Below are positions 1-64,000 of a stretch of DNA of 64,000 nt, in pieces; the stretch's first letter is position 1, and each line of letters opens with the position of its first letter. The DNA is taken from assembly GCA_035873375.1 (NCBI GenBank), contig JAYWMQ010000061.1, positions 1 to 64,000 of the forward strand, in the 5' to 3' direction. The translations under genes were made by a program, and so were the position numbers. This DNA comes from Nitrospirota bacterium (GTDB lineage Bacteria; Nitrospirota; Thermodesulfovibrionia; Thermodesulfovibrionales; JdFR-85). Below the pieces are notes generated by a model. That model made no database searches. It saw only the letters and a program-made list of their open reading frames with translations, and was not told the DNA's origin.

Positions 1-98
1 TTATCAAGGTAAATTAGTCAAGCATTAAAGAACAGCAGACAATGGATATCGGACAGGTGACCTGGTTTGTTTTGGAATCGTTACCGGTTGCAAACGGG

Positions 99-2432
99 TC
101 AGATATTGTCTTCCATTTCCCAGACACCACAGGGGCAGATGCCTGCACAGAAACCGCAACCAATACACAGGGCCTCGTCAACCACATAGGCATAGGAGCC
201 GTCCCCGGATTCCTGTCTGCTGATGGCCCCGTAATAACAGGTGGCCTCACACATACGGCAGTCCCTGCATACGGCACAGGACATACAGCGGTTTGCCTCT
301 GTCTCGGGTTTAAACGGTTCACCGCGGCAGACGTCATAATAGGCGGTCTTTATTTTATCGTAAGGGATGACGGGCTTTGGTGCCGGCCTGTAGTATGATC
401 TTCCGGAGAGCAGGGCATGAACTGCCATGGCTGCCTTTCCGCCCTGGCCTATGGCATGAGTGACAAGGCCAAGTCTTGTGGCATCACCAATTGCGTATAT
501 CTTCGGGTCGGATGTATGACCAGCCTCGTCTGCCTCGATCCAGCCGTTCTTGTCGGTATGGACTGTTGGCGGCAGGAAATCCGTTACAGGGGAGTCTCCT
601 ATGGAGACAACCACAAGATCTGCCTCAAGGGAGGTCCCGTCCGTGAAGTAGACCCGTCCCTCTTCCCTTACATATTTTTCCGTAAACTTCGGCCACAGGA
701 TCTTTGTACCCAGGGACTCTGCAATCTCCAGCTCCTTGCCAAAAGCAGCCGGTTTCTGGACATCAACAGCAGTCACCTCTCTGGCCCCGCAGTGAAATGC
801 CTCTGCGGCAACATCCATTCCCACATTACCTGCCCCGATTATCATCACCCGCCTGCCTTTCAGGTCCGGGGGATTTCCGGTATTTATATTCCTGAGGAAG
901 TCGTAGGCAGTCGCCATGTCCTCTGCGCCGGGGACGTTAAGTTTCCTTGGCCTGTGAGCCCCGCAGGCGACCACAACAGCATCGTGAGCCCTGTATATCT
1001 CGTCGAATTTCTCCTTGCTCACCTTTACACCGGTATGTATGTTGACGCCTATCTCTTTAAACCTCTCAATCTCACTCTTGAGTACATCCTGCGGAAGTCT
1101 CTCCCTGGGTATGCAGAACTCAAGCTTTCCACCCAGCTTATCCTCTGCCTCATAAAGGTCTACATCATGACCTTCAAGGGCAAGCTGCCATGCAGCAGAG
1201 AGACCACCCGGCCCCCCGCCTATAACCGCCACCTTCCTGCCGGTCTTCTCTTTCGGCTTTGGAGCCCTGGCTTCGAGACTTGCCCTGCCGAGGCCTTTTA
1301 TATTCAGGGGCTCGTCAACCATTGACCTCGTGCAGGCATCCATACAGGGGTTGGGGCATATCTCACCACAGACCGTTGCCGGAAGCGGGCTGTACTGGAG
1401 CACAAGTTCAAGGGCCTCACGGACCTTGCCTGTCCTGATGAGTTCGGCACGCTTCCTGGTCGGTATGCCGGTTGGACAGTTATACTCACAGGGTGGAGCA
1501 TATTTTTCATTGTTCCACACAGGCCTGTATCTGCGGTCAGCACCTGTTGTAATGTAGGGAAGCACTGTTGTGGGATGGGTTATATACTCTGCAAATATTC
1601 CCCCCCTGCCAACGCCAGCCTCCCATATATTGGAGCGAAACTCGGAGATTGTCTTTTTAAAAGGTCTTCTTTTTGCCCTTTCCTGTGCTGTATAGGGGAT
1701 GAGTTTTTTCCACTCTCCCATGGAGTTTGTCAGCTCGTCATAATAGCTGGATCTCTCTATCGATTCAAGAAAGGGCTTTATATGTGTGGTAAGCCACTGC
1801 CGGTCCTGCTCAGTGAGATCAAGGAGTTTTACATCTGTTTCGCTGTACCCCTCCATAGGACCACGGAAATAGATAATGCCCTCAACCATACCGACACAGG
1901 GCCGGTAACCAAGAATGTTTTTGGGGTTTCTCGGGTTTACGCCGCAGACAACTGCCACCCCGCCGGCCTTGAACTCCGCAAAGGTATCTCCCACGTCCCT
2001 GAAATACCACGACTGGGGAGGATCGAACCTGGGGTTATGCTTTGTCATTGTATCGCAACGTGCCCCGCCGCTTCCCTGTACATAAAGTATACCCTGGGCA
2101 ACTGCATTGTGGGCGCCATTGGTCACATCACCAAGGACTGTTATCCTTGCCCCGCAGTTGAGCCAGCCCACGTCATCAGAGGCACCGCCTTTGACTACAA
2201 TCTCGGTGCCGAACATCCCCATACTGCCAAGCCTCTGACCAACTGGACCCTCAACAGTAATCCTGACCGTCTCGGACCTCGGCCATATACGGCCGCCGAT
2301 GCCGTGCTGGCCGTCAGCAATTATCAGGAGATCCCTGGCACCCTGCCTTACAGCCTCCTGTATCTCCTCCTCAAATATCCGTGAGGGGACTCTCTTTCCG
2401 TTAACGATTCCCTTAATTATCACTTTACCCAT
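99..2432 (-). CDS. Glutamate synthase GXGXG domain fused to GltD-type FAD/NADPH oxidoreductase and a C-terminal ferredoxin
   Basis: This 777-residue protein would feed electrons into glutamate synthesis and also supplies the third domain of a split glutamate synthase large subunit. Residues 1 to about 240 are the GXGXG beta-helix that normally forms the C-terminus of GltB (GSGGARCDTMTKH region). Residues of about 310-380 hold the Cys-rich N-terminal Fe-S module of GltD (CEYNCPTGIP, CGEICPNPC). A dinucleotide-binding FAD site (VIGGGPGGLSAA) lies near 402 and an NADPH site (IIGAGNVGMDVA) near 535. The tail carries two 4Fe-4S motifs (CMSCAVCRDCRMC and CIGCGFCAGICPCG). It is the last gene of a three-gene minus-strand operon with the FMN and amidotransferase genes upstream. 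Fusion of GXGXG, GltD and ferredoxin differs from the classical GltB/GltD layout. The physiological electron donor (NADPH or ferredoxin) is not decidable from sequence. Confidence 0.9.
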   Translation of the reverse strand: MGKVIIKGIVNGKRVPSRIFEEEIQEAVRQGARDLLIIADGQHGIGGRIWPRSETVRITVEGPVGQRLGSMGMFGTEIVVKGGASDDVGWLNCGARITVLGDVTNGAHNAVAQGILYVQGSGGARCDTMTKHNPRFDPPQSWYFRDVGDTFAEFKAGGVAVVCGVNPRNPKNILGYRPCVGMVEGIIYFRGPMEGYSETDVKLLDLTEQDRQWLTTHIKPFLESIERSSYYDELTNSMGEWKKLIPYTAQERAKRRPFKKTISEFRSNIWEAGVGRGGIFAEYITHPTTVLPYITTGADRRYRPVWNNEKYAPPCEYNCPTGIPTRKRAELIRTGKVREALELVLQYSPLPATVCGEICPNPCMDACTRSMVDEPLNIKGLGRASLEARAPKPKEKTGRKVAVIGGGPGGLSAAWQLALEGHDVDLYEAEDKLGGKLEFCIPRERLPQDVLKSEIERFKEIGVNIHTGVKVSKEKFDEIYRAHDAVVVACGAHRPRKLNVPGAEDMATAYDFLRNINTGNPPDLKGRRVMIIGAGNVGMDVAAEAFHCGAREVTAVDVQKPAAFGKELEIAESLGTKILWPKFTEKYVREEGRVYFTDGTSLEADLVVVSIGDSPVTDFLPPTVHTDKNGWIEADEAGHTSDPKIYAIGDATRLGLVTHAIGQGGKAAMAVHALLSGRSYYRPAPKPVIPYDKIKTAYYDVCRGEPFKPETEANRCMSCAVCRDCRMCEATCYYGAISRQESGDGSYAYVVDEALCIGCGFCAGICPCGVWEMEDNI

Positions 2433-2435
2433 ATC

Positions 2436-2471
2436 TTAACCCGCAATATGTTTTCATACTTTAACCCGCAA
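2436..2471. repeat. Direct repeat TTAACCCGCAA in the spacer between the two glutamate synthase genes
   Basis: The 11-mer TTAACCCGCAA occurs at 2436-2446 and again at 2461-2471, followed by ACTCGCAAC. The same AACCCGC word forms the tandem array inside the trpE/pabB gene near 36.3 kb, so this looks like a dispersed simple-repeat family rather than a regulatory site. Confidence 0.5.
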
Positions 2472-2492
2472 CTCGCAACATCTTTTCTTTTT

Positions 2493-4154
2493 TCAACACG
2501 CATAACTTATCTCCAGACGTTCGGCAACAGCCGGGTCATCTGCACTTATACCGTCGGACATACCGATGGGCAGCTCCGTGCTCCTTCCCATGGGGGCAAA
2601 AATCTTCTTCAACTCCACATCCAGCGACTTAAAGACCTCAACAACTCTTTCGGCCACATTGTCGGGGTCAAGTCTCCTGTAAAGTTTCGGATCCTGTGTT
2701 GTGATACCCCTTGGACACTTTCCGATATTACAGACATTGCAGCGGTTGTATTCATCACCCAGGCAGCCTGCAGCGGCCTGCATTATGTATTTCCCTATAG
2801 AGACAGCCGAGGCACCGAGCATAAAGAGGGCTGCTGAGTTTGCAGCAAGATTACCCTTCTTTCCCACGCCCCCTGATGCTATAAGGGGCAGCTCGTTCTG
2901 CTTGCCCTGCTTTACCAGGTCGAGGTAACACTCCCTCAGATTCGAGGCAATCGGATGCCCCATCTTGTCCATCGAGACATTGTAAGCCGCCCCTGTGCCA
3001 CCGTCTTCACCGTCAATGGAGAGGGCTGATGCAAAGGGGTTCCTCACCAGGTTGTTCAGTACCGCCCTTGCAGTCCTTGATCCGGAAATTTTTGGATAGA
3101 CCGGCACCCTGAAACCCCATGCCATGGACATGGACTGTATCATCTTTGCCACTGATTCCTCGATCGAATACTTTGTCTGGTGCGTAGGTGGTGACGGGAG
3201 ATCAACACCCATGGGGACTCCCCTTATCTCAGAGATAAGTTTAAGTACCTTGTGGGCCATTAACAGGCCCCCGTCTCCGGGTTTTGCGCCCTGACCGTAC
3301 TTTATCTCAATGGCGCATGGGTCTTCCACCATATGCGGGATTGCCCTTACGATCTCATCCCATCCAAAGTACCCGGATGCTATCTGCAGGATAAAGTACT
3401 TCATAAACCTTGACTTCAGAAGCCTTGCCGGCATTCCGCCCTCACCTGAGCACATCACTACAGGCATGCCCTCAACTTCGTTGAGATAGGTGATACCCAT
3501 TGCAAGCCCCTCCCACATGGTGGGCGAAAGGGCGCCTATGGACATGCTGCCTATCATTACCGGGTATATCTCCCTGACCGGGGGAATGAAATCCGTCAGG
3601 GTCTTGTCCACATCAAGCCTGCCGTTAACCACCTTAAGTGGTAGCTCATCCGGGGGCAGGATTCTACCGAGATACGTCCTTATCCTGAACTCATGCCTGC
3701 CCGCGTCAAGGGCCGGGTCTGTAAGCATGGAGATCCTTGTAAATTTCAGCCTGTCCAATGTGCCCGGCTGGGGGTCGTTTCTCCTTCCACCCCTCCTGTA
3801 CGGATGACCGCCCCTGTTTTTGTGGAATATGAACTTGTGCTGGGGATTGTACTCCGGCTCTATGGCATCATTTGGACATACGAGGGTGCAGGTGCCGCAA
3901 CCCGTGCAGTAACGACCGATATCACTCGTCTGCCTTACTACAGAGACAGTTTTCCTTACAACCTTCGGCTCAGGTGTAAGCCCTTCTGAGCGGACAGCCC
4001 TTTGAACAACGACTGCCGGCTCTATTGAGAGCATGGGACAGACGGCAGTACACCTTCCACAGCGCTTGCACCTGTCGTCACGCCACCTGATTATATATGG
4101 GAAGTCCTTTATTGTTAACTCATAGTTGTGGTCCAACCTTGAAGCTGGTTCCAT
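2493..4154 (-). CDS. gltB: Glutamate synthase central FMN-binding domain protein with N-terminal ferredoxin module
   Basis: This 553-residue protein is the synthase core, which converts 2-oxoglutarate plus ammonia to glutamate on FMN. Residues of about 28-100 hold two 4Fe-4S motifs (CKRCGRCTAVCP and CTGCGTCTLVCP), a fusion seen in archaeal-type GltB. The FMN/2-oxoglutarate barrel includes GEDGGTGAA, and the 3Fe-4S signature CNVCNIGKCPRG lies near the C-terminus. It has no amidotransferase or GXGXG domain; these are in the flanking genes. The start at 4154 lies inside the upstream gene (40 nt overlap) but is supported by a strong GAGGAGGTG Shine-Dalgarno just upstream, implying coupled translation. 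Confidence 0.92.
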   Translation of the reverse strand: MEPASRLDHNYELTIKDFPYIIRWRDDRCKRCGRCTAVCPMLSIEPAVVVQRAVRSEGLTPEPKVVRKTVSVVRQTSDIGRYCTGCGTCTLVCPNDAIEPEYNPQHKFIFHKNRGGHPYRRGGRRNDPQPGTLDRLKFTRISMLTDPALDAGRHEFRIRTYLGRILPPDELPLKVVNGRLDVDKTLTDFIPPVREIYPVMIGSMSIGALSPTMWEGLAMGITYLNEVEGMPVVMCSGEGGMPARLLKSRFMKYFILQIASGYFGWDEIVRAIPHMVEDPCAIEIKYGQGAKPGDGGLLMAHKVLKLISEIRGVPMGVDLPSPPTHQTKYSIEESVAKMIQSMSMAWGFRVPVYPKISGSRTARAVLNNLVRNPFASALSIDGEDGGTGAAYNVSMDKMGHPIASNLRECYLDLVKQGKQNELPLIASGGVGKKGNLAANSAALFMLGASAVSIGKYIMQAAAGCLGDEYNRCNVCNIGKCPRGITTQDPKLYRRLDPDNVAERVVEVFKSLDVELKKIFAPMGRSTELPIGMSDGISADDPAVAERLEISYAC

Positions 4155-5242
4155 ACCTTCACCTCCTCGGCGCCGGGTGATACGACAACCATATCGTACT
4201 TCATCGGAAATATATCATTGGAGCGCTCCCTGTCGGGTATCGCCCTGTCAAGACCGCACTCCTCTGACATAAGCGCAAACTTGCCCTTCACTCCCCCGAC
4301 AACCCCGGGCCTGAGCTTCTTTGAATCCTGTACCATAAAGCATGTGCCGTCTGGTGTGAATCCTATCACGCAGTTAGGGCCGTCAATGCAGAGCGGCCTT
4401 AAGGATATTTTCAGAAATTCCGTTGCCTCACTGTCCGGCCTCGTCTCTATCTCGGATGTCTTGAGCGGAGTGATGATATCCTTGTAGTATGTCAGGGGAT
4501 AACCAAGACGCCTGCATGTGTAATGGAGGATATGGGTAAAGACCTCGCTGTCGCTGTTGTAACCCATATAGCCGGGAAAACCCCTGCTCGTTAAAAACTC
4601 CCTTATCGGGATAAAGGCCGTATTCTCACCATTTGTCATGGACCCGTAACCCTGAATAAAGAAGGGATGGCATGCGTAGAGATTTATGGCGTAATTCGTA
4701 TTCTGCCTGCCCTGTGCAAGGATTATCTTTGCCTTTAGTGTTGAGGTATCGAGACCGAAGAACTCGCCAAGCTGAAGCGGGTCTCCAACCTCCTTCAGGG
4801 CAATAATGTCCGGATAAAAGGAAAAGACAATGATTGACTCATCCCCCTCGCCCATCTTCCTGAGGGCAATCCTTGTACTCATCAGTAGTGCCTCTCTCTC
4901 TTCAATACCCTTCTCCCTGAATGCATCAGGATACTCATAGGCCCTTGCAAAATAATAGTCACGCCTCTCAACACCTTTGACTGGTTTAATCTTTGGGGTC
5001 CAGGTGTATTTGAGTTGAAAGCCGAGGTTGTCCATGTAGCTGTCAAGGGCGTGAAGACCGTCTTTTGAACAGATACCCGAGAGGATGGGATAATCCTTCA
5101 ACTCCTCAAACTCCCCGCCGAGGTTCTTCAGGAGAAGCCCCATTCCCGAACCATCATGCCCCTCCTTCATGGTCTCAAGGGCAAGGATGTTCTCCATGGG
5201 AGATATATATTCCGATGATGTTATTGCTGACAGACGGCACAT
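4115..5242 (-). CDS. Class II glutamine amidotransferase subunit of split glutamate synthase
   Basis: This 375-residue protein is predicted to release ammonia from glutamine for the FMN subunit encoded downstream. The chain begins MCRLSAI, so Cys2 would become the N-terminal nucleophile after Met removal, as in all Ntn-type glutaminases. The internal GSMTNGENTAF and NSDSE segments resemble the glutamine-site loops of the family. It corresponds to the archaeal-type stand-alone GltB amidotransferase domain. It is first in the operon, preceded by a recognisable sigma-70-type promoter, and overlaps the next gene by 40 nt. Confidence 0.88.
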   Translation of the reverse strand: MCRLSAITSSEYISPMENILALETMKEGHDGSGMGLLLKNLGGEFEELKDYPILSGICSKDGLHALDSYMDNLGFQLKYTWTPKIKPVKGVERRDYYFARAYEYPDAFREKGIEEREALLMSTRIALRKMGEGDESIIVFSFYPDIIALKEVGDPLQLGEFFGLDTSTLKAKIILAQGRQNTNYAINLYACHPFFIQGYGSMTNGENTAFIPIREFLTSRGFPGYMGYNSDSEVFTHILHYTCRRLGYPLTYYKDIITPLKTSEIETRPDSEATEFLKISLRPLCIDGPNCVIGFTPDGTCFMVQDSKKLRPGVVGGVKGKFALMSEECGLDRAIPDRERSNDIFPMKYDMVVVSPGAEEVKVWNQLQGWTTTMS

Positions 5243-5340
5243 CTTAAAAAACTCCTCTGAGGGAAAACAGGTCCCTGATCCTTGGATAACACAGAAGGGA
5301 CAGCCCCCTTTGTGACGATAGGCGGAATTTGCCGTCCGTA

Positions 5341-5370
5341 ATAATAAAATTAATCTAATGCTTTTGTCAA
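5341..5370 (-). promoter_or_regulatory. Predicted sigma-70 promoter of the glutamate synthase operon
   Basis: On the minus strand TTGACA (5365-5370) is followed after 18 bp by TATTAT (5341-5346). The predicted transcript would carry a leader of about 90 nt, GC-rich and with self-complementary GGGACAG/CTGTCCC-like segments. No known riboswitch could be recognised in it. Confidence 0.6.
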
Positions 5371-5408
5371 ATAGGCATTAAAAACAAGGGGTTGTCCTTA
5401 TCTCTGCC

Positions 5409-6350
5409 TCATCCCGGCATCAGTGGACTCTTCAGGAATTCGTTTCTCTGTGCTGAGCGGACGGTGTTTTCAAGGAGCATTGCTATGGTTACAGGTCCGA
5501 CACCGCCGGGGACAGGGGTGATGAAGGAGGCCTTTTTCTCAACGGATTCAAAGTCAACGTCTCCAACAATGCTTCCGTCATCAAGGACATTAATCCCTAT
5601 ATCCACTACCACTGCACCCTCTTTGACCATATCTCCCTTTATCAAACCCCGCACCCCTGTTGCCGTACATATGAGATCTGCCTGACGGGTAAAGGCCCTT
5701 AGATCATGGGTTTCCCTGTGACAAACCGTAACGGTGGCCTCCTTTGCAAGCAGCATAAGTGAAAGGGGTTTTCCTACTGCAAGACTTTTCCCCACAACAA
5801 CTGCATGTTTCCCCTTTATCCCTGTGCCGTAATGCTCCAGAAGCCTTATGACACCAAAGGGGGTGCAAGGCAGAAAACTTGAGACCGTGGGCATGAACCT
5901 GCATTCGTAAAGCATCTCATAGTATCCCTCCTTGAATATCTGAAAGGTGGATTCATCTGCAGCCAGCCGTCCCACCGAAAGGGAGCCAAGGCCGTCGATA
6001 TCCTTCTCAGGAGCTATCTCGTTAACAATCCTCCTGGCATTAATCCTCTGTGGAAGGGGAAAGAGTACCAGCAGACCATTGACCCTTTCATCGCTGTTTA
6101 TTGAATGAACTACATTGAGTATCTCATTCATGGATGCAGTCTCAGGGAGTTTGAATTGATATGTAGTAACTCCAACCTTGCTGCATGCCTTTTTGGTAGC
6201 GGAAAAATACTGCCTTGAAGCAGGATTTTCGCCTATCAGCAGCAGCCCCAGTCCAACGGCTATACCGTACTGTTGAAGCTTCTCTATATCCTCTTTAACT
6301 TTCTCCCTTATACCATCGGAAAGGTTCCGCCCATCCATTATCTGTGCCAT
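5409..6350 (-). CDS. folD: FolD-like methylenetetrahydrofolate dehydrogenase lacking the cyclohydrolase residues
   Basis: This 313-residue protein aligns along its whole length with FolD (5,10-methylene-THF dehydrogenase/cyclohydrolase). Seen features are YFSATKKAC at 48-56, EKDIDG at 115-120, the Rossmann segment VVVGKSLAVGKP and the PGGVGP motif near 288. In E. coli FolD the catalytic residues are Tyr50, Lys54, Gln98 and Asp121. With a constant offset of two residues the equivalents here are Tyr48, Thr52, Leu96 and Asp119, so Lys and Gln are replaced. From family knowledge this should impair or abolish cyclohydrolase activity while leaving the dinucleotide fold. It is last in a long minus-strand operon, with a good GGAGG site before the ATG. 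The fold assignment is firm; the reaction is uncertain. Confidence 0.85.
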   Translation of the reverse strand: MAQIMDGRNLSDGIREKVKEDIEKLQQYGIAVGLGLLLIGENPASRQYFSATKKACSKVGVTTYQFKLPETASMNEILNVVHSINSDERVNGLLVLFPLPQRINARRIVNEIAPEKDIDGLGSLSVGRLAADESTFQIFKEGYYEMLYECRFMPTVSSFLPCTPFGVIRLLEHYGTGIKGKHAVVVGKSLAVGKPLSLMLLAKEATVTVCHRETHDLRAFTRQADLICTATGVRGLIKGDMVKEGAVVVDIGINVLDDGSIVGDVDFESVEKKASFITPVPGGVGPVTIAMLLENTVRSAQRNEFLKSPLMPG

Positions 6351-6405
6351 AAACTTTTCCTCCGCTTGTATTCTGAAAATTAGAGTGCAGCCTTATTATT
6401 TAAAG

Positions 6406-6942
6406 CTACCTGTTCTGTTCCTTAAACAGGGCATTTAGCCTTTCATGAAATGCAATAACTGCATCTCTCAGTTCTTCCCTTGAAACATCCCTGTTTTCAA
6501 GAAGAGAGACTATCTCCAGCAATTCGGAATCTATATTTGCGTGAATCTCTTCTTTAACGAGCTGCATCCTTTCAAGTTCATCCAGCACCCTGTTAACATC
6601 CGAGATAAATGACCTGATATAAACATCATCGTTGTTCCTTACGCACAACCGCCTCTGATAATCACCTGAGAGTATGATCCTCATCTCCATCTTTAACCTT
6701 TCAAAGGGGCCTACAAAGCGATGCGTAAAAAAGAGGGTTAAAAAAACCACAACAACCGCATAACCCGCAAAAACAATTATAAAAAAGAAGAGACCCGGTT
6801 CTATTTTTCCACCGAGTACCCTGGTTAAATATGTCAAAAAAGCCATGGCAAGAAGTGACCAGAGGATCATGAGGGCGATCGAAAACCGCAGCTCCCTGTG
6901 CCTGAAAAATCTCTTCCGTATCTTCTTTTTCTTTTTTTCCAT
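6406..6942 (-). CDS. Two-helix membrane protein with HAMP-like domain
   Basis: This 178-residue protein has a very basic N-terminus (MEKKKKKIRKRFFRHR), two hydrophobic helices at about 20-42 and 50-75, then a HAMP-like segment beginning with the Pro of FVGPFERLKMEM and a helical tail rich in Glu and Leu. No kinase, cyclase or methyl-accepting domain follows, so the output partner is not apparent. The ATG overlaps the stop of the upstream YkgJ-type gene (TAATG), indicating coupling. The function is unknown; a sensory or scaffold role is only a possibility. Confidence 0.7.
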   Translation of the reverse strand: MEKKKKKIRKRFFRHRELRFSIALMILWSLLAMAFLTYLTRVLGGKIEPGLFFFIIVFAGYAVVVVFLTLFFTHRFVGPFERLKMEMRIILSGDYQRRLCVRNNDDVYIRSFISDVNRVLDELERMQLVKEEIHANIDSELLEIVSLLENRDVSREELRDAVIAFHERLNALFKEQNR

Positions 6943-7550
6943 TACTTGTCCCTTACACCCGGAACCCGCCCGTCATAGAGGCTCCTCTCAATCAGCATCT
7001 CTGCGATAGTCTTTCGGAATCTCATCCTGTAGTCCATCTCGCGTCTTATCTGACCCTCAAGATTGGCTATCCGGGTATAAAACGGGGTGCGGTCAATAAG
7101 GTGTGTCCATTTTTTCTGAAAGGTTTTATTGAATATCCTGCAACCGGTAAAACTCTGGTTACCTTTAACCGGATGGTCGAGTCCTCCGGGAAAGCCGTGA
7201 ATCCTGCAGATAAGGGGCCTGTATTCGTAAATCCTGCATCGCCCGTCATAGTTAAGGGGGCACATCATCTCCAGCTCTTCCTCCTTGCCCCTGTGTTTGT
7301 CCAGGTCCTTCAGATAATCCCGCCCCCTTCTCATGCTTTCGTCCCTGATTTCAGCGGGCAGTTTATCAAACCCCTCAAGGAGGGCAAAAGATTCAACTAC
7401 TGTGTAGTGATAAAAGACCGTCCGGCAGCAGTTGTCATCACAACCATCACAGCTGAACCCGTAATAATCCGCTGAGTCCTTGCAAACCCTGTCGATCTCT
7501 CCATATATCTTAAAGAGTTTATCCATGAATACTGCTGCATCAAATTCCAT
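6942..7550 (-). CDS. YkgJ-family CxxCxxxxCC metal-binding protein
   Basis: This is a 202-residue protein from the ATG at 7550. A longer GTG-started version exists, but the ATG overlaps the stop of the preceding small gene as TAATG, the coupling arrangement used through this operon. The N-terminal half holds the cluster CDGCDDNCC; a second Cys set follows at CPLNYDGRC and RPLICRIHG. These are typical of the zinc/iron-chelating YkgJ (UPF0153) family, whose biochemical role is not established. It lies between the isoprenoid genes and the HAMP membrane protein. Confidence 0.75.
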   Translation of the reverse strand: MEFDAAVFMDKLFKIYGEIDRVCKDSADYYGFSCDGCDDNCCRTVFYHYTVVESFALLEGFDKLPAEIRDESMRRGRDYLKDLDKHRGKEEELEMMCPLNYDGRCRIYEYRPLICRIHGFPGGLDHPVKGNQSFTGCRIFNKTFQKKWTHLIDRTPFYTRIANLEGQIRREMDYRMRFRKTIAEMLIERSLYDGRVPGVRDK

Positions 7551-7726
7551 TAATGACCGCCTTCCGTCTCTTTGCACTCCCCGCAGGGAAAATATATGGT
7601 GATGGCATCTCTTATTCTCCTCATTGCCTCCTCTTCACTCCTGCCGTATGCCGTGTAGCCGGGGAGCTTCATTGTCTCGGCAGCCCAGAGCCCCTCTTCG
7701 GTACAATAGAGTATAATGTCCCTCAT
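7550..7726 (-). CDS. Small HicB-like (UPF0150) protein, 58 residues
   Basis: This short gene sits between ispF and the YkgJ-type gene. Its ATG at 7726 overlaps the ispF stop (ATGA), its TAA overlaps the next ATG (TAATG), and GGAGG lies seven bases before the start. The protein reads like the HicB antitoxin fold: a strand-rich start (MRDIILYCTEEGLWAAE), the LPGYTAYG hairpin, and a helix SEEEAMRRIRDAI. No DNA-binding C-terminal domain and no hicA toxin partner are visible, so this is an orphan HicB-like protein. The conserved coupling on both sides argues strongly that it is translated. Confidence 0.7.
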   Translation of the reverse strand: MRDIILYCTEEGLWAAETMKLPGYTAYGRSEEEAMRRIRDAITIYFPCGECKETEGGH

Positions 7727-8208
7727 AACGGTTCCTCCGTCAATTTTCTCAACAGGGCTGAAGCCATTGCCACAATGCCCTCACCGCGACCAACAAACCC
7801 CATGCCTTCGTTGGTCTTGGCCTTGATATTTACACACCCGTCAGGCACACCCGCCCCCTCTATAGAGCGGATCATCTCTGGGATAAAAGGGGCAAGGCGG
7901 GGTTTTTCCGTAATAACAGTTGAATCAATCCAGGCTACCTCAAAACCGTTCATCCTGACAATCTCAACTGTATGCTTCAGCATCTCAAGGCTTGATGCAT
8001 CCTTCCATTTGGGGTCTGAGTCAGGAAAGTGCTTACCTATATCACCCATCCCCATTGCCCCTATAAGTGAATCAATTATGGCATGGATGAGTACGTCTCC
8101 ATCCGAATGCGCGAGCAGGCCCTTTTCAAAGGGGATACTGACCCCGCCGATCACAAGCCTCCTGTTGGAAACAAGCCTGTGGGAATCATATCCGGTGCCG
8201 ATATGCAT
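7723..8208 (-). CDS. ispF: 2-C-methyl-D-erythritol 2,4-cyclodiphosphate synthase
   Basis: This 161-residue protein, the usual length, converts CDP-ME-2-phosphate to MEcPP in the MEP isoprenoid pathway. Zinc ligands are visible as Asp8 and His10 (GYDSHRL) and His42 (LIHAIIDS). The HSDGD motif (34-38) and the C-terminal TNEGMGFVGRGEG segment are typical. It follows ispD by six bases and shares ATGA with the small gene downstream. Confidence 0.97.
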   Translation of the reverse strand: MHIGTGYDSHRLVSNRRLVIGGVSIPFEKGLLAHSDGDVLIHAIIDSLIGAMGMGDIGKHFPDSDPKWKDASSLEMLKHTVEIVRMNGFEVAWIDSTVITEKPRLAPFIPEMIRSIEGAGVPDGCVNIKAKTNEGMGFVGRGEGIVAMASALLRKLTEEPL

Positions 8209-8214
8209 ACCGGG

Positions 8215-8898
8215 TCAGGAACGGTTCTTCAGAAAGGCCTCTGCCACGTCAAGGTCTTCCCGGGTTGTAATCTTGATATTGGTATAGTCACCCTCTATCA
8301 CCTTCACCCTGCCGCCGCGGTGTTCGACCATGGCAGCATCATCAGTAAAATACATACCGGAACTCAGGGCCTCTGTATATGCCTCCATTAGGACATTATA
8401 ATGAAATACCTGCGGGGTCTGAACAGCAAAAAGCATCTCCCTCTCAAGGGTCTTTTTAACCAGACCGTCCCTGACCTCCTTGATTGTATCCTTTACGGCA
8501 ACAGCAGTCACAACTCCGTCAAGGTCTCCAAGTGCTGCAATCGCCTTGCGTATTATCCCCGGAGTAACAAGGGGCCTTACACCGTCATGCACCAGTATAA
8601 TACAGTTCTTACGCTCAATCAGGGCAAGACCATGAGACACGGACTCCTGCCTCTCCCTGCCGCCGGGAGCAATCTTTCTGACCTTTGTGAAACCATAATG
8701 TTCCACGATCTCAAGCGCCTTTTCCATCTCATCATTGCGCATTACAGGTATGATCTCAACTATCTCCTCAACGTCTTGTAACGCACTGAGTGTCCGGGCG
8801 ATTACAGGCATCCCACCCAGATTCAGGAGGGTCTTTCCTTCTCCAAATCTCCTGCCTGAACCCGCAGACGGGACTATTGCAATAACGGGTTTCATCAT
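8215..8898 (-). CDS. ispD: 2-C-methyl-D-erythritol 4-phosphate cytidylyltransferase
   Basis: This 227-residue protein transfers CMP from CTP to MEP, the step two before IspF. The nucleotide-binding signature [13 protein letters not shown] is at residues 9-21, and VHDGVRPLV and AVQTPQVF are characteristic family motifs. The start ATG overlaps the stop of the upstream PIN-TRAM gene by 4 nt, and ispF follows directly. Confidence 0.97.
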
Positions 8899-9902
8899 CC
8901 CCTTTGCAATTTCAACTCTTCCCTTTCATACTCTTCCTTCGGCTTTGAAAAGATCATCCTGCCGGCGGTGGTCTGCAGCACGCTTGTCACAGCAACGTCA
9001 ATCTTCTTCCCTATAAACCTCCTGCCGTTCTCTACAACAACCATTGTCCCGTCATCAAGGTACGCAACTCCCTGGTTGTATTCCTTTCCCTCCTTAAGGA
9101 CAAAGACATTCATGGTCTCTCCCGGAAGGACAACGGGTTTCAGGGTGTTGGCAAGCTCGTTGATATTCAGGACTGATACACCCTGGAGTTCTGCAACCTT
9201 GTTGAGATTAAAGTCATTTGTCATGACCTTTGCATCAAGCATCTTGGCAAGGGCTACAAGTTTTGCATCCACTTCCTTGATATTGGGGAAATCTTCTTCC
9301 ACTATCTTCACCGAGATATTGGGCATTTTCTGAATCCTGTGCAGTATGTCGAGGCCCCTTCTGCCCCGTGCCCTTTTATTAGAGTCGGAAGAGTCCGCAA
9401 TGTGCTGGAGTTCCTGAAGAATAAACTGGGGTATAATAAAGGTTCCTTCAATAAATCCCGTCTCGCAGATATCCGCTATCCTGCCGTCAATAATAACACT
9501 GGTATCAAGAAGCTTCAGATTGCTCTCAATGGCCTGTCCTTTAAAGAGCCTGAGGACACTGGAGATTGTAAGATTTCTCCCCCTGTTTGCACCCACAAGC
9601 AGACCACCATATCCTAAAATGGCATTTAAGGCAAAAGAAAGGCTGTTAATCTTGTCTGCAAGTACCGGCGACAAGGGAATTAAAACAAGCTTTGAAAATA
9701 GCAGACCAAAAAGAAGACCGATAAAGGCACCGATAAATCTGCCTGGTTTAACTTTTTGAAGAATGCTGTCTGACAAAAGGGTTATAATCCCTAAAATCAT
9801 GCCTGACACTGCCCCCCAGTACTCATAGCCGTACCTGCCGCCCATGTAAAACCCCCCGGACACAAAGGCTGCAAGTATCAAAAGCTTCATAAGTATCAGC
9901 AT
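8895..9902 (-). CDS. Membrane-anchored PIN-TRAM nuclease-like protein (YacL type)
   Basis: This 335-residue protein has about four hydrophobic helices in residues 1-105, a PIN domain starting at [11 protein letters not shown] (Asp133 as first acidic residue) with further acidic residues near 210-235 ([15 protein letters not shown]), and a C-terminal TRAM-like RNA-binding segment at about 275-330. This is the architecture of the YacL/YcaL-type PIN-TRAM family, which commonly neighbours ispD. A strong AGGAGGTG site precedes the ATG. The substrate RNA is unknown. Confidence 0.9.
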
Positions 9903-9980
9903 TTTCTCACCTCCTCTCCCTGGCTGGTCTTTTTTTCAGAAACCAGAGACCAACGATTTTGGCTCCCCACCTAATGACTG

Positions 9981-11441
9981 CTATGGCTTCAGAGCCACAT
10001 AGAATTTCCTGCCCCCCCTGTTTAAGAACATCACAACCATCTCATCGGGTTTTATCCCGGAGACGATCTTCTTCCAGTCATCAATACCGTAAATCCTTTT
10101 CCTGTCTATCTCCTGTATCACATCGCCCTTCTTGATCCCCGCCTCCTGCGCTGCGCTGCCTGGATCGACATCAAGCACTACAACCCCCTTCTCTGACTGG
10201 TCAATTCCAAGCTGTTTGGCAATAGCGCCTGTCAACTCTGTTATTGTTATCCCTGCCAGGGCCTTCACATCATCAGGCTTCTCCTCAGGGATTGCAGAGG
10301 AAACCTCGGAAAACTCCGTTGGAAGCTCATTAACTACAACCCTGAATTTATTCTGTGTACTGTTACGTACAACCGTGATCTCCACCTCTGAGCCGACCTT
10401 GCTCTGGGCAACCATGTTTCTGAGGGTTGAAACACTCGTTATAGCCTTTCCATTGTACTGAGTGATTACATCACCCCTCTTTATGCCCGCCTTTTGTGCA
10501 GGGCTGTCCTTGAAGACATCACTTACAAGGGCTCCGGCAGTAGTCTTGAGGCCGAATTTTTCTGCCAGCTCCGGGGTCATGTCCTGAATGGTAACCCCAA
10601 GCCAGCCCCTGATAACCTTGCCTTCCTTCCGGAGCTGCTCCATAACACTCCTGACCATATTACTGGGGACTGCAAACCCTATCCCCTGATAACCGCCGCT
10701 CCGGGAGAATATGGCGGTATTTATACCCACGAGCTCACCCTGAATGTTGACGAGGGGACCACCTGAATTGCCCGGATTGATCGCTGCATCCGTCTGAATA
10801 AAATCCTCATAATCAGCGATTCCCACATTGGCCCGCCCAACGGCACTGACAATTCCCATTGTTACGGTGTGGCTGAGGCCGAAAGGATTGCCGATTGCAA
10901 GGACAAACTCTCCTACTTTCAGCTTTTCGGCATCACCCCATGGAACAGTGGGAAGGCCCTGCACATTTATCTTTACGAGCGCAAGGTCAGTCTTGGGGTC
11001 AGCCCCGACCACCTTGCCCGTAAGGGTTCTCCTGTCGTAAAGGGTCACCTTTATCTCATCGGCCTGTTCCACTACATGGTTGTTTGTAATGATATAGCCA
11101 TCATCTGAAACAATAACCCCTGAGCCGAGACTCTGCTCCTTCCACTTCCTGGGAAGTTCCTGGAAGGGATTGATGAAATCAAAGAATGGATCATTAAAGA
11201 TAGACGACCTTTCTCTCCGGACGGTCTTTTTAGTGGATATATTTACAACTGACGGAGAGACTGCCTCGACAATCTCTGCAAAGGCCCTGCTTGTATCCAC
11301 AACCTTTTGTGAAAGTAGCGGGGGTGTGTAAACGGTTCTCTGCGGAATCTTTACACGCTCGTATATTGAATAATAGGTGAGCCCGCCAATGAGGAATCCT
11401 ATAAGTAATGTTAATAACCCAAAAAGTATCTTCTTTTTCAT
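9981..11441 (-). CDS. degQ: DegQ/HtrA periplasmic serine protease with two PDZ domains
   Basis: This 486-residue protein begins with a signal anchor (residues 4-22) followed by a trypsin-like domain with His122 (TNNHVV), Asp152 (KTDLAL) and Ser226 (GNSGGPL). Two PDZ domains follow at about 275-365 and 395-485, each ending in a family-typical AGIKRGDVI or AGIKKGDVI loop. The role is periplasmic quality control. It is transcribed away from serC from a promoter whose -10 box lies only seven bases before the ATG, and no Shine-Dalgarno is visible. Confidence 0.95.
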
Positions 11442-11448
11442 TACTTTT

Positions 11449-11478
11449 ATTATAATAGTCAGTCTGGGATAAATGCAA
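11449..11478 (-). promoter_or_regulatory. Predicted promoter of degQ giving a near-leaderless transcript
   Basis: On the minus strand TTGCAT (11473-11478), an 18-bp spacer and TATAAT (11449-11454) precede the degQ ATG by seven bases. Initiation at the usual distance would start at or within a base or two of the start codon. Confidence 0.55.
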
Positions 11479-11537
11479 AATTTAAAATAAAATATCCTGA
11501 TGTTATATTAGCAGACACAGGGAAAAAGGAGTGCAAT

Positions 11538-12620
11538 ATGTCACGAGTATTTAACTTCAGTGCCGGACCGGCCATGCTGCCTGTAGATGTTCTGGAACAG
11601 GCTTCAGCTGAGATGGTGGACTGGCACGGCACCGGCATGTCAGTAATGGAGATGAGTCATCGCGGCAAGGAATTTACCTCCATTGCAGAGAAGGCCGAGG
11701 CCGACCTGAGAGAGATCCTGTCCATTCCTGATAACTATAAGAGCCTTTTTCTCCAGGGCGGTGCTTCCAGTCAGTTTGCCATGGTTCCCATGAACCTGCT
11801 GAGGGGCAGGGATACCGCAGACTACATCAACACAGGCTCCTGGTCCAAAAAGGCTATTACCGAGGCCGGGCGTTTCTGTAATGTAAACATAGCTGCAACG
11901 GCTGAGGCAAGCAATTTCACTACAATACCGCCACGGCAGCAGTGGTCTCTCAACCCTGACGCTGCCTATGTCCACTACACACCCAACGAGACGATCGGCG
12001 GAGTTGAGTTTCACGGGATACCGGATGTTGGTAATGTTCCCCTTGTTGCCGATATGTCTTCGACCATCCTCTCACGGCCTGTTGATGTCTCCAGGTTTGG
12101 AGTGATCTATGCAGGGGCGCAGAAGAATATAGGTCCTGCCGGTCTGACCATTGTAATAGTACGGGATGACCTTTTGGGGGAAACCATTCCCGGCACACCC
12201 ACAATGTTCAACTATGAGACACATGCTAAGGCTGGGTCCATGTATAACACGCCCCCCACATACAGCTGGTATATTGCCGGTCTGGTATTTGAGTGGATAA
12301 AGAAAAAGGGCGGAATCAAGGCAATAGCTGAGATCAACAAACGCAAGTCCGATAAACTCTATGCCTTCATTGACAACTCGGGCTTCTATAGCAACCCGGT
12401 TGCTCCGGACTACCGTTCATGGATGAATATACCATTTGTACTGGCCAAGCCTGAACTTGACGGCAAATTTCTTGAGTTGGCAAGGGATGCAGGGCTGGTA
12501 AACCTTAAAGGACACCGGTCCGTCGGGGGAATGCGCGCAAGCATATATAATGCAATGCCCGAAGAGGGTGTGGATGCGTTGATTGCATTCATGGCTGACT
12601 TCGAGAAGAAATACGCCTGA
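11538..12620 (+). CDS. serC: Phosphoserine aminotransferase
   Basis: This 360-residue protein makes 3-phosphoserine from 3-phosphohydroxypyruvate and glutamate. The PLP lysine is Lys196 in [21 protein letters not shown] at the N-terminus and the C-terminal [16 protein letters not shown] are hallmark class V SerC segments. A good AAAGGAG site precedes the ATG. serA, the enzyme for the step before, follows after a 166-bp spacer. Confidence 0.97.
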
Positions 12621-12647
12621 CGTACGAGAGACCCGGATCAAAGGTTT

Positions 12648-12716
12648 GGGCTTGCCTTCATCCCCGGCTGAATGGGTGCCGGAGGTTTGGTTGAGTTTCG
12701 GGTATCCGGCAAGCTT
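12648..12716 (+). other. Nested inverted repeat in the serC-serA spacer
   Basis: GCTTGCC (12650-12656) pairs with GGCAAGC (12708-12714), and a shorter CCGGC/GCCGG stem lies inside. There is no T-run directly after it, so it is not a typical intrinsic terminator. An AT-rich stretch follows just before the serA ribosome site (AGGAGG) and could hold a promoter. Confidence 0.35.
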
Positions 12717-12786
12717 CCTTATAATTTAATGATACTAAGTAAAGATAATTAATGATATTAAGTTAAAAACAGGAGGAACAAAAGTA

Positions 12787-14364
12787 ATGAAGGTTCTTGT
12801 AAGTGACAATATCTCTCCAAAGGGTGTTGAACTGATGAAGAAGGCCGGCATTCACGTGGATGTCAAAACCGGAATGACCCCTGAGGAACTGAAGGCCTGT
12901 ATTGCAGAATATCACGGCCTGGTCATAAGGAGTGCCACAACCGTGACCGCAGAGATTATTGAAGCAGCCACCAGCCTGAAGGTAATCGGCAGGGCCGGCT
13001 CAGGTCTTGATAATGTTGATAAAGACAGTGCCACGAAAAGGGGCATTGTTGTGATGAATACCCCTGGTGGAAATACCATTACAACAGCAGAGCATGCGAT
13101 TGCACTGATGTTCGCACTTGCAAGGAATATCCCGCAGGCCACCTATTCGATGAAAGAGGGAAAGTGGGAGAAGAAGAAGTTTATGGGAGTTGAACTCTTT
13201 AACAAGACCCTCGGAATTCTCGGACTCGGAAATATAGGTTCACAGGTAGCCCGGCGTGCCCATGCATTTGAGATGAATGTGATTGGTTATGACCCCTTTC
13301 TGAGTGACGAAAAGGCGGGGGAGCTCGGGGTGGAAAAGGTGAGCATAAGCGAACTTTTTAAACGCTCTGATTTCATAACGATCCATACGCCCCTTACGGC
13401 CGAGACCAGAAACCTTGTTAACCGTGAGACCATAGAGACCATGAAGGATGGCGTATATATCATTAACTGCGCCAGGGGCGGGATTGTAAATGAAAAGGAC
13501 CTTGGTGATGCAATTCGGTCAGGAAAGCTTGGTGGCGCTGCGCTGGATGTATTTGAGAAGGAGCCGCCTGAGGACCTCAGCCTGATAAAGCTCGACCGTG
13601 TTATCTGCACCCCCCATCTCGCTGCATCCACGAGGGAGGCCCAGGAGAATGTGGCCATCGCCATAGCAGAGCAGGTGGTCGATTACCTGCTGAACGGCAC
13701 CATACGTAATGCCGTAAATTTCCCCTCCATTCCTGCTGATCAGTTGCCACGGCTCAGGCCTTATATCACATTGGCAGAGGCACTGGGCAGCTTTGCGGCT
13801 CAGGTATATGAGGGAGGGATAACAGAGGTAACAGTAGAGTTCAGGGGAGAGGCCGGGGAAATAGATACGAAACCCGTCACCATTGCCGCACTCAAGGGTC
13901 TGCTTACACCCATACTGACCGAGACCGTGAATTTTGTTAATGCCCCGCTGATAGCCAGAGAGCGCGGCATAGAGGTAAAGGAGATGAGGAGTCCGGATTC
14001 CGGTAATTTTCATAATATGCTCGTCATCAAGGTAAAGGCCAACGGGAAAGAGAATTCGGTCTATGGCACCCTGTACGGAAAGAAAGAGCCCCGGATCATA
14101 CGTGTTGACAGTTTTCCTGTTGAGATTATCCCCGAGGGTATCATGCTCTATATTCACAACAAGGACCGTCCGGGGGTAATCGGCAATATCGGGGCACTGC
14201 TTGGCAAAAATAATATAAACATTGCAAGAATGCATTTTGGACGTGAATCTGCGGCCGGGATGGCCATATCCGTTGTCAGCGTGGACGCTGAAGTGAGTGC
14301 CGGTCTGCTTGATGAGATAAGAGAACTCCCAAATATCATTTCCGTCAGGCTCATCAGATTGTAA
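12787..14364 (+). CDS. serA: D-3-phosphoglycerate dehydrogenase with ASB and ACT domains
   Basis: This 525-residue protein catalyses the first step of serine synthesis. The NAD-binding site is GILGLGNIGSQVARRA near residue 145. Catalytic residues of the family appear as Arg in NCARGGI, Glu in VFEKEPP and His in TPHLAAST. The length and the C-terminus (an intervening domain near 320-450, then an ACT domain from IPEGIMLYIHNKDRPGV) match the long SerA form, which can be feedback-controlled by serine. It is separated from hisZ by two bases. Confidence 0.97.
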   Translation: MKVLVSDNISPKGVELMKKAGIHVDVKTGMTPEELKACIAEYHGLVIRSATTVTAEIIEAATSLKVIGRAGSGLDNVDKDSATKRGIVVMNTPGGNTITTAEHAIALMFALARNIPQATYSMKEGKWEKKKFMGVELFNKTLGILGLGNIGSQVARRAHAFEMNVIGYDPFLSDEKAGELGVEKVSISELFKRSDFITIHTPLTAETRNLVNRETIETMKDGVYIINCARGGIVNEKDLGDAIRSGKLGGAALDVFEKEPPEDLSLIKLDRVICTPHLAASTREAQENVAIAIAEQVVDYLLNGTIRNAVNFPSIPADQLPRLRPYITLAEALGSFAAQVYEGGITEVTVEFRGEAGEIDTKPVTIAALKGLLTPILTETVNFVNAPLIARERGIEVKEMRSPDSGNFHNMLVIKVKANGKENSVYGTLYGKKEPRIIRVDSFPVEIIPEGIMLYIHNKDRPGVIGNIGALLGKNNINIARMHFGRESAAGMAISVVSVDAEVSAGLLDEIRELPNIISVRLIRL

Positions 14365-14366
14365 CA

Positions 14367-15647
14367 ATGACCGCCCTGCTCTCAGACCGCCCCATGAGCC
14401 CCAGAGGATGTATAAACCTTTTGCCCGGTTATGCTGAAAGAAAACGGGCACTTGAGTCCCAATGCCTTGATACCATGAGAAGGTGGGGCTACAGGGAGGT
14501 AATAACTCCGATATTTGAGTATCTTGACGTAATATCCCGTGGTGCCGGAGAGGACCTTATAGAGAGCGGCTACAAGCTGACCGACCGCCAGAGTGGCAGG
14601 GTCATGATCCTGCGACCTGATGTTACACCACAGATTGCAAGGATTGCAGGCACGGCGCTTCGCGATATACGCCCTTTGCGCCTTTCTTATTGCCTGAATG
14701 TCTTCAGGTATGAAAAAGTGCATGGGGGCAGGCAGAGAGAGAGCTTTCAGTTAGGTGCAGAGCTTGTAGGCATAAAGGAGCCGGAGGGAGATGCCGAGAT
14801 AATCTCCCTTTTTACGGAGGTGCTAAGGTCAGCCCACCTGAAGGATTACAGGATATCCATGGGGCAGAGAGATTTTTTGAGGGGGTTTTGGGAGCAGGAA
14901 AGACTCATTCCCCATATCGGGAGACTGAAGTCCATTTTTGTCCGTAAGGATACCTCCGGGCTTTATGGTCTTCACAAGGCCGGCATACTTACGGAGCAGG
15001 AGCTGAGACTGTATGAAGAGATAATGTATCTATACGGAGATGAAGATATTCTCGGGAAGGCGGAAAGCCTTGTCAACAATCCTGTTTCAGAGGCTGCCCT
15101 GAAAAATCTTCAGGAGGTATACGGATTTATGAAGACCCATGGTGTTCACAGGAAGGTCATATTTGACCTCTCGGAGGCCAGGGGGTTTGATTATCATACA
15201 GGGGTTTTCTTTGAGGCGTTTATTCCGGAAGGGGGCCTTTTAATCGGGTGTGGCGGGAGGTATGACTCCCTCGTCGGCTCCTTTGGCGATGAATCCCCAG
15301 CTACAGGGTTTTCCATTGATCTGGGGAATATACTGAATGTCTCAAAAAAGGCGGCACCTGAAAGGATCTCGATACTTATCGTTGATCTTACCGCTGGCAA
15401 GACCATGGCGCTGAGGCTCGCAAAGGAGTTGAGGGAAAAGGGTTTTGATGCGGTCAGGGATATTATAAAGAGGCCTTTTGAAAGCTCCCTTGAGTACGCA
15501 AAACTCAATGAAATCAAGTATGTAATAAAGATCGAAGGAGCAGGGAAGGGGGGAAAACTGGTATCATTAATATGCCCGGGCAAGGGCAGTGAGGATTCAG
15601 GCCAGCTTGATGAGGTCAGGACAATCATGAGCAAGTTCAGTAAATGA
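14367..15647 (+). CDS. hisZ: ATP phosphoribosyltransferase regulatory subunit
   Basis: This 426-residue protein is a class II aminoacyl-tRNA-synthetase-like fold close to HisS but acting as the regulatory partner of short-form HisG. Motifs seen are GCINLLPGYAERKRALE at the N-terminus, YEKVHGGRQRESFQLGAE and the C-terminal GGLLIGCGGRYDSL. Its place directly before purA is a common hisZ context and supports hisZ over hisS. It implies that a short HisG lies elsewhere in the genome. Confidence 0.88.
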   Translation: MTALLSDRPMSPRGCINLLPGYAERKRALESQCLDTMRRWGYREVITPIFEYLDVISRGAGEDLIESGYKLTDRQSGRVMILRPDVTPQIARIAGTALRDIRPLRLSYCLNVFRYEKVHGGRQRESFQLGAELVGIKEPEGDAEIISLFTEVLRSAHLKDYRISMGQRDFLRGFWEQERLIPHIGRLKSIFVRKDTSGLYGLHKAGILTEQELRLYEEIMYLYGDEDILGKAESLVNNPVSEAALKNLQEVYGFMKTHGVHRKVIFDLSEARGFDYHTGVFFEAFIPEGGLLIGCGGRYDSLVGSFGDESPATGFSIDLGNILNVSKKAAPERISILIVDLTAGKTMALRLAKELREKGFDAVRDIIKRPFESSLEYAKLNEIKYVIKIEGAGKGGKLVSLICPGKGSEDSGQLDEVRTIMSKFSK

Positions 15648-15667
15648 CAGGAAATCAAAAAGCGTAA

Positions 15668-16995
<1,328 letters not shown>

Positions 16996-16996
<1 letters not shown>

Positions 16997-17499
16997 TGTC
17001 GAGAAGGAGACATAAACGATATACAAAACGAATAGAGACCGAGTTTAGTTCCGGAGACATGCACTTCCGGGGCATATCCTCCGATCTTTCAGAAAAGGGA
17101 CTCTTTATCAGGACACAGCATGGTTTTGTCCCCGGGACTACGGTTAATATAAAACTGAGGCTTCCTGATGGCTCAGCTCCACATTTGAGGGGGTTGGTGA
17201 AACGGACGGTAAAGACCCATTTACAGTTTGTAAAAAACGGTATGGGGATAGAGATTCTTGAAAGCGACAGTACTTATATAAGGTTCGTCAGGGAAGAACT
17301 CATCGGCATACCTGACAATACATCAAAGCCATCAGATGTCGTGGAGGTCAAAACCAATTCCCGGTCTGAGGCGGAGGAGGATCAGGAAGAGGCATTTATA
17401 CTCCAGGCATGTCCTGCCTGCGGGATAAAGAACAGGGTCAAGGTTGCAGCACTCTCCATGAAACCAAGATGCGGAAAATGTGGAAGCTCTTTAACCTGA
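16996..17499 (+). CDS. PilZ-domain protein with C-terminal zinc ribbon
   Basis: In this 167-residue protein, the arginine cluster RRRHKR (3-8) and DLSEKG (31-36) form the two-part c-di-GMP signature of PilZ domains, so binding of the messenger is likely. After an acidic linker (about 115-137) the tail has CPACGIKNRVKV and CGKCGSSL, a ribbon resembling the N-terminal zinc finger of thioredoxin 2. The partner is unknown. It is coupled to purA, and its 3' end overlaps the comF start. Confidence 0.8.
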
Positions 17500-18179
17500 T
17501 CTTCCCTTCAACGTGTCCTTCCTGTGACAGACTCACAGACGGCTTGAAATACGCTCCCTTTTGCACTGACTGCTGGCAATCATTAACTCATAACCCTGAT
17601 ACAAAAAGATGTCGCACCTGTGGCATTGCGCTCCCTCCGGATTACTCCTTCAAGTGTATAACCTGCATAAAAGAGAGGCCTCACTACAAAAAAATATACG
17701 TCTTTGGGGACTATGAGGGAGCACTGAAGGCAGCAATCAATCTCCTGAAGTTTGAAAAGGTTCGAAGGCTCTCCATGCCGCTTGGTAAACTCCTTGCCGG
17801 TCTTCCGTTGCCGCCTGTGGATGTAATCCTGCCAGTCCCCCTGAGTAAGGAGAGGCTGATTCTGAGGGGCTTTAATCAGAGCCATCTCCTGTGCCGGATT
17901 CTCTCCAGGGAATTCTCGCTTCCCCTGGAGCCAAACATCCTCGTTAAGCCCAGAGACATACAGCCTCAGAGCCTCCTGTCAAGGGCAAAACGCCTGAAAA
18001 ATCCAAGAGGTGCCTTCTCGGTCATCAGCCCCGGCAAAAAACTTCTGCCCCGCCGGGTCTTTATTGTTGACGATGTAATGACAACCGGTGCCACTATTAA
18101 TGAATGCGCAAGGGTTCTCCTCCGTGCAGGCGTGCAAGAGGTCTATGGAGCTGTTCTTGCCCGGACAAAATCCGAATAA
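17469..18179 (+). CDS. comF: ComF-family phosphoribosyltransferase-like protein
   Basis: This is 236 residues if started at the ATG at 17469. An in-frame ATG at 17478 is also possible, and longer versions would run far into the PilZ gene. The N-terminus has the ComF zinc finger (CPSCDRL, FCTDCW, CRTCG, CITC), and the C-terminal PRPP-binding signature is VFIVDDVMTTGATINECARV. ComF proteins are linked to DNA uptake in competent species, but many non-competent bacteria carry them. The zinc-plus-PRTase layout is complete. Confidence 0.88.
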   Translation: MRKMWKLFNLIFPSTCPSCDRLTDGLKYAPFCTDCWQSLTHNPDTKRCRTCGIALPPDYSFKCITCIKERPHYKKIYVFGDYEGALKAAINLLKFEKVRRLSMPLGKLLAGLPLPPVDVILPVPLSKERLILRGFNQSHLLCRILSREFSLPLEPNILVKPRDIQPQSLLSRAKRLKNPRGAFSVISPGKKLLPRRVFIVDDVMTTGATINECARVLLRAGVQEVYGAVLARTKSE

Positions 18180-18416
18180 CCCGGGACAGTTATCAGGCAA
18201 TCGTTGAATTACCTTGCTTTTTTTAATTAAAAAAGTTTTTAATAATTATAATTAGTAAAGGTCCTGATTGCCCGGGACATCTGCAACCTCAAATAAAGGC
18301 GGACGGCAATAATAAATCCGCGATAACCGCGCCGGAAACAGAACATGGAAATCCTGCTGAACTGATAACAATAGTGCGCCAAGGCTTACAGGGTTAAGTG
18401 GAGTGAATGAGTTAAG
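18180..18416. other. Spacer with direct repeat CCCGGGACA and AT-rich promoter-like core
   Basis: CCCGGGACA occurs at 18180-18188 and 18271-18279. Nearby CAGGCAATC and GATTGCCCG are nearly inverse to each other. The AT-rich stretch between them contains TATAAT (18247-18252). The arrangement could be an operator/promoter for the downstream MerR-type gene, but no clear -35 box is seen. Confidence 0.35.
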
Positions 18417-18875
18417 ATGAAAGAAAAGAAAAAGACAAGAAAGGATATGACGGAAGAGGAAAAGATGGCGATGCCTCTTTATCCCATAGGGATCGTGGCT
18501 GAATTAATCGGCACCACGGACCAGACCCTGCGGCTTTATGAAAAGCACGGTCTGATAAAACCTTCACGGAGAAACAAGAACAGATACTATTCTGAAAACG
18601 ATATCAAATGGCTGAAATGCCTGAGGGATCTCATCCATATAAAGAAGATAAGTATTGAGGGGATCAAGAAGCTCCTCGAGTATGCCCCGTGCTGGCAGAT
18701 AACCGACTGTCCGGAAAAGACAAGAGACTTCTGTTCCGCCTATATCGACAAGAGCAAACCCTGCTGGGAGCTCAACCGCATGATATGTAACAGTGAACCC
18801 GGCAGGATATGTGAAGACTGCATTGTCTATATCTCACAGGTGGTCGGGAAACTATCGGAACCAGAGCCTGATTAG
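18417..18875 (+). CDS. MerR-family regulator with Cys-rich C-terminus
   Basis: This is 152 residues from this ATG; a start at 18465 with a better spaced GAGG is possible. The winged-helix MerR reader is at about 22-90 (YPIGIVAELIGTTDQTLRLYEKHGLIKPSRRN). The tail holds eight cysteines arranged CWQITDC, FCSAY, CWEL, ICN and CEDC. MerR proteins sense metals, drugs or redox signals through C-terminal residues; the CW-x-x-x-x-C pattern suggests metal or Fe-S binding, but the ligand is unknown. It converges on the TPR gene, their stop codons overlapping by 4 nt. Confidence 0.8.
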   Translation: MKEKKKTRKDMTEEEKMAMPLYPIGIVAELIGTTDQTLRLYEKHGLIKPSRRNKNRYYSENDIKWLKCLRDLIHIKKISIEGIKKLLEYAPCWQITDCPEKTRDFCSAYIDKSKPCWELNRMICNSEPGRICEDCIVYISQVVGKLSEPEPD

Positions 18876-19189
18876 GGTTTTGCACGCTGGAAATCTATCT
18901 TTTCAGGTCTGAACTCCGGGTCCACCAAGTATGCCTCATCAAAATACTTCCTTGCCTCCTGGTACCTGCCAAGCTCATACAGGGCGTATCCCATAAGGTA
19001 ATATGCTGATGGTTCCGGTCTTTTCTGCAGGTAATCCCTCAGTTCCTTAACCGCTTCCTTGAATTTGCCCTCTTTATACAGGTAGAGCGCATGGTCATAA
19101 GTGCCGTTTGGCTGGGCATTCAGAATACCTGGAACCATTATCAGTGACAAAGAGATTATCATAACAAAACATAAAACAACCCTTTTCAT
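18872..19189 (-). CDS. Exported TPR-repeat protein
   Basis: This is 105 residues from the ATG at 19189, preceded by AGGAGGATGGT; an upstream in-frame start has no such site and would delay the signal peptide. Residues 1-25 are a signal peptide ending near ILNAQ. Two tetratricopeptide repeats follow (YDHALYLYKEGKFKEAVKEL and AYYLMGYALYELGRYQEARK). It is probably periplasmic and cotranscribed with the upstream penicillin-binding protein gene, so a scaffold role in wall synthesis is possible. Confidence 0.75.
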   Translation of the reverse strand: MKRVVLCFVMIISLSLIMVPGILNAQPNGTYDHALYLYKEGKFKEAVKELRDYLQKRPEPSAYYLMGYALYELGRYQEARKYFDEAYLVDPEFRPEKIDFQRAKP

Positions 19190-19211
19190 ACCATCCTCCT
19201 TTGGTGTTTGA

Positions 19212-21521
19212 TTAGTCATTACCTCTTCCGCCAAACAAACTCTTTAACAACTTCCTCAATCTGTTCATGTACTTCCACTCAGGCTCTGTCCCGTCTATAA
19301 AATACTCCTCTACGGAGTTGGCTGAATTATTAAGGACCTGCAAGCCTGTCTCTTTATCTATGTAATATTTTACAACATTATCAGGTTTAATGAAATCCCC
19401 TGTGTCACCTTTTGTAACGGCCCTCATGAAATTCAGCCAGATGGGGGCAGCCACCCTTCCACCACTCATGCCATTGCCCAGGGATGCAGGGTTATCATAG
19501 CCAACCCATATTCCGGCAAGCAGCCCGGGGGTATAGCCAACAAACCAGGCATCAATGAAGTTGTCTGTCGTCCCGGTCTTTCCGGCAGACGGCACCTTGA
19601 GTCCTGCAGCCCTTCTGCCCGTACCTCTCTGTATTACATCTTCCAGCATACTGGTTACAAGGTAAGCCACCTCAGGTGAAGTTACCTTAGAACCCTCGGG
19701 AATATTAAACTCAAGAATGCGTCCATCAGAAGAGACCACCTGTTTTATGGCTACAGGGTTCATTCTGACCCCTTCATTTGCAAAGACAGTATAGCACATC
19801 GTGAGCCTCAGGGGAGAAACCGTCAGGGAGCCAAGTGCAAGGCTGAGGTCATACGGAATGTTTCCTTCAAACCCGCAGGCCTTGGCAAAAGAGACGAGGT
19901 CTTCCACTCCAAGAGATTCTGCAAGCCTTACAGTGGCCACATTGAGAGAATTTACCAATGCCTCCCGCAACCTTACAGGGCCGGAATATTTCCTGTCATA
20001 ATTAACAGGCTCCCACTGCCCGCCATCTCCTGTGGGATAACTTATTTGTTCATCCTTTATTATGGTTGCCGGGGTCAGGCCCTTTTCCAGGGCAAGGGCA
20101 TAAACAACGGGTTTGAATGCTGAACCAGCCTGCCGTCTTGCACTCAGGACACGGTTGAACTGACTTTTTCTGAAATCGTACCCGCCTGCCATCGCCTCTA
20201 TATATCCGGTTCTGGGTTGCACTGCAATCAGGGCCCCCTGAACAAGGGGCTCCTGCTCCAGCGATACATAAGCAACACCATCCTCTATCTTTATCAGTTT
20301 CACAAGGATTACATCCCCGGTAGAGAGCAGTTTTTCAAGGTTGAAGGTCTCCTGATAGAGAGGGGTCTTCTGTTTTGGCTTAAAAACCCTTCTTGCCCAC
20401 AGGGCATCCCTTAGCTTCAGAATACCATAGGCACCGTTGACCTTCAGAATGGCCTTGTCTCTGTATACTCTGAGCACAGTTGCCCTCAACAGCTCCCCTT
20501 TCAGGGAGGAGAGCACGTCCGCCCTGGCAATAGAGCCGAGTTCCTTCTGCACATCCACTCCATCGATATGTCCTGTCACTCCCCTCCAGCCCCTCTGCTT
20601 GTCCACGGCCTCAAGCCCTTCCCTCAGTGCCCTCCTGGCCTGAATCTGGGCCCATCTTCTTAACGTGGTGTATACGCGGAGGCCACCCTTATAAACCATC
20701 TCAGTGCCATACTCCTCTTCAAGGTAATTACGCACATAGCTTAAAAAATACCCGTAACCCTCTTTTTTAGCACTAGCATTCAAGAGCCTCAAACCCTTTT
20801 TTGCAGCCCTGCGCCTCTCGGATGGCCTCAAAAACCCCTCTTTTTCCATCCGCATTAATACGAGCTTCATCCGGTCTTCAGCCCTTCTAATGTTTTTGTA
20901 TGGGGAGTAGTATCCGGGGGATTTAAGAAGCCCGGCAAGCATTGCAGCCTCTGTAAGGTCTATCTCCCTGACCGACTTGCCAAAATAGACCCTTGAAGCC
21001 ATCTCAACACCGTAAGCCCCCTCACCAAAATAAGTCCTGTTCAGATAGAGCTCCAGTATCTCCTCTTTTGAGAGTTCCCTCTCTATCCTCATTGCAAGTA
21101 TCGCCTCCCGGAACTTGCGTCTCAGCGTCTTTTCATGGGAAAGATAGAGAATCTTGGCAAGCTGCTGCGTAATTGTACTGCCCCCCTCCTTGAACCTCCA
21201 GTGAACAATATCCTTTCCCAGGGCGCGCATAAGTGCAAAGTAATCAAGCCCCTTGTGCTCAAAAAACCTCGAATCCTCAGTTGCAAGCACTGCGTAGACC
21301 AGATACTGAGGGATTTCACTGATACCCACATACCTGCCCCGTTCCATCTTGAACTCACCAATAAGCACATTGTCACTGGCATAAACCTTTGTCACAGCCG
21401 CCGGTTTGTATGATTTCAACTGCTCCACTGACGGGAGGTCCTTCAGGATAAAGAAATAGAAAGCCACACCCGACAATATGAGCAGAAGGGATGAGATTTT
21501 AATGATTGTCCTGATTTTCAC
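19212..21521 (-). CDS. Penicillin-binding protein 1A, bifunctional transglycosylase/transpeptidase
   Basis: This is 769 residues from a GTG start. An N-terminal membrane anchor (about 7-27) precedes a GT51 domain with catalytic Glu82 (ATEDSRFFEHKG) and GGSTITQQLAK. The transpeptidase domain has the SxxK motif in GSAFKP (near residue 464), an SLN motif (VNSLNVAT) and KTGTT near residue 647. An OB-like insert lies between the two domains. It polymerises and cross-links peptidoglycan in the periplasm. Confidence 0.96.
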   Translation of the reverse strand: MKIRTIIKISSLLLILSGVAFYFFILKDLPSVEQLKSYKPAAVTKVYASDNVLIGEFKMERGRYVGISEIPQYLVYAVLATEDSRFFEHKGLDYFALMRALGKDIVHWRFKEGGSTITQQLAKILYLSHEKTLRRKFREAILAMRIERELSKEEILELYLNRTYFGEGAYGVEMASRVYFGKSVREIDLTEAAMLAGLLKSPGYYSPYKNIRRAEDRMKLVLMRMEKEGFLRPSERRRAAKKGLRLLNASAKKEGYGYFLSYVRNYLEEEYGTEMVYKGGLRVYTTLRRWAQIQARRALREGLEAVDKQRGWRGVTGHIDGVDVQKELGSIARADVLSSLKGELLRATVLRVYRDKAILKVNGAYGILKLRDALWARRVFKPKQKTPLYQETFNLEKLLSTGDVILVKLIKIEDGVAYVSLEQEPLVQGALIAVQPRTGYIEAMAGGYDFRKSQFNRVLSARRQAGSAFKPVVYALALEKGLTPATIIKDEQISYPTGDGGQWEPVNYDRKYSGPVRLREALVNSLNVATVRLAESLGVEDLVSFAKACGFEGNIPYDLSLALGSLTVSPLRLTMCYTVFANEGVRMNPVAIKQVVSSDGRILEFNIPEGSKVTSPEVAYLVTSMLEDVIQRGTGRRAAGLKVPSAGKTGTTDNFIDAWFVGYTPGLLAGIWVGYDNPASLGNGMSGGRVAAPIWLNFMRAVTKGDTGDFIKPDNVVKYYIDKETGLQVLNNSANSVEEYFIDGTEPEWKYMNRLRKLLKSLFGGRGND

Positions 21522-21579
21522 GCTTCTTTATAATAACTCAAAACCAGTGACTATGTGGTACTTCCAGAGAATGGGGTGT

Positions 21580-21609
21580 TTGACGAAAAAAACGAAAACC
21601 CTGTAAAAT
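21580..21609 (+). promoter_or_regulatory. Predicted promoter of the tRNA-Sec gene
   Basis: TTGACG (21580-21585), an 18-bp spacer and TAAAAT (21604-21609) place the expected transcription start within one or two bases of the mature tRNA 5' end at 21617. Confidence 0.55.
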
Positions 21610-21616
21610 CAAGCAC

Positions 21617-21714
21617 GGGAGTGAATGGGGCTCTGGTGTCCCCCTCGGACTTCAAATCCGGTGTTCCCTGCCAAAAGCGGGGAAGGTGGGTTCGATTCCC
21701 ACTCGCTCCCGCCA
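21617..21714 (+). tRNA. selC: Selenocysteine tRNA, anticodon UCA
   Basis: This is a 98-nt tRNA including encoded CCA. The 8-bp acceptor stem pairs GGGAGTGA with TCGCTCCC (one T-G pair), longer than the usual 7 bp and diagnostic of bacterial tRNA-Sec. The T arm is GTGGG-TTCGATT-CCCAC. The anticodon loop CTTCAAA carries TCA at 21652-21654, closed by CGGA/TCCG. A long variable arm (CCCTGCC...GCGGGG region) follows. It implies that the organism reads UGA as Sec and has selA, selB and selD elsewhere; no selenoprotein gene was recognised in this window. Confidence 0.95.
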
Positions 21715-21738
21715 ATATTTTTCTTCTTTTTAGACAAG

Positions 21739-21781
21739 TTATTAACCCGGCAAATAAAAGCAGAGTTTTTAGCTGGTTAAG
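21739..21781. repeat. Palindromic repeat TTAACC...GGTTAA, copy 1
   Basis: A 43-bp element with TTAACC/GGTTAA ends and an inner near-hairpin (ATAAAAGC AGA GTTTTTA). A closely similar copy is at 60434-60475. It starts about 25 bp after tRNA-Sec and might act as its terminator, but two copies in different contexts suggest a dispersed element. Confidence 0.6.
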
Positions 21782-21995
21782 AGGTACTGCATACGTTATC
21801 AGCTTTAACAGAATCTTCGATGAGTTGCTCTGCGCTCATAACGGATAATGCAGCTTCCGCAACGAACGCGATACCATCTGTAGCAAACCAGGCGGTTAAT
21901 TGTGCAACAGCTATCACACCAGTTTTCATCCAATCCCACCATGACATCTCGTCTTTAACTACCTTCAAGGCCGCTTTAAAGCCACCATACCACAT
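21777..21995 (-). CDS. Small hydrophobic ORF, possibly the frameshifted extension of the upstream ORF
   Basis: This is 72 codons if begun at its own ATG. The product has a Trp/Gly-rich start (MWYGGFKAAL), a WWDWMKTG stretch and a membrane-like segment (about 25-55) of small hydrophobic residues, ending with VCSTS. It is not recognised as a known family. No good ribosome site precedes the ATG. The upstream ORF ends inside it and contains the heptamer T TTA AAG in the zero frame; slipping back one base there would enter exactly this frame. So this may be a separate peptide, the second half of a frameshift product, or a broken gene. Confidence 0.45.
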   Translation of the reverse strand: MWYGGFKAALKVVKDEMSWWDWMKTGVIAVAQLTAWFATDGIAFVAEAALSVMSAEQLIEDSVKADNVCSTS

Positions 21996-22219
21996 GCTTC
22001 TTCACATGCCGTCAGGCCTGCTATCTCAAGTCTTTCGCGCTCAGCATATATGGCAGGTTCAATCAAACGAAGAGGCGAGTCGGTCTTCGGGGTCTTATCG
22101 TTTACAATATGATCAATAATCAGCTCTTTGTTACGGCTGATATTTTCTGCCTCTTCGGGAAACCATTCCCTAACCTTATCCAGGGCTTGTTCAACCTGGG
22201 TTCTGCTTAATTTTTCCAT
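21965..22219 (-). CDS. Small acidic protein of unknown function
   Basis: This is 84 residues from the ATG at 22219, preceded by AGGAGG with a nine-base gap; a TTG two codons upstream is less likely. It is helical and charged, beginning MEKLSRTQVEQALDKV, with a Cys pair near the end (TACEEACG). The start lies inside the 3' end of the methyltransferase gene (29 nt overlap), so the two are coupled. It has no recognised family. Its last codons overlap the hydrophobic ORF in another frame. Confidence 0.6.
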   Translation of the reverse strand: MEKLSRTQVEQALDKVREWFPEEAENISRNKELIIDHIVNDKTPKTDSPLRLIEPAIYAERERLEIAGLTACEEACGMVALKRP

Positions 22220-23183
22220 AAACAAATTCCTCCTGTCTTCCGTTCCCGGGCTTATTTATCTTTACTGCTTGAATAAATGCACCACTTGTGGTTAAGTCAT
22301 CATCGGAAATAGATTTAAATCTTGAAGCAAGGTCATCTATAGTGAAACGTGATTTAGATTTGATTTTTTTATCACATACAACCCTGAAGCCTTCTTCTTT
22401 CATGATCGCAACATGTGTTGAATGCGGTTCTCTGTTAAGCAGGTATGGCCTTTTTCCTCTTAGTAGTTTCCACGTGAAATCCGAATACACCCAGTGACCA
22501 TTCCATTCACCAGCGGTTCCGTGGCACTTAAAATCAATCTGATTTGATATGTAACCAGTTGGCTTCAGCCATAAGCGCATGGATTTGTATGTATTCCGCA
22601 AATCATCAACATGCTCAAGAACTGCTTGAGAATAAATCATATCTATAGATTCTTTTTCAAGAATACTCGCATCATACCAGGGAACTTTATATTGTATCAA
22701 CGATTCATTAAGTTGAGGATGGCTGATTGCATCCCTGATTTTCTCTATTCGTGATTTTTCCAATGCATGCTGTAATCTGTTTTCATCCAATATATCAGAA
22801 GGAAAATCATATCCATCTAAATATGGCTTAAGTTTTGGAAACTCATCCTCTCCGGGAATAGCTGCTCTATTTTTAAAAAGTGTTACAAGTCCGTCAAATA
22901 TCTTCAGATTTCTTTCGGTGTTTGCGTATTCAACGATATCAAAAGCAAAGTATTTGTCACATCCAGAGATTAAGGCGGCTAACCCGATACCTAAAGAATC
23001 ACCCGGACCTAATTCTGCCACTATTTTAGGATATGGATTGAGCCCATTGCTTTTTGCCATTACTAAATGCCGCAACCAGACAGAATAGCAATATCTATCG
23101 GAGTCCGTTCCCCCTGTTCCTTTTGTCCGGTATACTCGCGGTACAAAGGTTGCGATGCCATAGATTAGCTGTCTTAGTTTCAT
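22191..23183 (-). CDS. SAM-dependent methyltransferase
   Basis: This is 330 residues from the ATG at 23183, which has GAAGGAAAG before it. The SAM-binding loop is VAELGPGDSLGIG, and the post-motif SQAVLEHVDD is typical of class I methyltransferases. The substrate cannot be told. Base composition is more AT-rich than the flanking housekeeping genes, and it sits just beyond tRNA-Sec, a frequent integration site for islands, so acquisition by transfer is plausible. It is coupled to the small acidic ORF. Confidence 0.75.
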   Translation of the reverse strand: MKLRQLIYGIATFVPRVYRTKGTGGTDSDRYCYSVWLRHLVMAKSNGLNPYPKIVAELGPGDSLGIGLAALISGCDKYFAFDIVEYANTERNLKIFDGLVTLFKNRAAIPGEDEFPKLKPYLDGYDFPSDILDENRLQHALEKSRIEKIRDAISHPQLNESLIQYKVPWYDASILEKESIDMIYSQAVLEHVDDLRNTYKSMRLWLKPTGYISNQIDFKCHGTAGEWNGHWVYSDFTWKLLRGKRPYLLNREPHSTHVAIMKEEGFRVVCDKKIKSKSRFTIDDLASRFKSISDDDLTTSGAFIQAVKINKPGNGRQEEFVYGKIKQNPG

Positions 23184-23984
23184 CTTTCCTTCAACTTGAT
23201 TTTCAGTTCTCAACGCAGAAGAATATATTAACTGCTTTCATGATAACCGGCAGATTTTAGAAAATTCCAGGTTGATATATAGTGCAAAAAGCATGGATTT
23301 AAAATCAAACAAGCAAGCAAATGTAGCACGTGGAAATAGAAGCTGTCAATGTTTTAATGAAATTCCGGGTAATCATTTTTAGGGCTGTCTCGTAACTTTT
23401 TGTCCTTACCTGCAAAAAGTGAATGCCAGGAGGATACAAGTAAACAAGAAGTTGACAAGGCAATAGAGAAGACCTTAGTCTTACGATTCAACGGCTGGGT
23501 CCTGTTCTTTTCACTTTGCCTCAGCTGCATGTAAGATGCTAACAGGAAAAGCACTAAGTCAACGTAGTCAATAGGATGTCCGTAAACTTAGCCCAGCACC
23601 TCAGAATACGAATGGATATCAGTGAGTGAACAAACCGGCACCTTTTCGTAATCCGGGATTATTAACCGGAATTACCTGGACAGTTGCATAAAAATATTAT
23701 GTATGCGAATATGTTATTAAGACCACTCTTAATGATAATAGTTTTTGAGTAATTTTATTTGTATTTTTCGGCTTCACCTTACGCTTGTCTTGCTATGCCG
23801 GGGAATGCTTTTGTTTGTTGAACTTTTGAGTGGCCTGGCTTTAAGTGATATAGACTTATTAGAGTTTTAAATAGCTTTAGAGCGGTTTTTTTTTGACAAA
23901 AACAGCATGGTTGTGATAGATTTATGTGCCTTCAGGAGGCTCATTAAAAATACTTCTATTTTTATAAAAAATTATGAAGAAATT
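23184..23984. other. About 800 bp with no supported gene
   Basis: AT-rich accessory DNA. An ORF of 66 codons on the minus strand (23354-23554) has no ribosome site and no family features. At 23557-23573 lies a 17-bp stretch that is the exact inverse of 58957-58973, the sequence upstream of the RAYT remnant, followed by further related bases, so it is probably an element end. The right end holds the hemL promoter. Confidence 0.6.
23893..23922 (+). promoter_or_regulatory. Predicted hemL promoter
   Basis: TTGACA (23893-23898), an 18-bp spacer and TAGATT (23917-23922). A start near 23930 places the GTG/ATG codons before that point outside the mRNA and supports the hemL start at 23985. Confidence 0.55.
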
Positions 23985-25271
23985 ATGAAGAAATTAAACA
24001 AATCAAAAAAACTCTTCAAAAAAGCACAAAATTTTATCCCCGGCGGCGTCAATAGTCCTGTCAGGGCATTTAAGGCTGTTGGGGGCAGTCCACTCTTCAT
24101 AGCTTCAGCAAAGGGATCAAAGATCCGTGATGTGGATGGTAACGTATATATAGATTACGTGCTCTCCTGGGGTCCGATGATACTTGGTCATGCTCACCCC
24201 GCAGTGGTCAGGGCATTAAAGGCAGCAGTAGAGCTGGGAACAAGTTACGGAGCGCCAACGGCCCTTGAGATAAAACTCGCAGAGATGGTTCTAAAGGCAT
24301 ATCCCTCTATGGATAAAGTAAGGATGGTAAATTCGGGCACCGAGGCAACAATGAGTGTAATCAGGGTAGCCAGGGGGGTTACGGGAAGGGACAAGGTTGT
24401 CAAGTTTGAGGGATGTTATCACGGCCATGCCGACGGTCTTCTGGTAAAGGCAGGCTCTGGTGCAGCCACCTTTGGTGTTCCGGACAGTCCGGGGGTTCCG
24501 GGGTCTTATGCAAGGAATACCCTGACAGTACCCTTTAATGATCTTAAGACTGTAAAAGGTGTTATTGAGAAGGACTGGAAGAATATAGCCTGTGTAATTA
24601 TTGAGCCCGTGGTTGGCAATATGGGATGCGTCCTTCCGAAAAAGGGTTTTCTTGAAGGTTTAAGGAGGCTTACAAAAAAATTCGGGATTGTTCTTATCTT
24701 TGATGAGGTCATGACGGGATTCAGGGTCTCCTATGGAGGGGCCCAGGAATACTATGGCATAAAGCCTGATATGACGTGTCTTGGCAAGGTGATAGGCGGC
24801 GGTCTGCCTGTAGGCGCCTATGGGGGCAGGGCAGAGATTATGTCAGAGGTTGCACCAGTTGGACCCGTGTATCAGGCAGGCACTCTTTCAGGCAATCCCC
24901 TTGCCATGACCGCGGGTATAGAGACACTGAAGGCCCTCTCTAAAAAAGGGGTGTATGAGAGGCTGGAGGAAAAGGCCCGGGCATTGGAGGAAGGTCTTAG
25001 GGATGCCTCAATGCGGGCAGGAGTAAAGACCAGATTTTACAGGGCTGGAACCATGTTCTGTACGTATTTTACAGACAGGAATGTCCATGATTACAGTACT
25101 GCAAAACTATCTGATACTGAAAGTTTTGCAAGGTTCTTCAGGGGGATGTTGAAAAGGGGGGTGAATATTGCTCCGAGCCAGTTTGAGGCAGGGTTTATCT
25201 CACTTGCACATTCCGGCCGGGATATTGACAAGACTATAGGGGCTGCGTACGAGGCGATGAAAGATATATAG
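23985..25271 (+). CDS. hemL: Glutamate-1-semialdehyde 2,1-aminomutase
   Basis: This 428-residue PLP enzyme makes 5-aminolevulinate for tetrapyrroles by the C5 pathway. [13 protein letters not shown], the YHGHADG loop and [15 protein letters not shown] (PLP lysine) are family hallmarks. The reading frame extends 26 codons upstream, but the usual GSA-aminomutase length and the promoter position favour 23985. It stands immediately before a 15-haem cytochrome operon, a fitting place for a haem-precursor enzyme. Confidence 0.95.
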
Positions 25272-25369
25272 CATCTGTTGTGATGCTCGCCGGCTAAAAC
25301 CTAAATAAAAAAATAATAAAGAGCCGGTGACCCACTAACAGAAAACCAACGACCTATGAGGTGAAAGCG

Positions 25370-26353
25370 ATGAAGTGGTTGAGTTGGGTAAAAGAAAGCC
25401 TCACTTTAAAGGGAAAGATAATTATTGCTGTGCTGCTCCTTGTAATAATTATCGGTGGTGGTGTAGTAGCCTTCAAGTTTTATGATTTCACCCAGAACAA
25501 CCCGAAGTTCTGCATCAGCTGTCATCTAATGAAACCTGCCTATGATGCCTGGAAGAAGAGTGAACATACCGGAATCAACTGTCATGAGTGTCATCACCTT
25601 ACCATTCCCGAGCAGAACAGACTCCTGATTACTTTTGTCCTCCGCAGGCCCAAGAGTGTCCCGCCAAGACACGGCAAGATAATAGTCCCCTGGAAGTATT
25701 GCATTGAATGTCATTGGGAGAAAGACAAGAAGTATCCAGATGCCAAAAAGATAAACGACTCCAGGATGCATGCAAAGCATTACTTTATGGAAAAGATAGA
25801 GTGCTCCAAGTGTCATGGGTATGAAGTGCACAAGTTTACACCGGAGGAGAGATTCTGTCTCCGGTGCCATCAGGGCAAGGAGGTGCATGGTATTGGAATG
25901 GAGGGTCTTGCATGTCTGAACTGCCACACAGACAGGACAGTAGACCTGAGACCAGGGCGAAAGAAGTGTCTTTTCTGTCACGGTAACGAACAGGTAAGAA
26001 AAGAACTGATAGCAGATGACACAATTGACGTCCAATTCTTTCAGCCTGGTAAAGCAATGATCAAAAAGGCTGACAAGATTAATGTTCCCAAGGATGCACC
26101 AATGCAGTTCTTCTGTTACAAGTGCCATAAGCCTCACGCAAAGATAATGCCGGTTTACGGGACATGCCTGAACTGTCATCCCCGGATACTGAATGTGGGC
26201 AGACACAAGTTGCATATCCAGACAATGGGGCTTGAATGTAAAACCTGTCATTTGCCGCATTCTTGGAGGGTAACAAAGGAGCAGGCAAAAACTACCTGTA
26301 CTAAATGCCATGAATACAGGGATCCGCTTACTTTTATTGGCCCTGAGGGCTGA
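25370..26353 (+). CDS. Membrane-anchored 11-haem cytochrome c
   Basis: This is 327 residues from the ATG at 25370 (GAGGTG six bases upstream). One N-terminal helix (about 16-38) anchors a periplasmic domain with eleven CxxCH motifs: CISCH, CHECH, CIECH, CSKCH, CLRCH, CLNCH, CLFCH, CYKCH, CLNCH, CKTCH, CTKCH. The start (FCISCHLMKPAYDAW...NCHECHH) resembles NapC/NrfH quinol-oxidising cytochromes. It is followed by a tetrahaem cytochrome, a ferredoxin and NrfD, so it probably passes electrons between the membrane quinone pool and periplasmic or outer-surface carriers. It is not one of the well-known cytochrome families by length and haem count. Confidence 0.88.
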   Translation: MKWLSWVKESLTLKGKIIIAVLLLVIIIGGGVVAFKFYDFTQNNPKFCISCHLMKPAYDAWKKSEHTGINCHECHHLTIPEQNRLLITFVLRRPKSVPPRHGKIIVPWKYCIECHWEKDKKYPDAKKINDSRMHAKHYFMEKIECSKCHGYEVHKFTPEERFCLRCHQGKEVHGIGMEGLACLNCHTDRTVDLRPGRKKCLFCHGNEQVRKELIADDTIDVQFFQPGKAMIKKADKINVPKDAPMQFFCYKCHKPHAKIMPVYGTCLNCHPRILNVGRHKLHIQTMGLECKTCHLPHSWRVTKEQAKTTCTKCHEYRDPLTFIGPEG

Positions 26354-26434
26354 ATTATAGATAAAGCTGGCAGTACAGTTTTTCTGATATTTAAGTTATA
26401 AACTTACATAATTAAAACAAGAGGAGGCAAGTTT

Positions 26435-26905
26435 ATGAGTAGTCATGTATTGCGGCCCTTGTGGGTAGTGATAGGTGTTGTTGCACTTATCCTTGTCGCA
26501 AGATACCTTATTGTTCCGTCGGATTTTGGAATTCAGGAAAGAGGGTTCATGTACGGCTATCATCGAAAGAGCAATGAGGCTGACTGGAAGGCGTTCAAGG
26601 TAAAGTATCAGACGAGAAAGTACTGTAAGGATTGCCATTCAGACAAGTATGAATCCATCATGTCTTCAAAGCATAAAATAATTCAGTGCGAAAACTGTCA
26701 TGGGCCTGCTATTGACCACCCTGAAGATCCCGCAAAGCTCGTTGTCAACAAAAGCAGGTCGCTCTGTATCAGGTGCCATGCCCAGCTCCTTTATCCACGG
26801 ACCCAGAGGGCAAAGATCAAAGGCATCAATCCGGAAGAACATAATGTGGGGATGGAGTGCAGTATGTGTCATAACCCGCATAAACCAGATATGGAGGGTT
26901 GGTAA
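26435..26905 (+). CDS. Membrane-anchored tetrahaem cytochrome c
   Basis: This 156-residue protein has an N-terminal helix (about 8-26) followed by four CxxCH motifs (CKDCH, CENCH, CIRCH, CSMCH). AGAGGAGG precedes the ATG. The last motif is followed by NPHKP, common near the C-terminus of small multihaem proteins. The stop TAA overlaps the next ATG (TAATG). It is probably the electron exit or entry subunit of the complex encoded by this operon. Confidence 0.87.
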   Translation: MSSHVLRPLWVVIGVVALILVARYLIVPSDFGIQERGFMYGYHRKSNEADWKAFKVKYQTRKYCKDCHSDKYESIMSSKHKIIQCENCHGPAIDHPEDPAKLVVNKSRSLCIRCHAQLLYPRTQRAKIKGINPEEHNVGMECSMCHNPHKPDMEGW

Positions 26906-27675
26906 TGAGTATATCGCGAAGAGACTTTTTAATGTCCACACTCAAAGTTGCAGTGGCATCGGCACTTCCGCTGAGTGCCTTCAAGTTTCTGAGCCCTGCT
27001 GAGGCAAAGGCCGCTGTTGAGGCTGCCAACGTCAGATGGGGGTTCATTGTTGACACATACAAGTGTGTTGGCTGCGGGTTCTGTGTGAAGGCATGCAAGA
27101 TAGAGAACGAAATCCCCTATGATGCACCTGTCACCAGAACCTGGGTTGAGAGATACCTGATCCTCAAAGACGGGCGGATGATTGCGGATACGCCCCTGGG
27201 GGGAAGGGATGGTTTTACCGAACTGAAGATACAGGACGAGGTAGTAGAGCCGAAAGAGGTTGCCAAGGCCTACTTTGTTCCAAAGCTCTGCAACCAGTGT
27301 GAAAACCCGCCCTGCGTTCAGGTATGTCCTGTAGGGGCAACCTATCAGACAGCAGACGGGGTTGTGCTTATCGACAGGACGTGGTGTATTGGATGTGGAT
27401 ACTGTATTATGGCATGCCCTTATGGCGTGAGGTTTTTCCATCCTGTATACAAGGTTGCAGAAAAGTGCACTTTCTGTTATCACCGTATCCATAAAGGCAT
27501 GAAGACAGCCTGTGTGGATGCATGTCCGTTTGGTGCAAGGCAGATAGGCAATCTGAAGGACCCGAATGATCCTGTTACAAAGATAATCATGACGGAAAGG
27601 GTTGCTATTTTAAAAGATGAATACGGAACCAAACCCCAGGTTTATTACATTGGCCTGGATGAAAATGTGAGGTGA
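26905..27675 (+). CDS. Tat-exported ferredoxin subunit with four 4Fe-4S clusters (HmcB/DmsB/NrfC type)
   Basis: This 256-residue protein has an N-terminal twin-arginine signal (SRRDFL followed by a hydrophobic stretch to about residue 30). Four cluster-binding Cys sets follow: CVGCGFCVKAC, CNQCENPPCVQVC, CIGCGYCIMAC and CTFCYHR...CVDAC. This is the electron-wire subunit of NrfD-type complexes. It sits between the cytochromes and the NrfD gene. No molybdopterin catalytic subunit is encoded nearby. Confidence 0.92.
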   Translation: MSISRRDFLMSTLKVAVASALPLSAFKFLSPAEAKAAVEAANVRWGFIVDTYKCVGCGFCVKACKIENEIPYDAPVTRTWVERYLILKDGRMIADTPLGGRDGFTELKIQDEVVEPKEVAKAYFVPKLCNQCENPPCVQVCPVGATYQTADGVVLIDRTWCIGCGYCIMACPYGVRFFHPVYKVAEKCTFCYHRIHKGMKTACVDACPFGARQIGNLKDPNDPVTKIIMTERVAILKDEYGTKPQVYYIGLDENVR

Positions 27676-27679
27676 TAAA

Positions 27680-28930
27680 ATGACGGAAGCATGGACGTAC
27701 CCGGAAGCTTTATGGACGGTCAAAGATCTCTTTGTCTATCCGAATGAGTATATTTACTGGAGCATCCAGATAGTGATGTACCCATTGATGACAGGGCTGG
27801 TCGCAGGCGCCTTTGTCCTTTCGTCCCTCTACCATGTCTTTGGACTGGAAGACCTTAAGGATATGGCCAAGTTCTCCCTTGTCTTCTCTTTTGCCCTGCT
27901 TATAGTAGCACCCATGCCGTTGATGTTTCATCTGCAGCAGCCGTTAAGGGGTATGGAGGTCTTCTTTACCCCCCATTTCACCTCTGCAATCTCCGCCTTC
28001 GGCATAGTCTTCTTCTCATACTCAATAATTGTGGTTACCGAGATATGGTTTGTCTACAGGAAATTTTTTGTTGAGCAGTCCATTGCCTTAAAGGGTAAGG
28101 AGGGCATCGGTAACAGTCTTAAGCAGTTGTTGTATTCGGTCCTTACACTCGGGGCTTATGATATCGGTGAAAAGGCATTGCATAAGGACAAGAAGGCAAT
28201 AAAGATACTTGCAGGCATCGGTATACCCGTTGCCTGCTTTCTGCACGGTTATGCAGGCTTCATATTCGGCTCAGTCAAGGCGAACGCGCTATGGATGACA
28301 CCGCTTATGCCCGTAATATTTATCATGTCGGCCATTGTTTCCGGTATCGCCCTCTGTATGTTGACCTATATAGTGATAATGGAGTGGAAGAAGTTCAGGA
28401 TCAAGACCTCCAGGAAATCCTGGGAGGTTACGGCTGCGGATGTTGGCGGGGCAGAGATCGATCTTATCAAAAATACCGCAAAGTACCTCGTCGGCTTTAT
28501 GATAGCTGCAATAACCCTGGAGATTCTTGACCTTGTATTCAGGGGATATACGGCAGTGAAGTCCTGGGAGATACTCCGCTCCGTTATATACGGGAAGGAT
28601 TTTGTTGATATTTTTATCCTCCAGTATGGCTTCGGTAACCTTCTTCCTTTTCTTATGCTCGTGATACCCGGACTCACGATAAGGAGGACAGCGTTTGCCC
28701 TCGCGCTGGTTATCTTCGGGGTATTTATGATGAGGTGGAATGTTGTAATCGGCGGACAGGCCTTTTCTCTCTCCTTTGCCGGATATATGCATTACAACAT
28801 ACCTTTTATTCCCGATACCCTCGATGCCTATAAAGAGGGGTTTTTTGGCGCACTTACCATCGGCCTGATGCCCTTTGGCCTCTTCTGGGTTATTAATAAA
28901 TTTATCCCATCGCTGAAGTATCATAAATAA
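27680..28930 (+). CDS. NrfD/PsrC-family quinone-interacting membrane protein
   Basis: This 416-residue protein has about ten transmembrane helices, as in NrfD, PsrC and HmcC. The ribosome site GAGGTG lies before the ATG, five bases after the ferredoxin gene. It would oxidise or reduce menaquinone and hand electrons to the ferredoxin and cytochromes. Together the four genes resemble Hmc, Nhc or Cbc4-type transmembrane complexes, but the haem counts (11 plus 4) do not match one I can name. Confidence 0.9.
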   Translation: MTEAWTYPEALWTVKDLFVYPNEYIYWSIQIVMYPLMTGLVAGAFVLSSLYHVFGLEDLKDMAKFSLVFSFALLIVAPMPLMFHLQQPLRGMEVFFTPHFTSAISAFGIVFFSYSIIVVTEIWFVYRKFFVEQSIALKGKEGIGNSLKQLLYSVLTLGAYDIGEKALHKDKKAIKILAGIGIPVACFLHGYAGFIFGSVKANALWMTPLMPVIFIMSAIVSGIALCMLTYIVIMEWKKFRIKTSRKSWEVTAADVGGAEIDLIKNTAKYLVGFMIAAITLEILDLVFRGYTAVKSWEILRSVIYGKDFVDIFILQYGFGNLLPFLMLVIPGLTIRRTAFALALVIFGVFMMRWNVVIGGQAFSLSFAGYMHYNIPFIPDTLDAYKEGFFGALTIGLMPFGLFWVINKFIPSLKYHK

Positions 28931-28953
28931 AGGCTCCCAAAGTAAATGTTACC

Positions 28954-28997
28954 AATCCCGGGATGGCAGGAAACAACCTGCCATCCCGGGATTTTTT
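28954..28997 (+). terminator. Strong intrinsic terminator of the cytochrome operon
   Basis: A perfect 17-bp stem (28954-28970 with 28977-28993), AAACAA loop, and a T-run to 28997. It lies directly after the NrfD gene. Confidence 0.92.
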
Positions 28998-29155
28998 GAC
29001 CGTATTTGTTTTAAAATTTAATTGTGTCATTATACTCCCCGAATAGAACCCCGGAGGTCTCCTGTAAACCGGGAGAAACACCCCTGCAGATAACAGGCCT
29101 GAATATAGAGGTTCTGCCACCCCGGATATCCCTCCCGGCCGTAAGGGGTTGACGG

Positions 29156-29395
29156 ATGGAAAAAAACAGTAAAAAGGAACTCTGGCGGCAGCTCCTGGAT
29201 GCAAGTGCAATCCCGTTGAATCTCGTGGCTGCCACATTTGTGGGTTTTGCCATTGGTTATGGTCTTGATAAATTATTCGGAACCTCTCCCTATCTCACGA
29301 TAATTTTTTTCATCCTGGGTATCATTGCAGGGTTCAGGGAGCTGTTCAGATACGCAAGGAGAATGGAACGTGAAGATGATAAAAAGGATAAATAG
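29156..29395 (+). CDS. atpZ: AtpZ/AtpI-family small membrane protein
   Basis: This 79-residue protein has two helices: one at about 18-40 (VAATFVGFAIGYGLDKLFG) and one at about 45-62. The GYGLDKLFGTSP signature belongs to the AtpZ family, found at the head of many F-ATPase operons and linked to magnesium/assembly roles. The second, AtpI-like gene overlaps its end. The usual next genes, atpB and atpE, are absent here; secA follows instead. Confidence 0.8.
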   Translation: MEKNSKKELWRQLLDASAIPLNLVAATFVGFAIGYGLDKLFGTSPYLTIIFFILGIIAGFRELFRYARRMEREDDKKDK

Positions 29396-29729
29396 GCAGG
29401 CGGTACTCATACTCATTCCCTTATCCCTCCTGTCTGCCCTGATAGAATGGAAAAGACTGCCCCTCAGTATTCTGACAGGCGGGGCACTCGCCCTTGTTAA
29501 CCTGAAGGGCCTTCACTGGGGTGTGCTCGGGCTGACGAATCCTGAGGCAGCACGGGGAGCAATGGGGAAACTCCTCTTTTTCAGTATGTTCAGGCTCCTG
29601 ATAGTCTTTATTATACTTACGGCGCTCCTGTATTTCAGACTCATAAATATCTTCGGTGCACTTACCGGTCTGACGGTCGTTTTTATATTAGTGATGAAGG
29701 AAGGGTTGGTGGAGGCAAGGAGGTTGTGA
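29376..29729 (+). CDS. atpI: ATP synthase protein I-like membrane protein
   Basis: This is 117 residues from the ATG at 29376, which overlaps atpZ by 20 nt. It has four hydrophobic helices with little loop sequence, typical of the ATP synthase I chain family (assembly factor for the c-ring). Upstream in-frame alternative starts would lie deeper in atpZ. No atpB/atpE follow, so the pair is separated from the rest of the F0 genes. Confidence 0.72.
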   Translation: MIKRINRQAVLILIPLSLLSALIEWKRLPLSILTGGALALVNLKGLHWGVLGLTNPEAARGAMGKLLFFSMFRLLIVFIILTALLYFRLINIFGALTGLTVVFILVMKEGLVEARRL

Positions 29730-29823
29730 AATCACGGAAAGCCGCAGTTTATCCTACAGGCCGGTCGGGAAATCCCCCCATCCCTTGTTGCATAAAACCT
29801 CGCTGATTATTTAAAATTAAAGT

Positions 29824-32502
29824 ATGGTTTCTATTCTTAAAAAAATATTCGGGACAAAGAATGACAGGGAGATTAAGAGGATCTGGCCCATGGTTGATCA
29901 TATCAACAGCCTGGAGCCTGATTTCTCTGCGCTCTCAGATACGCAGCTGAGGGACAAGACGGAAGAGTTTAAGCGGAGGATTGAGGAGGGGGAGACACTT
30001 GATGACATCCTCTATGAGGCATTTGCACTCGTGAGGGAGACATCAAGGAGGCTTCTCCATATGAGGCATTTTGATGTTCAGATTATCGGTGCCATAGTCC
30101 TTCACGAGGGAAAGATCGCTGAGATGAAGACTGGTGAAGGCAAGACCCTTGTTGCAACCATGCCCGTCTATCTGAACGCCCTTGATGGAAGAGGCGTCCA
30201 TGTGGTGACCGTCAATGATTATCTTGCAAAGAGGGATGCCCAGTGGATGAGCCCTTTATATCATCACCTCGGCCTCTCTGTTGGTGTTATACAGCATGAT
30301 GCCTCTTTTCTTTATGACCCCGAGTCCCGCTCCGACGACAAACAGCATGACAGGTTCAGGCCATGCTCCCGCAAGGAGGCCTACGGCGCTGACATAACTT
30401 ATGGAACAAACAATGAGTTCGGCTTTGATTACCTCAGGGATAATATGAAGTATGAGATTGCGGACTACTGCCAGAGGGAGCTGAACTATGCAATAGTTGA
30501 CGAAGTGGACAGCATCCTGATTGACGAGGCAAGGACACCGCTTATCATTTCAGGTCCGTCAGAGGAATCGACTGACAAATATTATAAAATTGACCGGATA
30601 ATACCAAAGCTTCAGAACGAGGTTGACTTCACAATAGATGAAAAGGCAAAAACAGTCATACTCACGGAAGAAGGCAGCATAAAGGCTGAGCAGCTCCTTG
30701 GTGTGGACAATCTTTTTGACCCCGTCAATATAGAACTTGTTCACCATGTGTTACAGGGCCTTAAGGCCCACCATCTCTTTAAGCGTGATGTGGATTATGT
30801 TATTAACGATGGGCAGATTATCATAGTGGATGAATTCACAGGCAGGCTGATGCCCGGAAGACGCTGGTCGGACGGACTTCATCAGGCAATCGAGGCCAAA
30901 GAGGGGGTGAAGATCGAGAGCGAAAATCAGACCCTTGCAACCATAACCTTCCAGAACTATTTCCGTATGTATAACAAACTTGCAGGTATGACCGGTACTG
31001 CCGATACAGAGGCCGAGGAGTTTGCAAAGATCTATAATCTTGACGTACTGGTGATACCCACAAACAAGCCAATGGTACGTATGGATTATCCCGACATGAT
31101 ATACAAGACGGAAACTGCCAAGTTTAATGCAGTGCTTGATGAGATAGAGGACTGTTACAAAAAGGGCCAGCCCGTACTTGTGGGCACGATATCAATTGAG
31201 AAATCCGAACTGCTCAGCAAGATACTCAAGAAGAAGGGTATTCCACACACTGTTCTTAATGCAAAGCATCACGACAAAGAGGCCCAGATAATATCCCAGG
31301 CAGGCAGTCCCGGTGCCGTTACCATTGCAACCAATATGGCAGGCAGGGGAACGGATATAGTGCTTGGAGGAAACCTGGATGCCATTATGGAGGATATTTT
31401 AAAGAAGAAAAAAGACCCGTCGGAAGAGGACAGGGAAGAGGCATTAAAGCGTGCCGAGGTTATCTGCCGGGAGAACCGTGACAAGGTTGTGCAGGCCGGA
31501 GGATTGCATATTCTGGGCACAGAGAGACATGAGTCAAGGAGGATCGACAACCAGCTCAGGGGACGTTCAGGCCGTCAGGGAGACTCGGGTTCTTCAAGGT
31601 TCTACCTCTCTCTTCAGGACGACCTTATGCGCATATTCGCCTCAGACAGGATATCAGGGTTGATGGGCCGGCTCGGGATGGATGAGAGCATACCGATAGA
31701 GAACAGGATCGTCTCCAAGGCGATTGAGAACGCACAGAGACGTGTGGAGGCCCATAACTTTGACATAAGAAAGCATCTCATTGAATATGATGATGTGATG
31801 AATAAACAGAGGATAGAGATCTATGCCTTCAGAAGGGAGATACTGGAGTCGGAATCTCTCAAAGAGAAGATAGATGAGTTAATCGAGGAAATAGTTGATT
31901 CCCTTCTGGACATGTATTGCCCCGAAGACCGTCACGCCGAATACTGGGATATTAAGGAACTGAACAATTCCATTTACGGCATCTTTGGTCTCAAGTCCGA
32001 AAAGGCCTCCGAAATATCGGGCATTGAGGCACTTCGAGAGACGATTATTGGAGAACTGAAGGAATACTACGAAAACAAGGAGAAGGAGATTGGCAGTGAT
32101 CTGATGCGGTATCTGGAGAAGATCATAACGCTCCAGGTGGTGGATAATCAGTGGAAGGACCATCTCCTGGCCATGGACTATCTCAAGGAGGGCATCGGCC
32201 TGCGGGGCTATGGACAGAAAGACCCCCTTGTTGAATATAAACGTGAAGCATTCGACATGTTTTCAGACATGACTGAACGTATAAGGACCGAGGTCCTGAC
32301 AAGGCTTTACAGGGTACAGGTGAGATCAGAGGAAGACGCATCAAGGGTCTCGCAACAGCACCAGTTAAGTCTTGTGTACAATCGTGGCAACGGTGGTGAG
32401 GCACAGCGGCCTGTAAGGAAGTCGAAGAAGGTCGGCCGTAACGAACCATGTCCCTGCGGCAGTGGAAGGAAATATAAAAAATGCTGTGGAGTAAATGCCT
32501 AA
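29824..32502 (+). CDS. secA: Preprotein translocase ATPase SecA
   Basis: This 892-residue ATP-driven motor pushes unfolded proteins through SecYEG. The Walker A is KTGEGKT (102-108), the DEAD-box region is [14 protein letters not shown], and the C-terminus has the zinc-binding SEC-C motif ([16 protein letters not shown]), which binds SecB or ribosomes. Full length and uninterrupted. Its last eight bases overlap the start of the GGDEF gene. Confidence 0.98.
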
Positions 32503-33883
32503 AATACTTGTTATAGCTCCCCCCTCCAAGGATCCAACCCCTATATTACATGATTGCGGCTTTAATGATTTGACCCTGAAAAAGGAACTTCCGGTAAAAC
32601 AGGACAGCCCTGACTTTCCCCCGGATATTATTATTCTTAACGAAGGTCTCACAACCAGAAAGGGTCTTCAGCAGCTGGATAAGGCATTTCCCTCGGTACC
32701 CAAGGTTGTCCTGTCAGCTAAAAAAAACAGGAGACTCTCCTTTATTAAGGACAGACCCCTCTCCGATTTATTAATAAATCCTGAATGCAAAGAGCTTATA
32801 GACTCAATAAAAAGACTGGAATATGAGAGAGGGCTGATTACAGAGAACCTGTATCTGAAAAAGGAAGGCGCTACCCTTTCCAGATTGACGGATCTTTTTG
32901 ATGAGATAAGCCGTATACTGAAGGGCTCGGATGAACTGGATGATGTCCTTTCAAGGATAATGAACAGGATAAAATCCGAGGTAGGGGCAAGGGGCTGGGC
33001 AATACTGTTAAGGGATGACAAGAGGAACGAATTATACGTTATGCAGGCCTCTGCTAAAAAGAGCAAACGGTCGAGAAACTGCAGGCTGAAGGTCGGTGAG
33101 GGTATTGCAGGATGGGTTGTTGAAAAAGGAAAGCCCGTGATTGTTAATGATGTTAGCGAGGACAAGCGGTTTCTTTCAGGAATTGACGGGTATCCCGGAG
33201 TTAATACAAGGTCTGTCATGACGGTTCCAATCGGAGACAGGGACGGGGTCCTTGGCGTAATTGAGATGATAAACAAGAGAAGCCCGGGGGGCTTTACCAG
33301 TGATGACATCAGACTTGTGACAAAACTCTCCGGTCTTGTCGCCACAGCAATCAACCTGATAACCGTTCATCAGAAGATGGCAGAGCTCGCCATAACCGAT
33401 GACCTCACAAAGCTCTTTAATTCAAGATATCTTCAGAGGACCCTCGACATGGAGATTGAACGGTGTAAACGTTATAAAACCTCCATCTCTCTTATCTTTA
33501 TGGACATTGATTATTTCAAGCATATCAATGACAGGCACGGTCACCTTGTTGGCAGCAAGGTACTGGTTGAAGTTGGACAGTTCCTGCTGAAAAAGCTCCG
33601 GTCAGTGGATATTGTAGCCCGTTACGGAGGCGATGAGTTCGTTATAGTCCTGCCGCAGACATTCCCCAGATACGCAGCCCAGATAGCTGAACGGCTCAGA
33701 AAGACGATTGCAGCTACAGTCTTTTTGAAGAAGGAGGGATACAGTATCAGGCTGACCGCAAGTTTTGGTGTTGCTTCGTATCCGGAAACTGCAAATTCAA
33801 AGGAAGACCTCATGCGGCTTGCCGATGAGGCTATGTATAAGGTAAAGTACCAGACAAGAAATGGTGTTTATGCTATAATCTAA
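32495..33883 (+). CDS. GAF-domain diguanylate cyclase
   Basis: This 462-residue protein has an N-terminal segment (1-120) resembling a degenerate receiver, a GAF sensor at about 130-295 ([22 protein letters not shown]), and a GGDEF cyclase at about 300-460. The active-site GGDEF at 378-382 is intact, and an RSVD inhibitory site stands five residues before it, so it is probably an active, product-inhibited c-di-GMP synthase. It is translationally coupled to secA. The PilZ protein at 17.0 kb is a possible effector. Confidence 0.9.
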
Positions 33884-33962
33884 TAAAATATTCAGGACTT
33901 CTTCTCGTGGATGCAGACAAACACGGATTATCAGTGTTGGCATTGTTTTGAAATGGTAAATA

Positions 33963-34994
33963 ATGGCACTTTTTAATTACGCTACAAAAGAGATTACTCT
34001 AAAGATAGTTTATTATGGGCCGGGGCTTAGTGGCAAGACCACAAACCTCCAGCACCTTCATTCCGTACTGAGTCCCGAGAGAAGGGGCAAGCTCCTCTCA
34101 CTCGCTACCGAGGCGGACAGGACCCTCTTTTTTGATTTCATGCCGGTAGAGCTGGGTAAAATAAAGGACTTCTCGATAAGGTTTCAGCTTTATACCGTTC
34201 CCGGCCAGGTGAGGTACAATGCAACGAGAAAACTTGTGCTGAAAGGGGCTGACGGCGTGGTCCTGGTTGCAGACTCTCAAAGAATGATGAGGGAACAGAA
34301 CAGTGAGAGTCTCGCAAACATGAAAGAAAACCTCCTGGCCAACAACCTTAACCCCGAGGAAATCCCGATTATCTTTCAGTACAACAAAAGGGACCTTGAT
34401 GATATCATGTCAGTGGATGAGATGAACAGGGAACTCAACCCGAACGGCTTCCCTTATTTTGAGGCCGTTGCAGTAGATGGTCAGGGTGTCAGGGAGACAT
34501 TTGATACTGCAACAAAACTCATACTCAAGTATATTTCCAGAAAGCACAGGATCGATGTAAAGTTGACAGAGAAGGTTGAAAAACCCTTACCGAAACCCCC
34601 GGTAGCTGAGCCTGTAGTTGATCCGCTACTTGAGCCTATAGTTGAACCTGTCGTCGAGCCGCTACTTGAGCCTGCAATTGAACAGCCGGCCTATAATCCT
34701 ACCCCAAGGCCCGCACCTGCAGAGCCCAGGGGGCCTGATATAACCCTCTTCCTGAAAGATATCACTTCCACCCTGAGTGACCTCAGAGAACAGATCGAGC
34801 GGGTGGAGAAGTCCGTAGATAACAGCAGGGATGCACACAAGGAAAAAGTCAGGTATGATCTTGCCGTTCAGAAGTTTGACAAGGCAATGTCGGATATCCG
34901 GGGAAAACAGGAGAAACTGATGTCAATGCTGCAGGAAATAAAGGCATCAATTGATAATGCAAAGACAAAGAAGCGGTGGTTCTTCTTCGGTTAA
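33963..34994 (+). CDS. MglA-like small GTPase with Pro-rich linker and coiled-coil extension
   Basis: In this 343-residue protein, residues 1-195 are a complete MglA-type GTPase: P-loop GPGLSGKTT (19-27), a TVPGQ switch II (78-82) and NKRD (141-144). MglA itself ends at about 195. Here a linker of PVVEP/PLLEP repeats (about 205-255) and a helical tail (about 258-335) ending KKRWFFFG follow. MglA GTPases set cell polarity and drive motility machines; the extension could tether a partner or the membrane. The stop overlaps the convergent trpE/pabB stop by 4 nt. Confidence 0.85.
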   Translation: MALFNYATKEITLKIVYYGPGLSGKTTNLQHLHSVLSPERRGKLLSLATEADRTLFFDFMPVELGKIKDFSIRFQLYTVPGQVRYNATRKLVLKGADGVVLVADSQRMMREQNSESLANMKENLLANNLNPEEIPIIFQYNKRDLDDIMSVDEMNRELNPNGFPYFEAVAVDGQGVRETFDTATKLILKYISRKHRIDVKLTEKVEKPLPKPPVAEPVVDPLLEPIVEPVVEPLLEPAIEQPAYNPTPRPAPAEPRGPDITLFLKDITSTLSDLREQIERVEKSVDNSRDAHKEKVRYDLAVQKFDKAMSDIRGKQEKLMSMLQEIKASIDNAKTKKRWFFFG

Positions 34995-36550
34995 AGTCTC
35001 TCCAGTGTTGAGAGCAAGGCCTCAGCCTTTTTCAGACTTTCATAGTATTCCCTTTCCGGCACCGAGTCCGCCACTATCCCGGCCCCGGCCTGAACATAGG
35101 CCCTTCCGTCCTTTATCACAAACGTCCTGATAACAATGTTCATGTCCATATCACCGCTGAAACCGATGTAGCCGATGGAACCGGTATAGGGTCCCCTGAC
35201 AACGGGTTCGAGTTCATCTATAATCTCCATGCACCTCACCTTTGGCACCCCTGTGATTGTACCCCCCGGAAAGGTGGCCCTCAAGAGGCTGAAGGCATCC
35301 CTTTCTGCCGAGAGGACGCCCCTTACATTGGATACGATATGGATTACGTGCGAATAATCCTCTGTTGTCATCAATTCATCAACCCTGACAGTGCCGTAGC
35401 TGCAGACCCTGCCAAGGTCGTTTCTTTCGAGGTCAATGAGCATTATATGCTCTGCCCGTTCCTTTTCATTAAGCAGAAGGTCAGCCCTCAGTCTCTCGTC
35501 CTCTGCTGCAGTGGTGCCCCGGGGTCTTGTACCGGCAATTGGTCTTGTATCGGCAATGCCCTCCCTCAGCCTGATTAGTCTCTCGGGAGAAGAGCTTACG
35601 ATCTGGTAGTCTCCGAAATCCACGAATGCAGAGAAAGGCGATGGGTTTATCTGTCTCAAAATCGAATAAAGTCTCCACGGGGATGCTTTTATATCAGCAG
35701 AGAGTCTCTGGGAAAGATTTGCCTGAAAAATATCACCTGCATGGATGTATTCCTTTGCCCTGACCACCATATCCATGTAATTTTTTTTTGTCATCTCATA
35801 TACAATATCCGCCCGTCCATGTCTTTCAGGTACTACTGTATCCGTGGAATCGTCCCTGACACGGTTATATTCGTCAGTCATGCGGCAGAGAGAGTCACCG
35901 GCCTCATCATACATTCCGGGGTAGTGGAAATCGGAACTCCATTTCTCCACTTCTCCAGCACTCCATTTCTCCAGCACTCCAAGCCCCTCCCGCCTTGCCC
36001 CAGGGCAGACAATGGCATAAGCCTTTCTCTCTGTATGGTCGAATGCAAACAGCCTGTCAACGAGAAAAAAATGGGCATCAGGTATCTGCAGTTCATCTGC
36101 TGCCGTCTTTGGCAACCCTTCAAGGTAGTGGACAAAGTCATAGCTGAGCAGGCCGATTGCCCCGCCCTGAAAGGGTGGCAAGTGGGGATTTTTTTTCTGT
36201 GGGTACGAAAGAAGGAGCTCTCTCACTCTTCCAAGCGGCCTTCTGTCAACAATCTTCAGGTCCTTACAACCCGCAACCCGCAACCCGCAACCCGCAACCC
36301 CTCCTGTGGAGACCTCCACAACCGAGTCCTTCACCTTAAACTCAAGATAGGGATCAATGGCAATAAAGGAGTATCTTCCAATCTTTTCAGACCCTTTAAT
36401 GCTCTCAAGCAGCACTGTCCTGCTTGTCCTGAACCGTTCATAGACAGAAGCGGGTGCCTTATATGGCAGTTCAAGATAGAGGGGGGAGAGTAACACCTGT
36501 CCTGAGGATGACAGATGCGTCTTCTTTGCCTGTTGTATTTTAATAGTCAT
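34991..36550 (-). CDS. Anthranilate synthase / aminodeoxychorismate synthase component I
   Basis: This 519-residue protein is a chorismate-utilising enzyme with PIAGTRPRG, FSPERL-like SSSPERL and the C-terminal GSIGYIGFSGDMDMNI. The N-terminal VLLES...GRYSFI region resembles the tryptophan-binding part of TrpE, but PabB cannot be excluded and no glutaminase or other trp gene is adjacent. Two low-complexity insertions interrupt the N-terminal domain in frame: residues about 84-95 (GVAGCGLRVAGC) and about 189-206 (GLGVLEKWSAGEVEKWSS), each encoded by short tandem repeats. It is last in a dcd-pyrF-trpE minus-strand run. Confidence 0.88.
   Translation of the reverse strand: MTIKIQQAKKTHLSSSGQVLLSPLYLELPYKAPASVYERFRTSRTVLLESIKGSEKIGRYSFIAIDPYLEFKVKDSVVEVSTGGVAGCGLRVAGCKDLKIVDRRPLGRVRELLLSYPQKKNPHLPPFQGGAIGLLSYDFVHYLEGLPKTAADELQIPDAHFFLVDRLFAFDHTERKAYAIVCPGARREGLGVLEKWSAGEVEKWSSDFHYPGMYDEAGDSLCRMTDEYNRVRDDSTDTVVPERHGRADIVYEMTKKNYMDMVVRAKEYIHAGDIFQANLSQRLSADIKASPWRLYSILRQINPSPFSAFVDFGDYQIVSSSPERLIRLREGIADTRPIAGTRPRGTTAAEDERLRADLLLNEKERAEHIMLIDLERNDLGRVCSYGTVRVDELMTTEDYSHVIHIVSNVRGVLSAERDAFSLLRATFPGGTITGVPKVRCMEIIDELEPVVRGPYTGSIGYIGFSGDMDMNIVIRTFVIKDGRAYVQAGAGIVADSVPEREYYESLKKAEALLSTLERL
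35936..35980. repeat. Short tandem repeat inside trpE/pabB
   Basis: The words CTCCATTTCTCCA and TTCTCCAGCACTCC repeat over 45 bp, in frame with the coding sequence, giving residues LEKW...VEKW in the protein. The reading frame stays open. Confidence 0.7.
36267..36300. repeat. Heptanucleotide array (CAACCCG)n inside trpE/pabB
   Basis: Four full CAACCCG units and a partial fifth. Because seven is not a multiple of three, gain or loss of one unit shifts the frame. The present copy number keeps the gene open. Confidence 0.88.
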
Positions 36551-36587
36551 TACTCATTAGTCCCTGGTTATGAAAACCAGAGCCCCG

Positions 36588-37307
36588 TCAGGAAGAAAGC
36601 ATCTCCAGGAGTATGAGTTCAGTGGCCTTCTCAGGGTCCGTTTGTGAGAGCACGGCCCTTCCGACCACGAGATAGTCTGCACCGCTACGGAGAGCCTCCT
36701 TGGGTGTCATGGTCCGCTTCTGGTCATCCGGTGGCGACCAGGAAGGTCTTATGCCGGGGGTGACAATGACAAAACCCGCCCCGATGGAGTTTCTTATTGC
36801 AGATACCTCATGCCCTGATGCAACCACACCGTCAAGCCCAGCACGATGGGCCAAGGCAGAGAGGTGTTTTACATGGGTCCTTATCCCATACTGATAGCCC
36901 ATATCCTTTTTGAACTCATCCTGTGATATGCTCGTCAGCACTGTAACGGCGATTATCTTTGGCCTTGGCAGGTTCTCCTTCAGGCAGGTCTCCACTACCG
37001 TCTCACTCGTCCTCCTCATCATCTCAAACCCGCCGGAGGCATGCAGGTTGAACATGAAAACCCCAAGCCTTGTTACCACTACCGATGCCTTTACGACTGT
37101 ATTGGGTATATCGTGGAACTTGAGATCAAGAAATACCTTCTTTCCCCTGTCATGGATCTTTTTTACGATGTCAGGTCCGGCGGTGGTAAAGAGCTCAAGC
37201 CCGACCTTGAAGGTCGTGACCCATTCGCTGAACCTGTCAACTATATCGAGTGCATGTACGGGGTCATTGACGTCGAGTGCAAGTATCAGTCTTTCCTTAG
37301 CCGGCAA
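36588..37307 (-). CDS. pyrF: Orotidine-5'-phosphate decarboxylase
   Basis: This 239-residue protein catalyses the last step of UMP synthesis. LALDVND at the N-terminus and the catalytic DLKFHDIPNTV motif are unmistakable. VTPGIRP and VGRAVLSQTDP bind phosphate. It lies between dcd and the trpE-like gene on the same strand. Confidence 0.97.
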   Translation of the reverse strand: MPAKERLILALDVNDPVHALDIVDRFSEWVTTFKVGLELFTTAGPDIVKKIHDRGKKVFLDLKFHDIPNTVVKASVVVTRLGVFMFNLHASGGFEMMRRTSETVVETCLKENLPRPKIIAVTVLTSISQDEFKKDMGYQYGIRTHVKHLSALAHRAGLDGVVASGHEVSAIRNSIGAGFVIVTPGIRPSWSPPDDQKRTMTPKEALRSGADYLVVGRAVLSQTDPEKATELILLEMLSS

Positions 37308-37333
37308 ATCTCCTCCTCAGGGCATGGTGGCTG

Positions 37334-37882
37334 CTATATCTTTGGTAGAGTAATCCCCTTCTGGGCCTGATATTTACCTGTCTTGTCCTTATAGGATACC
37401 TCACACGGCTCTGCAGCGCCGAGGAATATCAACTGAGCTATCCCTTCATTTGCGTATATTCTTGCCGGAAGTGGTGTTGTATTGGAAATTTCAATGGTGA
37501 CATGCCCTTCCCACTCAGGCTCAAGCGGAGTAACATTCACCACTATACCGCATCGTGCATAGGTGGATTTTCCGAGGCAGATGACAAGTATATCCCTGGG
37601 GATTCTGAAGTATTCCACAGACCTGCCAAGCACAAATGAGTTCGGAGGGATAATGCACTCTGCCCCCTTGTAGTCAATAAAGCTCTCAGGGTCAAAGGAT
37701 TTTGGGTCAATAACAGTGGTGTTTATATTTGTGAATATCTTGAACTCGTCGGATATGCGCATATCGTATCCATAGGAACTTACACCAAAAGAGACAACCC
37801 CGTCGCCCGCGTGGCTCTTGCTCAAGGGTTCTATCATCCCCTGTCCTGCCATATCCTTTATCCATTTGTCGTTTTTTACCAT
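37334..37882 (-). CDS. dcd: dCTP deaminase
   Basis: This 182-residue protein forms dUTP (or dUMP in bifunctional forms) from d[12 protein letters not shown], the [11 protein letters not shown] loop and the TIEISNT segment with the catalytic Glu are present. ACGGAGG stands before the ATG. It is first gene of a pyrimidine-linked run with pyrF. Confidence 0.95.
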
Positions 37883-38070
37883 TTTAAACCTCCGTCTGTT
37901 GGTGTAATAACCGGGCTGTCAGGTTATAATGTAAATGTCGGTAAAAAAGCTTAACATAAAAAGGAAATTCTTAACAATAACTGGAGATCACCCGGGATAG
38001 CGATAGAGGCATTTTCGGAAGTTAGCGGACTTTCTAATGGTAATCCCTGGACATACGTACCCGTAAACCC

Positions 38071-39285
38071 GTGAAAAAATCCATACTCAGGAATATATCA
38101 CCTACAGTTATAGCGCTTGGGGCCGTCAGCTTTCTGACCGACCTCTCAAGTGAGATGATCTATCCACTCCTGCCCCTCTTCCTCTCCACAGTCCTTGGTG
38201 CAGGGGCATTTGCCATCGGACTGATTGAGGGGATTGCGGAGATGACCGCCTCGGTTTTCAAGATTATTTCCGGCTATCTCACTGACAGGTCCGGCAGGAG
38301 GAGGCCCTACGTGGTATGGGGTTACACATTGTCCTCCCTGGCAAGACCCCTGATAGGCCTTGTCAGGCTGTGGCCGCTGGTGCTTGTCCTCAGGTTTGTC
38401 GACAGGATCGGCAAAGGGGTCAGGACATCTCCAAGGGATGCATTGATTGCAGATGTCACTGATTTGAGGTTCAGGGGCTGGGCGTACGGGTTTCACAGGG
38501 CCATGGACCATGCCGGTGCGATTGCAGGGCCCCTGGTTGCGGTCCTCCTGCTTAAAGTGTTTGACGTCTCATTAAGGACTGTTTTCCTCCTGTCCGCCCT
38601 GCCTGCTGCACTGGTTATCCTCATCGTGGTGATCTTTGTGAAGGAGAGGAGAGATGCTGATACGGTTTCAGAGAGCGGGGAAAAGGCAGGTTCAGCCCCT
38701 CAGGTTCCAGAGCACGGTACAGGGCACGGCAGTCTTAAGGACTTCAGGTTGTTTATGTTTGCCGTTGTTGTCTTTACCCTCGGAAATTCAACAGATGCCT
38801 TTCTCCTGCTGAGGCTTAACCATGCAGGGGTTGACGGGACAGGAGTTGCACTGTTATGGTCGGCTTTTCATATCGTAAAGATGGTTTCAACGCTTCTGGG
38901 GGGGAAGATATCAGACAGGATTGGACGGAAACCGATGGTCATAACCGGATGGATATACTATGCCGCCATCTATCTGCTGTTTGCTTTCCTTGAAACACGA
39001 GGGGTTCTCATCACGACATTCCTGCTGTATGGGGTCTATTTTGGCCTGACTGAGCCTGTTGAACGGGCATGGGTCGCCTCCCTTGTACCGCAGAAACTGA
39101 TGGGAAGGGCTTTTGGTTACTACAACGGTGCCGTCGGCATCGCCTCCCTGCCCGCAAGCCTCATATTCGGCCTTATCTGGCAGAAGTGGGGTTATGAGTA
39201 CGCCTTTATTACAGGCGGGTTGTTTGCACTGCTGGGGTGTGTATTGATTTCAGGGGTTAAAGAGGATAGGAGGGCTGGAGTTTGA
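38071..39285 (+). CDS. Major facilitator superfamily transporter
   Basis: This is 404 residues from a GTG start. Twelve hydrophobic helices in two halves separated by a hydrophilic loop at about 190-225. The MFS loop 2-3 signature is GYLTDRSGRRRPYV, repeated in the second half as GGKISDRIGRKPMV. RIGKGVRTSPRDALIADV is typical of a widespread group of uncharacterised bacterial MFS permeases. The substrate is unknown. Confidence 0.88.
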   Translation: MKKSILRNISPTVIALGAVSFLTDLSSEMIYPLLPLFLSTVLGAGAFAIGLIEGIAEMTASVFKIISGYLTDRSGRRRPYVVWGYTLSSLARPLIGLVRLWPLVLVLRFVDRIGKGVRTSPRDALIADVTDLRFRGWAYGFHRAMDHAGAIAGPLVAVLLLKVFDVSLRTVFLLSALPAALVILIVVIFVKERRDADTVSESGEKAGSAPQVPEHGTGHGSLKDFRLFMFAVVVFTLGNSTDAFLLLRLNHAGVDGTGVALLWSAFHIVKMVSTLLGGKISDRIGRKPMVITGWIYYAAIYLLFAFLETRGVLITTFLLYGVYFGLTEPVERAWVASLVPQKLMGRAFGYYNGAVGIASLPASLIFGLIWQKWGYEYAFITGGLFALLGCVLISGVKEDRRAGV

Positions 39286-39338
39286 TGTTATACGCACACG
39301 CTAATAAGTTCCTGTTGAGGAAAACGAAAATCCAAAAG

Positions 39339-39413
39339 CTGTCATTCTGAATTTATTTCAGAATCTCAAAGAGGCCGGAACAGATAGATGCTGAATCAAG
39401 TTCAGCATGACAG
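39339..39413. repeat. Twin-hairpin intergenic repeat (REP-like)
   Basis: Two small hairpins, CTGAA-TTTAT-TTCAG and GCTGAA-TCAAG-TTCAGC, within outer inverse ends CTGTCAT and ATGACAG. The second half shares TGAATCAAGTTCAG and GTGACA/ATGACA with the arsA-arsD spacer array at 62.55 kb, so both belong to one dispersed family. Confidence 0.7.
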
Positions 39414-39489
39414 TAGGGAGTTGTTATTCCGGATGGCGTTTTCTGGTTTGTCGTAAGGAACTATTTAACAGGACTAAGAGGAGGTACTC

Positions 39490-40623
39490 ATGTTGACAGG
39501 GGCTGTAAGGGAGATCTTCCATACCAACCTTGGGGTAAAAAGGACCGAGAGGGTGCTTGTCTTTACTGACAGGCCCACCAAAAGAGACGTGGTGTCGGAT
39601 GAGGACCTGCAGAGGTGGTTGAGGTTAAAGGATATTGCAATGCTGTTGGTGGAAACAGGAAGGGGTTTTGCCCGTGAGGTCATCTTCTACTGCTATCCCT
39701 CCAGGGGCGGACACGGGGTTGAGCCGCCTGAGGGCCTCTGGAAGGCAGCCTTTGGTGAGAAGGCCGTGGAGGCACTGAAGGAGAAAAAGCTCCTCAGGGC
39801 CATAATTCAAAAAAAGGCCTCACCCGGGAAGATAGAGGAGGCAGAAGAGATAATCAGGAGATACAGTGCGCATGCAGTGGATGTAGTGATTGCCCTGGCA
39901 AACTACTCCACAAGCCATACAAGGTTCAGGGACCTCCTTACCCGTGTATGCAGTGCAAGATATGCCAGTATGCCGCTGTTTGATGTCCGGATGTTTGAGG
40001 GGGCAATGGATGTGGACTGGAAGACCCTCCGGAAGAGGACAAAGGCCATAGCACAGTTGGTCAACAGGGCTGTCGAGGTGTTTATCAGCACCCCCAACGG
40101 AACCGGGATGAGGCTCTCCAAAAAGGGGCGAAGGGCCCTTGCTGACACAGGGGACCTGAAAAGGCCCGGCTCTTTTGGAAACCTGCCCGCCGGAGAGGTC
40201 TACTTTGCTCCCCTTGAGGGCACGGCAGAGGGAACGCTTGTCCTTGAATGGGCACCAACGAGGAGGCTCTCCTCTCCGGTCAGCCTCAGGGTAAGAGGCG
40301 GGAATGTAGAAGAGGTTGAGGGTGAGGACGATTTTGTATTTACACTGAGGGAGCGGCTTGCAGAGAGGAGGGAGAATGCAAACATTGCCGAGATCGGCAT
40401 CGGCACCAACGACAGGGCCATAAGGCCGGACAATATCCTTGAATCAGAAAAGATCCTTGGCACCATACATGTTGCACTCGGGGACAACAGCTCCTTTGGC
40501 GGCAAGGTGAAAACACCGTTTCATCAGGACTTTGTATTCTTCCGGCCAACCGTGGTGCTTATATTCAGGGATTCATCAGAAGAGACCCTGATGAAGGACG
40601 GAAAGCGCTCCCGTTCCTTCTGA
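39490..40623 (+). CDS. M29-like aminopeptidase
   Basis: This 377-residue protein has a C-terminal half (AEIGIGTND, GTIHVALGDNSSFGG, PFHQDFVF) matching the metal-binding pattern of the AmpS/M29-type leucyl aminopeptidase group, which also includes NicX-like dioxygenases. The N-terminal half (VFTDRPTKRDV) fits the same family. Intracellular peptide trimming is the usual assignment, but the substrate is not proven. Confidence 0.72.
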   Translation: MLTGAVREIFHTNLGVKRTERVLVFTDRPTKRDVVSDEDLQRWLRLKDIAMLLVETGRGFAREVIFYCYPSRGGHGVEPPEGLWKAAFGEKAVEALKEKKLLRAIIQKKASPGKIEEAEEIIRRYSAHAVDVVIALANYSTSHTRFRDLLTRVCSARYASMPLFDVRMFEGAMDVDWKTLRKRTKAIAQLVNRAVEVFISTPNGTGMRLSKKGRRALADTGDLKRPGSFGNLPAGEVYFAPLEGTAEGTLVLEWAPTRRLSSPVSLRVRGGNVEEVEGEDDFVFTLRERLAERRENANIAEIGIGTNDRAIRPDNILESEKILGTIHVALGDNSSFGGKVKTPFHQDFVFFRPTVVLIFRDSSEETLMKDGKRSRSF

Positions 40624-40701
40624 GCAGAAAACAGGCCGTTCCATTGCAATATCCTGTCTACTGAAAATACAGAGCAGCGTTGACAAGAACGGCGGGAACA
40701 A

Positions 40702-40730
40702 TTGCAAAAGAAACGTTAATACTTTATAAT
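40702..40730 (+). promoter_or_regulatory. Predicted promoter of the ftsEX-envC-ctpA operon
   Basis: TTGCAA (40702-40707), a 17-bp spacer and a perfect TATAAT (40725-40730), giving a leader of about 90 nt before ftsE. Confidence 0.65.
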
Positions 40731-40827
40731 ATCAAAGGACAAAAATGCTCTGTACGGGCTTCTGTGCTTTAATGCCCCTGTGGTTACTTCAGAATCTGCG
40801 TCCCCGGCTTAAAGGAGTGGAGATTGA

Positions 40828-41490
40828 ATGATTGGCTTTAAGGATGTTACCAGGATTTACGACAATATGACTGCCCTCAGAAAAGTCACCTTTGGAATCG
40901 AAAAAGGTGAATTTGTCTATGTAACAGGTCCAAGCGGTGCCGGCAAATCCACATTACTGAAACTGATCTACCTTGCAGAGAAACCTGATGATGGCACCAT
41001 AAGAATTGCCGGGTGGGATACGGATACCCTCAGGGAATCCGCTATCCCCTATCTCAGGAGAAATATCGGGGTGGTGTTTCAGGACTTCAAACTACTTGCA
41101 AACCGCACGGTCTATGATAATATCGCCCTTGCACTGAGGATCAGGGGCTTTCGAGAGTCAGAGATAAAGGGACGGGTGCAGGATGCGTTAAAACTGGTGG
41201 GATTGAGGCATAAGAACGACAATTTTCCCGTTGCCCTCTCCGGAGGCGAACAGCAGAGGATTACCATAGCCAGGGCTATTGTTGGTGAGCCGACAGTGCT
41301 TCTTGCTGATGAGCCTACAGGCAACCTTGATGTTGACAATGCAGCCGGGATCATGAAGATATTTAAAGAGATCAATGCAAGGGGAACAACCATTCTGATC
41401 GCAACCCATAACAGGGAATTGTTCAGGAATACAGGACTGAGGGTCCTCTGGTTTGACAGTGGCAATCTTGTGTCAGATGAGGAAGGGTAA
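40828..41490 (+). CDS. ftsE: Cell-division ABC ATPase FtsE
   Basis: This 220-residue protein has Walker A GPSGAGKST, signature LSGGEQQRI, and Walker B VLLADEPTGNLD. It powers FtsX to switch on cell-wall hydrolases at the septum through EnvC. The stop abuts the ftsX ATG, and the envC-like gene follows, so the whole module is present in one operon. Confidence 0.96.
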   Translation: MIGFKDVTRIYDNMTALRKVTFGIEKGEFVYVTGPSGAGKSTLLKLIYLAEKPDDGTIRIAGWDTDTLRESAIPYLRRNIGVVFQDFKLLANRTVYDNIALALRIRGFRESEIKGRVQDALKLVGLRHKNDNFPVALSGGEQQRITIARAIVGEPTVLLADEPTGNLDVDNAAGIMKIFKEINARGTTILIATHNRELFRNTGLRVLWFDSGNLVSDEEG

Positions 41491-42360
41491 ATGATTTATT
41501 CGATAAAGCTTGCCTTAAAAAGTCTATGGTTTGAAAAGTGGATTCATATGTTAACGGTTGTGACTATCGGGGTTGGGCTTTTTGTCCTTGGACTGATTTT
41601 CTTCTCCCTCTATAACATCGAGGGCATTACAAACAGGCTCCCTGAACGGTTTTCTGTTATGGTCTTCCTCTCTGACGGCACAGGGAATCGTGAAATCAAC
41701 AACCTCAAGACAAGACTCGGAAAAGACCCGATAGTTGAGAGCATAAAGTATATATCAAAAGATGATGCCCTTGTTGAACTCAGGACCTCGTTAAAGGATG
41801 CAGCCTACATACTTGAGGGACTGGATGAAAACCCCCTCTTTCCTTCCATAGAGATCAAGCTTAAGAAAAACAGCTTTGACAGAACGAGGGTGGAGGGCCT
41901 TATTAACGAACTTAAAGGCCTCAGGAGTGTTGATGACGTTGTGTATGGCGAGGACCTGCTGGGCACAATCTATACAATCCGCAACGGTGTCAAGACCATA
42001 AGTGCAGGAGTCATCCTGCTCTTTTCCATGGCGATTATCTTTGTCTGTTACAGTACGGTAAAGATCCTCTTCTACAGGCGCAAGGAGGAAATAGAGATAT
42101 TCAAACTGCTTGGGGCCACAAAGGGCTTTATACGCCTGCCCTTTCTGATCGAGGGAGGAACTCTTGGATTCCTCGGTGGCCTTCTTGGAGGGGCGGGCAC
42201 GTATGTCCTTTACCGGTTTATCAACGGACTGGTCATCTCTGATTTCCCCATGCTCGGCGTAATGCACCTGCCTCTCGGACTCGTTGCAGCACTCCCGGCA
42301 GGTGGAGCGATTCTGGGTATTATTGGATCAACCATTGCGTTGGGAAGGCTGAGATTCTGA
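41491..42360 (+). CDS. ftsX: Cell-division membrane protein FtsX
   Basis: This 289-residue protein has four membrane helices (about 20-45, 165-190, 212-240 and 258-285) with a periplasmic domain between the first two. It is the FtsE partner by direct adjacency and by family features such as LLGATKGFIRLPFLIEG. It transmits ATP-driven shape change to the EnvC-like protein encoded next. Confidence 0.93.
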   Translation: MIYSIKLALKSLWFEKWIHMLTVVTIGVGLFVLGLIFFSLYNIEGITNRLPERFSVMVFLSDGTGNREINNLKTRLGKDPIVESIKYISKDDALVELRTSLKDAAYILEGLDENPLFPSIEIKLKKNSFDRTRVEGLINELKGLRSVDDVVYGEDLLGTIYTIRNGVKTISAGVILLFSMAIIFVCYSTVKILFYRRKEEIEIFKLLGATKGFIRLPFLIEGGTLGFLGGLLGGAGTYVLYRFINGLVISDFPMLGVMHLPLGLVAALPAGGAILGIIGSTIALGRLRF

Positions 42361-42382
42361 GCCCCATGACTTTGAGACCGCC

Positions 42383-43561
42383 ATGTTCCGCTTAAAAAAT
42401 ACCGCCATATTCCTTGTCTGCATTATATTCCTGGGCTTTTGCCTGACAAATGTCCAGGCGGCAAAAGACCCCAGAACCCGCTACGAGAAGATACAGAAGG
42501 AGATAAAGAAGAAGAAAAAGGCGCTTGAGAAGGTAAAAAAGAAGGAAGTCTCCATACTCGATGAGATTGAATCGACCAACCGGGCGCTTGACCGCATAAA
42601 GAGGGAACTCAGGGTTCAGAGAAGGAAGATGCGCCGGAATGAAAAAAGCATCCTGTTAGTAAGAGCAGAGATTAAAAAGATCTCCAAAAAACTCGACAGG
42701 CAGAAAACCTGGCTCAGGAGAAAAGTTGTCGGAATGCAGAAGTACGGACTATCCTCTTTTGGCAGCACACCGGGGTCATCTTCATTGAAGACTGATCCCC
42801 TTATGTTGTTGATGTCAGCCAGGGATATCCCCCAGGCAGTGAGGAAGTGGCACTACCTGAAGCGTCTGGCAGAGTATGAATATTCCCTCCTCAAAGACTA
42901 TTCGGCAAACATTCAGGGACTGAAACAGAGACAGGACCACCTGTCCGTGCTTATGAAGAAGCTTAAAGGCCAGAAGAGACAACTCGATAAAAAGAATACC
43001 GTTCTGAGAGACAAGAAGACACAGAAAAGGCGGCTTCTGGCATCTGTCCGGAAAAAGAGGGACGTTTACAAGCGAATGCTCCTTGAGCTCAAGGAGTCAT
43101 CAAGGAAGATGCGCAAGTTGATTGATGAATCAGAAAAGACAAAGTATCTCCAGAAAGGCTTTTTCAGGGCCAAAAAAACCCTTCCCTGGCCTGTCAAGGG
43201 CGTACTTGCCCTGCCCTACGGCAGTTACCGCGACCCTAAATTCAAGACCCCGGTCTTCAGAAACGGCATACATATCAAGTCAAGAGAGGGCGAGGCTGTC
43301 AAGGCCGTATATTCAGGAAAAGTAGTATTTGCAGACTGGTTCAGGGGGTACGGCAAGGTCGTGATAATAAATCATGGCGAGGGGTATCACACAGTGTATG
43401 CAAACCTGAGCGAGATTTTTTTAAGCAAAGGAGATATAATAAAAAGAGGTGCCTTAATCGGCAGGGTCGGGGACTCAGGTATGCTGAATGCACCCGGCCT
43501 TTATTTTGAGATCAGATACAAAGGCAAACCCCTCAACCCGCTTCAGTGGTTAAAACGTTAG
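42383..43561 (+). CDS. envC: EnvC-like coiled-coil protein with degenerate LytM domain
   Basis: This 392-residue protein has a signal peptide (1-27), a long Lys/Glu-rich coiled coil (about 35-250) and a C-terminal M23/LytM domain (about 285-390). In active M23 enzymes the motifs are HxxxD and HxH; here they read GIHIKS and GLYFEI, so zinc ligands are missing, as in E. coli EnvC, which activates amidases rather than cutting. The position after ftsEX makes amidase activation the likely role. Confidence 0.88.
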   Translation: MFRLKNTAIFLVCIIFLGFCLTNVQAAKDPRTRYEKIQKEIKKKKKALEKVKKKEVSILDEIESTNRALDRIKRELRVQRRKMRRNEKSILLVRAEIKKISKKLDRQKTWLRRKVVGMQKYGLSSFGSTPGSSSLKTDPLMLLMSARDIPQAVRKWHYLKRLAEYEYSLLKDYSANIQGLKQRQDHLSVLMKKLKGQKRQLDKKNTVLRDKKTQKRRLLASVRKKRDVYKRMLLELKESSRKMRKLIDESEKTKYLQKGFFRAKKTLPWPVKGVLALPYGSYRDPKFKTPVFRNGIHIKSREGEAVKAVYSGKVVFADWFRGYGKVVIINHGEGYHTVYANLSEIFLSKGDIIKRGALIGRVGDSGMLNAPGLYFEIRYKGKPLNPLQWLKR

Positions 43562-43601
43562 GGGTTTAAATAGAGAAAAGGATAACCGGAGGTATAGATA
43601 T

Positions 43602-44951
43602 ATGAAAAAACGTAGAGGTTTGGCTATATTTGGATGGATTTTAATTGTCTCTCTGGCGATAGGTGGTTTGCTGATCAGTGAGATGCCCCTGAAGAGTGCG
43701 GTTGCAGATTCTCAGGAGTATCAGGACCTCAGGCTCTTTACAGAGGCCCTCACCATTATAAAGACATCATATGTTGAAGAGGTGAATACACAGGACCTCA
43801 TCTATGGCGCGCTCAAGGGGATGTTAAGGACACTTGATCCCCACTCAGGCTTTATGCCCCCTGAGGAGTATAAAGAGATGCAGATAGACACCCGTGGAGA
43901 GTTTGGAGGCCTCGGCATACAGATAGGCATCAAAAAGGGGATGCTTACGGTTATAGCCCCTATTGAGGATACCCCGGCATGGAAGGCCGGCATCAAGGCG
44001 GGTGACAAAATAGTCAAGGTGGATGGTGAGTCAACCAGGGAGATGACCCTTTTTGAAGCCGTCAAGAAGATGCGGGGGCCCAGAGGGACTGCGGTAACCA
44101 TAACCATAGTGAGGGAAGGATGGAAGGAGCCAAAGGATTTCACCATAACAAGGGATGTAATCAAGATAAAGAGCGTTAAATACAGGGTGGTGGATGACGG
44201 CATAGGGTATGTAAAGATCAATCAGTTCCAGGAGAGGACGGCATCGGATCTTTCAAACGCCCTCAAGAAGCTGACGGACAAAAAGATAGACTCCCTGGTG
44301 CTTGACCTCAGGAACAATCCCGGAGGGCTGCTGAAGAGTGCGGTGGATGTTACCGAACAGTTCCTTACACCGGAAAAACTTGTTGTGTATATAAAAGGAC
44401 GTTCTGTAAAAAAGACAGAGTATCTGACCAAGGGAGACCTTCCTTATTATGATACACTGCCGATGATAGTGCTGGTGAATCACGGGAGTGCCTCGGCCTC
44501 GGAGATCGTGGCAGGTGCGCTGAAAGACTGGAAGAGGGCGGTATTGCTTGGCGTAAAAACATTTGGCAAGGGCTCTGTCCAGAGCGTTATTCCGCTCAGT
44601 GGAGGCTCCGGCCTAAGGCTCACTACTGCAAAGTACTACACCCCCAAGGGTATATCCATACAGAACGAGGGTATTGAGCCTGATATTGTGGTCAAGGTCA
44701 AGCCTCAGGACGGTGAGGCTTATCCGGTAATCAGGGAGAAGGACCTGGAACATCACCTCAAAAACGAGCAGAAACCCGAGGAGAAGGAGAAGGAAAAGAA
44801 GGAAAAAGAAAAGGAGACCGAGGTGGCTCCACTGCAAGTGGATGAGAAAAATGATGTTCAGCTGCAGATGGCAATAGATCTGCTTAAGGGCTGGCGGATA
44901 TTTGAGAAAAAATCCCCGGACAGCGAGAAAAATGTCGCGGATAATCTTTGA
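43602..44951 (+). CDS. ctpA: C-terminal processing protease (CtpA/Prc, S41)
   Basis: This 449-residue protein has an N-terminal signal anchor (about 10-30), a PDZ domain (about 95-180) and the S41 serine protease domain with the catalytic Ser in HGSASASEIVAGAL and the Lys in KTFGKGSVQ. A Lys/Glu-rich tract precedes the C-terminus. It cuts periplasmic proteins from their C-terminal end. In the ftsEX-envC operon it may tune wall-hydrolase regulators; that is inferred from position only. Confidence 0.95.
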   Translation: MKKRRGLAIFGWILIVSLAIGGLLISEMPLKSAVADSQEYQDLRLFTEALTIIKTSYVEEVNTQDLIYGALKGMLRTLDPHSGFMPPEEYKEMQIDTRGEFGGLGIQIGIKKGMLTVIAPIEDTPAWKAGIKAGDKIVKVDGESTREMTLFEAVKKMRGPRGTAVTITIVREGWKEPKDFTITRDVIKIKSVKYRVVDDGIGYVKINQFQERTASDLSNALKKLTDKKIDSLVLDLRNNPGGLLKSAVDVTEQFLTPEKLVVYIKGRSVKKTEYLTKGDLPYYDTLPMIVLVNHGSASASEIVAGALKDWKRAVLLGVKTFGKGSVQSVIPLSGGSGLRLTTAKYYTPKGISIQNEGIEPDIVVKVKPQDGEAYPVIREKDLEHHLKNEQKPEEKEKEKKEKEKETEVAPLQVDEKNDVQLQMAIDLLKGWRIFEKKSPDSEKNVADNL

Positions 44952-45618
44952 TATAGAGACCATAGGCACTGACTTCGATGCCCTTGACCTGCCACAGCAG
45001 GAATATCTCCTGAAATATGCGGAGACAGAAGAGGAGGCCGAGGCAGTAAAGGATAGTCTCGGTCTCTATCCACTTACCGGCGAGATAGTTACAATAGGTC
45101 TTATGAATCCGGACACCCTGAAGGGGGTAATATACTTTCAGGCGCCCGGCAAGGGCATTTCCCCCTTTGAGGAGGACGGAGTTCAGTATGAGACAGGTAC
45201 AGAGAAAGAGATACTCGAGAAGTTCTGGGATGTTATAAAGAGCTATACCCAGTTTGTAACATTTAACGGCAGGGCCTTTGACTGTCCGTTTATCCTGATA
45301 CGCTCTGCAATGCATAAACTCAGACCAACACGGGAGTTGATGCCGAACAGGTACAACGGTCCGCATATAGACCTCCTGGACCAGTTAACATTTTACGGCG
45401 CCACAAGGCGGAGGTTCAGCCTTGATATGTGGTGCAGGGCACTCGGAATCAAGAGCCCGAAAGACGAGGGTATTGCAGGACAGGATGTAAAGAGATTTTT
45501 TCAGGAAGGTCACTATGCCGACATAGCCCGGTATTGCGCCAGAGACCTCCTTGCCACCAGGGAGCTGCTTCTTCGCTGGGAAAACTATGTGAAATTCAAA
45601 CCCGGACCTGCATCCTGA
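44932..45618 (+). CDS. PolB-type 3'-5' exonuclease-like protein (DEDD)
   Basis: This is 228 residues from the ATG at 44932, overlapping ctpA by 20 nt; a TTG at 44902 is less likely. The DEDD acidic residues are visible as FDIET near the start, FNGRAFDCPF in the middle and YCARDLLAT near the end. It fits the family of stand-alone exonucleases related to DNA polymerase B proofreading domains. The substrate and process are unknown. Confidence 0.82.
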   Translation: MSRIIFDIETIGTDFDALDLPQQEYLLKYAETEEEAEAVKDSLGLYPLTGEIVTIGLMNPDTLKGVIYFQAPGKGISPFEEDGVQYETGTEKEILEKFWDVIKSYTQFVTFNGRAFDCPFILIRSAMHKLRPTRELMPNRYNGPHIDLLDQLTFYGATRRRFSLDMWCRALGIKSPKDEGIAGQDVKRFFQEGHYADIARYCARDLLATRELLLRWENYVKFKPGPAS

Positions 45619-45627
45619 ATCACGTTG

Positions 45628-48204
45628 ATGAGCAGTATCCCTGATAGATTCTTCACATCTGCCGAGAGATTTTCAGAAAAGGTAGCCTTTCACTACTTCA
45701 AAGAGGAGTGGAAGCAGCTCACCTACCGGGACGTCGCCCATTATACAGTCTCTCTGCTTGGAAGACTGAAGGAAAAGGGGATTAAAAAGGGCGACAGGTT
45801 TTTTTTGTCTGCAAGGAACTCTCCCTGCTGGTGCATCTCCTATCTTGCCCTTTCCGCTGCCGGTGCCGTGGGGGTTCCTGTTGACCCTGAGCTCACTGCT
45901 TCGGAGATGAGAAACCTTATGATTGATGCTGAGGTGGCCTTTGTCCTTTATGATGATTATACCGGGACAAAGGTTATGGAGGCATCAGAGGGTCTTGTTG
46001 TTGAGACATTCGACATAAACGGAATCACAGATTCCACACCCCCAAAGGACGCTGAAATCCCGGCCCCCAATACCCCCCTGACCCCTGACGATATTGCCTC
46101 CATCATATATACATCCGGGACCACGGGCAAGCCAAAGGGTGTTGTCCTGACTCACGGCAACTTCTGCTCGGATGCAGATGCCCTGATTGCAGCAGGCATA
46201 ATCAGTCATGATGACAACATAATCTCGGTCCTCCCTCTTCATCACACCTATCCCTTTATGACCACCTTTCTGGTACCACTCTTTGAAGGGGCAACAGTAA
46301 CATATCCGCCGGGGCTAAAGGGACCGGAACTCCTCAATGCAGTAAGGGAAAGGGGAGGAACTATCCTTGTAGGTGTCCCCCAACTGCTCGAACTCTTCAG
46401 AAACAGGATTTTTCAGGGATTCAGTGAGGTGCCCCTGCTTAACAGGGTATTCCCTTATCTGCTGAAACTCTTCAGTCTCCTGCGGAACAGGTTTAACATA
46501 AACCCCGGCAAATATGTGTTCTCTTCAGTTCACGGGAAGTTCGGCAGGCAGTTCAGGTTCTTTGCATCCGGAGGGGCAAAACTCGACCCTCAGGTTATGC
46601 AGGACCTGGAGGCGATCGGGTTTACAGTGCTTGAGGGTTACGGCCTCACCGAGACCTCCCCTGTTGTGACGTTCAACCCCCCGCACAGGAGAAAAACCGG
46701 CTCTGCCGGCAGACCCCTCAGCAATGTGGAGATAAAAACAAGCAGTGACGGAGAGGTCCTGATAAAGGGGCCGATGGTTATGAAGGGATACTATAAAAAC
46801 CCCGAGGAGACGGAAAAGGTGATCAGGAATGGCTGGCTGCATACCGGAGACCTTGGTTATCTGGACAGCGAGGGCTATCTCCATATCACAGGCAGGACTA
46901 AAGAGGTTATTGTGCTGAGTTCAGGCAAAAACATCTATCCCGAGGATGTGGAGAGGCATTATCAGGGGATTGAATTGATAAAGGAACTATGCGTAGTCGG
47001 CACCGGTGACGGGCTGAGCGCAGTTGTAGTACCTGATATGGAGATGGCAAAGAAGATGAAGGTCGGCAACATTTATGAATATCTCAAATGGGAGATAAAC
47101 GCCCTTTCGATGAAGCTTCCCCCTCATATGAGGCTGAAAGGATTTGTCCTTCATTCTGCCCCCCTGCCGCGAACACCTCTTGGTAAACTGAGGAGGTTTA
47201 TGGTAAAGAAACTCCTGGAGGAAGAGAAGAGAGAAGCCAAGGCGGAAGTAGATGAAACCCTCCTCGGGGATGAGATTTCCTCAAAGGTCATATCGTCGTT
47301 GAGGGAGGTTGCGGGTAAGGATATTGCTGTAGGAAGAACAGACAGCCTGGAGCTGGATATCGGGCTTGACAGCCTCAAGAGGATCGAGCTGGTCGTTGCA
47401 CTGGAGAGAAACCTCGGCATAAAACTTTACGATGATTTCACCCTTGATGTTCAGACGGTTGAGGAGTTGATAGAAAAGGTAAGAAGCACTGTCAGGGAAG
47501 GAGGCCGGAAGAGGGGAGAAGACGTCAGGCTCCTTGATGCAGAGGAGGGTGAGAAGAAGATTGCCGAGAGTCTACTTTCTCAGGGCCTGTATGAAAAGGG
47601 ACTGCTCTTTATAGTGCTTGGATTCCTGAGGCTCCTGAGCAGGATTTACTTCAGGGTAAGGATCACCGGCATAGAGAACATACCCCAGCCGCCCTTTATT
47701 ATAGCGCCGAATCATGCAAGCTACCTTGACAGCTTTCTCCTTGCTGCCAACCTGCCCTTCCGGGTTTTTAAATCCCTTTATTTCCAGGGGGCAAGTAAAT
47801 ATTTTGAAGGCCCTTTTATGAGATGGGTTGCTCATTTTGCCCATGTAATACCGATCGACCCGGACACCTCACTCCTGAGTGCTCTGAGGGTGAGTGCCTA
47901 TCTATTAAAACAGAAGAGGGCACTCTGCATATTCCCTGAAGGCGGAAGGACCTTTAACGGAGAAGTCATGGAATTCAAAAAAGGCATGGCTATCCTCACC
48001 GTTGAACTCAATGTACCCGTTGTCCCGGTCTATATCAAAGGAACATTCAAATCCATGCCAAGGGGCAGTAAGTACCCCAAACCTGCACACATTGAGATAC
48101 ACATCGGCCCCCCGGTAGTCCCGGAAACGGATAAAGAGGCCCCTGATCCCCACCAGGCATTTGCCGACAGGGTGAGAGAAGAGGTAATCAAGTTAAAGCC
48201 GTAA
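45628..48204 (+). CDS. Acyl-CoA/ACP synthetase - carrier protein - PlsC acyltransferase fusion
   Basis: In this 858-residue protein, residues 1 to about 530 are an AMP-forming acyl synthetase (IIYTSGTTGKPKG near 155). Residues of about 555-625 look like an acyl carrier domain with the phosphopantetheine serine in IGLDSLKRIE near 582. Residues of about 650-858 are a PlsC-type acyltransferase with NHASYLDS near 695 and FPEGGRTF near 770. It thus could activate a fatty acid, load it onto its own carrier and esterify it to a lysophospholipid. E. coli Aas joins the two outer activities in reverse order and without a carrier. Confidence 0.88.
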   Translation: MSSIPDRFFTSAERFSEKVAFHYFKEEWKQLTYRDVAHYTVSLLGRLKEKGIKKGDRFFLSARNSPCWCISYLALSAAGAVGVPVDPELTASEMRNLMIDAEVAFVLYDDYTGTKVMEASEGLVVETFDINGITDSTPPKDAEIPAPNTPLTPDDIASIIYTSGTTGKPKGVVLTHGNFCSDADALIAAGIISHDDNIISVLPLHHTYPFMTTFLVPLFEGATVTYPPGLKGPELLNAVRERGGTILVGVPQLLELFRNRIFQGFSEVPLLNRVFPYLLKLFSLLRNRFNINPGKYVFSSVHGKFGRQFRFFASGGAKLDPQVMQDLEAIGFTVLEGYGLTETSPVVTFNPPHRRKTGSAGRPLSNVEIKTSSDGEVLIKGPMVMKGYYKNPEETEKVIRNGWLHTGDLGYLDSEGYLHITGRTKEVIVLSSGKNIYPEDVERHYQGIELIKELCVVGTGDGLSAVVVPDMEMAKKMKVGNIYEYLKWEINALSMKLPPHMRLKGFVLHSAPLPRTPLGKLRRFMVKKLLEEEKREAKAEVDETLLGDEISSKVISSLREVAGKDIAVGRTDSLELDIGLDSLKRIELVVALERNLGIKLYDDFTLDVQTVEELIEKVRSTVREGGRKRGEDVRLLDAEEGEKKIAESLLSQGLYEKGLLFIVLGFLRLLSRIYFRVRITGIENIPQPPFIIAPNHASYLDSFLLAANLPFRVFKSLYFQGASKYFEGPFMRWVAHFAHVIPIDPDTSLLSALRVSAYLLKQKRALCIFPEGGRTFNGEVMEFKKGMAILTVELNVPVVPVYIKGTFKSMPRGSKYPKPAHIEIHIGPPVVPETDKEAPDPHQAFADRVREEVIKLKP

Positions 48205-48559
48205 AGGATTTTATTGAGAGGGTCAGGGTGGGGGTGCTGCCTCCAAAAGACCCTTTGGAAGGCATAGAAGTAGATATACGGATTGCAAAGGTGCTGAATT
48301 CATGTTTGAAGAGACCCTCTCCAGAATAGCCGGCTAAAGGAATTCGACGCATCGTCAGATGAAAAAAACTTCCTGAAGACCTTTGAGGGGATATTGAAGG
48401 AGATAAAAAGTTGATGTTCTCGTAAAAAGTCCATCACTGTCATTGCGAGGAGCAAAGCGACGAAGCAAATAGTATACGAAAAATATTAAGCTGGAATAAA
48501 TTTGCACATATGTAAGAAAAATGATAAAATGTAAGAAAAAGATACAGAAGGGGGAGATA
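48205..48559. other. Spacer at the left border of the accessory region
   Basis: No full gene. A short open stretch at about 48360-48414 (TFEGILKEIKS ending in TGA) has no start and may be debris. A common dispersed repeat (GTCATTGCGAGGAGCAAAGC type) sits at 48439-48470. The ribosome site of the antitoxin gene ends the stretch. Confidence 0.5.
48439..48470. repeat. GTCATTGCGAGGAGC-type dispersed repeat
   Basis: Matches a 32-bp sequence family that I know to be scattered in many bacterial genomes, usually with AGCGACGAAGCAAT as its right half. Only one copy was seen in this window. Confidence 0.6.
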
Positions 48560-48817
48560 ATGCCTATTGCAACACTAACATCAAAAGGACAGATGACCAT
48601 ACCAAAAGAAGTAAGAAAAGCCTTAAACCTGAAACCGTCTGAAAAGGTCATCATTGTTGTCGAGGGCGATCAGGCTGTTATTAGACCCCTGCGGGGCAAT
48701 ATCCTTGATATCGGTGGTTCGATAAGGATACCAGACAAGGAGAAGCCCATGGATTTTCATAAAGTGAGAAAAGAGACGAAAAAAAGAGTTGCTAAAGTGG
48801 TGGCGGCAGGTAAGTAG
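48560..48817 (+). CDS. AbrB/VapB-type antitoxin
   Basis: This is 85 residues from the ATG at 48560, preceded by GGGGGAG. The N-terminus MPIATLTSKGQMTIPKEVRK is the classical swapped-hairpin AbrB DNA-binding domain; the tail is basic. Three bases separate it from the PIN gene, so it is the antitoxin of a VapBC-like pair and is likely to repress its own operon. Confidence 0.9.
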   Translation: MPIATLTSKGQMTIPKEVRKALNLKPSEKVIIVVEGDQAVIRPLRGNILDIGGSIRIPDKEKPMDFHKVRKETKKRVAKVVAAGK

Positions 48818-48820
48818 GCT

Positions 48821-49228
48821 ATGGAAAAAAAGTTTATTGATACAAACATATTTCTCAGGTATCTAACCAGGGATGACCCTTCAAAATATGATAAGTGCAA
48901 CAGCCTCTTTAAGAAAGCCATCGAAGGCAAGATAGCACTTGTAACATCAGGGATGGTAATTGCTGAACTGGTATGGACCCTTTCATCTTATTACAGGGTT
49001 CCCAAGGCTGATGTTATTGAAAAGATTTCAATCATAGTTAGCACCGAGAGCCTGTATATCCCGGACAGGGATATCATTGCAGATGCCCTTGTCCTTTACA
49101 GCAGAAAAAACATCGATTATATTGACGCCTATAATGCTATTTTCATGAAGAATCATGGCGTTTCGGAAATTTATTCATATGATGAAGATTTTAATGCAAT
49201 TAAAGGAATTAAAAGAGAGGAACCGTAA
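48821..49228 (+). CDS. VapC-like PIN-domain toxin
   Basis: This 135-residue protein has PIN acidic residues at FIDTNIFLRY (Asp7), IAELVW (Glu near 48) and DYIDAYNAI (Asp near 105-108), with a terminal SYDEDF. It is a predicted ribonuclease toxin countered by the AbrB-type protein. The last 18 codons are repeated almost exactly at 59244-59299 on the far side of the restriction island, so the gene marks the island's left attachment or recombination point. Confidence 0.9.
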   Translation: MEKKFIDTNIFLRYLTRDDPSKYDKCNSLFKKAIEGKIALVTSGMVIAELVWTLSSYYRVPKADVIEKISIIVSTESLYIPDRDIIADALVLYSRKNIDYIDAYNAIFMKNHGVSEIYSYDEDFNAIKGIKREEP

Positions 49229-49493
49229 CAGAATTTATAAGTGCGAGAGCTGAAGGGGTGGGGAATTGCAGATTGAGGAATATAGGAGTCTTTATCAACA
49301 ACTCCTGCACTCTTAATCTCCTGAACTCATGAACGCATGTCGACTACGACACTGGTTGACATAGTGGGTATGGTAAGAAGGTAAAACCAACGTGAAAAAT
49401 ATTGACTTAAAAGTGAAGAAGAAGCAGCATATTAATTTGGTGGTCTCCGTTACCTGAGATTGTACCGGTCTCGATTAGCTGGGACGTGACACT
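49173..49493. repeat. Left copy of a 320-bp direct repeat flanking the defence island
   Basis: Spans the 3' end of the PIN gene and about 265 bp beyond. The right copy is 59244-59556 (313 bp); the two differ at scattered bases and by an 8-bp gap near 49330. Both contain GTCGACTACGACACT, TTGGTGGTCTCCGTTACCTG and end in GACGTGACACT. The non-coding part has no recognised gene; it contains a 22-codon GTG-started frame ending in TGA, too short to credit. Confidence 0.93.
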
Positions 49494-49738
49494 TTGAGTC
49501 TATAGACCTTCATAATAAATATCTTGGGTGTATAGGTTGGAAGCCAACTGATAATGTTTGGGTGAAGTGGTTTGACTTATACTTTGTATGCTTTAACTAT
49601 GTGAAAAGTAATGAACTCAATGAGTTAGAAATAACAGAAGAAAATAATTTGAAAATCAACCAACTATTTTCTTCTCTAATGGACAATAAGCCAAACTATT
49701 TTTTATCAAAGCTATCGAGATTACATGCAAACACATAA
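49490..49738 (+). pseudogene. 5'-truncated ORF remnant at the left island junction
   Basis: An open frame of 82 codons (FESIDLHNKYLGC...SKLSRLHANT) runs from the repeat edge to a TAA without any plausible start codon near its beginning. It starts exactly where the similarity between the direct repeats ends, so it appears to be the C-terminal part of a gene cut by the rearrangement. The family was not recognised. Confidence 0.5.
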
Positions 49739-49812
49739 CAAACTCATCCAGAGGACGTTAGCCCTATGAAAAAGGAAGTGAATAAAGAAATAAAAAATTC
49801 CCGTACAGGAAC

Positions 49813-49831
49813 GCCCAACGTCTTGTTGGGC
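49813..49831 (+). other. Small perfect hairpin before hsdM
   Basis: GCCCAAC (49813-49819), loop GTCTT, GTTGGGC (49825-49831). It lies 27 bp before the hsdM start with AAAAC rather than a T-run after it, so it is more likely a leader structure than a terminator. Confidence 0.45.
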
Positions 49832-49857
49832 TAAAACAATTAAAAAGGACGCGGTAA

Positions 49858-51312
49858 ATGTTTGAACAGACCTTTAAGAATATTGACGACATACTGCATA
49901 AAGACGCAGGATGTAGCAGTGAACTGGATTATGTAGAACAAACCTCATGGGTATTATTCCTGAAATATCTTGATGACCTTGAAAAAGATAAGCAAACCAA
50001 AGCTGATTTGTCCGGTAAAACATATACACCCATTATAGAATCCGAATTCAAGTGGGATAAATGGGCTGCGCCAAAAACCAAAGATGGAAACCTTGACCAC
50101 CACAAGGCAGCAAACGGTGATGATTTAAAAGATTTTGTTGATTTGAAGCTCTTTCCATACTTAAAAAAGCTCAAAACATCTTCGGACAGTCCCGATACTA
50201 TTGAATACAAAATTGGTGAAGTATTCAGCGAATTAAAAAACAAAGTTCAGAGTGGATATAATCTTCGTGAAGTAATAAATCTCGTGGATGAACTCCGTTT
50301 CCGTTCCCATAAAGAAAAACATGAAATGTCTCATCTTTATGAAGACAAGATTAAAAACATGGGAAATGCCGGACGAAACGGCGGTGAATATTATACGCCC
50401 CGTCCGCTTATTAAAACCATTGTAAAAGTTGTCTCTCCAAAAATTGGAGATAAAATTTATGACGGTGCAGTTGGCTCTGCTGGCTTTTTATGCGAGGCGT
50501 TTCAATATCTCCAGGAAAGTAAAGAACTTACTACCAAAGATATGGCGACTCTGCAGAAGGCTACCTTTTACGGTAAAGAGAAAAAATCTCTGGCATACAT
50601 CATCGGCACTATGAACATGATACTTCATGGTATCGAAGCGCCGAATGTCGTGCATACCAATACCCTGTCAGAAAATATCAGAGATATTCAGGAAAAAGAC
50701 CGTTATGATGTCATTCTGACAAATCCGCCCTTCGGCGGTAAGGAACGCAAAGAAGTTCAGCAAAACTTTCCCATTAAAACCGGTGAGACAGCTTTTCTGT
50801 TTTTACAGCATTTTATTAAGATTTTAAAAGCCGGAGGAAAAGCCGGTGTTATTATAAAAAACACCTTTTTATCCAATACGGATAATGCTTCTATCTCTTT
50901 AAGAAAAACACTGCTGGAAAGCTGTAATCTGCATACGATTCTTGATATGCCCGGCGGAACGTTTACCGGGGCGGGCGTTAAAACGGTTGTCTTGTTTTTT
51001 GAAAAAGGCGCTCCCACAAAAAAGGTCTGGTATTATCAGCTTAATCTTGACCGTAATCTTGGTAAGACAAATCCGTTGAATGAATATGACTTGGCGGAGT
51101 TTGTACAACTGCAAAAAACAAAGACAGATTCTGAAAATTCATGGACGGTTGATATAAAAGATATTGACCAGACCACCTTTGATTTATCGGTTAAGAATCC
51201 CAATAAAAAAGATGAAACAGTTTTGAGGGAGCCGAAAGAGATATGGGCTGAAATTGCAAAACTGGACAAGGAAAGCGCTGAGATTTTGAAGAAGGTGAAA
51301 GAGTTGGTATGA
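49858..51312 (+). CDS. hsdM: Type I restriction-modification methyltransferase subunit HsdM
   Basis: This 484-residue protein makes N6-methyladenine in the target set by HsdS. An HsdM N-terminal helical domain (1-150) precedes GEYYTPR (176-182), the SAM loop DGAVGSAGF (202-210, a variant of the usual DPAxGxGGF) and the catalytic NPPF (289-292). Codon use is AT-rich relative to the flanking housekeeping genes. The stop overlaps the hsdS start by 4 nt. Confidence 0.95.
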   Translation: MFEQTFKNIDDILHKDAGCSSELDYVEQTSWVLFLKYLDDLEKDKQTKADLSGKTYTPIIESEFKWDKWAAPKTKDGNLDHHKAANGDDLKDFVDLKLFPYLKKLKTSSDSPDTIEYKIGEVFSELKNKVQSGYNLREVINLVDELRFRSHKEKHEMSHLYEDKIKNMGNAGRNGGEYYTPRPLIKTIVKVVSPKIGDKIYDGAVGSAGFLCEAFQYLQESKELTTKDMATLQKATFYGKEKKSLAYIIGTMNMILHGIEAPNVVHTNTLSENIRDIQEKDRYDVILTNPPFGGKERKEVQQNFPIKTGETAFLFLQHFIKILKAGGKAGVIIKNTFLSNTDNASISLRKTLLESCNLHTILDMPGGTFTGAGVKTVVLFFEKGAPTKKVWYYQLNLDRNLGKTNPLNEYDLAEFVQLQKTKTDSENSWTVDIKDIDQTTFDLSVKNPNKKDETVLREPKEIWAEIAKLDKESAEILKKVKELV

Positions 51313-52439
51313 AAAAAGGATGGGAGTTAAAAAGAATCGGCCAAGTTTGCCTGGTTATTGCCGGACAATCACCGGAAGGAAAATTTTATAATAAAAACTC
51401 TACCGGACTTCCTTTTTATCAAGGCAAAAAAGAATTCACCGACAAGTTTATTGGGAAGCCAACAACTTGGACAACAAAAGTAACAAAGGAAGCTATTAAA
51501 GATGACATTTTGATGTCTGTTCGAGCACCAGTAGGTCCAGTCAATTTCTCAACTGAAAAAATATGTATCGGGCGTGGTCTTGCGGCAATTAGAAGTAATG
51601 GCCAGTTAGATAAAGAATTCCTTTTCAATTTTTTAGTAAAGTATGAAAATGAAATTACGGGTAACACAGGTGCAGTATTTAACTCTATAAATAAATCTCA
51701 AATCGAAGCAATAGAAATCCCCATCCCCCCGCTCCCCGAACAAAAACGCATTGTAAAAATCCTCGATAAAGCCTTTAAAGCAATTGACAAGGCAAAAGAA
51801 AATGCCGAAAAGAATTTTGCCAATGCCAAAGAGCTGTTTGAGAGTTATTTGAATGGTATTTTCAGCAATCCGGGGAAGGATTGGGAGGAGAAGAGGCTGG
51901 GGGATGTGTGTAAAGTTATCGCGGGCCAATCACCAGAGGGTAAATACTATAATAAAAGCGGAGTGGGATTACCATTTTATCAGGGTAAGAGAGATTTCAT
52001 GGAGAAAATTATCGGTAACCCTACTACTTGGACGTCTGTTACAACTAAAGAAGCTCTCAAGGACGATATCCTCATGTCAGTTCGTGCACCTGTTGGGCCA
52101 GTTAATTTTTCTATACAGAAGATTTGCATAGGTCGTGGTCTTGCAGCAATACGAGCAGGAGATGAAATTGACAAAGAATTTCTTTTCCAGTCTCTTATTA
52201 AACATGAAAATGAAATAACGGGCAATGAAGGTGCGGTTTTCAACTCAATAAACAAAGCACAAATTGAGGCAATTCAGATCCCCATCCCTCCGCTCCCCGA
52301 ACAAAAACGCATTGTCTCCAAGCTCGACGCTTTTTCAGCCGAAACAAACCGGCTTGTGAAAATCTATCAACAGAAAATTACTGTTTTGAAAGAATTGAAG
52401 GAATCAATACTGCAAAAAGCATTTAAGGGGGAGTTGTAG
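51309..52439 (+). CDS. hsdS: Type I specificity subunit HsdS with two near-identical target recognition halves
   Basis: This 376-residue protein has two halves (about 1-170 and 190-376), each with a target recognition domain and the conserved IPIPPLPEQKRIV segment plus a helical spacer. The halves are nearly the same in protein: IAGQSPEGK(F/Y)YNK, GLPFYQGK, DDILMSVRAPVGPVNFS and ICIGRGLAAIR occur in both, while the DNA has drifted at many third positions. Normal HsdS has two different domains that read two different half-sites. Equal halves predict an inverted-repeat recognition sequence. The next gene begins three bases after the stop. Confidence 0.93.
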   Translation: MKKGWELKRIGQVCLVIAGQSPEGKFYNKNSTGLPFYQGKKEFTDKFIGKPTTWTTKVTKEAIKDDILMSVRAPVGPVNFSTEKICIGRGLAAIRSNGQLDKEFLFNFLVKYENEITGNTGAVFNSINKSQIEAIEIPIPPLPEQKRIVKILDKAFKAIDKAKENAEKNFANAKELFESYLNGIFSNPGKDWEEKRLGDVCKVIAGQSPEGKYYNKSGVGLPFYQGKRDFMEKIIGNPTTWTSVTTKEALKDDILMSVRAPVGPVNFSIQKICIGRGLAAIRAGDEIDKEFLFQSLIKHENEITGNEGAVFNSINKAQIEAIQIPIPPLPEQKRIVSKLDAFSAETNRLVKIYQQKITVLKELKESILQKAFKGEL

Positions 52440-52442
52440 GTT

Positions 52443-53546
52443 ATGGCAAAGACAATCAATATTGATAATGATAAAAAAGAAATAATTAGAAACCTCCAAA
52501 AAGCGGTACAGTCTGCAAATCTGAACTTCCTCTTTGGTTCCGGCTGTTCAACTCCCGTATTGCAAGTCCTTCAAAATATCGAACAAGAAATCGAAAAGCT
52601 ACGTAGCGAGAATAAAGATAATGAAGCCAATAAAAAGCTCTCCGAATTCTTGGCCTCTTTTTTAGAATCTACAAACATTCTTGTTGAAGACCAATTTATT
52701 GAAAAGTGTGAAACAACAGAACAATGCAACTTACTTAAAACATTTCAAAACTATAGGAAATTCATTCAGGCAATTTCAAATATTCTTTTTGAAAGAAAAA
52801 GCAACATATTACATAAGCAGGCTACCATATTCACCACCAGCTACGATTTGTTTATTGAAAAAGCGTCTGAATCATTATCCGAATCCGTAATCCTTAATGA
52901 TGGCTTTAATCGCACTCCATCACTGACAAATTCCTATACATTTTCTCCAAAGCAATTTTTCAACACGGTATTCAATACAGGGAATCTCTATAATTATCAG
53001 GTCCAGGTGCCGGTTATCAATCTGGTAAAGTTGCACGGTTCTTTAAACTGGCAGCCAGGAGCAAACACAATTATTCAATCACTATGCTATTTAAAAAAGG
53101 CGGACGGATTAAAAGACGAAACAGGCGCTGATAAAATAGCTGAGTTTATTGACCTCTTTTCTCTTGTTCTGCCTAAGAAAGATAAATTCAAAGAAACAAT
53201 ATTAAATCAAACCTATTATGATTTGCTTCGGATTTACACAAACGAATTGGATAGAGAAAACACCCTATTGATAGCCGAAGGTTTTTCATTTGCTGATGAA
53301 CATATTTTAGATCTGACAAAACGAGCATTAAAAAACCCAACATTAAAATTGGTAATCTTCTGCTTTGATAAAGACCCTAAAGAATACGTAGATAAATTTT
53401 CATCATTCAACAATGTGGATATTATTTATTCTGAAAAAGAAAATCTTGATTTCAAAATGTTCAATTCGATTCTTTTAGATATTTTGCCTCAAAAGCCGGA
53501 TACGCCGGTCGATAAAGTTGAAACAAGGGAGTCTGCCGATGAATGA
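52443..53546 (+). CDS. SIR2-domain protein of a SIR2-HerA pair
   Basis: In this 367-residue protein, SIR2 motifs are FGSGCS (31-36), TTSYD (131-135), KLHGSLNW (196-203, with catalytic His198) and GFSFADEHI (280-288). In defence SIR2 enzymes the second motif is usually TTNYD, where Asn acts in NAD cleavage; here the codon is AGC (Ser133). It would deplete NAD during phage infection if active. HerA follows with an 8-nt overlap, the arrangement of the known SIR2-HerA anti-phage system, but here the pair is inside a Type I R-M operon. The start lies three bases after hsdS. Confidence 0.88.
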   Translation: MAKTINIDNDKKEIIRNLQKAVQSANLNFLFGSGCSTPVLQVLQNIEQEIEKLRSENKDNEANKKLSEFLASFLESTNILVEDQFIEKCETTEQCNLLKTFQNYRKFIQAISNILFERKSNILHKQATIFTTSYDLFIEKASESLSESVILNDGFNRTPSLTNSYTFSPKQFFNTVFNTGNLYNYQVQVPVINLVKLHGSLNWQPGANTIIQSLCYLKKADGLKDETGADKIAEFIDLFSLVLPKKDKFKETILNQTYYDLLRIYTNELDRENTLLIAEGFSFADEHILDLTKRALKNPTLKLVIFCFDKDPKEYVDKFSSFNNVDIIYSEKENLDFKMFNSILLDILPQKPDTPVDKVETRESADE

Positions 53547-55416
53547 TGCTCTAATAAAAGATGCCGTTCTTCGGGTTGGCGAGGTATCCGGCATTGAAGG
53601 GCGGAAGATTTTTATAACTCTCGATAAAAACAAAAACTCCTCAGAGCTTCTTTATGATGGTGATATACTTAAAAATATTTCCGTAGGTAGTTATGTAGAA
53701 ATTAAAAAAGGATTTCTAAGCATTATAGGGAAAGCGGAAGGCGAAAAACTTGTCGAAGATTCGTTTTCCTACAAAGATAAGGAAAATCAATATCAATACA
53801 TTGACAAGAACAAACGCACACTTACAGTTACCCTATCCGGATACATTGGAACGGATGGACGTTTTGTCGGAGGGATCAAAGAACTTCCCTCAATTGGAAA
53901 TGAAGCTTTTATCCTTACCGAAGAGAAAATTCACACCATTCACAATTTGTTAAGAAATGAAACCTCTTTAAAAATCAACATAGCCAAAACTGATATTGAA
54001 GAAGTGCCTATCAGTTTTCCTGTCGATGGCCTATTTAACAGTCATATCGCAATTTTTGGGAATACTGGAAGCGGTAAGTCAAACACACTTGCAGCTCTGT
54101 ATCAAGATATGATAAGTGCATTAAAAAACAAGCCGGGGTTCAAAAATAACTGTCGTTTTTTCATTTTTGATTTTAACGGAGAATATGTAAAATCGGATTG
54201 TATTACCAATGAAAAGATTATTTATAATTTAACAACAAAAGATGACAGTAAAGATAAGGTTCCGATGACCTTTGATGAGTTAATGGATGTAGAAACGTTG
54301 GCAATTCTGCTTGAAGCGACCGAGAAAACACAAAAACCTTTTTTAAAACGAGCATTACGATATTACAAAAGAGTTAAAGAAAGTACTACAGATAAAGGAG
54401 ACGATGATTTTGTAAGATATTTCAAAAATATTCTCAAAAAGGATATTAGAAATGTCCTTCAAATGACAAACAAGGATACCGCGTTTAAAATCCTTGATTA
54501 TTTAGAGGAAATCCTGACATTTTTTGTTGATGGAGATACAGAAAAAGAACTTCGTTCAGACATAGAGTTTCACAATCAATCAAATGGGTTTTTCAAAAAA
54601 GGTACATCTATATTTTATTCAACAGATGTAAATGAAATAGATAATACTAACCTACAGAAAGCAGCTGACAGTGCAGATGCAACCTCATTAAACAACATAT
54701 CAGAATTAAATCAATTCTTCATATTTCTACTTTTACAACTGATTAATGACTTATACCGCTACAAGGTACAGGTTGACCATGTTTTACCTGTAATAAACAG
54801 ATTTAAAGCAAAGCAGCCAAGCATTGAACGTACTTTTCAAATTGAAGAAGATGCTGACCTTTGGAAAGATAAAAACACCGTTGTTTTAAATCTACATGAT
54901 GTTAATCTCGATATGCGAAAAACCATTCCTCTTTTGATGGCAAAGCATATTTACAATGAACATAAACGGGAAAACAATAAGAAATCCCTCTCAATTATCA
55001 TTGATGAGGCTCACAACATTTTATCCAAAACATCATTTCGGGAGACAGAAGACTGGAAAGATTACAGACTTGAGACATTTGAAGAAATAATAAAGGAAGG
55101 GCGTAAATTTGGTGTATTTGTAACTATTGCAAGCCAAAGGCCAAATGATATATCAGAAACTATTATTTCTCAGGTTCATAATTACTTTATTCATCAGCTT
55201 ATCAATCAAAGAGATTTGCAAACTATCGGAAACACAGTTTCTTATATTGACAAAATTACTGAAGAATCAATTCCTACCCTACCAGTTGGAACTTGTGTTT
55301 TTAGCGGTATTGCTACACCAATGCCTTTAAAACTTAAAATTTCCGAATTACCAGATAAACAAAAGCCGGATAGTCATACATTGCAATTCGAGATAATAAC
55401 GGAGGTGTCGGAATGA
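53539..55416 (+). CDS. HerA-like hexameric ATPase of a SIR2-HerA pair
   Basis: This is 625 residues from the ATG at 53539 (AGGGAG before it; a TTG upstream is less likely). An N-terminal beta-barrel (HAS-barrel type, about 5-120) precedes the RecA-like core with Walker A GNTGSGKS (174-181) and Walker B IIIDEAH (Asp489), then ASQRPNDI near 525. HerA forms rings that translocate DNA and, with SIR2, assemble large anti-phage complexes. The stop overlaps the next ATG (ATGA). Confidence 0.92.
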   Translation: MNDALIKDAVLRVGEVSGIEGRKIFITLDKNKNSSELLYDGDILKNISVGSYVEIKKGFLSIIGKAEGEKLVEDSFSYKDKENQYQYIDKNKRTLTVTLSGYIGTDGRFVGGIKELPSIGNEAFILTEEKIHTIHNLLRNETSLKINIAKTDIEEVPISFPVDGLFNSHIAIFGNTGSGKSNTLAALYQDMISALKNKPGFKNNCRFFIFDFNGEYVKSDCITNEKIIYNLTTKDDSKDKVPMTFDELMDVETLAILLEATEKTQKPFLKRALRYYKRVKESTTDKGDDDFVRYFKNILKKDIRNVLQMTNKDTAFKILDYLEEILTFFVDGDTEKELRSDIEFHNQSNGFFKKGTSIFYSTDVNEIDNTNLQKAADSADATSLNNISELNQFFIFLLLQLINDLYRYKVQVDHVLPVINRFKAKQPSIERTFQIEEDADLWKDKNTVVLNLHDVNLDMRKTIPLLMAKHIYNEHKRENNKKSLSIIIDEAHNILSKTSFRETEDWKDYRLETFEEIIKEGRKFGVFVTIASQRPNDISETIISQVHNYFIHQLINQRDLQTIGNTVSYIDKITEESIPTLPVGTCVFSGIATPMPLKLKISELPDKQKPDSHTLQFEIITEVSE

Positions 55417-55703
55417 AAAAATCTAATCTCCCATCCCTCCACCAATCCGAAATCGTCCTCTACACCACCCCTGACGGCACCGTCAAAATCTATACGGTAT
55501 TCCAAAATGAAACCATCTGGCTGACTCAGGTCAAAATGGCGGAACTGTTTGATGTTAAACGCCCTGCAATCACAAAACACCTGAAAAAAATCTTTGAAAG
55601 TGGCGAATTAGACGAAAAAGTGGTTGGTTCCACTTTGGAACATACCACAAAGTACAGATTGATAGGGACAAATTGTCCCCAAGTAAAAACGGAGGTTCTA
55701 TAA
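55413..55703 (+). pseudogene. RhuM-family N-terminal fragment
   Basis: This 96-residue protein has PDGTVKIYTVFQNETIWLTQ and KMAELFDVKRPAITKHLKKIF, which match the start of RhuM/virulence-protein homologues, normally about 330 residues. After residue 78 the similarity is lost and the chain ends, so it is probably a truncated copy, although the short protein could still bind DNA through its helix-turn-helix. It is coupled to herA. Confidence 0.65.
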
Positions 55704-55704
55704 A

Positions 55705-56562
55705 ATGGCAAAAAACAAAGATATAGAACCACAGAGTAAGCTTGTAATATTTCGATCCAAAAAAATCCGCCGTCTCTGGTACAAAAATGAATGGGTATTT
55801 TCGGTAATAGACATCGTAGCCGCTTTAACCGATTCCGCAAATCCCCGCGATTATTGGTATAAAATGAAGATTCGAGTCAAAGAAGAGGACGGATTTGAAC
55901 CGTCGACAGTTTGTCGACAGTTGAAAATGGAAGCACCGGACGGGAAAAAACGGCTTACCGACTGCACCAATACGGAAGGAGCTCTCCGCATCATCCAGTC
56001 TATCCCTTCCCCTAAAGCGGAACCCTTTAAAAGATGGCTCGCCAAAGTTGGATACGAGCGGATAGAAGAAATTGAAAATCCCGAACTTGCTCAAGCCCGA
56101 ATGAAAGAGATTTACGAGCAAAAGGGCTACCCTAAAGACTGGATAGACAAAAGATTACGAGGAATCGCCATACGCCAGAACCTTACTGATGAATGGAAAG
56201 AACGAGGTATTGAAGAACAGCGAGATTATGCTATTCTAACCGCCGAGATATCCAAAGCAACCTTCGGAATGACTCCCAGTCAATATAGAAATCTAAAAAA
56301 TTTGCCGAAAACGTCAAACGACAATCTGCGTGACCACATGGACGATTTGGAACTGATTTTCACCATGCTTGGCGAGCGTGTTACAACAGAGATTTCCAGG
56401 AAAGAAAAACCTAAAACTTTTGATAAAAGTAAGGATGTTGCCAAAAGAGGTGGAAAAGTAGCCGGGAATGCCAGAAAAGAGACGGAAAAAGAGCTTGGCA
56501 GAAGCGTGATTTCCAAGGAGAACTTTCTTGGCAAAGATGATAAAAAGAAGTTGGAAGAATAA
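55705..56562 (+). CDS. BRO-N/DinD-like protein associated with Type I R-M
   Basis: This 285-residue protein has an N-terminal BRO-type domain (about 15-120: IRRLWYKNEWVFSVIDIVAAL, NPRDYWYKMK) followed by a helical part and a basic C-terminal segment (GGKVAGNARKETEKELG) found in DinD-like proteins. E. coli DinD acts on RecA; similar genes are often placed inside hsd operons. Its role in restriction is not established. It begins two bases after the RhuM fragment, and hsdR follows two bases later. Confidence 0.75.
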   Translation: MAKNKDIEPQSKLVIFRSKKIRRLWYKNEWVFSVIDIVAALTDSANPRDYWYKMKIRVKEEDGFEPSTVCRQLKMEAPDGKKRLTDCTNTEGALRIIQSIPSPKAEPFKRWLAKVGYERIEEIENPELAQARMKEIYEQKGYPKDWIDKRLRGIAIRQNLTDEWKERGIEEQRDYAILTAEISKATFGMTPSQYRNLKNLPKTSNDNLRDHMDDLELIFTMLGERVTTEISRKEKPKTFDKSKDVAKRGGKVAGNARKETEKELGRSVISKENFLGKDDKKKLEE

Positions 56563-56564
56563 TT

Positions 56565-58892
56565 ATGAATGAAGCAGAAACCAGAGCCGAACTTATAGAC
56601 CCCGCTTTAAAAACAAGCGGATGGGGTGAAGTTGCAGACACAAAGGTATTTCGTGAATTCCATATAACACATGGAAAAATCCAAACAGGTGGAAAAAGAA
56701 GCAAGCCCCTTATAGCGGATTATATCCTCTCCTATAAAAATGTGAAACTTGCCATAGTTGAGGCCAAAAGTGATGAGCTGGAAGTTGGAGAAGGTGTCGC
56801 ACAGGCAAAGGAATATGCCGAAAAACTAAAATTGGACTATACCTACGCATCCAATGGTAAAAAGATTTACCAGATTTGTATGAAAACCGGAAAGGAAGCT
56901 TTGATAATCGCCTTCCCGACACCTGACAAATTATGGAATTTAGTCCATGAAGATCAGAACCAGTGGCGTGATAACTTCAATAATATTCCATTGGAAGATA
57001 TGGGCGGAACAAAAGCGCCTCGTTTTTATCAGGAAATAGCGGTAAACAGGGCTCTTAATGCGATTGCGGACGGCAAAGAACGTTTACTTTTGACACTTGC
57101 CACCGGAACAGGTAAAACATTTATTGCTTTTCAAGTCGCGTGGAAACTTTTTCAAGCCCGATGGAATTTAAAACGGGATGGCTCCAGAAGACCGAGAATT
57201 TTATTTCTGGCAGATAGAAATATTTTAGCTGACCAGGCATTTAATGTTTTCAGCGCTTTTCCTGAAGACGCTTTGGTACGCATAGCTCCAGACGAAATAA
57301 AAAAGAAAGGCCGAGTTCCTACAAACGGCAGTATTTTCTTTACCATTTTCCAGACCTTTATGAGTGGTCGGGACGCGGAAGGAAAACCCTCTCCCTATTT
57401 TGGAGAATATCCTGCGGACTATTTTGATTTTATCATCATTGATGAATGTCATCGAGGCGGCGCTAATGATGAAGGCAATTGGCGATCCATTATGGAATAT
57501 TTTTCTCCTGCCGTTCAATTGGGGTTAACCGCAACGCCAAAAAGACAGCAGAACATCGACACATACGCCTATTTCGGAGAACCTGTTTATCTTTATTCGC
57601 TCAAAGAAGGTATTAACGATGGATTTCTGACCCCATTTAAGGTAAAACGAATTCAAACAACCCTTGATAAATATATCTATACTTCCGATGATACGGTTAT
57701 TGAGGGAGAGGTTGAAGAAAACAGAGAATATGTTGAAGAAGATTTTAATAGAATAATAGAAATCAAGGAGCGTGAGGAAAAAAGAGTTAAAATTGTTCTT
57801 GATGAGATCAATCAAAAGGAAAAGACGATTATCTTCTGCGCGACTCAGGAACATGCCCTTGCTGTTAGAGATTTAATCAATCAAAATAAAGAAAGCAATG
57901 ACCCCAATTATTGCCACCGTGTAACAGCTAATGACGGAAAACGGGGGGAACAACATTTAAGAGATTTTCAGGATAATGAAAAGACAATCCCGACAATTCT
58001 GACTACTTCACAGAAATTATCAACCGGAGTGGATGCAAGAAATATCAGAAATATCGTTCTTTTGCGCCCGATAAACTCCATGATTGAGTTTAAGCAGATT
58101 GTGGGAAGAGGAACCCGGCTTTTTGAAGGAAAAGATTATTTCACGATATATGATTTTGTAGATGCGTATCATCACTTTTTAGATTCTGAATGGGACGGTG
58201 AGCCATTAGAGCCTGAGCCACCCTCAGAACCCAAAGACCCACCAACGCCAAAAGAGCCAGGTGAAAATGATGAAGACGGTGATGGCGAAGAAAAAGAAGA
58301 GTGGACAAGGCTTAAAATAAAATTGAAAGACGGAAAGGAAAGAGAAATTCAGCACATGATTTCGACTTCTTTCTGGAGCGCTGACGGAAAACCGATTTCT
58401 GCAGAAGAGTTTTTACAAAACCTATTTGGAAAATTACCCAATTTCTTTAAAAACGAAGATGAGCTCAGAAAGATATGGTCTAATCCAACAACAAGAAGCA
58501 CTTTCTTAAAAAGCCTTGAAGAAGCAGGATACGGGAAGGATGAGCTTGCAAATATTCAAAGACTGATAAATGCTGAGAAAAGCGATTTATTCGATGTTTT
58601 GGAATATGTATCCTTTGCCGTTAAGCCAATAACCAGAGAGGAAAGAGTAATAACCGCCAAACCAATCATCTTTGCCAGACTGGATAATAGACAAAAAGAA
58701 TTTCTGGATTTTGTATTATCGAAATACATTGAAACAGGGGTTGAAGAACTTGACCAGGAAAAATTACCTACTCTTTTGGAATTAAAATATCAATCAATTT
58801 CAGATGCGGAGGAAGCACTTGGAGGAGTTGATAAAATTAAGAAAATATTTATTGCTTTTCAGGAATACTTATATGCAAGAAAAGTGGCTTAA
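56565..58892 (+). CDS. hsdR: Type I restriction subunit HsdR
   Basis: This 775-residue protein has an N-terminal nuclease domain with the PD-(D/E)xK pattern Asp52...Glu66-Ala-Lys68 (ADYILSYKN then VEAK). The motor has Walker A ATGTGKT near 180, the DECHRGG motif II near 288 and a helicase C-terminal part (VGRGTRLFEGKDYF). A Pro/Glu/Asp-rich linker (about 548-580) precedes the C-terminal domain. It moves DNA and cuts at a distance after HsdM/HsdS recognition. No frameshift seen, so the R-M system looks intact. Confidence 0.95.
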   Translation: MNEAETRAELIDPALKTSGWGEVADTKVFREFHITHGKIQTGGKRSKPLIADYILSYKNVKLAIVEAKSDELEVGEGVAQAKEYAEKLKLDYTYASNGKKIYQICMKTGKEALIIAFPTPDKLWNLVHEDQNQWRDNFNNIPLEDMGGTKAPRFYQEIAVNRALNAIADGKERLLLTLATGTGKTFIAFQVAWKLFQARWNLKRDGSRRPRILFLADRNILADQAFNVFSAFPEDALVRIAPDEIKKKGRVPTNGSIFFTIFQTFMSGRDAEGKPSPYFGEYPADYFDFIIIDECHRGGANDEGNWRSIMEYFSPAVQLGLTATPKRQQNIDTYAYFGEPVYLYSLKEGINDGFLTPFKVKRIQTTLDKYIYTSDDTVIEGEVEENREYVEEDFNRIIEIKEREEKRVKIVLDEINQKEKTIIFCATQEHALAVRDLINQNKESNDPNYCHRVTANDGKRGEQHLRDFQDNEKTIPTILTTSQKLSTGVDARNIRNIVLLRPINSMIEFKQIVGRGTRLFEGKDYFTIYDFVDAYHHFLDSEWDGEPLEPEPPSEPKDPPTPKEPGENDEDGDGEEKEEWTRLKIKLKDGKEREIQHMISTSFWSADGKPISAEEFLQNLFGKLPNFFKNEDELRKIWSNPTTRSTFLKSLEEAGYGKDELANIQRLINAEKSDLFDVLEYVSFAVKPITREERVITAKPIIFARLDNRQKEFLDFVLSKYIETGVEELDQEKLPTLLELKYQSISDAEEALGGVDKIKKIFIAFQEYLYARKVA

Positions 58893-58956
58893 AGAAAAGA
58901 TAAAACTACTTTCGCCATCGTGAGGTTAGGACTTAGGGAACGGACTTAGGGGACGT

Positions 58957-58973
58957 TATTGACTACGTTGACT
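58957..58973. repeat. 17-bp sequence with an inverse copy at 23557-23573
   Basis: TATTGACTACGTTGACT here is the exact reverse complement of 23557-23573. It lies just upstream of the RAYT remnant, near GGACTTAGGG direct repeats (58938-58951 region), and is likely part of that element's left end. Confidence 0.65.
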
Positions 58974-59037
58974 AACTATGCTATAGTAATGTAGTCAGAG
59001 GAAAGTAATTACAGAAAACTACAACACGGAGAAAGAG

Positions 59038-59172
59038 ATGCCACGGCAGGCACGCCTTGACGCACCGGGAACGCTTCATCACATCATAATACGCGGGATA
59101 GAGAAACGAAGGATAGTAGATGATAAGAGAGACAGAAACAAAGGACGCCCGGGGTCGCATCTTAAATATTAA
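59038..59172 (+). pseudogene. Truncated REP-associated tyrosine transposase (RAYT)
   Basis: This is 44 codons beginning MPRQARLDAPGTLHHIIIRG, the characteristic Y1/RAYT N-terminus, followed by IEKRRIVDD, then out into repeat sequence and a stop. The normal protein has about 200-320 residues and a catalytic Tyr further on, so this copy is dead. Confidence 0.85.
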
Positions 59173-59223
59173 GTTTAGATATTGCCTCGGCTTCATCATG
59201 ATCGAAAACTTAATATTTAAGAT
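59159..59223. mobile_element. 65-bp palindromic element, copy 1
   Basis: Perfect 18-bp arms (59159-59176 and 59206-59223, ATCTTAAATATTAAGTTT) around a 29-nt loop GATATTGCCTCGG-TTCATCAT-ATCG. It follows AAGGACGCCCGGGGTC, as does copy 2 at 60.3 kb. This is MITE/REP-like in size and form. Confidence 0.7.
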
Positions 59224-59243
59224 TTTCCTCCCTCAGATTTTCC

Positions 59244-59556
59244 ATTCATATGATGAAGATTTAAATGCAATTAAAGGGATTAAAAGAGAGGAACCGTAAC
59301 AGAATTTATAAGTGCAAGAACTGAAGGGGTGGGGAATTGCAGGCTGAGGAATACACGAGTCTTTATCAACAACTCCTGCACTCTTAATCTCATGAACTCA
59401 TGTCGACTACGACACTGCCTGACATAGTGGCTGTGGTAAGAAGGTAAAACCAACGTGAAAAATCTTGAGTTAAAAGTGAAGAAGAAGCAGCATATTAATT
59501 TGGTGGTCTCCGTTACCTGAGGTTGTACCGGTCTCCATTAGCTGAGACGTGACACT
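59244..59556. repeat. Right copy of the 320-bp direct repeat flanking the defence island
   Basis: Near-identical to 49173-49493. Its first 56 bp encode SYDEDLNAIKGIKREEP and a stop, the tail of the PIN gene without the rest of it. Thus a 3' PIN fragment was left on this side when the island arose. Confidence 0.93.
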
Positions 59557-59606
59557 CAACCCCCTCTCCTGATATCTGCTGAGCCATAATATCCTTGGTA
59601 AAATAC

Positions 59607-59635
59607 TTGACTAATGTATATGTTTATCATATACT
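59607..59635 (+). promoter_or_regulatory. brnTA promoter with palindromic operator
   Basis: TTGACT (59607-59612), 17-bp spacer, TATACT (59630-59635). GTATATG-TTTAT-CATATAC (59616-59634) overlaps the spacer and -10 box, a fitting operator for autorepression by BrnA. The ATG at 59643 lies about where transcription should start, so the transcript is probably leaderless. Confidence 0.65.
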
Positions 59636-59642
59636 TTAACTA

Positions 59643-59948
59643 ATGGACATATTTGACCTCTTGCTGAAATGCACCGGGTTTGAGTGGGACGAGCACAACG
59701 CTGAAAAGAACCGGCAGAAGCATCATGTTACGCCGTCGGAGTGCGAGGAGATTTTCTTTAACCGGCCTCTGGTGGTTACAGATGACATCAAACATTCGGA
59801 GAAGGAAAACCGCTTCTATGCCCTCGGTCATACTGACACGGGAAGACTGTTGTTCGTAGTCTTTACGGTACGCAGGAGTAATATCCGTGTGATTTCAGCA
59901 AGGGACATGAATCGCAAGGAAAGGAAGGTGTATCAATCTCATGAGTAA
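59643..59948 (+). CDS. brnT: BrnT-type toxin
   Basis: This 101-residue protein has FEWDEHNAEKNRQKHHVT, EEIFFN, RFYALGHTDTGRLLFVVFT and RVISARDMNRKERKVY, the standard BrnT ribonuclease-toxin pattern (RelE-like fold). It has an N-terminal extension of about ten residues relative to common BrnT. The gene has no ribosome site, matching a leaderless message. brnA overlaps its end by 8 nt. Confidence 0.9.
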   Translation: MDIFDLLLKCTGFEWDEHNAEKNRQKHHVTPSECEEIFFNRPLVVTDDIKHSEKENRFYALGHTDTGRLLFVVFTVRRSNIRVISARDMNRKERKVYQSHE

Positions 59949-60210
59949 GAAAATACCGAGTTTCAAAAACGAAGACGAGGAGAGGGAATTCTGGGCCACC
60001 CACGACTCGACCGAGTATATGGAGTGGAAGAAAGCAAAGCGGGTTGTGCTTCCGGAGCTCAAACCCTCGCTGAAGACCATCTCCCTCAGGCTCCCGGAGT
60101 CGATGCTTGAGGAATTGAAGCTCCTTGCCCACAAAAAGGATGTCCCTTACCAGTCGCTTCTAAAGATTTTTCTTTCGGAAAAAATACGGGAGGAGCTGAA
60201 AGCACACTGA
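59941..60210 (+). CDS. brnA: BrnA-type antitoxin
   Basis: This 89-residue protein starts MSKKIPSFKNEDEEREFW, carries a middle helix and a C-terminal ribbon-helix-helix-like segment (KTISLRLPESMLEELKLLAHKK). It pairs with BrnT and should repress the shared promoter through the palindrome before brnT. Confidence 0.9.
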   Translation: MSKKIPSFKNEDEEREFWATHDSTEYMEWKKAKRVVLPELKPSLKTISLRLPESMLEELKLLAHKKDVPYQSLLKIFLSEKIREELKAH

Positions 60211-60347
60211 GACGGTTTGTGAACGGGCATCTGTTTAATATTTTGTCAAGGAGAAGGACGCCCGGGGTCACCCATTAAAAGGTGCCTTCTTTACGGGTGT
60301 TTTGCTCCCAGCATTACTTTACTGGAAGCCTTTTATATGATTATCAC

Positions 60348-60412
60348 ATCTTAAATATTAAGCTTGGATATTGCCTCGGTTTCATCATAATCGAATACTT
60401 AATATTTAAGAT
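60348..60412. mobile_element. 65-bp palindromic element, copy 2
   Basis: Fifteen perfect arm bases (60348-60362 and 60398-60412) and the same conserved loop as copy 1 with compensatory-looking changes; total length again 65 bp. Similarity continues for about 20 bp past the right arm (TTTTCCTC, TCAGATTTT). Confidence 0.7.
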
Positions 60413-60433
60413 TTTTCCTCTCAGATTTTTCAC

Positions 60434-60475
60434 TATTAACCCGGCAAATAAAAACAGAGTTTTTATCAGGTTAAG
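60434..60475. repeat. Palindromic repeat TTAACC...GGTTAA, copy 2
   Basis: Matches 21739-21781 with a few changes. The inner hairpin AATAAAAAC-AGA-GTTTTTAT is better paired in this copy. Confidence 0.6.
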
Positions 60476-60671
60476 TGTGGTAGATATTGGGGACAGGCAG
60501 GTTTTCAACTGGTTAACTGCATGATATTGCAGACAAAGAGGTCTCCCTGAATAGTTGCAGTTTAATCTCTCTACTGGCAAGTGACGTAAACTTTGGGATA
60601 AATCTTGTATCACAAAGCTCCGGGGTCCGCTTTCCCTTGTCCATGAATAGACACTCTTGCCATACCTCCTT

Positions 60672-62495
60672 CTAACCCGGCAGCAGCTCTGCAGCATCAC
60701 TCAGTTTCTCAAGCCCCTTTATCTCATCCTGCAGTAGCGGAAACCTGAGCACGGGCAGATCGAATCTCTCTGTAATTTCCTCCAGATAACCCAGTTGCAT
60801 TTGCCTCCGTCCCCTGAAGAAATTATTTGTGCAGACTTCCTCCGGCAGTACCATATTTGCCACTACCAATTGTGTCTCAATCCCTGCGTCTTTCAGGTCA
60901 AGCATGGCACGGTAGGACTCTGTTATGGGCGTGGACTCGGGATAGAGGACGAGGCAGAAGACTGTTTGATTCCTGTCTTTGAGTATGCGGATGATGTTTT
61001 TAAAGCGGATGCCGGCTTTCTCCTTCACTTCCGTACCACCTGCCATCATCTCCACCTGCCTGGCATAATCAAAAGGCAAATCAAGGAGTCTCAGCGTGTG
61101 GCCCGTTGGCGCAGTATCAAAGACAACCACTTCATACTCCGTGCTCTCTATAAACTGTATGAACCTGTCAAAGGCTGCCATTTCTTCCGTGCATGGTGAG
61201 TTCAGCTCCTCCTCCATAGCGGCAATCATATCCTCTGAGTATTTCCCCCTTGCCTCGTTCAATACCCTTTCCTTGTACTCTTTGAAAGCCGCTTCCTGGT
61301 CAACCATGACTGCATGAAGATTATCGGTAACCCTTGACGGCTCACTCCCGACCTTTACATCAAGGACTTCCCCGATATGGGCTGCAGGATCTGTTGTTAC
61401 AAGGAGGGTCTTAAAACCCTTTTGTGCAATATAAAGTGATGCAATGCAGGATATAGTGGTCTTGCCTACGCCACCCTTGCCGGTGAAAAAGATTGCCTTT
61501 GTCTGCCCGTCCGGCAGGAAGAGGGCGTCGATATCCGGCTTTGCAATTGTGAGGGCTGATCTGTATTCTTCATGTGAAAATCCCATCTCCCCTCCATTTG
61601 CCAAAGTAGGAATTAAAGATTGGTGATTTTTTGCAACCAATTCTTCGGCTATGCTTTTCAATGCATCAACCCCTTTTACTTCGTAATCCCTCAGGAACAT
61701 GTATCGTTTCGGCTTCTCTATTGCGTCTTCAGTTTCGCTGATTACCTTCTGCTGTGCATCATGCTTTTTCCTGAAAAATTCAACCTCGCAGACCTCCCTG
61801 GGCAGGATACCGTTAATGATTATCTCTCCTGATTTGATGCCGATAGTCTCAAGCTCCCCTGATGCCCGCAAAGTCTCATAAAGGGACAGCTCATCAGGCC
61901 TCATTACAAAGATAAAGGTTGTCCTTTCAGGGTCCCTCAAAAGTGCAGTTGCCCGGTCGTATTTGTCCTTTGAGTCCTGAAGGGACTGAACAGGGCCAAG
62001 GCAGGTCTGCCCGGAGCCTTTTGAAGCCTCCTCAATATGACGTGACCAGTCCACAGGGAGTTCCAAAAGTCTTATCGTGTGTCCTGTCGGGGCAGTGTCA
62101 AAGACAATCACATCATATTCGTCAGTCTCCATGAAGTCTATAAACCTGTCAAAGGCAGCCATCTCCGTTGTACAGGGACCGCTGAGATTTTCTTCCAGGG
62201 ACGCAATTACATCCGCCGGCATAAGTTCCCTGTATGGGCCGATTATCCCCTCCCTGTACTCTCTTGTTGCCTCATCAGGGTCAATCTCCATGGCAAAGAG
62301 ATTTTTTAAATCCCCCCTGACCGGAGTTACCTTATGTCCTATCTCCTGCTCAAAAACGTCAGCAAGGTTGGATGCAGGATCAGTGGTAACTATCAGTGTT
62401 TTTTTACCTGTCAGTGCATAATGAATGGCAGTGGCAGAGGCCATGGTGGTCTTGCCGACACCACCCTTGCCTGAAAAAAAGATATATTTTGTCAT
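60672..62495 (-). CDS. arsA: Arsenite efflux ATPase ArsA, two-domain
   Basis: This 607-residue protein has two homologous halves, each with GKGGVGKTT (9-17 and near 338-346) and DTAPTGHT. Metalloid-binding cysteines are visible as SGPCTTEM (Cys108) and SPCTEEM, with PREVCEVEFF and PEEVCTNNFF further on, like Cys113, 172 and 422 of the E. coli enzyme. It powers the membrane arsenite carrier and receives As(III) from ArsD. Upstream on the same strand are arsD and acr3. Confidence 0.95.
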   Translation of the reverse strand: MTKYIFFSGKGGVGKTTMASATAIHYALTGKKTLIVTTDPASNLADVFEQEIGHKVTPVRGDLKNLFAMEIDPDEATREYREGIIGPYRELMPADVIASLEENLSGPCTTEMAAFDRFIDFMETDEYDVIVFDTAPTGHTIRLLELPVDWSRHIEEASKGSGQTCLGPVQSLQDSKDKYDRATALLRDPERTTFIFVMRPDELSLYETLRASGELETIGIKSGEIIINGILPREVCEVEFFRKKHDAQQKVISETEDAIEKPKRYMFLRDYEVKGVDALKSIAEELVAKNHQSLIPTLANGGEMGFSHEEYRSALTIAKPDIDALFLPDGQTKAIFFTGKGGVGKTTISCIASLYIAQKGFKTLLVTTDPAAHIGEVLDVKVGSEPSRVTDNLHAVMVDQEAAFKEYKERVLNEARGKYSEDMIAAMEEELNSPCTEEMAAFDRFIQFIESTEYEVVVFDTAPTGHTLRLLDLPFDYARQVEMMAGGTEVKEKAGIRFKNIIRILKDRNQTVFCLVLYPESTPITESYRAMLDLKDAGIETQLVVANMVLPEEVCTNNFFRGRRQMQLGYLEEITERFDLPVLRFPLLQDEIKGLEKLSDAAELLPG

Positions 62496-62557
62496 TGGCT
62501 GCTCCCTGTAATAAATTTTTGGCCGCAGATTTAAAATTCATGAGACCCTGAATCAAG

Positions 62558-62642
62558 TTCAGGGTGACAGTTCGTTCAGGGTGACAGTTCGTTCAGGGTG
62601 ACAGTTCGTTCAGGGTGACAGTTCGTTCAGGGTGACAGTTCG
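62558..62642. repeat. Five-copy 17-bp tandem repeat between arsD and arsA
   Basis: Five consecutive identical units TTCAGGGTGACAGTTCG, directly preceded by CCCTGAATCAAG, which with the first unit forms a CCCTGAA/TTCAGGG hairpin. It is related to the twin-hairpin repeat at 39339-39413. Confidence 0.9.
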
Positions 62643-62671
62643 TGATGAAGAAACCCCATAGCCACACATTT

Positions 62672-63016
62672 TTACTGCATCATCTTTAAGGGTATCGGTT
62701 TTCCCTGCCTTACCGGCTCAATCCCGAGAGCCCTGCACAACTCCTCGTATGCTGGATACCCGCCTGTCTTAAAGACAGTACCGTTTACAATGGTAACCGG
62801 CAGTATATTTTTGCCGTCTTTGCTAATCAGCGGTTTTACATCCGGGTTTTCCATAAACGCCTTCGGCTGCTGGGCAAGGTTGAATCTTTCCACTTCAACG
62901 CCCTGTTTTTTCAATGCCAGCACAGCGTCATTCATCTTGACCAGTACCGGATCAAGTGCCGGTCCGCACAGCCCCGAAGAGCAGCACATCGGTGGATCAT
63001 AGATTTCGATCTTCAT
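62672..63016 (-). CDS. arsD: Arsenite metallochaperone ArsD
   Basis: This 114-residue protein begins MKIEIYDPPMCCSSGLCGP, so Cys11, Cys12 and Cys17 match the As(III)-binding Cys12, Cys13 and Cys18 of E. coli ArsD. A thioredoxin-like fold follows (LPVTIVNGTVFKTGGYP). It hands arsenite to ArsA. The ATG overlaps the acr3 stop by 4 nt. Confidence 0.95.
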   Translation of the reverse strand: MKIEIYDPPMCCSSGLCGPALDPVLVKMNDAVLALKKQGVEVERFNLAQQPKAFMENPDVKPLISKDGKNILPVTIVNGTVFKTGGYPAYEELCRALGIEPVRQGKPIPLKMMQ

Positions 63017-64000
63017 ATCAATTCCTCCTTTCGTTTGCCTGAAGAGCCAAAAAGCCTATACTCCGTCTTCTTTGCAAACCAGACAAGCACAAGCATTACC
63101 GGCACTTCAATCAATGGGCCGATTACTGTGGCAAGCGCCACTGCAGGGCTGAATGCCGTTATTGCTATTGCTATTGCTATCTCAAAATCCCTTCCTGTAG
63201 AGTTAAAGCCCACGGCAACGGCATCCTTATAATCAAGCCCCATTTTCCAGCCCGTGAGATAGACAATTACAAACATTACCCAGAAGAAGATAGTCATCGG
63301 TATAGCCATCTGAACTATCAGGAAAGGTCTTTCAAGTATCAAATCACCCTTCAGGGCAAACATCACAACGAGTGTAAACAACAAACCTGCAATGGATAGG
63401 GTATCAAGGTAAAATTTCAGTTTATGAAACCACTCCTCGCCAAACTTCCTGACCCCGAGAAATCTGGTAAGTATTCCGGCTGCAAGCGGTATGCCGAGAT
63501 AAAGTACCACACTCTCCCCAACCACCCATACATCAAAAACTATCTCTCCCAAAAGGAGCTTTGCATAAACCGGTATAAGGATCATCTGTATTATAGAGTT
63601 AACGGCCACAAGGATTATGGCAAGGGGGCCGTTTCCTGCGGCAAGATATGTAAAGACTATCACCATTGCAATACAGGGGGCTATTCCGTAAAGAACGAGC
63701 CCTGTGTACAGGTCAGGTTCTCCGCTCAAAAAGACCTTTGCGAGCAGGAGCATGAAGAATGGCGCTATGGCATAGTTGAAAAACATGACTATCAGGAGCT
63801 GTTTTGGCGAGCGAACCGCCTTGCCTAAATCCTCAAACCTGATATTTGCCATCGCAGGGTAGATCATCATAAAGAGGCCGGCCACAATGCCGAGGGCAAT
63901 GGTGTTTGGAAGGCTGAATTCATACGAGCCGTGAAAGATTGCCTTGATGGCATCAATTGGTGGCGTCAGCTGGAAGTCCGAAATGCCATACCACTTGCTG
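63013..64000 (-). CDS. acr3: Arsenite efflux carrier Acr3, partial at the window edge
   Basis: At least 329 residues; the frame stays open to the right edge (FQLTPPIDAIKAIFHG before LPNTIALGIVAGLFMMIYP), so the N-terminus and any regulator lie outside. A GTG at 63885 is internal. The conserved cysteine in LYGIAPCIAMVIVFTYLA and the GFNSTGRDFEIAIAIAI segment mark the BASS-superfamily Acr3 carrier. It exports As(III), here probably with ArsA as energiser. First of the acr3-arsD-arsA run. Confidence 0.95.
   Translation of the reverse strand, partial: SKWYGISDFQLTPPIDAIKAIFHGSYEFSLPNTIALGIVAGLFMMIYPAMANIRFEDLGKAVRSPKQLLIVMFFNYAIAPFFMLLLAKVFLSGEPDLYTGLVLYGIAPCIAMVIVFTYLAAGNGPLAIILVAVNSIIQMILIPVYAKLLLGEIVFDVWVVGESVVLYLGIPLAAGILTRFLGVRKFGEEWFHKLKFYLDTLSIAGLLFTLVVMFALKGDLILERPFLIVQMAIPMTIFFWVMFVIVYLTGWKMGLDYKDAVAVGFNSTGRDFEIAIAIAITAFSPAVALATVIGPLIEVPVMLVLVWFAKKTEYRLFGSSGKRKEELI

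Follow-up and report, generated by a model that had tools for sequence, protein, structure and literature searches.

What does a FolD homologue do when the lysine and glutamine of its cyclohydrolase site are gone? The question is raised by a 313-aa open reading frame with an ATG start on the minus strand of the window (the whole stretch of Nitrospirota DNA analysed, 64,000 nucleotides), which we term FolD-T. The coordinates of the gene, its key residues and its neighbours are given in Table 1. An earlier note on this DNA had proposed either a dehydrogenase-only enzyme working with a separate cyclohydrolase of the FchA type, or a repurposed paralogue. On balance we favour, with some confidence, the reading that FolD-T is a second, dehydrogenase-only FolD (a methylene-THF dehydrogenase) that works beside a canonical FolD; its activity, direction and cofactor we infer from sequence.

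Table 1. Features of the window around the FolD-T gene.
Feature	Coordinates	Strand	Evidence or remark
GXGXG domain fused to FAD/NAD and ferredoxin module, glutamate-synthase-like	99-2432	-	Pfam
FMN domain with two 4Fe-4S sites, glutamate-synthase-like	2493-4154	-	Pfam
Uncharacterised 375-aa ORF; may be the amidotransferase-like part	4115-5242	-	No Pfam match
FolD-T, divergent full-length FolD paralogue, 313 aa	5409..6350	-	Pfam and predicted fold; stop codon inside coordinates
Nucleotide-binding loop VVGKSLAVGKPLSLM, residues 185-199 (ends approximate)	5753..5797	-	Clade-specific K-S-L-(A/T)-V
Inter-lobe insertion, ~23 residues beyond E. coli FolD length, starting with AADESTFQIF	5880..5963	-	Linker of 40 residues vs 17-19
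Asp119 (E. coli Asp121), retained	5994..5996	-	73/73 clade members
Leu96 replacing Gln98	6063..6065	-	Codon CTC
Thr52 replacing catalytic Lys54	6195..6197	-	Codon ACC on minus strand
Tyr48 (E. coli Tyr50), retained	6207..6209	-	Invariant, 73/73 clade members

Domain composition and predicted fold both place FolD-T in the FolD/MTHFD family. The two FolD domains scored far above their Pfam cut-offs (PF00763, 111 bits against 32.8; PF02882, 214 bits against 27), and none of the NCBIfam FolD equivalog models listed reached its cut-off, the best scoring 335.5 against 423 bits. The AlphaFold2 model had the FolD fold with a mean pLDDT of 90.3, the fold outside the insert being above 90 and residues 135-155, within the insert, forming the sole stretch below 50. 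When this model was searched with Foldseek, the best matches were all FolD/MTHFD structures, headed by Campylobacter jejuni 3p2o with a TM-score of 0.95 by target length; the two proteins share 45% sequence identity. Comparison of the window gene with that of a congener (G004) gave a dN of 0.034, a dS of 0.60 and a dN/dS of 0.057, and differences at the first, second and third codon positions numbered 13, 10 and 93. FolD-T is therefore a working gene under strong purifying selection, and the dN/dS together with the third-position bias rules out decay or sequencing error.

Downstream of FolD-T, after a gap of 169 bases, lie the split glutamate-synthase-like genes (99..5242, minus strand), and the gap contains a promoter-like match (11/12) at 5370-5341. 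These genes are probably transcribed separately from FolD-T. Their adjacency to FolD-T is conserved within the genus only (L034), and we rejected a functional tie between FolD-T and glutamate synthase on this ground.

Alignment of FolD-T with solved FolDs and E. coli FolD showed the catalytic helix to be ungapped, with an offset of two residues, so that E. coli Tyr50, Lys54, Gln98 and Asp121 correspond to Tyr48, Thr52, Leu96 and Asp119. The substitutions and retained residues described in the earlier note were thus read correctly, and the codons agree. The PVPGGVGP active-site loop is unaltered. Bifunctional FolD (EC 1.5.1.5 / 3.5.4.9; E. coli 1b0a/5o28, C. jejuni 3p2o) and FolD-T have in common the two-lobe fold, Tyr50, Asp121, this loop and the NAD(P)-binding lobe. 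They differ in that FolD-T carries Thr or Ile for Lys54, Leu or Phe (or Ile) for Gln98, Leu for Phe123 and Gly for His124, a linker of 30-46 rather than 17-19 residues, and a KSLAV nucleotide loop. The longer linker, the two changes beside Asp121 and the K-S-L-A of the nucleotide loop go beyond what the earlier note had pointed out. Judged by its aligned residues, then, FolD-T lacks the Lys54 and Gln98 by which a bifunctional enzyme is recognised and keeps the folate-binding Tyr50 and Asp121.

These replacements are shared by a whole clade. We aligned 73 FolD-T proteins, all from one phylum. Lys54 is replaced by Thr in 52 of them and by Ile in 21, and Gln98 by Leu in 44, by Phe in 28 and by Ile in one; Tyr50 and Asp121 are present in all 73. 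Gly occupies position 124 in 73/73 and Leu position 123 in 63/73, and in the 34 members measured, positions 124 and 141 are joined by a linker of 30-46 residues, against 17-19 in canonical FolD. In the nucleotide loop, Lys167, Leu169 and an Ala or Thr at 170 are each found in 73/73, and Arg or Lys at 191 in 72/73; basic residues at these two places could accommodate either a 2'-phosphate or a phosphate ion. By comparison, Lys54, Gln98 and Asp121 were each present in 82/82 background FolDs from many phyla; this background came from a scan of named genomes built from the clade alignment, using patterns shared by all FolDs, and all of its matches were canonical. With Thr or Ile and Leu, Phe or Ile in every FolD-T and Lys and Gln in every background protein, the replacement is therefore far beyond chance.

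In a tree of 94 proteins, the 38 FolD-Ts fell on one side of a single branch (SH-aLRT 100) with a long stem of ~0.56 changes per column, their neighbours being canonical FolDs from the same order. That order has two canonical FolD types, of ~285 aa and ~302 aa, on separate tree branches (L059-L072), and in the ~302-aa type DCF or DAF often replaces DGF at 121-123. FolD-T relatives were present in 33 of 61 genomes (the window genome and 60 relatives). A nucleotide-loop IUPAC pattern, which in the window matches at 5764-5792, had matches in 78 of the 396 genomes of the phylum, covering the window's own order, further families within its class and a single family from another class; as an exact pattern it undercounts FolD-T, and the reversed control pattern gave zero matches. 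Judged from these sequences, FolD-T is an old paralogue forming a fixed clade, not an isolated mutation. No earlier description of the clade was found in the literature searched, and according to a 2024 survey of the family, prokaryotes underwent no ancient duplication along the stem of any major phylum (PMC11064299).

What the lost and retained residues do is known from other FolDs. In the human enzyme, Lys56 and Gln100 cooperate in the dehydrogenase and the cyclohydrolase reaction alike. The folate is bound and oriented by Tyr52 and Asp125, the Tyr (E. coli Tyr50) stacking on its p-aminobenzoate and the Asp binding the pterin head group (PMC3368264). The earlier note had stated that mutants at the Lys lose cyclohydrolase activity, and the published data bear this out: E. 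coli K54N has no detectable cyclohydrolase and keeps ~19% of its dehydrogenase, and Q98H retains ~1% and ~8% of the two activities, respectively (PMC5688156). Loss of cyclohydrolase activity in FolD-T is well supported by inference from these mutants, and of the alternatives put forward at the outset, the retained folate-binding residues favour a dehydrogenase over a repurposed protein. Some points can be raised against a dehydrogenase-only enzyme. Since Q98H cuts the dehydrogenase to 8%, a protein short of the two residues might, unless compensated, be crippled in the one reaction as well as the other; and the consistent changes at 123-124 and in the nucleotide loop could mean an altered substrate.

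If FolD-T is a dehydrogenase, Tyr48 and Asp119 would hold 5,10-methylene-THF and the C-terminal lobe would hold NAD(P), and hydride transfer would yield 5,10-methenyl-THF, or run in reverse. Opening methenyl-THF requires a proton to be transferred and water to be activated, and both would be lost with Thr/Ile standing for Lys and Leu/Phe for Gln, so that methenyl-THF would be released, and then hydrolysed by the canonical bifunctional FolD or spontaneously. The gain may be a dehydrogenase step that can be directed, supplied with cofactor or regulated independently of the formation of formyl-THF, in a host with a one-carbon branch of the Wood-Ljungdahl type. A formate-THF ligase (Fhs) was found in the window genome, and the acetyl-CoA synthase CdhC family in 57 of 61 genomes, the window genome among them.

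Which enzyme could supply the missing reaction? A search for a second folD, as the earlier note had advised, identified one further FolD in the window genome, on contig C34; it is canonical, with Lys, Gln and Asp all in place. Inspection of the surrounding sequences showed MetV/MetF-like genes after it and FolE-like and 5-formyl-THF cycloligase-like genes before it. A second FolD was seen in 31 of the 33 genomes with FolD-T, the two exceptions being incomplete assemblies, and FolD-T is therefore accessory to the canonical enzyme. The suggested partner of the FchA type did not materialise: FchA/FTCD_C (PF04961) was found neither in the window genome nor in any other of the 61 genomes searched. 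The search itself works, since both control genomes, Thermotoga maritima and Deinobacterium chartae, match. A partnership with FchA was rejected on this basis, which leaves the canonical FolD or spontaneous hydrolysis as the source of the cyclohydrolase step. A division of the two reactions between two proteins would be shared with some acetogens, which have a separate dehydrogenase and FchA; the difference is that FchA is missing from the genomes searched here.

Dehydrogenase-only kin of FolD are already known from yeast, to which the FolD-T clade would add a bacterial case. Yeast MTD1 is a monofunctional NAD-dependent methylene-THF dehydrogenase, and yeast also has a bifunctional enzyme, ADE3. 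We aligned the MTD1 sequence of PDB 1edz to the clade. Like FolD-T, MTD1 has Thr where Lys would stand, a non-amide residue (Tyr98) in place of Gln and a Leu that follows the acidic residue; unlike FolD-T, it has Glu for Asp121, which makes the parallel incomplete, and its nucleotide-loop residues differ. FolD-T matches MTD1 with 60 bits and 3p2o with 272, making MTD1 distant kin. Because the relationship is so distant, the Lys to Thr change common to both looks like convergence from independent origins, MTD1 lying outside our trees.

A different function was considered in light of the loci at which FolD-T occurs in relatives. Nine retrieved loci, which represent at least five families, have it within a tight co-directional operon (L036:5038-17949, minus strand; also L035, L038, L040, L043, L047, L179 and L185, and L184 in part), with intergenic gaps that are often negative or below 60 bases. 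Its flanks are a RACo corrinoid activator and a DUF6951 protein on one side (with no DUF6951 call in L035), and a DsrM-like cytochrome b and an HdrD/TfrB-like disulfide-reductase subunit on the other. Upstream, most of the nine loci encode an MtrH-family protein, a QueG/dehalogenase-like protein, an MtaA/CmuA methyltransferase and a corrinoid protein; downstream, most encode cysteate synthase and a fused sulfopyruvate decarboxylase (ComDE). In the domain calls on L036, cysteate synthase scored 487 bits against a cut-off of 325 and both halves of ComDE were above cut-off. The last-step CoM synthase of methanogens, MMP16, was not found in 12 genomes, which gave just ferredoxin-domain matches far under cut-off; CoM synthesis by this bacterial operon with Methanosarcina-type genes is for this reason a prediction. 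For bacteria, a 2025 paper lists just the CoM pathway of Xanthobacter (PMC12068725).

Such a setting would suit a FolD-T that had kept only the FolD scaffold and been repurposed for another reaction or one-carbon carrier, tied to the chemistry of coenzyme M and the transfer of methyl groups by corrinoids. The clade-specific changes, which affect the nucleotide loop as well as residues 123-124, point the same way. We nevertheless regard repurposing as unlikely, because the PVPGGVGP loop is unaltered, as are the Tyr and the Asp that binds the pterin, and because the presence of FolD-T does not go with that of the operon. Neither MtrH-like nor ComDE proteins had a match in the window genome, and over the 61 genomes FolD-T and ComDE were both present in 12, FolD-T only in 21, ComDE only in 13 and neither in 15, which rules out the CoM operon as a requirement for FolD-T. 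The operon-borne FolD-Ts are scattered in the tree, where the state changes at least six times; the lineage of the window lies among them. FolD-T is thus used both in and outside the CoM operon, and a dehydrogenase serving methyl-group oxidation as well as general one-carbon traffic would fit both settings. One genome (G022) has two FolD-T copies (on C10 and C77; L043, L044), one in the CoM operon with Leu for Gln98 and the other elsewhere with Phe. In another, a 46-residue FolD-T remnant of 78% identity, likely a broken or lost copy, lies ~3 kb from ComDE (G006:C25:13990-14127).

We would put forward only tentatively a possible history in which FolD-T arose within this phylum as a dedicated and uncoupled methylene-THF dehydrogenase, belonging to a bacterial route of CoM-linked methyl oxidation (with the MtrH-like protein, the corrinoid protein, MtaA-like and HdrDE-like proteins and CoM synthesis of the Methanosarcina type). 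Lineages now without the operon, the window's among them, would have retained it for one-carbon metabolism in general.

FolD is a dimer, and FolD-T might instead have little or no catalytic activity and serve the canonical FolD as the other half of a heterodimer or as a regulator. The near-constant company of the canonical enzyme and the loss of two catalytic residues are both in keeping with such a role. However, the operon loci put FolD-T among metabolic enzymes, away from canonical folD, and an inactive subunit would have no need of a conserved nucleotide-binding motif and folate-contacting residues, which together make this an improbable explanation.

Most improbable is that FolD-T is still bifunctional, another residue such as Lys53 or Lys54 filling in: this KK pair, which the earlier note had named as one case that would overturn its reading, is near the site in the single window sequence but aligns without gaps to E. 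coli positions 55 and 56, where the clade columns vary (L, V, Q or K, and K, S, R, N or G), 31 of the 73 members have no Lys anywhere at E. coli 51-57, and E. coli dK54R55, in which K56 slides into place 54, has undetectable cyclohydrolase and 1% dehydrogenase (PMC5688156).

As a dehydrogenase-only enzyme, FolD-T would form with the canonical FolD a natural enzyme pair for studying how and why the two FolD reactions uncouple. The findings suggest that the annotation 'bifunctional FolD' is wrong for the FolD-T clade. The clade is also a deep bacterial duplication with systematic change of the active site, one that repeats the Lys to Thr replacement of yeast MTD1.
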